A stretch of DNA of 20,077 nt. Origin: a virus. Position numbers and translations under genes: made by a program. This document shows positions 1 through 20,077 of this stretch, piece after piece. Numbering within the stretch: the stretch's first letter is position 1; each line of letters opens with the position of its first letter. Under the pieces are notes generated by a model, which made no database searches, was not told the origin of the DNA, and saw only the letters and a list, made by a program, of their open reading frames with translations. The stretch covers positions 1 through 20,077 of the IMG/VR virus record IMGVR_UViG_3300006072_000070; one strand, 5' to 3'.

Positions 1-639
1 AACGTGAGTGTGGAGGCTCGTTCCCTGACCTTTAACATCACCCGTTGCCGTAAAGGATCCAGTATGGGACCAAGTACCGCTTGAGCTAATGTTTGGTGCA
101 GTTATTGTAACTTGAGTAGGGGAAAGGATCGTGATTCCCGCGCTGTTAAATTGGACATATTGAGTTGGAGCAAGCCCAATCATGGTCATCAAGTAGACGA
201 TATCGGACATATCATTTTTGCGATTTGAACCGGGGGCAGAAGTAAAGTTGTTCCCAGTTTGAGGATTGATGCTGTTTCCAACATTCTGCACTGTGGAAAT
301 GTCTCGATCACAAACTACTGCAAGCCCAATGTCATTCACTACAGGGTCAATGATTATTCCATTGGCCCCGCCCTGAATCCTCATGTATGGAACGTTATAG
401 ATCACGCCGTGAGGCCATGAATTGCCGTTGCCGTCTACTGCATTGACTAGGGGCTGGATGTTTACCGTTCCAACCGGGGACAGTCCTCCAGAGTTTGAAA
501 CTGCCAATACCTGCACTGGCATGGCTGTCCGAACGCCAGCCAGAGCGCTTCGGATCATGTAATTAAGACGAGCAACTTCCGAAGCTGCATCAGCAGCAAC
601 GTAGTTTGTTTGGACTTGCTGATTAGTTGGGGCTGACAT
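1..639 (-). CDS. Baseplate central spike protein, gp138/gp5-like (partial, C-terminus outside window)
   Basis: The frame is open from an ATG at 637-639 to the window edge, giving 213 residues without a stop. The protein starts MSAPTNQQVQ and carries an N-terminal domain resembling the gp138/T4 gp5 OB-fold (residues about 25-110, with VRTAMPVQV and the segment INPQTGNNF). A repetitive beta-rich stretch follows (SSSGTWSHTGSFTATGDV), and the visible sequence ends in SLHTHV. An HxH motif near the end of such spikes commonly binds a metal at the membrane-piercing tip, so probably only a short tail is missing. The hub gene upstream ends at 623, overlapping this start by 17 bases, which suggests translational coupling. 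No Shine-Dalgarno is visible; the bases before the ATG are pyrimidine-rich. The family call is from sequence pattern; the tip role is inferred. Confidence 0.8.
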   Translation of the reverse strand, partial: MSAPTNQQVQTNYVAADAASEVARLNYMIRSALAGVRTAMPVQVLAVSNSGGLSPVGTVNIQPLVNAVDGNGNSWPHGVIYNVPYMRIQGGANGIIIDPVVNDIGLAVVCDRDISTVQNVGNSINPQTGNNFTSAPGSNRKNDMSDIVYLMTMIGLAPTQYVQFNSAGITILSPTQVTITAPNISSSGTWSHTGSFTATGDVKGQGTSLHTHV

Positions 640-1486
640 GAGGAGGAGATGATAATTTTACAGTTGTAAACCAAGGGCCATCAGGAGTCAAAGTGCTAAG
701 CTCATGGGTTGACTCGATAATGGGCCAAGTGCCGTTAGACTTCGGAATATCAGAAGTCAGTTTGACCGCCCGGCCATTGACGGCAGAGGGATTGAATTCA
801 GTCTTCACAATAAAACCTGACTCCCAATAAGATGGATATCCAACCATTCCGGTTGTTGGCCCTATTTCTACAATCGTATCATCACATACGCCATAGTTAG
901 GCCAGATAGTGACCTGATTATTTTCAAATTTGACTGGGAACCGAGCAGCCCTAGCAACCGTTGAAATCTGATCTATGACAGAACCATAGACATATTGATT
1001 CTGAAGTACGGCATGAGCTTTTTTCTGATAGTTCACAAACGTCCAAGGACCGCCTAACTGTTTGACGAGAGCCTCAATAATGTCCTCTGCGTTTTGGTCT
1101 CCGGGATAAGTGTTCGCAGCGTTTGCATTGCCTTTAGGGAAAAATCCAGCCTGAGCAGCACAAGTGAAGGAAATCTCTGGTTGGTGCGAAAAGTCCATAT
1201 AGCTCTTGAATATGGTTCCCGCGAAAACTTGATTCATAGCCCCGCCTTGGTTCCCCGCATAAACGATGACGGATTGTTCTTGCAGGGTTACAAATGAAGC
1301 GCCAGTACTTGAGTAAGTGTTCATCTGATCGAGCGTCATACCGAATACTTTGAGCTGCAATTGACCCCAAGCAGTTTGACCTCCGGGATTGGTAATTGTG
1401 GCTAAGCATTTGATATTCTGCAAAAAAAGCGGAGTCTGGTTTGGTGTATTAAATACCAAATCAATTTGTCGAAAAGCAAAACTCAT
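623..1486 (-). CDS. Baseplate hub protein (T4 gp27-like)
   Basis: This 287-residue protein opens with MSFAFRQIDLVF and has the beta-rich layout of small hub proteins of contractile tails: an N-terminal barrel with a loop naming the field 'ITNPGGQTAWGQLQLKVFG', a second domain with EISFTCAAQAG, then a linker with AEDIIEALVKQ. Such hubs form a trimer that caps the tail tube and seats the spike, which is the next gene downstream and overlaps by 17 bases. The start overlaps the stop of the plug gene upstream as ATGA (1483-1486), so the two are probably translationally coupled. Position between plug and spike supports the call strongly; sequence similarity alone is moderate because hubs are very divergent. 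Confidence 0.75.
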   Translation of the reverse strand: MSFAFRQIDLVFNTPNQTPLFLQNIKCLATITNPGGQTAWGQLQLKVFGMTLDQMNTYSSTGASFVTLQEQSVIVYAGNQGGAMNQVFAGTIFKSYMDFSHQPEISFTCAAQAGFFPKGNANAANTYPGDQNAEDIIEALVKQLGGPWTFVNYQKKAHAVLQNQYVYGSVIDQISTVARAARFPVKFENNQVTIWPNYGVCDDTIVEIGPTTGMVGYPSYWESGFIVKTEFNPSAVNGRAVKLTSDIPKSNGTWPIIESTHELSTLTPDGPWFTTVKLSSPPHVSPN

Positions 1487-1776
1487 GATTCGTACACCAA
1501 AAGATAACGAGACCCAAGGCCCGTGTAGTATGGATCGCTTGTACCTTGCGTATCAACAAATGCAAGCTGTCCCCCAAATCCATAATAAGCTTCTCGAACA
1601 AGACCGACCAAGTTCAAACAAAGCACCGTATTGACGCAAGTACTGTTGTTCACGGTCATATCGAAATAAAGGCCGTTGCTTTTTTGATAGAGCGTTATGG
1701 CGCAATTTTGCCCACCAAGCTGAATAGTAAAAGTCTGAGCTGCAACTGAAGTGATAGGAACTATTTGGATCGTCAT
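1483..1776 (-). CDS. Baseplate plug protein (cyanophage Pam3 gp18-like)
   Basis: This is a 97-residue protein with features of the small baseplate plug family described in the cyanophage Pam3: an opening MTIQIVPI followed by AQTFTIQLGGQNC, then YQKSNGLYFDMTV, a central NLVGLVREAYYGFGG and a C-terminal FVDTQG-DPYYTGLGSRYLL. Proteins of this kind sit inside the hub/tube junction and help close the baseplate. Its start overlaps the Dit-like gene's stop as ATGA (1773-1776) and its own stop overlaps the hub start the same way, so three baseplate genes are chained by 4-base overlaps. The length is as expected for the family. The name is by recognition of the pattern; no search was run. Confidence 0.75.
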   Translation of the reverse strand: MTIQIVPITSVAAQTFTIQLGGQNCAITLYQKSNGLYFDMTVNNSTCVNTVLCLNLVGLVREAYYGFGGQLAFVDTQGTSDPYYTGLGSRYLLVYES

Positions 1777-2411
1777 TGAATGTTCCCCGCACTGGTTGAA
1801 CTCACTCCATTAGCTGCGTTTTGCGCCGTTGGTTCTTGTGGCGATACTTGGCCGTTCGAAGTTGGGGATTCTCCATCAGGTTGAGCGGTTGGAGCGTTAG
1901 ACGTTACGATTCTCACCCACTGGAACCAAAGTTTAGCAATGATTAAGGTTGCGCCATTTCGAGCTTCGCGCCTGTAATCGACATGAACAAGGTTAACGCT
2001 TGTATAGGTCTTCCCCGGAGTCTGAATGTCCAAAAGCGTTAATGAGGTCAGAAGCTGATTCAAAGTGTTGATGAAGTTATCCTTTTGCATCGGACCATTT
2101 CCGCTGCAAGTAACAGTTACTCTGATTTCATAAGGCAAGCTGACCTTGTTGTAGCTGGCAAATGCTCCAGCCTGTAATGGATAAATAGGAATCTTCTGAT
2201 CTTGCTTGAATTCAAAGTCAACAAATGAATCTGGAACCAATATAACCGTTCCGGTTTCATTGTCGATGATTGCCCATTGCTGCCCAAATAAGTCAGTAGG
2301 AAGAAACTGGGCAACAACCGCCAAAGCAGCGCCTACATATTGAGCGCCAGTTCTGCTTAGAGGCGGGACTCCGGGAAGCGGAGGAACGTTAGGATAAGGG
2401 ATAAGTGGCAT
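1773..2411 (-). CDS. Dit-like baseplate/tail protein
   Basis: The 212-residue product starts with a proline-rich segment (MPLIPYPNVPPLPGVPPLS), then a beta-rich core: WAIIDNETGTVIL, DSFVDFEFKQDQKIPIYPLQAGAF, SYNKV, a helical segment NFINTLNQLLTSLTLLDIQTPGKTY, and VDYRREARNGATLIIAKLWFQ. This arrangement (SYNKV, helix, TP-x-TY, R-A-x-NGA) matches the Dit-like N-terminal family that rings the end of the tail tube. The last ~40 residues are low-complexity (Ser, Thr, Gln, Pro, Asn) and look disordered. The start overlaps the tape-measure stop by one base (TAATG), and a GGGG-containing purine run lies about ten bases upstream. Placement directly after the tape measure agrees with a distal-tail role. 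Confidence 0.72.
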   Translation of the reverse strand: MPLIPYPNVPPLPGVPPLSRTGAQYVGAALAVVAQFLPTDLFGQQWAIIDNETGTVILVPDSFVDFEFKQDQKIPIYPLQAGAFASYNKVSLPYEIRVTVTCSGNGPMQKDNFINTLNQLLTSLTLLDIQTPGKTYTSVNLVHVDYRREARNGATLIIAKLWFQWVRIVTSNAPTAQPDGESPTSNGQVSPQEPTAQNAANGVSSTSAGNIQ

Positions 2412-4216
2412 TATCTAGGCCCCTGCATTCCAGCGTTGACAATTTGATTAGTTTTTATGCTTTCGCCAATGTCTTTGGCAATACCCTTGGCATCAGTCGC
2501 TTGAGTGTTTACATCTATTTTGCCAATGTTGGTCTCAATAATCGTACTTCCCCCTCTTCCTAAATTGGGAACCATTGAAGATGCTCCAAGTGGCATATTT
2601 GGCATGGATTGGGTGATATTTGAAAGATTCATTATCGAGTGCAGAATGGATTGACCAGCTCGGTTGTTGGCATCAATCGCCATTTGCCCATAGTCTTTCC
2701 AATCTGAAACTGATTGATCCCAGAATTTATTTAATAGAGCCCTTTCTGGGGGTTTCCCTGACGATTCTGGGCCGGGGCTAGTTGCTCCAATAGGAGTTCC
2801 CAAAGGAAGTGGAGCGGAAGGTTTAGATGACTTGCCCCAATTGCCACCTTCGAATCGAGTCATTGCATCCTGAACTGCCGAAAGCTCTTCTGGAGTTAAT
2901 CTCTTATTTGGATCAATTCCAGTTTGTTTTGAAACAAAATCAATGTAGTTCTTTGTGTTGTTGTCATCAACACCGGGAGGAGCCCATTTATTGATGATGC
3001 TTGAAATCGTGTCTTTCCCGCCTTTCATGTAACTGGTAAGCAAAGCATTCATTGCAGCTTTGCCAGTTTCCATATCTGGAAATACTGCAAATGGACCTTC
3101 TTGACCTATTGCGCCATGAGCTTTGGCAAATTCCCCATATTTAATGTTTCCGGGGTTTTTGTTTCGGATATTTCTGGATGCGCCTTCACCACCCATCTGA
3201 GCTTCACGAAGCTTTCGTAGCTCTTCGTCTTCCCCTTTATTCAATTCTCCAGAATGAAAGATAAGTCCAGCCGTTCCCAAAGATTTAAGCATCCACTTAG
3301 GAGCAGAAAGCCCCAATAGCTTCATAGCGCCCGTGAGAGAGCCAAGGGCAGCAGCAAATGCAAGAGTAGTGGTGAGGCCACCATTTAGAGTTTTGTCCCA
3401 TTCTATGAACAACCGGAGGCTTGCTTCTGTTAGTTTGGCTAACTCCATCATGGATGGATTAAGCTGATCTGTTATCTCATTTTTCGCAGCATCCATTGCG
3501 CGTGAAACATCACCCCATTTCTTTTGGAGCGCTGCTGCTGCTTCAGTGTTTTTATTAGTAACTCCAGAGCCTTTCTCAGCCTCTTGGTAAAGGCTTTGCA
3601 CTGAAGCCGAGCCTTCTTTAAGAACCATGAACAATTCGCGGTTTACGCCGATTGCCTGAGCTTGCAAGAATGCAGTCTCTTCGCCGTAAGTGTCGGTGAA
3701 TTTTTTAATGGCATCGGCCAGTTTTAGTACATCGACCTTCTGGGTTTTAATGTCTACAGCATCAGTAGCCCCAAGAATGGCCAAAGGCTTGAGGATTGCT
3801 GCATCGCCAAATTGAACAGCGGATAATCCTTGCTTGATGCTTTGCATTGAGCCTTGAAAGTCGGAAGCATCGCCACCAACCGATTTCATGACTTGGCCCC
3901 AAGCATCCAATTCCGTAGCTGACATTTTGAACAGTTGAGCTGTCCTGCCAATGTTTGCGTTGGTTGTGGTCGTATCCTTGATTATGTCCTTAAAGCCAGT
4001 CATCCCGACGATAGCTGTGCCTAAAGAGAGCAGAGCGTCACGGGTTTTTGTAAACCCATCACCGAGGTCGTTTACTCCTCGCTGGGTATTCTTGAAGGTT
4101 TTGGTAGATTGATCGTCGAACTTCCGAAGCTGATCGACTGACTTTTTTTGTGCAGTGCTGAACTTGGACGTATCCAGCCCAAGCTCAATCATTAAACTGT
4201 CAATAACCGTTGCCAT
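2411..4216 (-). CDS. Tail tape measure protein with lysozyme-like domain
   Basis: At 601 residues this is the largest tail gene and follows the tail chaperone gene, as tape measures do. It starts MATVIDSLMIELGLDTSKF, the usual opening of tape-measure proteins, and has long helical N-terminal segments (about 20-270) and a hydrophobic Ala/Gly/Leu region near 280-320. Residues about 347-458 form a peptidoglycan-hydrolase-like domain: RNIRNKNPGNIKYG, then GAIGQEGPFAVFPDMETG and INKWAPPG, ending RFEGGNWG. This resembles virion-associated muramidase/transglycosylase domains that help DNA pass the cell wall. A Pro/Ser-rich linker (462-490) and a C-terminal region follow. The length implies a fairly short tail. 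The ATG abuts the frameshift ORF stop (TAA-ATG) and has only a weak ribosome site, so coupling is likely. Confidence 0.88.
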   Translation of the reverse strand: MATVIDSLMIELGLDTSKFSTAQKKSVDQLRKFDDQSTKTFKNTQRGVNDLGDGFTKTRDALLSLGTAIVGMTGFKDIIKDTTTTNANIGRTAQLFKMSATELDAWGQVMKSVGGDASDFQGSMQSIKQGLSAVQFGDAAILKPLAILGATDAVDIKTQKVDVLKLADAIKKFTDTYGEETAFLQAQAIGVNRELFMVLKEGSASVQSLYQEAEKGSGVTNKNTEAAAALQKKWGDVSRAMDAAKNEITDQLNPSMMELAKLTEASLRLFIEWDKTLNGGLTTTLAFAAALGSLTGAMKLLGLSAPKWMLKSLGTAGLIFHSGELNKGEDEELRKLREAQMGGEGASRNIRNKNPGNIKYGEFAKAHGAIGQEGPFAVFPDMETGKAAMNALLTSYMKGGKDTISSIINKWAPPGVDDNNTKNYIDFVSKQTGIDPNKRLTPEELSAVQDAMTRFEGGNWGKSSKPSAPLPLGTPIGATSPGPESSGKPPERALLNKFWDQSVSDWKDYGQMAIDANNRAGQSILHSIMNLSNITQSMPNMPLGASSMVPNLGRGGSTIIETNIGKIDVNTQATDAKGIAKDIGESIKTNQIVNAGMQGPR

Positions 4217-4812
4217 TTATGCTTGACTCGCTAAGTTTGCGTTATGTCTATCAATGGCGTTGATTTCAAGGAGAATCCATAAGTCCTCAACACCATAAAC
4301 GGTATCAAGCTCATGGAGTGTTGCAAGCCTTGCCGAGATAACCGTTGCTATCGTTTGTGGCGTGGCTTGATATTCGATGAGCCGATTGTTGCGCTTCCCT
4401 GTGCTTCTGATTCCGAAGTCGATTCTTTTGCGTCTAAAAAAAAATCCGTGTGAAGATCAAAAACAGCCTTCCGTAAGGCTAAGCGGGTCTTCACTTCTTC
4501 AATATCATCTTCAATCAATACACGTTTAATGTTGGGGGAGGGAACTACCTGAATACAACCCATCATTTCATCCAGAAGAGGCTTTGCAGCATCAAATGGA
4601 ATTTTGAGAAGATTCAAGTAGCCCACCGCTAGGAGCCCCGCCATTCCCTGAGCTGCTAAGTGGTCTGGAATTTCAATCCCAGAGTTACCTATAGCAAGAA
4701 TAAGCTTAAAAGCCCAATTCTCAGCCTGTGAAGCGGACATTTCGGTAATGTGGAATTGCTTCCCTGCATCGCGCCCGAAGTCCGCTGTGAATGACGTTTC
4801 CTTTCTAGCCAT
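4217..4812 (-). CDS. Tail assembly chaperone, GT-type product made by -1 frameshift
   Basis: This is the predicted long product of the tail chaperone gene. Reading starts at 4812, follows the 0 frame for 126 codons through the TTA at 4435-4437, slips back one base at T-TTT-TTA (4435-4441) and continues for 72 codons (RRKRIDFGIR... to ...NLASQA) up to TAA at 4217-4219, giving about 198 residues. The extension has no start codon of its own near its beginning, fills the gap before the tape measure exactly, and its end touches the tape-measure ATG. It contains TVISARLATLHELDTVYGVE and LWILLEINAIDRHN, a helical pattern typical of second-frame tail chaperone domains. By analogy with lambda gpG/gpGT, it would bind tape measure and recruit tube subunits. 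Frame and stop positions are seen; use of the shift is inferred. Confidence 0.75.
4348..4812 (-). CDS. Tail assembly chaperone, short (G-type) product
   Basis: This is a 154-residue protein with an alpha-helical N-terminal domain: MARKETSFTADFGRDAGKQF, ITEMSASQAENWAFKLILAIG, then IKRVLIEDDIEEVKTRLALRKAVFDLHTDFF. The tail ends in a low-complexity Ser/Glu stretch that looks unrelated, as expected for residues after a frameshift site. The frame is open up to an ATG at 4845, but MARKETS at 4812 is the likely start because the longer version would add an unlikely YYWWANL segment overlapping the tube gene. The tube stop is only two bases upstream (TAAAAATG). Position between tube and tape measure, plus the -1 extension, supports a tail assembly chaperone. 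It would keep the tape measure soluble during tail assembly and is not expected in the virion. Confidence 0.8.
   Translation of the reverse strand: MARKETSFTADFGRDAGKQFHITEMSASQAENWAFKLILAIGNSGIEIPDHLAAQGMAGLLAVGYLNLLKIPFDAAKPLLDEMMGCIQVVPSPNIKRVLIEDDIEEVKTRLALRKAVFDLHTDFFLDAKESTSESEAQGSATIGSSNIKPRHKR
4435..4441 (-). promoter_or_regulatory. Programmed -1 ribosomal frameshift site (U UUU UUA)
   Basis: The mRNA reads GAU UUU UUU UUA GAC in the chaperone frame. The last seven bases of the U run plus A form U-UUU-UUA, a classic X-XXY-YYZ slippery heptamer. A one-base back-slip leaves the ribosome in a frame open for 72 more codons, ending one base before the tape-measure ATG. No obvious strong stem-loop was seen just downstream; the long U run alone may suffice. 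Confidence 0.75.
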
Positions 4813-4814
4813 TT

Positions 4815-5246
4815 TTAGATTTGCCCACCAATAATACGTTGCCAAGTAATCTCATAAACAAGAGGTTCTAACGTCCGCTTAACACCTGGGAACGGAGTTG
4901 CAGAGGTCAAGAATCCGTTTACCAGAGTATAAACCATGCTCGTTGATGGAAGCGTGATTGATCCACTAGCAGAGAAAACATCAACTGCAGCGTCCTGAGC
5001 GTTGCGCCATGCGTCGAACAGGAACACGCTGGGGCTGTCTGCCTGAAGATGAATAGTCATCTTGTATGGGACAAACACCTTGCCAGCGCTCAGCTTGCCG
5101 TCTACGCCCATAAGGACTTCTGACTGCTCTACAGCTTCACCCTCGAAAGCATCATCCACTGCAAAGCCTTGGATCGTCTGAGGGACCGGAAAGTAATTAT
5201 TGACCGCTAACGAAAGGATAGCGTTTGCTGAGGTAATAGTTGCCAT
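4815..5246 (-). CDS. Major tail tube protein
   Basis: This 143-residue beta-rich protein follows the sheath gene. It starts MATITSANAILSLAVNNYFPVPQ and contains IQGFAVDDAFEGEAVEQSEV, MGVDGKLSAGKVFVPYKMTI, SPSVFLFDAWRNAQ and a C-terminal YEITWQRI. The pattern matches the tail-tube (fibril, DUF3277-like) proteins that accompany DUF3383 sheaths. It would form hexameric rings stacked around the tape measure. The start has a good AAGGG ribosome site overlapping the sheath stop (AATAAGGGACTGAAATATG), nearly identical to that of the major capsid gene, consistent with the need for high expression of both. Confidence 0.85.
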   Translation of the reverse strand: MATITSANAILSLAVNNYFPVPQTIQGFAVDDAFEGEAVEQSEVLMGVDGKLSAGKVFVPYKMTIHLQADSPSVFLFDAWRNAQDAAVDVFSASGSITLPSTSMVYTLVNGFLTSATPFPGVKRTLEPLVYEITWQRIIGGQI

Positions 5247-5262
5247 ATTTCAGTCCCTTATT
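5244..5262 (-). promoter_or_regulatory. Ribosome binding region of tail tube gene, near copy of the capsid one
   Basis: The leader AATAAGGGACTGAAATATG includes the sheath stop TAA, an AAGGG Shine-Dalgarno and the tail-tube ATG. The major capsid gene at 10152 has AATAAGGACTGAAATATG, the same except for one G. No other start in the window shares the GACTGAAAT spacer. Confidence 0.7.
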
Positions 5263-6748
5263 GAATTGCGATTGAAGCCATAACGATCTGCTGAACCGCC
5301 TCACCATCCTGATAATACAGAGTGATTGGAGGAGATTGACGAGCAGCGCGGGTTTGAGCCGTTGCTGGCAGAATCTGCAGATAGTATCCCTGTGAGGCAA
5401 TCGTTGGCGCAGCATTCACGCCAGTTGCAAACTGGATCTCTGCAGCCTGAGCAGCAGATACATTGATTCCAGTCCTGATCGCGCCAAAGTTAATCGCTGA
5501 GTTGATTGGATCCTGTGCAGCAGCATAGATCAAGCCGTTACCCTGAGCATTGTAGGGAACTGCAGTTACCTGAGTCAGCAAGTTGACCATAGCCAACTGA
5601 AGGTTGGCATTGAGCCAAATCTGGTTCAGGTAAGTATCAGCCCAGAGCCATTTGCCAGAAACAGAGCCCGGAGCAAACCAGTTCTGATTATTGGCTGGGT
5701 TGTTGCTTCCCCAAGCACCATAGCAGTTGTATCCATTCGAAAGGACTGCAGCGTACTGGGTAGAGTTTGTCACTGAAGGAACAAGTCCAGATTGTGACTT
5801 GAAGCAAAGCGTGGCTCTACCGTTCAAACGGGCAAAGTCGAGAGAAGCAGCATACCCACAAACAAAAGCAGCGTGAGTGTAATCACCAAAAATCGGACAA
5901 GCCCCAATGATCTGGTTCGTTTGCAGCCAATCGCCAAAGGTATTGGTTGCTGATGCGTTTAAAACATTCACGTCTGAATCTTGGCAAACGTAAAGATAGC
6001 GCGGAGCTACTGAATTGCTCCAAGTAGCAAATGCTTCTTTTTCTGTGATGTTCGCTTCCCAAACAGTCATAAACGTGGCCCAGTTCTGATTTAACGTCAG
6101 GACGTTAGCCATAAATGAAGCAGGTGTACCAGCAGCAGCGCCCTGAGACAGAGTTGCACCCGTTGCCTCAGTCAGCATCAAAGAGGTTGCCAGAGTTCCA
6201 GTAGCTGCATAGCTCATGGTCTGGGTTGCTCCAGTTGCGGTTGTAGTAAATACAAACGTGCTTAATGTTGCATTGTAGGTAACGGTAAATCCGGGGGACG
6301 TAAACGCTGCCTGAATGATTGTTGCAGCATTGCTGAAGCTAGTTGCTGAGGTAAGATTGATCGTGCCTGATGTTTTAGCTACTCCAGCAACCGTAATGGT
6401 TAACGTACCCGTTAAAGCCTGAAGCTGTCCAAGCGTCATAGACGAAAGTGAACCACTCATCAGCCAACCAGCAATTGCTGCTTCTGGATACTGCGTGAAA
6501 TAGAGCGTTCCGGGCAGTGCTGTGCAATTCGTGAAGCCGTCAAAGTAAATGTTGGCAATTGCAGCTTCGGTTGAAGACGCGCCAAAATAACTCTGAACGC
6601 CAGCAGCGTTTGAGAAAGTCAAAATTGATCCATAAGGAGCTGAGACGTTCTGAGTAAGCACAAGACCGTTAAGATCGACTGCTTCTCCATTCGCGGACAG
6701 AACCGAAGGAACAACATTGACAACTTGAGAAAAAGGAATGGTACTCAT
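5258..6748 (-). CDS. Contractile tail sheath protein (DUF3383 family)
   Basis: The 496-residue product resembles the DUF3383 sheath family. It begins MSTIPFSQVVNVVPSVLSA, then has VLTQNVSAPYGSILTFSNA and VQSYFGASSTEAAIANIYFDGF, as expected of the sheath core. Residues about 105-215 form an inserted beta-rich domain (TLTITVAGVAKTSGTINL, then ATGATQTMSYAATGT). The core resumes around WATFMTVWEAN, and the C-terminal region contains TAVPYNAQGNGLIYAAAQDP and a final strand (QSPPITLYYQDGEAVQQ) that would join the neighbouring subunit. The sheath contracts to drive the tube through the envelope; its presence shows that this is a myovirus-type tail. A clear AGGAG ribosome site lies at the upstream gene's stop, five bases from the ATG. 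Confidence 0.9.
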   Translation of the reverse strand: MSTIPFSQVVNVVPSVLSANGEAVDLNGLVLTQNVSAPYGSILTFSNAAGVQSYFGASSTEAAIANIYFDGFTNCTALPGTLYFTQYPEAAIAGWLMSGSLSSMTLGQLQALTGTLTITVAGVAKTSGTINLTSATSFSNAATIIQAAFTSPGFTVTYNATLSTFVFTTTATGATQTMSYAATGTLATSLMLTEATGATLSQGAAAGTPASFMANVLTLNQNWATFMTVWEANITEKEAFATWSNSVAPRYLYVCQDSDVNVLNASATNTFGDWLQTNQIIGACPIFGDYTHAAFVCGYAASLDFARLNGRATLCFKSQSGLVPSVTNSTQYAAVLSNGYNCYGAWGSNNPANNQNWFAPGSVSGKWLWADTYLNQIWLNANLQLAMVNLLTQVTAVPYNAQGNGLIYAAAQDPINSAINFGAIRTGINVSAAQAAEIQFATGVNAAPTIASQGYYLQILPATAQTRAARQSPPITLYYQDGEAVQQIVMASIAIQ

Positions 6749-6756
6749 GAATTCTC

Positions 6757-7275
6757 CTATGGTGTAAATGTCTGGTCTATAGGGGCAAGATCAATTTCAA
6801 TCGCCAGCATTGACTGCTGAACAGTTGAAACGGTTGGCTTGTATTGTACTCTCGCTGCCAATTTCCAGCGTTGAATATACTGGGATTCTCCACTAATCAA
6901 CGGAATTTGAACAGGATCATCAGCATACAAAGGCTGAATGTTTGCCGGGAAAATCTCGGTTGCGTATTCATCCCTAAACAAAGTTACCGTTTCCGCTGCC
7001 CATGCTTGAGATAATGGGCCATAGAAATCGAGCTGCACTTCATAAATCATAGAGGAAAGAATAGACTTTCCTTGGGTTAGGGAGTCGTAAGTATCCACAT
7101 TGAAGGAGAGCCTATCCATCCCGTTATTATTCATCGCAATAAACGGGCCATTTGGCATTGGAACCCTGTTGTCCTGCTGCTGAATAATTTCTACATTGGA
7201 CGGAATGTACGTTTTAAAAAACGTCACAAACGCCCGAAATACGTCTTGGTCGATAATGTCTATAGTCACGGCCAT
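6757..7275 (-). CDS. Neck terminator protein, gp12-like (LIC12616 family)
   Basis: This is a 172-residue protein. It starts MAVTIDIIDQDVFRAFVTFF, then YIPSNVEIIQQQDNRVP and FIAMNNNGMDRLSFNV, and its C-terminal half has DFYGPLSQAWAAE, PLYADDPVQIPLISGE and QYIQRWKLAARVQYKP. The PLYADDP-x-QIPLI-x-GE-xQY-x-xRW block is a strong mark of the phage neck terminator family, which caps the tail tube and joins it to the head-side neck. Its position between the neck genes and the sheath agrees. An AGGA ribosome site lies eight bases upstream; the preceding stop and this ATG are separated by a single base. Confidence 0.85.
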   Translation of the reverse strand: MAVTIDIIDQDVFRAFVTFFKTYIPSNVEIIQQQDNRVPMPNGPFIAMNNNGMDRLSFNVDTYDSLTQGKSILSSMIYEVQLDFYGPLSQAWAAETVTLFRDEYATEIFPANIQPLYADDPVQIPLISGESQYIQRWKLAARVQYKPTVSTVQQSMLAIEIDLAPIDQTFTP

Positions 7276-7276
7276 T

Positions 7277-7660
7277 TTAATCGTCCTGCAAAGTCACAAT
7301 AACATGACACCAATCAGGCCAAGTCTCGTTCACTTGAGTAACCAACCAATTCCTATTGCATCCTCCGGGGATCTCAGGGAAAACCAGAATGTCACCACCA
7401 AGCTGATCCACTCGAACCACGCCAACAGCATTGCCATAGAGGTAAACCGAGCGCATAACTGAATTGATGTTCAGACCGTCAGTATGCTGTAAGTCGGACG
7501 CGCTAAGAGCCTGAATTTGAGCCTCAACTGTCAACGTAATGGTCTGAGGGGTACGCCGACCAGCATCATCAGTGATATATCCATTGGATTGCTTCCATTG
7601 GATCTGAACGTTTTTATTCGTGATCTGGGTATATTTGTTAGCAATAGCTCGGAGATTCAT
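7277..7660 (-). CDS. Putative head completion/stopper protein
   Basis: The product has 127 residues: MNLRAIANKYTQITNKNVQI, then SNGYITDDAGRRTPQTI, VEAQIQALSASDLQHTDGLN, SVMRSVYLYGN and a C-terminal WLVTQVNETWPDW. I recognise the pattern as a conserved phage protein of the head-tail joining block but cannot name the fold with certainty; size and position (between the HK97 gp10-like neck gene and the neck terminator) suit a stopper or head-closure protein. The ATG overlaps the upstream stop by one base (TAATG) with AAGGG six bases before the TAATG. Confidence 0.6.
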   Translation of the reverse strand: MNLRAIANKYTQITNKNVQIQWKQSNGYITDDAGRRTPQTITLTVEAQIQALSASDLQHTDGLNINSVMRSVYLYGNAVGVVRVDQLGGDILVFPEIPGGCNRNWLVTQVNETWPDWCHVIVTLQDD

Positions 7661-8139
7661 TAGCCACCCTTCGCGGTAAAGTCAGAACCAGCCTTATTGA
7701 CTGCGTTTTGCACCGAAGCAACCATTAAACCAGTATCAACCAAAGGTTTAGAAGAGCCTTTCCTTTTGATTGTCGCTGGAGAATTGGGAGGTGAATCAAC
7801 TTTTGAAATAGTAACTTGAATATCAGCAGCAGCGGATATCCCAACAAGGTCTAGCACGTCAAAAGCCGTCATTTTGCCCATGACTACTTTTGGAATTCTG
7901 CTTGCAATGATTTTTGTCCATTCGTGCTTATTTGCTTTGACAGTTGGACGCATGAAGGGACGAGGAGGGATGTTAACTTCTGGTGCTCCAAACTCTTGAA
8001 TGGTCGCAACATAAGCAACTGGAGTGCCTTCTTCGTAATTTATCCCAGATGGAAAGCCAACTTGAGCAACCATGCCCTCGAATTCTTCAGGAACTCGCTC
8101 AAGAGTTGCCTTGATCTTTTCGAGGTTGAGCTTCTTCAT
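7660..8139 (-). CDS. HK97 gp10-like neck/minor tail protein
   Basis: This 159-residue protein contains VAQVGFPSG, VAYVATIQEFG, IPPRPFMRPTV and KPLVDTGLMVASV. The sequence EFG followed by IPPRPFMRP, then a C-terminal L-V-DTG-x-M-x-x-S, is the hallmark of the HK97 gp10-like/virion morphogenesis family, which acts at the head-tail joint. A Lys/Glu-rich N-terminus (MKKLNLEKIKATLERV) is helical. The preceding gene's TAA abuts this ATG (TAAATG), with a GGTGGGG run about eleven bases upstream; coupled translation is likely. Confidence 0.8.
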   Translation of the reverse strand: MKKLNLEKIKATLERVPEEFEGMVAQVGFPSGINYEEGTPVAYVATIQEFGAPEVNIPPRPFMRPTVKANKHEWTKIIASRIPKVVMGKMTAFDVLDLVGISAAADIQVTISKVDSPPNSPATIKRKGSSKPLVDTGLMVASVQNAVNKAGSDFTAKGG

Positions 8140-8589
8140 TTAGCCAAATACCCCACCAGCGCGTCTAAAGCCTTGATTCTCGATGCTGCCACCAACGTAT
8201 AGACCAACGTTAGCAACGGCTCTTAGAAGGGCTCTAAGCTGGTTTCCGTACGGGGTAGTAGATAGCCACCATCCAAACGCTGTTTTTGCTGGAGGGGGCA
8301 CGAGAGAAACGTTAACAGTCCCCTCGGAAGATCCAGACACAACTACAGCAGGGATTCCGCTATTGATTAGCGTAAATGATGCTGCAAGATGAGCGCACAT
8401 CAAATCTATAGCCAACTGAAGTTGCTTAGAATTGAAGTTCCAAGGATAGTTGTTATCAATGTTGATATAGGCCGTTCCCATCGTCCACCAAGCATCAAGC
8501 TGAGCAGTCGGATAGGCAGTTGTGTCCTCAAACTGGGGGAACTGTTCTCTAAATGCTGAGTCGTTGAAAGTTGGTGTCGTGGAAGTCAT
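8140..8589 (-). CDS. DUF4054 family head-tail connector
   Basis: The 149-residue protein shows the DUF4054 pattern: an N-terminal FREQFPQFEDTTAYPTAQLDAW, YINIDNNYPWNF, LQLAIDLMCAHLAASFTL, then the block VSLVPPPAKTAFGWWLSTTP with YGNQLRALLRAV, and an end with GLYVGGSIENQGFRRAGG. Proteins of this group act as the adaptor that docks onto the portal after DNA packaging. It is placed just after the capsid genes, where head completion genes start. AAAGG lies six bases upstream of the ATG. Confidence 0.85.
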   Translation of the reverse strand: MTSTTPTFNDSAFREQFPQFEDTTAYPTAQLDAWWTMGTAYINIDNNYPWNFNSKQLQLAIDLMCAHLAASFTLINSGIPAVVVSGSSEGTVNVSLVPPPAKTAFGWWLSTTPYGNQLRALLRAVANVGLYVGGSIENQGFRRAGGVFG

Positions 8590-8591
8590 GA

Positions 8592-8957
8592 TTAACCTTT
8601 ACCTACTTTTGGCTTCTCTTCATCGGTTTTATAATCAGCATCCGTCAAGGGAGCTGATTCATCTTCCATGTTCATATCGGAAGCAACTTTTTCGGCTTCT
8701 GCATTCTTGGCTTTAACTACCAGAAAGCCTTTTGCTTCATGCTCCTTGAATTGCACATTGCGCTGTAATTCTTCAAGGTCATATTCAGAAATCTCAGTGC
8801 TGACACCGATAGGGGTAATCAGTCGATCATTTGCAACACCTGTACCGCCCTTGATGAGAACTGAATGACCTTTGACGGGCAAATCTGCACCGCCTTGATT
8901 CCAGTTCGTATAGAGCTGATCGTTTGCAAGCGTTGAAAAAACGTAATTCTTAGCCAT
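8592..8957 (-). CDS. Small capsid-associated protein of unknown function
   Basis: I do not recognise a characterised family. The 121-residue product starts MAKNYVFSTLANDQLYTNW and has a beta-rich core (GHSVLIKGGTGVANDRLITP, IGVSTEISEYDLEELQRN), then a charged helix and a very acidic/lysine-rich tail (residues about 85-121) that looks disordered. It lies between the major capsid gene and the DUF4054 connector, so it may be a minor head or connector-associated protein. A clear AAGGA lies eight bases upstream of the ATG. It is the only gene in the window preceded by a real intergenic gap (96 bases, with a hairpin), so its expression may be set apart from the capsid gene. Confidence 0.65.
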   Translation of the reverse strand: MAKNYVFSTLANDQLYTNWNQGGADLPVKGHSVLIKGGTGVANDRLITPIGVSTEISEYDLEELQRNVQFKEHEAKGFLVVKAKNAEAEKVASDMNMEDESAPLTDADYKTDEEKPKVGKG

Positions 8958-8983
8958 TTTAATTATCCTTTTTGAAGTTGGAG

Positions 8984-9001
8984 AGGCGGGGAATCCCGCC
9001 T
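8984..9001. other. GC-rich hairpin in the gap after the capsid gene
   Basis: A 7-base perfect inverted repeat, AGGCGGG-GAAT-CCCGCCT, lies in the only sizeable gap between genes. On the transcribed (minus) strand it is not followed by a run of T, so it is not a standard terminator. It could stabilise the upstream capsid message, partly stop transcription or block translation readthrough. Confidence 0.5.
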
Positions 9002-9009
9002 ATCCAATC

Positions 9010-9054
9010 TTACATCAGGTATTGAGGGCAGTCTATAAAACCACCCCTAGCCAT
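9010..9054 (-). CDS. Possible 14-residue micro-ORF coupled to the capsid gene stop
   Basis: The capsid stop is TAATG, and the ATG opens a 14-codon frame, MARGGFIDCPQYLM, ending TAA just before the hairpin. The TAATG link is the same coupling signal used by several real genes here. No function is known to me; it may be chance. Confidence 0.2.
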   Translation of the reverse strand: MARGGFIDCPQYLM

Positions 9055-10154
9055 TAGATGCCTGAGTAACGCACAACAGCATAAGGTCGCTTCAGAAGTA
9101 CGCCAGCAGTTGCGTTGCTGTAGTCTTCTTCGTAAGCCTTAGCCTGTTTCTCTACGCCGAGAGCTTGGAACTTGGCAGGTACAACTTGAACCCAAGTACG
9201 GCTATCGTCGCTTGCGCCATCTTCAACTTCTTCCGCATACAGGTAGAACACGTTAGCGCCACCGTTTGCGTAATTGAGCTGAGGAGCAGAAATAACGCGC
9301 AGCTTTGGATAGGTCTTGTTCAACCAGTCACGAACCGAGATACCGAAGTCAGAAGTTACTGACAGGTACTGATAAGCATCGGTTGGCAGGGCCAGAGTAA
9401 GCTCAGCACTTTCTGGGTTGATCGTGTCCTGAGACTGGGTTTGGAGCTGTGCAGCAGCAACCCGAATGTCAGCAACGATCTGCAAAAAGGTTTTCGTACT
9501 CCAAAGCGTAGAACCGCCCGTTCCCGTTGCAGCAACGGTCACATAAGCGGGTAGACCCGGATCATTCAGGAAACCATACGTCAGGTTGCTACCGTTGTTG
9601 AAACCGTAGAAGCCGACGAGGTTACGCTGGATTTCAAGAGCCAGAGCAGCAGAAGCGCGTTTTTCAGCAGAAGAGCTGATACGGATACGAGCTGCACGAG
9701 CTTCTTCAAGCATACCAACCTTGATGCCCTTTTCGAAACGGACAACCGTTCTACGGACAAAGTTGGTGTTCCAAGAAGCAAGGGGGACGTTCGTGTAATC
9801 GCCATAAGGAATAGCGTTACCGATTGGCTCCAAGAGGCCCTGTACGATTTCCTGATCTTCCCATGAGCCAGTCGTGGAAATACCGCAAAGCTCGTCGATT
9901 TTACGAGCTGCAGTTACAACCTTGACGAAACCGGGAAGCCAGTTCTGAAGGAACTGAACAGGAGTCGTGATGCTAGGCTGGGATACATCGGCCTGAGTAT
10001 CCATTGCATAGTTGGCCATAGCGCGGATGTTCTTCGCGCCAAAGTTAATACCGAGGTCTCCGAGTGCAGCGTAATCGGAAACATCATCGGCAGACATTTG
10101 GACCGCACGAACATCGCGGGGTCCAATAAAGCTGCGTTCGAGAGAGTTGCTCAT
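9054..10154 (-). CDS. Major capsid protein (DUF2184-type, HK97 fold)
   Basis: This 366-residue protein carries the pattern of the DUF2184 major capsid family. The N-terminal arm (1-60) is followed by MDTQADVSQPSITTPVQFLQNWLPGF and ITTPVQFLQNWLPGFVKVV, then ARKIDELCGISTTGSWEDQEIV, an EPIG-NAIPYGDYTNVPL segment and RRTVVRFEKGIKVGMLEE. C-terminal strands include YPKLRVISAPQLNYANGG and LKRPYAVVRYSGI. It would assemble as hexamers and pentamers on the scaffold encoded two genes upstream. The start has a strong AAGG-type ribosome site in a leader shared almost base for base with the tail tube gene. No long N-terminal delta domain is present, in keeping with a separate scaffold. Confidence 0.9.
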   Translation of the reverse strand: MSNSLERSFIGPRDVRAVQMSADDVSDYAALGDLGINFGAKNIRAMANYAMDTQADVSQPSITTPVQFLQNWLPGFVKVVTAARKIDELCGISTTGSWEDQEIVQGLLEPIGNAIPYGDYTNVPLASWNTNFVRRTVVRFEKGIKVGMLEEARAARIRISSSAEKRASAALALEIQRNLVGFYGFNNGSNLTYGFLNDPGLPAYVTVAATGTGGSTLWSTKTFLQIVADIRVAAAQLQTQSQDTINPESAELTLALPTDAYQYLSVTSDFGISVRDWLNKTYPKLRVISAPQLNYANGGANVFYLYAEEVEDGASDDSRTWVQVVPAKFQALGVEKQAKAYEEDYSNATAGVLLKRPYAVVRYSGI

Positions 10155-10169
10155 ATTTCAGTCCTTATT
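10152..10169 (-). promoter_or_regulatory. Ribosome binding region of major capsid gene
   Basis: The leader AATAAGGACTGAAATATG contains an AAGG Shine-Dalgarno eleven bases before the ATG's first base and overlaps the end of the cement gene (stop at 10168). It matches the tail tube leader except for one inserted G there. Confidence 0.65.
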
Positions 10170-10680
10170 AGTCAGTGATACGGATAGCCGTCAAGCCAGC
10201 ACCGCTGATTGGATAGTTCCAAACAACGCAATTTGGGATGAGGGCATTGCCAGTGGTTGCTGAGCTGCCGGGAGCAACTGCAGACAGAACTCCAGTCGTG
10301 GTGTTGTACTGAATCCAGTCACCAATGTTTGCAGCACCCGTAAGGCTTACAACGATGGTTCCCATCGTCATGAATTCGCCCTGTGAGTTAGCTGACAGGA
10401 ACATGGTTGGATCAAGAGGAGCGCCACCCACTGCACCATAAGAAGCGTAAGCTTTTGGATTGACCAAAATACCCGCGAATACGGTTGAGCCAGAAGTGAT
10501 AGTGCCACCTTGGGTTGCAATGTTCGTTGAATTGCTCTTCGTGAAAGCAAGGCCGATAGTACCGCCATTGCTGTCAAGCGTAAGAGAATCAACGCGCTGA
10601 GGACCGTCAACAATCAATTCGCCGGGGATACCGAAACCGAGATTGACGTTAACTACGGATTGGAAACTCGCAGCAGTCAT
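10168..10680 (-). CDS. Capsid cement/decoration protein (gp24-like)
   Basis: This is a 170-residue protein, almost entirely beta strand and turn: LGFGIPGELIVDGPQRVDSL, GTIGLAFTKSNSTN, GSTVFAGILVNPKAYASYG, LSANSQGEFMTMGTIVVSL and a C-terminal GDWIQYNTTTGVLSAV. The GFG-x-PGEL-x-x-DGP-xR opening and FAGILVNPK are marks of phage structural cement proteins, which bind the outer face of the capsid and lock it. Gene order (protease/scaffold, cement, capsid) is the usual one. The ATG is three bases after the protease stop region, with GGAAGG upstream within the protease's last codons. Confidence 0.83.
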   Translation of the reverse strand: MTAASFQSVVNVNLGFGIPGELIVDGPQRVDSLTLDSNGGTIGLAFTKSNSTNIATQGGTITSGSTVFAGILVNPKAYASYGAVGGAPLDPTMFLSANSQGEFMTMGTIVVSLTGAANIGDWIQYNTTTGVLSAVAPGSSATTGNALIPNCVVWNYPISGAGLTAIRITD

Positions 10681-10682
10681 GA

Positions 10683-11246
10683 TTATTTACCTTCCAAGAA
10701 ACGTGAAACGAAATTGCCCTTACGAGCGACAGGAGCAGAGTCCATGCCAGAACGTGAAGGAGCACCCTTGCCCATAAGGTATGCCTCAAGGAAAGTCACT
10801 CGTGACTCTTTCGAAACATCCAAGCCAAGCTTTTTACAGCCATACTTTGCCATCTTGCTCAGGTCCATTTCAGAGTGATCGAACGCTCCAATATGGGCTG
10901 AAAGCTTTTCGTATAGCTTATTCTTTTTCGCGATTGAGAGCTGAACGCTTCTAGCAATAGCTGCAGCGTCCATGCCTTCGCTCCTTTCGCCTTCCTTTTC
11001 TTCAGATTTCTGACCGCCTACGCCGTATTGTGGGCCTTCTTCGTCTTCAGTTACTTCAGGCTTATCCTCTAATGGAAGATCACCTTCTTCGTCATCATCG
11101 GAAACAGCTTCCGCACCAGCAGAACCAAATTCTTGGCCTGTGAGCTGCTGAATCTTTGCCAGCTTTGGCATGACTTCTTCGAGGAATTTATGCACTTCCT
11201 CCAAAGTCATTGGGCTCCCGCCCATTTCTTTGTTTTCTTCAGCCAT
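10683..11246 (-). CDS. Putative scaffold protein from an in-frame internal start
   Basis: Codon 372 of the protease fusion is an ATG preceded by AAGGAG nine bases upstream, the best ribosome site in this part of the window, although it lies inside a coding frame. Starting there gives a 187-residue protein ([18 protein letters not shown]...) that holds exactly the acidic, helical C-terminal region and nothing of the protease. Phage lambda makes its scaffold Nu3 in the same way from inside the protease gene C. The free protein would be made in excess over the protease and drive capsid assembly. The start and site are seen; separate production is inferred. Confidence 0.6.
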
Positions 11247-12359
11247 GTTAATGAACTCCTTATTGTCTACAGTGAAAGTAAAATGGTCTAAAACCGCCAC
11301 ATCGGGGCCCATGCGTCCGTTATCGACAAGGGCTAGATGATTGCCCCGAATGTCCCGTTGAATGTAATCATACTGCATTCCGTCATAAACGCCGGGGGAG
11401 TATTCATACCTGCAGCGGTATCCGCATGACAATTCTTTTTTCCCGCTAGCAATGAGGTTGGCCATTGCTTCCGAGAATACCTTGATATTGCCCTTTAGGG
11501 TCATTCCGTCGAAATGAACATCTTGTCCAATAACGCCCTGAACGCCCTTTTGCTCGGAAGGAGTCAATCCAGCATCTTCACTGCCAAGCATAGTATGGTT
11601 ATCAATCCAAGGAATAAGTTTAAACGAATCAACGCAATCCGACGAGCCCAGCTCCTCAGCAGGTCTATAAACCATATAGATTTTGTTTGGGTCGCACTCG
11701 TCGGAAATCGACCGACCAGAATAAGGGAATACCCCTACCATTGAGAGAGGGTTATCTTTTACTTCGAACCACCCGTTTGTATCGTATTCTCTTTTATCCA
11801 TTGCCGAAGCGTTCGCTTCAGCAGCTTCCGCGATTTTCTCTTCATCCCCGTCAATCTTCGGAAACAACGGTTCAGGTGCATTCTCGATGGATGCCCAAAC
11901 ATAATCGCTGTGCTCGTCATTCAGTTCTGGCTCGAATTCGCCATCATTACATCCAAAGAGTCGAACCTTGCCTTCTTCATAAATCAGGTTAATGCCTGTC
12001 TCTGGGACGTGCATGGTCTCTTCTCTCGACTCGCGAATAGCGCTTTCAATCGGAGATTCTCCTTCTTCAACGTGACCACCGGGAAACCCCCAGGTATCAT
12101 CCTTGGTTCTTTTCATCCAAAGGATTCTGTCACCGTCCGTATAAACGATAAACGCCACAATTTCTGAATCGGGCTCTTCTTTAAGGTCTCTCTTGTGAGA
12201 TTCAATCTCTTCTTCGGTAAGCTCTTCATCAACACCGTGGCACTTACGGGCATTTGAATAAGCAATCGCCATTGATTGCTTAGGGTCATGTCCAGCTTTT
12301 ATCAATTCGCGGATGTTGTTCTGAATCGTTTCTTTTGAATAACCTTCTTTAAGTGGCAT
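10683..12359 (-). CDS. Nudix hydrolase - DUF2213 prohead protease - scaffold fusion
   Basis: This 558-residue protein has four parts. Residues 1-40 ([20 protein letters not shown], then [13 protein letters not shown]) resemble a small domain found alone in other phages. Residues about 64-180 are a Nudix hydrolase with the box G95-x5-E101-x7-R109-E110-x2-E113-E114; the usual hydrophobic residue and Gly after it are Ser111 and Met116. Residues about 185-365 are a DUF2213 prohead protease: WIDNHTML (His255), GVQGVIG, LSCGY (Ser311) and [16 protein letters not shown]. His255 and Ser311 are candidate catalytic residues. Residues about 372-558 are acidic and helical ([20 protein letters not shown], poly-acid 419-461, a basic C-terminus) and look like scaffold. 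The start overlaps the upstream stop by one base (TAATG). The protease should mature the head and remove scaffold; the Nudix role is unknown. Confidence 0.85.
11256..11261 (-). promoter_or_regulatory. Strong internal Shine-Dalgarno for the nested scaffold
   Basis: AAGGAG lies inside the codons for Asn-Lys-Glu of the protease fusion, nine bases before the internal ATG at 11244-11246, exactly at the end of the DUF2213 domain. Confidence 0.6.
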
Positions 12360-12724
12360 TAGATAACCCTCCCTGTCTGGAAAGGAATGTTCGTGACATT
12401 CAACAAAACGGTAGCTTCACGAGTGTTGCCTTCGTTCGTATCAAAAAGTGGACGAATGGTATAGATTTGATTGGTTGATCCAGTTGGAACAACACCTTCA
12501 GAAATTTGAACAGAAATGACTTTACCTGCTGGAGCAGTGATCCCATCGGGAAAAGTAACAGGTGAAGAATTAACTGCAGAAGCAGAAAAAACCAGACCTT
12601 CTTGATCTGCCGTTATGCTCAAGATTGAAGTGATGGTTTCATTAGTGTCTAACAAATTGGTGCAGTCAATGTCATACCAAATGATTTCACTCGTCCGTTT
12701 CTCAAGAATGTAAGTGTTACTCAT
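12359..12724 (-). CDS. Small beta-rich phage structural protein of unknown function
   Basis: The 121-residue product starts [20 protein letters not shown] and runs through [39 protein letters not shown] and [22 protein letters not shown]. The layout, an Ig/FN3-like string of strands ending in EATVLLNV, is common in unnamed phage virion proteins. The frame is open up to an ATG at 13003, but that would run antiparallel in content to the end of the repeat gene; the start at 12724 is preferred because it follows GGAG five bases upstream and overlaps the repeat-gene stop by eight bases (ATGAGTAA). It may be a partner or cap of the repeat protein, or a head decoration protein; this is inference from position. 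Confidence 0.65.
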
Positions 12725-14219
12725 TGGGTCTCCAAAAATACTGTCTTGGGCTTGCTTGCCAATAGTATAATCTTTTCTCAGCAAAGCAGAAATCTGGCCT
12801 TTGATCCATGCGCCAATAATCTGGCCTCTCCGAAATGCATTCACACCAGAAAGTTGGCCTTGGCCCCAAATGCCAAACCTTCTCGCTGCTGTTGAAAATT
12901 GGAGCGCAATAGTAAACATCAACCGCATTCCCTTGCTCAATGACGGCAAGAACCAAATAAGTAGATTCAGATTGAGCATCAAGTACATGGCCAAATTCAT
13001 CAACCTGAACCGCTGCCGTCAGTATCTGTGACTGGATATCAGCAGCGCTTGTCGTTTCCGTTACTATAACCGATGCGCTCATGTTTTGAGCAACAAAATC
13101 AATGGCTTCTGCTAATTCCATTTGCTGCAAGTAAGCAGTCATCTTATTAGATGCAAAATCACTTGCTACACCTGATTCAATGATGGCTAAAAGTGACGTT
13201 GTAAGTTGCGATTGGAAATCTAGCGCATTCGATGATTCTTTAATGTTTAAAGAGGCTGTAACGTTTTCCGTGTTTGTGTCTACCGCCAAGCCATTTTCTG
13301 CAATTTGAGCAAATGCAGTCATGTTCTCATTTGCAGAATCAGCAAATTTTGTCGTTTCAGCTATTAAAGATGAAGTAGACATTTGTTCTAATTGAGAATC
13401 TGCAGAAACCGTTGATTCAAAAATGTTGACCCCATCAACGGAATTCTCTGAAACTTTATCGACTGCTGAGGATGATTCAATGACTGCATTAGGGGCGGTC
13501 ATGGCCTCTAAAACAGAATCTATTGCTTGAGAAAATTCAGCCTGTGATACCGGAGCAGTCATGTTTTCTGATTGACTGTCCCTAGCAGAAGCCGATTCAT
13601 TGATTGATACGGGTCCGGTTGTATTCTGTGATTGAGAATCTGAAGCCGATAATGCTTCGGCAATCGTTACTGGGTCCGTTGCATTTGCAGATTCAGAGTC
13701 GATTGCAGCGCCAGATTCAGCCAACGTAACGGAAGCCGTCATCCCATTTGATTGGCTATCCTGTATCAATACCAATTCGGCAATGCTAATTGGGGCGGTC
13801 ATGCTTTCTGATTGAAGATTAAAAGCATTTATGAACTCCGCAATTGATGCGGAATCAGTGGAATTTTCTAAAACAAAGTCAATTGATAGTGAATTTTCAA
13901 CAATTAAAACTGAAGCGCTCATTGATTCAGAATATGAATCTAAAGCTTTTGCAGATTCTGATATAGCTACTGAAGCAGTCATTGATTCTGACTGGGCATC
14001 TACTGCTGTAGACGATTCAGTAATTGCTACAGGATCATTGGTGTTTTCATAAAAAACATCAGCGGAAGAGGCGGATTCTGCAATAGATAAAGCACTTATC
14101 GTGCTTTCGCTTTGGATATCCGATGAAGAAGCAGATTCCGTTATTGTTACCCGATAATAGGTAATTGTAAGGATGTTTCCTGATATTGGATTTGATGATA
14201 ACGGGTTATTGCCAAGCAT
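12717..14219 (-). CDS. Repeat fibre-like protein: 21 x 20-residue repeats with aromatic C-terminal tail
   Basis: This 500-residue protein has a short leader (1-19, MLGNNPLSSNPISGNILTI), then 21 consecutive units of exactly 20 residues (20-439) with no insertion or deletion. The consensus is roughly MTASVxIAESxxAxDSQSEN. Glu at unit position 9 is present in all 21 units and Asp at position 15 in 20 (Asn in unit 6). Hydrophobic residues alternate at positions 5-7, suggesting strand-turn units of a solenoid or stacked beta structure. Residues about 449-500 hold a different repeat of 9-11 residues (RPTFW, RPDYW, RPDFC, RLYYW, RQYFW), rich in Trp, Tyr and Arg. No Shine-Dalgarno is clear. Lying after the fibre chaperone it is probably a virion surface fibre; a sugar- or surface-binding tip is a guess. 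Similar 20-residue repeats occur in other phage proteins, as far as I recall. Confidence 0.75.
   Translation of the reverse strand: MLGNNPLSSNPISGNILTITYYRVTITESASSSDIQSESTISALSIAESASSADVFYENTNDPVAITESSTAVDAQSESMTASVAISESAKALDSYSESMSASVLIVENSLSIDFVLENSTDSASIAEFINAFNLQSESMTAPISIAELVLIQDSQSNGMTASVTLAESGAAIDSESANATDPVTIAEALSASDSQSQNTTGPVSINESASARDSQSENMTAPVSQAEFSQAIDSVLEAMTAPNAVIESSSAVDKVSENSVDGVNIFESTVSADSQLEQMSTSSLIAETTKFADSANENMTAFAQIAENGLAVDTNTENVTASLNIKESSNALDFQSQLTTSLLAIIESGVASDFASNKMTAYLQQMELAEAIDFVAQNMSASVIVTETTSAADIQSQILTAAVQVDEFGHVLDAQSESTYLVLAVIEQGNAVDVYYCAPIFNSSEKVWHLGPRPTFWCECISERPDYWRMDQRPDFCFAEKRLYYWQASPRQYFWRPNE
12903..14162 (-). repeat. 60-base in-frame tandem repeat array, 21 units
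   Basis: The array encodes the 20-residue units of the repeat protein. Units are diverged in DNA but phase is perfect: TCA/TCN-GAT-like and GTC-ATG-like positions recur every 60 bases. Units 4, 5, 7, 8, 11, 12, 14, 15, 18 and 19 begin with Met. Confidence 0.9.
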
Positions 14220-14222
14220 ATA

Positions 14223-14600
14223 TTAGCTTGATGAAGCAGCAATAGTTGAACCCCATTGCTCTTTTGGCATGTCTGGCCAGATAGGATTAATGACTGGATT
14301 TACCGCTAATTGCCTTATGGTTCTGCGATAATCAATAAAGTCTGCGACATTCACTAAGTATGGAATACTGGAAGAGTCAGAGACAGAAGGAATTTCAGAC
14401 CAGTCAGTTTGCTGCAAAAACATTTGTGCTTTTTCTTTGCACAAAGCCAATAGTTCTTCTGAAGAAAGAGGGGGAGGCCAATTCCCCGTTACTTCTTCCC
14501 ATTTCTCATCTATTGCATTTTGTATGAGTTGATCTTGGCTTGTATCTGTTTCGTCAAACCCATAAACAAATAAATAGGTTGGATTTTTGAAATATCTCAT
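14223..14600 (-). CDS. Tail fibre assembly chaperone
   Basis: This 125-residue protein follows the fibre gene by two bases, the classic fibre/chaperone pairing. The N-terminus (MRYFKNPTYLFVYGFDETDT) is followed by a helix, a WPPPLSSEELLALCKEKAQ segment, then LQQTDWSEIPSVSD and DFIDYRRTIRQLAVNPV, ending IWPDMPKEQWGS. The block LL-x-xTDW-x-x-IP, then YR-x-x-R-xL, then WP-x-xP is the signature of phage tail assembly chaperones (fibre-assembly type). It would help the 613-residue fibre, and perhaps the repeat protein downstream, to trimerise. The ribosome site is weak. Confidence 0.8.
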   Translation of the reverse strand: MRYFKNPTYLFVYGFDETDTSQDQLIQNAIDEKWEEVTGNWPPPLSSEELLALCKEKAQMFLQQTDWSEIPSVSDSSSIPYLVNVADFIDYRRTIRQLAVNPVINPIWPDMPKEQWGSTIAASSS

Positions 14601-14602
14601 AA

Positions 14603-16444
14603 TTATCTAAGTTCAAACCAAATGTTAATTGTTCCGGTTACATTTACATATCCAAAATAGTAGGTTGCTCCAGCAGGAACTATGACTGAAATTGGAATGT
14701 TTGTTGATGCCGAAGAAACGCTTGAATATGCAACAGTCACGCTATTGACCTGAAAGTAACATTGTCCTGAAGAAGCTGCAGCGGTTGCGCTAACTATGAC
14801 AAGAATTGGCCTTCCTGTGCTGTTTGTATACAGCGCGTTAGGCGCTCGAGATGACGTTACATTTGTCCAAGACTGAGATGGACCGCCTATGTCTTGATTT
14901 ATTGCATAAGCGGTTGTTGCAACTACTGTGCTATTTGTTCCTGTAGCTGCGGTTGTTGCGGTTACTCCAGTTGCAAGAAAACCGTTAACCGCCCCAGCCA
15001 CACTTGCGGTTCCAGCATTTCCAGAAATACTTATTGCCCAAGTACCAGAAGCATTTGTTCCAGTCGTGCTTGGAGCGCCTATAGTGTTATATGAAATGGT
15101 TTGAGCTGCAGAGCCGTTAAAAGTGGTTCCTGAAGCTGCGCCAGCACCGCCATTGTTAAAAGTAACCGAGTTTGCAACAGAACCAGCTTGGCCAGTAGTG
15201 TTTTGATTAAACGTTGGCCAAGTAAAAGTGCCAGTGCTGAAGTTTCCTGATTGTGGCGTTCCAAGAATCGGAGTGACTAGGGTTGGACTTGTGGTCAGAG
15301 CAAAGTTTCCTGAACCTGATACTGCATTTCCAAGAGCCGTTTGGACTCCTGCTCCAAGCGCCGTTAAACCAGTCCCACCATAAGCCGTTCCTATTGTGGA
15401 CCCATTCCATGTTCCAGCGTAAATAGCCCCAGCATTGTTAATGGCAAAAGCCTTAGTGCCTCCCGAATATGTCCAAATGTCAATCAAGTCGGCAATTTGG
15501 GAGGAACTGTACCCATAAAGCTGAAGCACATTAGATGATGTGCTGAATGCGGTGAAAGATACGGGGCTAATGATGTTCGATCCCAGCGTGTAGACGTTTC
15601 GGACAGAGGCAAAAATAATACCCGTTGAGGAACCGCCTACAACCACGAATCCTGCACGAACCGCATAGAACGGGCTTGCCGGTTGAATCGTAGTCAATGC
15701 GCCAGCCGTGGTTGGGGACAGGTAAAGAGTCTGCCCCGCAGTCATGCCTGTAGTGTTGTAGCTGAAAATTTCCCCAAGGATGACAACAATGCCGGTCGAT
15801 CCATTGGCAATGGATTGCCCCGTAATGCCGACCATGTTTGCGGTTGACTGTGATGTAGCGATAGCAGGGGTGATGTAAGGATAATTACCGCTGCTTCCAC
15901 CGCTCAAGTAGACAGCCGTTCCTGCTGGAATAGTTGAGCCTGTGTTGTTGTAGCAAACTTGATCGACTTGCTGCCCTATATTGATCTCATAGCCGGTAGC
16001 ATTGTAATAAGACAAGCTGTCTTTGTTTTGGTCATACCAGATCAATCCGGTTGCAGCGGTTGGATTCGATGATTGAGGGCTAAATGTTAAATAAGGGTTT
16101 CCACCGGCATCAACATATCCAGATGCATCCAAATTGACAGATTTCCCTGCAGGATAGTCCACCCACGCGTTCTGAATACCGCTTGCAAAGTTGACTAATG
16201 AGCCAGCATTAGAAGAGGCCAAAACTGTTGTACGGGCCAATGTATTGCCCGTGGATGAATACGTCCCAAGACCTACTTCCCAGTTGGCCCCAACTTGATC
16301 GGCTATTGCGTAAAAAGTGGTATTTCCATTTCCTACGCCAGCCGAAAAACTTTGATAACCAGTCTGGGCTCCGAGGAGGGTTATCGTACCAGTCCCCGGA
16401 GAACTGCAGGTTTCTTGGACTCTATCTGCAAGGATTAGAGTCAT
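14603..16444 (-). CDS. Tail fibre / receptor-binding protein
   Basis: The 613-residue protein has a fibre-like composition rich in Ser, Thr, Gly, Ala and Asn. Residues 1-100 (MTLILADRVQETCSSPGTGT, then YQSFSAGVGNGNTTFYAIAD, ending VDYPAG) form an N-terminal attachment domain often seen on phage fibres. A beta-rich region (110-290), including TIPAGTAVYLSGG and ILGEIFSYNTTGMTAGQTLYL, follows. The shaft has TAYGGTGLTALGAGVQTALG and TSPTLVTPILGTPQSG (355-400), typical fibre repeats, and TNSTVVATTAYAINQDI. The C-terminal head (about 520-613), containing ILVIVSATAAASSGQCYFQV and VIVPAGATYYFGYV, is probably the receptor-binding part. The chaperone gene follows directly. It could also be a head fibre, because it lies within the capsid block. 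Confidence 0.82.
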   Translation of the reverse strand: MTLILADRVQETCSSPGTGTITLLGAQTGYQSFSAGVGNGNTTFYAIADQVGANWEVGLGTYSSTGNTLARTTVLASSNAGSLVNFASGIQNAWVDYPAGKSVNLDASGYVDAGGNPYLTFSPQSSNPTAATGLIWYDQNKDSLSYYNATGYEINIGQQVDQVCYNNTGSTIPAGTAVYLSGGSSGNYPYITPAIATSQSTANMVGITGQSIANGSTGIVVILGEIFSYNTTGMTAGQTLYLSPTTAGALTTIQPASPFYAVRAGFVVVGGSSTGIIFASVRNVYTLGSNIISPVSFTAFSTSSNVLQLYGYSSSQIADLIDIWTYSGGTKAFAINNAGAIYAGTWNGSTIGTAYGGTGLTALGAGVQTALGNAVSGSGNFALTTSPTLVTPILGTPQSGNFSTGTFTWPTFNQNTTGQAGSVANSVTFNNGGAGAASGTTFNGSAAQTISYNTIGAPSTTGTNASGTWAISISGNAGTASVAGAVNGFLATGVTATTAATGTNSTVVATTAYAINQDIGGPSQSWTNVTSSRAPNALYTNSTGRPILVIVSATAAASSGQCYFQVNSVTVAYSSVSSASTNIPISVIVPAGATYYFGYVNVTGTINIWFELR

Positions 16445-16450
16445 AAAGTT

Positions 16451-16684
16451 TTACTCTGTTGGAGCTGAAAGATCAGGAGCAGGAGGTTCGACAGCAACCA
16501 CCGGGGTTGCCTCTAACTCGCTCTGCTCAAAATAACGCTGCTGTTGAGTTCCGTCTGCAGCAACATAGCCGACCAAAACCGTAACGTTGCCCGTATTTGG
16601 ATCAAATCCAAATCCAAGAACCGTTCCCTGAATTGGAGGAGGAAGAATTTGAGTTACGGCTTCGCCTTGAACAAAATTAACCAT
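16451..16684 (-). CDS. Small protein of unknown function, possibly SH3-like
   Basis: The 77-residue product begins MVNFVQGEAVTQILPPPIQG, then TVLGFGFDPNTGNVTVLVGYV and a proline-rich tail. The strand pattern (a barrel core with a conserved Gly-turn) looks like a small SH3-like domain, but I do not recognise a named family. The frame is open to an ATG at 16735, which would lie inside the upstream gene; the start at 16684 is chosen because AAGGGG lies six bases before it and overlaps the upstream stop. Position between two structural genes suggests a minor virion or assembly part. Confidence 0.6.
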   Translation of the reverse strand: MVNFVQGEAVTQILPPPIQGTVLGFGFDPNTGNVTVLVGYVAADGTQQQRYFEQSELEATPVVAVEPPAPDLSAPTE

Positions 16685-16694
16685 GATCGACCCC

Positions 16695-17534
16695 TTACAT
16701 TGAGAGAGTATAAGAAACCTGAACAATGTTCCCACTGTTTACAGGCTGAGCGCCACCGGTGAAGAAACCAGCAGAGAGTAGCGTTCCAGCCGTACTCATC
16801 AACGTGGCAACTGCACCCGTACCGAATACCAAGAATGCACCCTCAAGCGTTCCGGCGCTGGTCATCGTATAGCTTACTGCAGCGGACGTTGAGATAGACC
16901 CAGAAGCAGCAGTTCCGAAGCTTGGAGCAATACGAGCTGCAAAGGTTGGCGCGTTTGTTGAACCTGCTTCAGTCCAGAGGCTGTGAGAAGCCATCGTGTC
17001 ATTGATGCGGGTAGCTGAGGAGGTTGTAACGTTACCGCCCGTGATGGTCATTGTTAGGCCAGAAACGATTGTAAAGTTAAGCGTGGTTCCGGTCGTTCCG
17101 GTCGTTGCCAAAAACGTACCATTTAGAGCAGCGAATGAGCCCGTACCTGCAGCGGAGGCAATCGTAAACGTATCACCGGGGAGCAAGCCGTGAGCTGCTG
17201 CCGTGGTCAGAGATACCGCGCCCGTTCCAGTCGTGTAAGTACCGCTAGAAATGGTCGTTGACAATGGAGACCAGCCAACGGATGAAATCAGGCCCATATA
17301 AGGACCGACAACCGTATAGCCGGAACCAGTGAGGCCCGTCTGAAGCAGCAAGTTCTTGCCGACATAAGTGACAACGTTCTCAACGTCATCTTCCCAAAGC
17401 AGCGGACCGCCTTCAAATTCAAAGCACTTAAAGTGGTAAGTGCCATGTATACCAATAGATTCCCCAAGGGAAGCATTGGCGCAAATCGAAGCAATAGATG
17501 CTTCTAGTGCGTTTGTTTTTTCGCTAGATTTCAT
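16695..17534 (-). CDS. Virion structural protein with FCCH-like beta domain
   Basis: This 279-residue protein shows a layout common in unnamed phage structural proteins: an N-terminal region with HFKCFEFEGGPLLWEDD and KNLLLQTGLTGSGYTVVGPY, a central insert (about 95-170) with AVSLTTAAAHGLLPGDTFTI and GTFLATTGTTGTTLNFTI, and a C-terminal beta domain with MASHSLWTEAGST, ARIAPSFGTAASGSISTSAA and FTGGAQPVNSGNIVQVSYTL. The central domain resembles the E1 FCCH-like barrel seen in other phage proteins ('AHGL-x-x-GDTFTI'). It follows the MuF gene by one base. A GAGGA ribosome site overlaps the MuF stop. It may decorate the head or seed the fibre block; exact role unknown. Confidence 0.65.
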   Translation of the reverse strand: MKSSEKTNALEASIASICANASLGESIGIHGTYHFKCFEFEGGPLLWEDDVENVVTYVGKNLLLQTGLTGSGYTVVGPYMGLISSVGWSPLSTTISSGTYTTGTGAVSLTTAAAHGLLPGDTFTIASAAGTGSFAALNGTFLATTGTTGTTLNFTIVSGLTMTITGGNVTTSSATRINDTMASHSLWTEAGSTNAPTFAARIAPSFGTAASGSISTSAAVSYTMTSAGTLEGAFLVFGTGAVATLMSTAGTLLSAGFFTGGAQPVNSGNIVQVSYTLSM

Positions 17535-17535
17535 G

Positions 17536-18363
17536 TTAATCCTCTAAATCAAAGTTGATGACAGGTTTACAAATGCAACGGCAGTAGGGCAAATCTCCCG
17601 GCAACCCTCGAACTTCCTCACCGTACATTACACCAATAACAGGAGGATCGTCGAAGGAATACTCATTCCCCGACATTCTAATATGGTTAAGCCTTGGTTC
17701 TTTGCTCCCGCCAGTATGCACCCAAATAAACTTCTTTACTCCCAATGACTTGAGGCGAGAAGTATTTATCGACTGATACGATTTGCGCGTCTGATCTAAA
17801 GCGACATTCCGCGCATGACGAATATTGCCATTGTATTTCTTTGTAAGGAATGGTACTAGGTCTTCCATCCCCTTTCCTGTCGTAATGCTCCGCATAACCT
17901 GTCCCTGAACTTCAGCAAGGTATTTTTGCGGTATCAGTTTGATTAGATTTGCAGCTTCTTGGGTACTGGCTTTGATGACATCGTTAATTTGTTCGTTCCT
18001 AAAAGACGTGTCAATCCTAAAGTCTTCACTGGCGTCTTTTAATGATAAACCCAGAGTTACCGCTGAATTTCGGATTGTTCGCTCTATCATGCGGTCTGTA
18101 GAGCTCTTGGCTATCTTATTGAAGCGCTTTCCCCACTTAGCTATAAGATAGTTAATCAGAATTCTGGCTTGGCTTGAAATAGAAGCATCCATTCCATAGC
18201 CAAAGTGATTTTCCTTAAAAAGCTTTTTTAGCTCTCGTTCGACATCGCGAGACATCAATTCAATTAGATTGATGGTCGGTTTTGAATAGTCGGCAGCAAT
18301 ACTGGCATTGGGACGCAATGCACCACCAACTAATCCGTTAGTTTTATTTTTTGACTTTGCCAT
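17536..18363 (-). CDS. MuF / SPP1 gp7-like minor head protein
   Basis: The 275-residue product is helical in its N-terminal two-thirds (including KSSTDRMIERTIRNSAVTLG) and ends with the phage Mu F / SPP1 gp7 signature: RHARNVALDQTRKSYQSINT (182-201), FIWVHTGGSKEPRLNHIRMSG (about 212-232), then a proline-glycine stretch LPGDLPYCRC (254-263). The key pattern is an ARxxA-like helix with D-x-TR, W, PRxxH and a Cys-Arg-Cys end. These proteins bind the portal, enter the head and may be ejected with DNA. No extra toxin-like C-terminal domain is present. Its start overlaps the portal end by 20 bases and lacks a clear Shine-Dalgarno, so it is probably coupled. Confidence 0.88.
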   Translation of the reverse strand: MAKSKNKTNGLVGGALRPNASIAADYSKPTINLIELMSRDVERELKKLFKENHFGYGMDASISSQARILINYLIAKWGKRFNKIAKSSTDRMIERTIRNSAVTLGLSLKDASEDFRIDTSFRNEQINDVIKASTQEAANLIKLIPQKYLAEVQGQVMRSITTGKGMEDLVPFLTKKYNGNIRHARNVALDQTRKSYQSINTSRLKSLGVKKFIWVHTGGSKEPRLNHIRMSGNEYSFDDPPVIGVMYGEEVRGLPGDLPYCRCICKPVINFDLED

Positions 18364-20077
18364 ATTTATGCGACAAAGGTTTATTCAATCGAATGTTTGC
18401 CGACTTTATTTCTGATTCTAGTTTTTTAAACCAAAGAGTGTCGCCATAATTTGACAATGCCGAATTATAAGGTTTTATGTATGGTTTTTCTTCATTTTCA
18501 AGTTTTATTATGTTGTTTTTTTTCTCATCTGTAAGATCTGAAAAAAACTTACCTTGCGATTCTTTGGAAATTGCAGATGCAATTTCATGTTTTGCTGCAT
18601 AGTATTTTAATAAATCTTCTTTGACGTGGCTTGCATTTACCCCATCAATCCCAGCTTTTTCTGCATTTTCATTTTTTAAAAAATCCCACAAAGAAAATGA
18701 TTTTTCCAATTCATTCTTTAATAAAGAATATTTTTCCCCAATTTCCTTGTGAACTGAATGCTCTTTGTCATCGTTTAAATTGGTTTCTGTTTCTTTTTTT
18801 GCTGGCTTCTCTTCCGATTTAGAAGATGCTTCACCACCGCCAGAGCCAAACTGGCCGTTCTTTGCTCTTGAATGTTTTCCTTCTTCCCATTTGGCAGCGT
18901 CCATAGCGTCTTTAACGCTGTTAAAATCTTCATCCGCTAATTCTTCGCCTTCTATTTCTTCAGGCTCATTTTCTAGGATTCCAATCTCGTTGTATCCACT
19001 TTCTTTGTCAGTAGCCAATCGTTGCCTTTCGTCTTCGCTGCTAATGGCCCCAGACTGGATAAGCACTTGGCCAGCCTGAGCCTTCATCATATTGGTCCGA
19101 GCCAGTTCTTCAGCCGTTGGGGTATCCAATGGCAACCAGTTAACGGCCAGCTCATAGTCAAGCCTCTTCTTGAGCTGGGGCTCAACGAATGACTTAACCA
19201 CAAGCCGATGATGCCGTTGCAGCAGGGGAGTGAGATCATTTTCTTGGATTGATTCAAGCAGCTCATGATAACTGGCTTCTTCATATTCGCCCGTAGCATT
19301 AAAGCCTTTAGGGGAGGTTCCAAGAAGCTTGGTAGCGGGTACGCCAGCGATTGCAGCAACTAGTTGATACTGAGTCATGATAAGAGCGTCAAAGTCAGCA
19401 AGGCTCGTGTCGAACTGCTGGAATTCGTCTGCTTCCTTATCACCAAGCTTGATGCCGTAGTTGTCGCGATACGCTGCCCATTGCTGGAGTCGGTTAATCG
19501 CTGCTGTAGTGTCTGACATAACGGCTTCCATATCGGTCAACCAGACAGTTGTGCGCTTCGACATAGCCAATTGAGGAGCTTCATTCGAAGTTCTCTCTGC
19601 AGCGTATACACGCTCCATGATCTGCTGAGTTAAAGGTACACCGCCATAAATGTACATTGGCTTTAGTACGTCTACGGGCTCAGCATGACGGAAAATAATT
19701 AAATGACTTCTATGGATCTTCTTCCCGTTTATGATCCAGTAGGTTGGCTCGTAGAAGTGGAGCGTGTCAGGCTGACTTGAAGCAGCATTATCAAGCCAAG
19801 GAGCGGTCCAATAGGGGTCAACCTGAACAATGCCCTTGTAGCTGTTTGGCGTAACACCGTCGATATTGAATGGTTTCTCATAGTATTGCGGATCAGTCGA
19901 TTGGACCTTGAACATCGCAATTCGAATACCGAAGATGCGACCCTTGCGGATGAACTCCCGCATTTTGAATTTGACATTAAACGCTCGGTCGTAAGCTTTG
20001 AGGATTTTGTAAGCATCGGGGTCCAGCTCGTCTCCATTATCCGTTGCTATGTTGTAGCCTTTACGAATGGCATCATC
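18344..20077 (-). CDS. Portal protein (DUF1073 family) with unknown C-terminal extension, N-terminus outside window
   Basis: The frame is open to the window edge (578 codons); translation starts outside. The visible N-terminal part (DDAIRKGYNIATDNGD, DPDAYKILKAYDRAFNVKF) joins the core: RKGRIFGIRIAMFKV, HRSHLIIFRH, VYAAERTSNEAPQLAMSKRT and AIAGVPATKLLGTSPKGFNAT, with YHELLESIQENDLTPLLQRH and AVNWLPLD. These are marks of the DUF1073 portal family, a 12-subunit ring through which DNA enters and leaves. After residue AKWEEGKHSRAKNGQFGSGG (about 18840-18890) comes an unrelated Ser/Glu/Lys-rich linker and about 130 residues of helical sequence (SLWDFLKNENAEKAGIDG to LNKPLSHKYGKVKK). This part is markedly AT-rich. 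I do not know its function; the H-x-R-x-x-x-GQFGSGGG linker is shared with other phage proteins. Confidence 0.85.
   Translation of the reverse strand, partial: DDAIRKGYNIATDNGDELDPDAYKILKAYDRAFNVKFKMREFIRKGRIFGIRIAMFKVQSTDPQYYEKPFNIDGVTPNSYKGIVQVDPYWTAPWLDNAASSQPDTLHFYEPTYWIINGKKIHRSHLIIFRHAEPVDVLKPMYIYGGVPLTQQIMERVYAAERTSNEAPQLAMSKRTTVWLTDMEAVMSDTTAAINRLQQWAAYRDNYGIKLGDKEADEFQQFDTSLADFDALIMTQYQLVAAIAGVPATKLLGTSPKGFNATGEYEEASYHELLESIQENDLTPLLQRHHRLVVKSFVEPQLKKRLDYELAVNWLPLDTPTAEELARTNMMKAQAGQVLIQSGAISSEDERQRLATDKESGYNEIGILENEPEEIEGEELADEDFNSVKDAMDAAKWEEGKHSRAKNGQFGSGGGEASSKSEEKPAKKETETNLNDDKEHSVHKEIGEKYSLLKNELEKSFSLWDFLKNENAEKAGIDGVNASHVKEDLLKYYAAKHEIASAISKESQGKFFSDLTDEKKNNIIKLENEEKPYIKPYNSALSNYGDTLWFKKLESEIKSANIRLNKPLSHKYGKVKK

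Follow-up and report, generated by a model that had tools for sequence, protein, structure and literature searches.

The window analyzed here, that is, the whole stretch of viral DNA under study, comes from IMG/VR and is a fragment 20,077 bases long. Because nearly all prophage relatives of the locus described below are in Pseudomonadota, its host is likely a member of that phylum. On the minus strand, the window encodes, in 5′ to 3′ order, a tail sheath protein, a tail tube protein, a tail assembly chaperone and a tape-measure protein, so that a chaperone-type N-terminal domain is encoded between the tail tube and tape-measure genes, as is characteristic of G/GT-type loci. The features of the locus are as follows.

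5258 to 6748, minus strand: tail sheath protein (PF11863 DUF3383, E 7e-125; phrog_205 tail sheath)
4815 to 5246, minus strand: tail tube protein, adjoining the 5′ side of the chaperone gene (PF22764 E217_Gp32, E 6.7e-22; phrog_1964)
4348 to 4812, minus strand: zero-frame ORF for the short tail assembly chaperone (TAC-N, putative lambda gpG-like role), 154 aa (phrog_1932, E 1.3e-44; predicted fold resembles 2ob9)
4435 to 4444, minus strand: slippery site TTTTTTTTTA, with in-frame heptamers T-TTT-TTT and T-TTT-TTA (same phase in 63 of 63 distinct T9-type sequences)
4348 to 4435, minus strand: two-frame overlap of the roughly 28-codon zero-frame tail with the start of the extension (stop positions; dN/dS)
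4217 to 4435, minus strand: extension in the -1 frame (T-like domain) of 72 codons, closed by TAA (phrog_3976, E 2.7e-19; dN/dS 0.114; no ATG, GTG or TTG)
2411 to 4216, minus strand: tape-measure protein with a lytic-transglycosylase-like part, directly downstream (phrog_2276 tape measure, E 3.6e-38; other tape-measure and endolysin families)

As read from the ORFs of the window, the chaperone gene extends from an ATG at 4812 to a TAG at 4350-4348, and residues 1-126 of its 154-aa product form the conserved domain. The protein had been called a tail chaperone from its sequence alone, and the match to phrog_1932, a tail assembly chaperone family, bears this out. Nine of 31 relatives match PF21822 (Phage_TAC_15) with a best E of 1.6e-4, the window's own protein giving no match to it at E 0.1, and a PDB sequence search returned nothing useful. 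Modelled with AlphaFold2 (pLDDT 81, pTM 0.71), the N domain was closest among PDB folds to 5ir0, a protein of unknown function (VIA Z 6.3), to 2ob9, the HK97 tail assembly chaperone (Z 5.6), and to 3klu, YqbN (Z 5.0), with the next match at 3.4; these Z scores are middling, and none of the Foldseek E-values for the PDB matches is individually significant. YqbN is a relative of tail chaperones encoded by a prophage element. The best structural match among predicted viral proteins was a homologue, AB1gp01 of Acinetobacter phage AB1.

For the extension, described in the sequence-only reading as resembling second-frame chaperone domains, a Pfam search found no family; it is homologous to phrog_3976, a family of unknown function. 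A match to a further family, phrog_18181 (E 9e-5), takes in both parts of the fusion. Modelled alone, the extension is mostly one long helix (pLDDT 72). As judged by homology, it is a real domain.

The connection between the two parts is a run of nine T's at 4444-4436 (minus strand), read in the zero frame as GAT TTT TTT TTA GAC. The U-UUU-UUA heptamer pointed out in the sequence-only reading is present in frame within this run, and a second heptamer, U-UUU-UUU, is in frame one codon upstream. After the residues FFL, the -1 frame continues for exactly 72 sense codons (RRKRID...LASQA) to a TAA at 4219-4217 that abuts the tape-measure ATG at 4216-4214, just as had been described; the whole open -1 stretch spans 4459 to 4217. 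ATG, GTG and TTG are all absent from the window's entire -1 ORF, and therefore the ORF does not appear in the output of the ORF lister, which explains why simple ORF calling missed it; for the same reason the extension is beyond the reach of ordinary initiation. A +1 shift is ruled out, since the +1 frame meets a TAG right after the run. With regard to the junction, the peptide FFLRR that had been proposed is predicted for a slip at U-UUU-UUA and is thus one possibility, but FFFRR is also predicted, by a slip at U-UUU-UUU or by RNA-polymerase slippage. The T9 run by itself was rejected as evidence: dinucleotide-shuffled versions of the window contained a mean of 1.48 T9 matches, with at least one match in 67 of 100 shuffles. 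The weight of the evidence is carried by conservation, not by the run itself.

A first IMG/VR scan yielded 74 loci and, with the window, 74 sequences holding both parts, all 74 with the second part in the -1 frame. We widened the set by running profiles of both parts on phages, GTDB prophages and further IMG/VR contigs. The -1 relation was found in all 210 loci having both parts (137 distinct sequences from phages, prophages and metagenome viruses), with neither an in-frame fusion nor a +1 relation in any of them; the T-like domain is in the -1 frame also in two remote cases, KLEP17-4 and a Plectonema phage. Among the 137 distinct sequences, the T run at the junction is nine long in 63, seven in 11, six in 28, five in 31 and four in three, and is lacking in one; runs of eight or ten T's did not occur. 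In 135 of the 136 run-bearing sequences, the first T of the run is the third base of a codon and the run continues through the following TTT (xxT TTT), the opening codon being GAT, GGT, AAT, GCT or AGT. The sole exception in phase is a remote homologue, PAK_P3, whose run starts one base earlier (GTT TTT). An in-frame slippery sequence near the 3′ end is thus kept in 135 of the 137 distinct sequences; its near-universal core is U-UUU, on which tRNA-Phe can pair perfectly again after a step of one base backwards, and most sites are full heptamers (U-UUU-UUA, U-UUU-UUU, U-UUU-UUC or G-GGU-UUU). The very long U run is a trait of the window's close relatives, a lineage-specific elaboration, and is not what makes the case.

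Four of these loci deserve separate mention. In a Methylobacterium copy (L133, at about 2839-2860), the -1 arrangement is kept around GTC CGC CCT ACC, a sequence that lacks a T run and any other evident slippery site; the copy may be a decayed prophage or use a different slip site. Three Paraburkholderia prophages (L106, L122 and L123) read GGT TTT followed by TAG or TGA, so that a zero-frame stop directly follows the slippery codons, an arrangement that could promote the shift. A relative with neither the U run nor an open -1 frame, which would have spoken against programmed frameshifting, was looked for and none was found, the run-less Methylobacterium copy retaining its open -1 frame.

Substitution patterns were compared in 30 T9-type sequences free of gaps, over the stretch of the extension that lies beyond the stop of the zero frame. 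This stretch had pS 0.514, pN 0.092 and dN/dS 0.114 when read in the -1 frame, and dN/dS of 0.87 and 2.5 in the other two frames. In the T9 clade, the extension, as judged from these ratios, is therefore under purifying selection at the protein level in the -1 frame only. Read in the zero frame, to which it belongs, the N domain gave dN/dS 0.074, and the overlap region is weakly constrained in both frames (0.58 in the zero frame, 0.48 in -1).

Codon usage singles out the slippery site as well. We analyzed 40 gap-free distinct T9-type sequences, excluding Met and Trp columns, and found 54 columns of the N domain with an invariant residue, only four of which also have an invariant codon: GAA at 106, and GAT TTT TTT at 123-125, which is the slippery site. 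Among twofold-degenerate columns, 4 of 22 are codon-invariant, and the probability that all three site columns fall among them is 0.0026 if columns are taken as independent. Elsewhere in the N domain, Phe is encoded by TTT and TTC equally (78:78). We also asked whether U9 is selected over and above the heptamer. Codon 123 is always GAT, yet GAT is likewise used in 39 of 40 sequences at two further Asp columns, so that this comparison is uninformative.

The matches to phrog_1932 and phrog_3976, purifying selection in the -1 frame, the -1 relation in every locus and the T run all agree with the programmed -1 frameshift proposed in the sequence-only reading. We consider it highly probable (roughly 0.88) that a myovirus tail assembly chaperone is made from this locus in two isoforms through programmed -1 ribosomal frameshifting. 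The usual product would be the short form of 154 aa, translated entirely in the zero frame. Less often, a ribosome on the U run would move back by one base, as tRNA-Phe shifts from one UUU to the overlapping UUU, either alone or together with tRNA-Leu on UUA, and would then read the 72 codons of the -1 frame, yielding a fusion of 198 aa. If the two products act as gpG and gpGT do in lambda, the tape measure would be coated by the common N part and the tail tube protein brought in by the rare C-terminal T-like domain, so that tail assembly would be governed by the isoform ratio that slippage sets. The gene order, the two domains, their conserved -1 relation, the conserved slippery site and the selection on the -1 frame are read directly from the sequences; that ribosomes do the slipping, how often they do so and what each product does are inferences.

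Stimulatory elements were searched for on both sides of the site. Single-sequence folds of 25 relatives gave no excess stability of downstream RNA structure (z mostly 0 to +2), and RNAalifold predicted no pair downstream of the site. Upstream, codons 115-122 vary synonymously, with no conserved Shine-Dalgarno-like element. The absence of stimulators would fit a low shift frequency, as tail chaperones need.

The same fusion could in principle be made mainly by RNA polymerase slipping on T9, such that transcripts gaining one U would be translated into the extension without any shift. Nine T's in a row permit polymerase slippage, whose usual sites are homopolymers of eight or more (PMC3711429), and none of the 63 distinct T9-type sequences departs from a length of exactly nine. 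However, the same -1 arrangement occurs with only 4 to 7 T's, too short for efficient slippage, in 73 distinct sequences, and in one relative without any run; runs of eight or ten T's, expectable if length alone mattered, are missing. Ribosomal -1 shifting is favoured because the run lengths, 4 to 9, are mostly too short for polymerase slippage. Moreover, Antonov and co-workers regard a non-conserved direction of shift among orthologues as a mark of transcriptional shifting (PMC3711429). The direction is -1 everywhere, never +1 in 210 loci, which by this published yardstick points to a ribosomal rather than a transcriptional shift; the other attribute of transcriptional-slippage genes, a homopolymer of at least eight, is present only in the T9 clade. 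We thus regard slippage by the polymerase as the main source of the fusion as quite improbable. Within the U9 clade both processes could act; a mixed origin there, with an ancestral ribosomal site lengthened by one Phe codon so that polymerase can slip on it too, and errors of ribosome and polymerase together setting the chaperone ratio, seems to us unlikely.

That the extension is a separate small gene with its own start is suggested by its annotation as an independent CDS in 12 GenBank relatives and by the presence of some ATG, GTG or TTG in frame in many relatives. Yet the window and its nearest kin have none of these codons anywhere in the -1 ORF, the candidate starts of the relatives differ in place, several of them falling inside the conserved domain, and conservation of the -1 frame extends 5′ of the annotated starts up to the slippery site (R-R...D motif), all of which makes an independent gene very improbable. 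Homopolymers are also error-prone, and a single isolated case of one long ORF split in two could be due to a sequencing or assembly error or to gene decay. This reading, to which we assign a negligible chance, is refuted by the comparison, as the split recurs with the same phase and run length in 63 distinct sequences from many assemblies and is found in all 137 distinct sequences, finished phage genomes included, with no in-frame fusion.

Programmed -1 frameshifting of this kind is an already known mechanism. It is widely conserved in tail chaperones, with lambda G/GT as the classic case (review PMC5009743). Like lambda gpG/gpGT (PMC5009743), the locus in the window lies between tail tube and tape measure, has two predicted isoforms arising by a -1 shift near the 3′ end, and has a T-like extension that ends at the tape-measure gene. 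Unlike lambda gpG/gpGT, it has another slippery site, and no sequence match between the two was seen. A related proposal exists for Pakpunavirus. For the chaperone of the related Vandenendeviridae and Andersonviridae, a -1 frameshift at GTTTTT was proposed from sequence in December 2025 (Pseudomonas phage Adele, PMC12846349); there, as here, the -1 site is U-rich, and annotations mostly list the second part as a hypothetical gene. PAK_P3 (DUF3383 sheath, Nankokuvirus), the distant homologue with the shifted phase, has U5 in place of the window's U9. Obolenskvirus, Popoffvirus, Kunmingvirus and Gofduovirus (AP22, LZ35, AsaM-56, 2_D05 and GF-2) have homologous N and C parts in the -1 relation, with an in-frame T-TTT-TTA or G-GGT-TTT and a U run shorter than that of the window; in these phages the extension is annotated as a separate CDS and the frameshift is unannotated.

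Among 18 annotated GenBank relatives, none has a joined CDS, 12 have a separate CDS for the extension, and the remaining records lack it or do not show it, in keeping with the earlier description of the locus as an unannotated instance of a known mechanism. In the GenBank records of two Acinetobacter phages (L083 and L085), the second part appears as a separate CDS that is cut short, its start being placed within the open -1 frame. We found no paper in the open-access literature on a frameshift in Obolenskvirus and the other groups named here. The probable frameshift is conserved throughout this family of phages and prophages with contractile tails and seems to have gone unannotated there, the U9 run being the one unusual point of the locus.

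Although the principle itself is long established, our findings turn what is routinely mis-annotated as a chaperone plus a hypothetical protein, or a missing gene, into one gene with two products in contractile-tailed phages and prophages of a widespread group, some of which infect Acinetobacter baumannii. They also supply a rule for re-annotation, namely xxT TTT ahead of a -1 T-like domain. Runs ranging naturally from U4 to U9 at a single orthologous site provide a test bed for relating U-run length to frameshift frequency and for determining whether polymerase slippage adds to frameshifting.

Two other regions of the window, both on the minus strand, drew our attention. A 558-aa ORF at 10683-12359, shortly upstream of the genes for the cement and major capsid proteins, combines a NUDIX domain (residues 68-165, E 7e-15) with DUF2213 (residues 190-359, E 4.5e-43), and looks like a NUDIX hydrolase fused to a head-maturation-like protein. 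A 500-aa ORF at 12717-14219 had no Pfam match and consists of many degenerate repeats of the type ITESxSAxDxxSExMTAxVxIxE, which are not visible as tandem repeats in the DNA; it is overlapped in another frame by the ORF 13003-12359.

Follow-up and report, generated by a model that had tools for sequence, protein, structure and literature searches.

A virus contig from environmental DNA encodes a Nudix domain in the same protein as the protease and the scaffold of the phage head, and comparison with related sequences indicates that this domain is a cassette within the protease-scaffold gene family. The contig is a record of 20,077 bases (IMG/VR record IMGVR_UViG_3300006072_000070). We call this whole stretch, which our analysis covers, the window. 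We propose that the product of the fused gene is a head-assembly polyprotein with an enzyme cargo: it would contain a nested scaffold, and cuts at a short motif, [AGS]MD, would free a Nudix piece that is packed, ejected and acts in the cell. We regard this proposal as evenly balanced between right and wrong. The joint between the two enzymes resembles a predicted cut site of the protease itself, which would be a simple and testable route for packing a Nudix domain into the virion. Should the predicted cut at the joint take place, the fusion gives its phages an enzyme cargo that can be measured, and cultured hosts would allow tests of how it is released and packaged and how it acts early on.

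The fused gene and its genomic setting

The features of the window are collected in Table 1. The fused frame runs from an ATG at 12359, with a GGGAGG ribosome site upstream, to a stop at 10683-10685.

Table 1. Features of the fused gene and of the neighbouring head genes in the window (residue numbers are those of the encoded proteins)
Feature	Position	Strand	Basis
Fused gene, 558 aa: N-module - Nudix - DUF2213 protease - scaffold	10683..12359	minus	ORF, Pfam, PHROGs
N-terminal module (N-module), residues 1-42 (phrog_2423, function unassigned)	12234..12359	minus	PHROGs, E 8.6e-19
Nudix domain, residues 63-168	11856..12173	minus	Pfam; fold matches; omega 0.057
Nudix box, residues 95-114, catalytic glutamates	12018..12077	minus	Sequence; key residues invariant in alignments A1/A2
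A186-M187-D188, predicted self-cleavage site, Nudix-protease joint	11796..11804	minus	[AGS]MD in 25/28 fused linkers vs 0.96 expected from shuffles; alignment columns
DUF2213 prohead protease domain, residues 187-360	11280..11801	minus	Pfam; model pLDDT 93.8; T4 gp21 Z 10.2; herpesvirus proteases Z about 5-8
H255, candidate catalytic residue	11595..11597	minus	Invariant in 54 sequences (alignment A5)
S311, candidate catalytic residue	11427..11429	minus	Invariant in 54 sequences (alignment A5)
H341, candidate catalytic residue	11337..11339	minus	Invariant in 54 sequences (alignment A5)
Internal Shine-Dalgarno TAAGGAG, 9 nt before ATG codon 372	11256..11262	minus	6-7 matching bases in 44/52 frames vs 5/939 control Met codons
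Scaffold region, residues 372-558; a separate 187-aa product is also predicted	10686..11246	minus	Internal ribosome site; codon use
G462-M463-D464, second [AGS]MD, in scaffold	10968..10976	minus	Motif search, alignment
G538-M539-D540, third [AGS]MD, near C-terminus	10740..10748	minus	Motif search, alignment
A50-M51-D52, major capsid protein N-arm, predicted cleavage site	9999..10007 (gene 9054-10154)	minus	Motif; E217/Pa193 comparison
[AGS]MD in portal, before C-terminal extra region	18899..18907 (gene 18344-19963)	minus	Motif search
[AGS]MD in MuF-like protein	18187..18195 (gene 17536-18363)	minus	Motif search; Pfam Phage_Mu_F

The PHROGs match to phrog_2423 covers residues 1-40. A collinear match to phrog_3778, “head maturation protease”, extends over residues 19-435. 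Residues 1-185 by themselves also match phrog_3778 weakly (24.3 bits), and for this reason the family may already include fused members.

According to Pfam, the genes around the fusion follow the order Phage_portal_3, Phage_Mu_F, the fusion, Phage_cement, a Major_capside-type capsid protein, and a DUF3383 protein, which we take to be tail-sheath-like. The neighbourhood is a head module. The fused gene lies within the portal, MuF, cement and capsid cassette and is itself joined to a head protein. For the 500-aa repeat gene, Tandem Repeats Finder found no array at the DNA level.

A set of 123 complete frames (64 distinct) was reduced to 33 representatives. The full-length AlphaFold2 model, based on 33 sequences, has a mean pLDDT of 65.2 and a pTM of 0.31, with pLDDT below 50 at the joint (185-194) and at residues 351-386 and 402-463. 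Such stretches between better-scored blocks suggest domains on flexible linkers.

The Nudix domain

The Pfam NUDIX match spans residues 68-165 (E 7.2e-15, 55.6 bits, cut-off 21.1). The consensus of the Nudix box is G-x5-E-x7-R-E-U-x-E-E-x-G-U, with the catalytic REXXEE. In the window it reads G95-x5-E101-x7-R109-E110-x2-E113-E114, and these residues are invariant in A1, an alignment of 15 sequences. REXXEE is intact, and the U-G-U positions S111, M116 and H117 are degenerate. In the AlphaFold2 model, the Nudix part has block pLDDT values of 76-86 over residues 71-160 and 67 over 161-170. VIA-align superimposes it on Nudix-fold structures of the PDB over about residues 56-190 with Z of 14.2-17.1 among the 50 entries listed, and Foldseek also matches it to Nudix-fold structures. 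By profile, modelled fold and catalytic core, the fused protein is thus assigned to the Nudix hydrolase superfamily, with a predicted hydrolase activity.

The original prediction had described one 558-codon frame with a short N-terminal phage domain, a Nudix domain with its catalytic glutamates, a DUF2213 protease and an acidic scaffold. Pfam, PHROGs and the fold matches bear out this anatomy fully, including the intact glutamates and the Nudix fold expected at residues 64-180. The limits of the domain are corrected here to about 63-168.

No Nudix subfamily can be named, because all 17 NCBIfam matches fall far below their own cut-offs. The NCBIfam and PDB sequence matches are all weak and are scattered among RppH, MutT, Ap4A hydrolase and others. 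The best-ranked folds of VIA-align show little spread in Z or in enzyme type. We therefore dropped the assignment of a substrate class.

Median omega, taken over 11 close sequences with that of the window among them, is lowest in the two enzymes (Nudix domain 0.057, protease 0.067) and higher in the scaffold (0.161) and the N-module (0.152). These values are rough, since dS approaches saturation and, of 55 pairs, 27 were usable for Nudix and 40 for the protease, the remainder being saturated or too close. At an omega of about 0.06, the Nudix domain is under strong purifying selection and constrained like the protease. The fused copy is the sole Nudix in 11 of the 12 records of relatives that we searched; the twelfth (L176) has none.

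The DUF2213 protease domain

Pfam recognizes DUF2213 at residues 190-359 (E 4.5e-43, 147.6 bits, cut-off 22). A separate AlphaFold2 model of the domain was built from 54 sequences. With this model Foldseek returned nothing under E 0.001, the best match being the Epstein-Barr virus protease (E 0.06). After this weak result we took a second look with VIA-align, which superimposed the model on T4 gp21 (5jbl_A; rmsd 2.6, 127 aligned residues), varicella-zoster protease 1vzv (Z 8.2, 109 aligned), pseudorabies protease (Z 8.1) and other herpesvirus proteases (Z about 5-6.5). The domain is thus predicted to have the T4 gp21/herpesvirus protease fold.

Alignment A5 comprises 53 of the 54 listed loci and the window (L256, a partial match, was left out). 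The three candidate catalytic residues are invariant in it at identities down to 33%. Herpesvirus proteases have a His-Ser-His catalytic pattern, and the conserved H255-S311-H341 fits this pattern in the predicted protease.

A predicted nested start for the scaffold

The product of codon 372 would begin with MAEENKE. Among the 52 of 65 frames with a recognisable site at this codon, all 52 have at least four matching bases, compared with 110 of 939 other internal Met codons. The codons under the site are biased. Of the 27 cases that contain K367-E368, all use AAG for K367 and 19 use GAG for E368, compared with 42% of the Lys codons and 27% of the Glu codons in the genes. In a wider DUF2213 set, an internal site of at least five bases was found in 42 of 64 cases (control: 17 of 617), a figure that is flattered because the best of several candidate sites was taken.

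Because of this strong internal ribosome site, the scaffold is probably also made alone and in excess. The Nudix-bearing molecule would then be a minority that is co-assembled via its tail. As a correction to the original prediction, the fused frame very likely gives a second product from codon 372.

The [AGS]MD motif and the predicted cleavage

The motif found at the Nudix-protease joint is enriched in the head proteins of the window. The five head proteins tested contain six [AGS]MD against 0.71 expected from shuffles, and the other 17 proteins contain two against 1.23 expected, one in the tape-measure protein and one in a tail-region protein. We also counted the motif in the linkers of 231 frames, reduced to 68 non-redundant ones (L176 was dropped as redundant). 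It is present in 25 of the 28 fused linkers, in both linkers that follow an N-module only, and in 2 of the 38 bare proteases. The bare proteases are an unmatched control, since many have only 5-15 residues before the core and so less room for the motif, and they include the contig-cut L037, L039 and L244 as well as L214, where the motif lies far upstream within an extension of its own. The three fused linkers without the motif are those of L186 (AQD) and of L095 and L102 (ALD).

A similar enrichment was found in the head proteins of relatives, for which complete frames of major capsid and MuF-like proteins were used and the sets reduced by k-mer similarity. The motif occurs in 51 of 60 non-redundant major capsid proteins (64 motifs vs 6.2 expected; nine proteins lack it), in 33 of 55 portals (41 vs 11.6) and in 20 of 52 MuF-like proteins (28 vs 6.2). 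These sums are inflated by homology, as the sequences are not independent. When all 400 [AGS]XY classes were ranked over the portal, MuF, protease and major capsid proteins, MD came first in the window and in L186, third in Bcep781, and outside the first six in PB1. Pooled over the four phages it came first, with 19 occurrences vs 2.8 expected, in 14 of 16 proteins. At the joint, most rows have K, R or L directly behind the motif; at capsid sites this residue is mostly D, A or S in 41 snippets hand-picked from the capsid rows.

Published structures bear on the position of the motif. For both E217 and Pa193, the model of the capsid protein begins only at residue 66; according to the authors of the E217 work, the first 65 capsid residues could be cleaved or disordered. 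[AGS]MD stands at residues 62-64 both in the PB1 capsid protein and in the Pa193 capsid chain. The first 93 residues of the Pa193 portal are missing from the density and from LC-MS, and the related portal of PB1 has the motif at 74-76. The enrichment in head proteins, the position at the start of the visible E217/Pa193 capsid protein and the presence in 25 of 28 linkers together lead us to predict self-cleavage at the joint: the region of M187 would be the protease's own cut site. They lend indirect support to the idea, put forward in the original prediction, that the Nudix part may be cut free inside the prohead. The literature that we searched, which bore only partly on cleavage, gave no cleavage rule for DUF2213 proteases. 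If true, [AGS]MD is a specific and falsifiable rule for a widespread family of head proteases.

Not every occurrence can fit such a rule: VAMDQTRK recurs far inside MuF and looks structural, and there is one [AGS]MD each in the tape-measure protein and in a tail-region protein. No [AGS]MD was found in the major capsid protein and the portal of Bm1, or in the fusion proteins of PdC23 and QDWS, which belong to a second family.

The enrichment might also be unrelated to cleavage: the Met of the joint would be either a structural residue or the old start codon of the protease, and homology would keep the motif in the capsid protein. We consider this reading unlikely, though it deserves real weight. 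The sequence MDKREYD at the joint is deeply conserved and is present even in L033, where only nine residues precede it, and L199 starts with a Met in the same column. On the other hand, few of the bare proteases carry the motif. L210 and L212 have AAD or AQD at the usual place, with the motif about 21-23 residues upstream in the linker, so that in these two it is not simply an old start codon. Moreover, head proteins of one phage that are unrelated to each other share the motif. M187 has no ribosome site in 29 of 49 cases and one of at least four bases in 4 of 49; for the same reason we rejected an internal start at M187 that would yield a Nudix-free protease.

A proposed head-assembly polyprotein with an enzyme cargo

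With cleavage at [AGS]MD as the preferred reading of the joint, the following sequence of events can be proposed. The full-length product would consist of the N-module, the Nudix domain, the prohead protease and the scaffold, and, much as in lambda C/Nu3, the in-frame start at codon 372 would give the bulk of the scaffold by itself. Through their scaffold tail, a minority of full-length molecules would be drawn into the prohead. Once activated inside it, the DUF2213 protease would cut at [AGS]MD, both in the capsid protein and the scaffold and on its own N-terminal side, freeing an N-module-Nudix piece of about 186 aa. This piece would stay in the head with the DNA and enter the cell at infection. 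The injected Nudix domain would there hydrolyse a nucleotide-diphosphate-X compound and may thus act on a nucleotide signal at entry; the candidates are ADP-ribose-type defence signals, NAD-type compounds and dinucleoside polyphosphates.

Alternatively, the Nudix domain could act late, in the cytoplasm of the infected cell, by cleaning the nucleotide pool, processing RNA 5' ends or removing signals. The fusion would then secure late stoichiometric expression, and packaging would be incidental. Bm1 encodes its Nudix as a separate gene located between those of MuF and the protease, an arrangement that does not need fusion to the scaffold, and purifying selection says only that the Nudix activity matters. 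However, expression hardly explains why Nudix domains are fused to several proteins of the virion interior (the protease here and in PdC23, the portal in Bcep781), nor does it account for [AGS]MD at the Nudix-protease joint. We rate this alternative as improbable.

The Nudix domain as a cassette

Relatives of the fused gene differ in what precedes the protease. The protein of L033, from a 12.5-kb contig, is 70% identical to that of the window in the best segment and its neighbours match on both sides, yet it starts without the N-module or the Nudix domain; such a bare protease was found in other loci as well. L163, L170 and L176 have an N-module and a protease without Nudix, and the 43.8-kb record of L176 has no Nudix match anywhere. 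L186 and L187 have a Nudix domain without the N-module, and L159 combines the N-module with a Nudix domain of another type. The slot in L159 and L186 is filled by different Nudix types. Outside this slot, Burkholderia phage Bcep781 has a Nudix domain at the C-terminus of its portal, gp17.

In the Nudix tree, ten rows of the main clade group together (82/93, open), apart from the rows of L186, L159, T4-like NudE and phrog_6216/Bcep781. This suggests independent acquisition of Nudix domains, in a tree that is too weak to count the acquisitions (four of 20 inner branches are starred and 11 are open) and in which a long branch limits placement relative to the T4 NudE clade of Iyer et al.

As relatives with the same protease-scaffold lack it, the Nudix domain is probably not required for head assembly as such. 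This bears on a further explanation, in which the joint stays uncut and the Nudix domain binds or hydrolyses a nucleotide and so times protease activation or packaging. The Nudix domain does adjoin the protease, and an assembly role would agree with the invariance of the box residues in A1. Nevertheless, L033, L163, L170 and L176 have the same protease-scaffold without a Nudix domain, and differing Nudix types occupy the slot in L159 and L186, which makes this explanation quite improbable.

Returning to the cargo proposal, Nudix is the commonest passenger that we found in the protease-scaffold slot. Others may be an LPD3 domain, located between the protease and the scaffold in L253, and an unassigned region of about 400 aa in L214. 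The DUF2213 protease-scaffold might accordingly be a general loading platform. Its N-terminal side, together with the protease-scaffold joint of L253, would be a slot for exchangeable cargo, with the [AGS]MD cut motif marking the edge of the slot. A domain landing there would be pulled into the prohead by the scaffold tail and freed on maturation, and the same motif would be the cleavage consensus for the capsid protein, the portal and the scaffold in a large group of phages. We put forward this generalization tentatively and lean towards doubting it.

The fusion in other genomes

The matched frame has no stop in any of the 43 viral loci of the first scan. Twenty-six of the 43 relatives, like the window, start with MP and exceed 520 aa in length. 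The remaining 17 comprise the unfused L033 and 16 loci truncated at the end of their contig. Among the best 80 of 81 matches of a scan seeded with the Nudix domain, and hence chosen for having one, are 69 loci of the family (L046-L114), with Nudix and protease in one frame in 64 and an end before the protease in five. The same best 80 of 81 include nine loci (L115-L123) where Nudix occurs without a match to the protease profile; L115 and L116 were studied in more detail. A scan seeded with the protease (best 80 of 92 matches) gave 64 fused and 14 unfused among 78 new loci. The contigs of the three scans largely overlap.

Four of 48 bacterial loci are fused, and in each of them both NUDIX and DUF2213 score above the Pfam cut-offs. 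One, from a bog Eremiobacteraeota MAG, has the same architecture at 58% identity. The other three are prophage-like loci of cultured bacteria: Curvibacter lanceolatus ATCC 14669, Paraburkholderia panacisoli DCY113, where the frame probably starts with GTG, and Rhizobium freirei PRF 81. A similar start is likely in L212, which has no ATG before the Nudix domain and probably begins with the GTG at codon 33 of the frame.

No cultured phage with the same full architecture was found among 50,697 INPHARED records. None of the 730 records matched by the full query had one place covering 80% of it, and the results were 0 of 436 for residues 1-191 and 0 of 746 for the Curvibacter protein. None of the 61 matched plasmid records covered 80%. 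No integrase over the cut-off was found in the 12 records examined, which may be incomplete; there was one sub-threshold match.

The Nudix-protease fusion is beyond chance. The suggestion that a sequencing error or a chimeric assembly joined two genes carries practically no weight, since dozens of contigs from many assemblies, and isolate genomes as well, share the fused frame, with 43 of 43 loci free of stops in the matched frame. The original prediction also held that a Nudix domain in front of the protease is unusual. This is borne out only in part: the arrangement recurs in viral contigs and bacterial loci, a fusion of Nudix with a capsid peptidase is already published (PMC9503650), and we found the fusion in prophage-like loci and, in a divergent form, in PdC23.

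Comparison with known systems

The fused gene resembles a classical nested protease-scaffold gene. In lambda C/Nu3, an in-frame internal start gives the scaffold alone. Both have an in-frame internal start with a ribosome site before the scaffold, the separate product being predicted in our case. To our knowledge, lambda C belongs to another protease family and has no enzyme cargo. Head-packed proteins are also familiar: T4 internal proteins and P1 Dar proteins are packed in the head and ejected with the DNA, and the T4 targeting pieces are removed by the prohead protease. Unlike the Nudix domain studied here, T4 Alt, the T4 internal proteins and the Dar proteins are separate proteins with their own targeting sequence, unjoined to the protease. 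T4 Alt is described as a head-packed enzyme ejected with DNA in PMC5512222, which treats the wider class of polyvalent phage proteins and is the source of the LPD3 domain.

The phrog_6216 proteins are similar to the fusion in having Nudix ahead of a DUF2213-like region and a long tail, and in the position of the gene beside the MuF-position gene and before the capsid gene. They differ in lacking the N-module and in a much diverged protease. Members are L115 and Pantoea phage PdC23 gp4 and, by similarity, Klebsiella phage Chronis gp4, Shewanella phage QDWS gp44 and proteins of Yersinia phages. DUF2213 scores over the cut-off in PdC23 (30.0 bits) and under it in QDWS (17.7 bits). L115 has no Pfam DUF2213; its middle part weakly matches phrog_530 (E 8e-4). 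Bcep781 gp17 and Bm1 share with the window a Nudix inside the head gene cassette, but in Bcep781 it is attached to the portal, in Bm1 it is unfused, and the protease is separate in both.

Pa193 gp24 (PDB 9b40) and PB1 gp22 belong to the same DUF2213 protease-scaffold family and have no Nudix domain. In the paper on Pa193, gp24 is named a putative scaffolding protein, and the word “protease” does not occur in the main text. Chain 9b40_G matches the window protein with a phmmer E of 7e-49, and by sequence this “scaffolding protein” is a member of the DUF2213 protease family. According to its authors, gp24 was detected in the mature virion by LC-MS, its residues 286-326 are bound inside the five-fold vertices, and they could not tell whether it is cleaved.

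The closest precedent is the work of Iyer et al. 2022 (PMC9503650), who described phage Nudix domains fused to MuF, the portal and a capsid-processing serine peptidase, proposed that such domains are packaged and injected, and linked phage Nudix to countering NAD/ADP-ribose-derived defence signals. The idea is the same, and the fusions are of the same kind as that of the window. The fusion and packaging ideas of the original prediction were therefore already published. PMC7824862, in the parts relevant here, mentions Nudix and prohead peptidases separately. The Nudix-protease fusion itself is thus already known in kind. A cleavage site, a nested start and a cassette history do not appear in the passages of PMC9503650 considered here, and our cassette history, specific cleavage prediction and nested start are useful additions to it.

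Additional regions in the portal and in DUF2213 proteins

The portal C-terminal region comes after DAMDAAKWEEGKHSRAKNGQFGSGGG. This stretch lies directly behind an [AGS]MD motif, the predicted cleavage site of the DUF2213 protease, as in other cases, and is a linker of a type known from accessory domains of phage proteins. The portal region is a possible second cargo, a domain that would be packaged in the head. A DUF2213 protein from an Elusimicrobiota MAG has its protease domain followed by an LPD3 domain. Another, from Gallibacterium anatis, has an N-terminal extension of approximately 400 aa with no Pfam match, which is possibly another cargo.

Coordinates of the features discussed
Feature	Sequence	Positions	Strand
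Portal C-terminal region	window	18344-18907	-
DUF2213 protein with LPD3	L253	2065-3909	
DUF2213 protein with extension	L214	3831-6290	
Repeat protein	window	12717-14219	-
Likely repeat-protein counterpart	L033	3341-3652	
PB1 gp22	L207	4272-5669	

A 500-aa protein that consists of a degenerate SESMTAPVSIAES-like repeat (unit of about 20-25 residues, judged by eye) is encoded two genes upstream of the partner region of the fusion. Its repeat number may vary greatly, because the likely counterpart in L033, an unfused relative, has only 103 aa and a few units.

Relatives in known phages

Five related Yersinia phage records, OM046621 among them (hits H121-H125), encode a protein matching residues 22-553, Nudix included, of the protein from L115, the phrog_6216 contig with Nudix before a diverged protease-like region. 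A feature annotated as “glycosyl transferase” overlaps this protein.

Pa193 gp24, located inside the Pa193 capsid, is called a “putative scaffolding protein” in the Pa193 paper, whose main text does not contain the word “protease”. The window protein matches it (PDB 9b40 chain G; phmmer E 7e-49), and judging by sequence gp24 is a DUF2213-type protease-scaffold; PB1 gp22 is grouped with it. The annotated gp22 start in PB1 (L206/L207) leaves out 13 in-frame upstream codons (MAKSKRKIDENGY), which match the family N-terminus and 9b40_G, and is probably misannotated.
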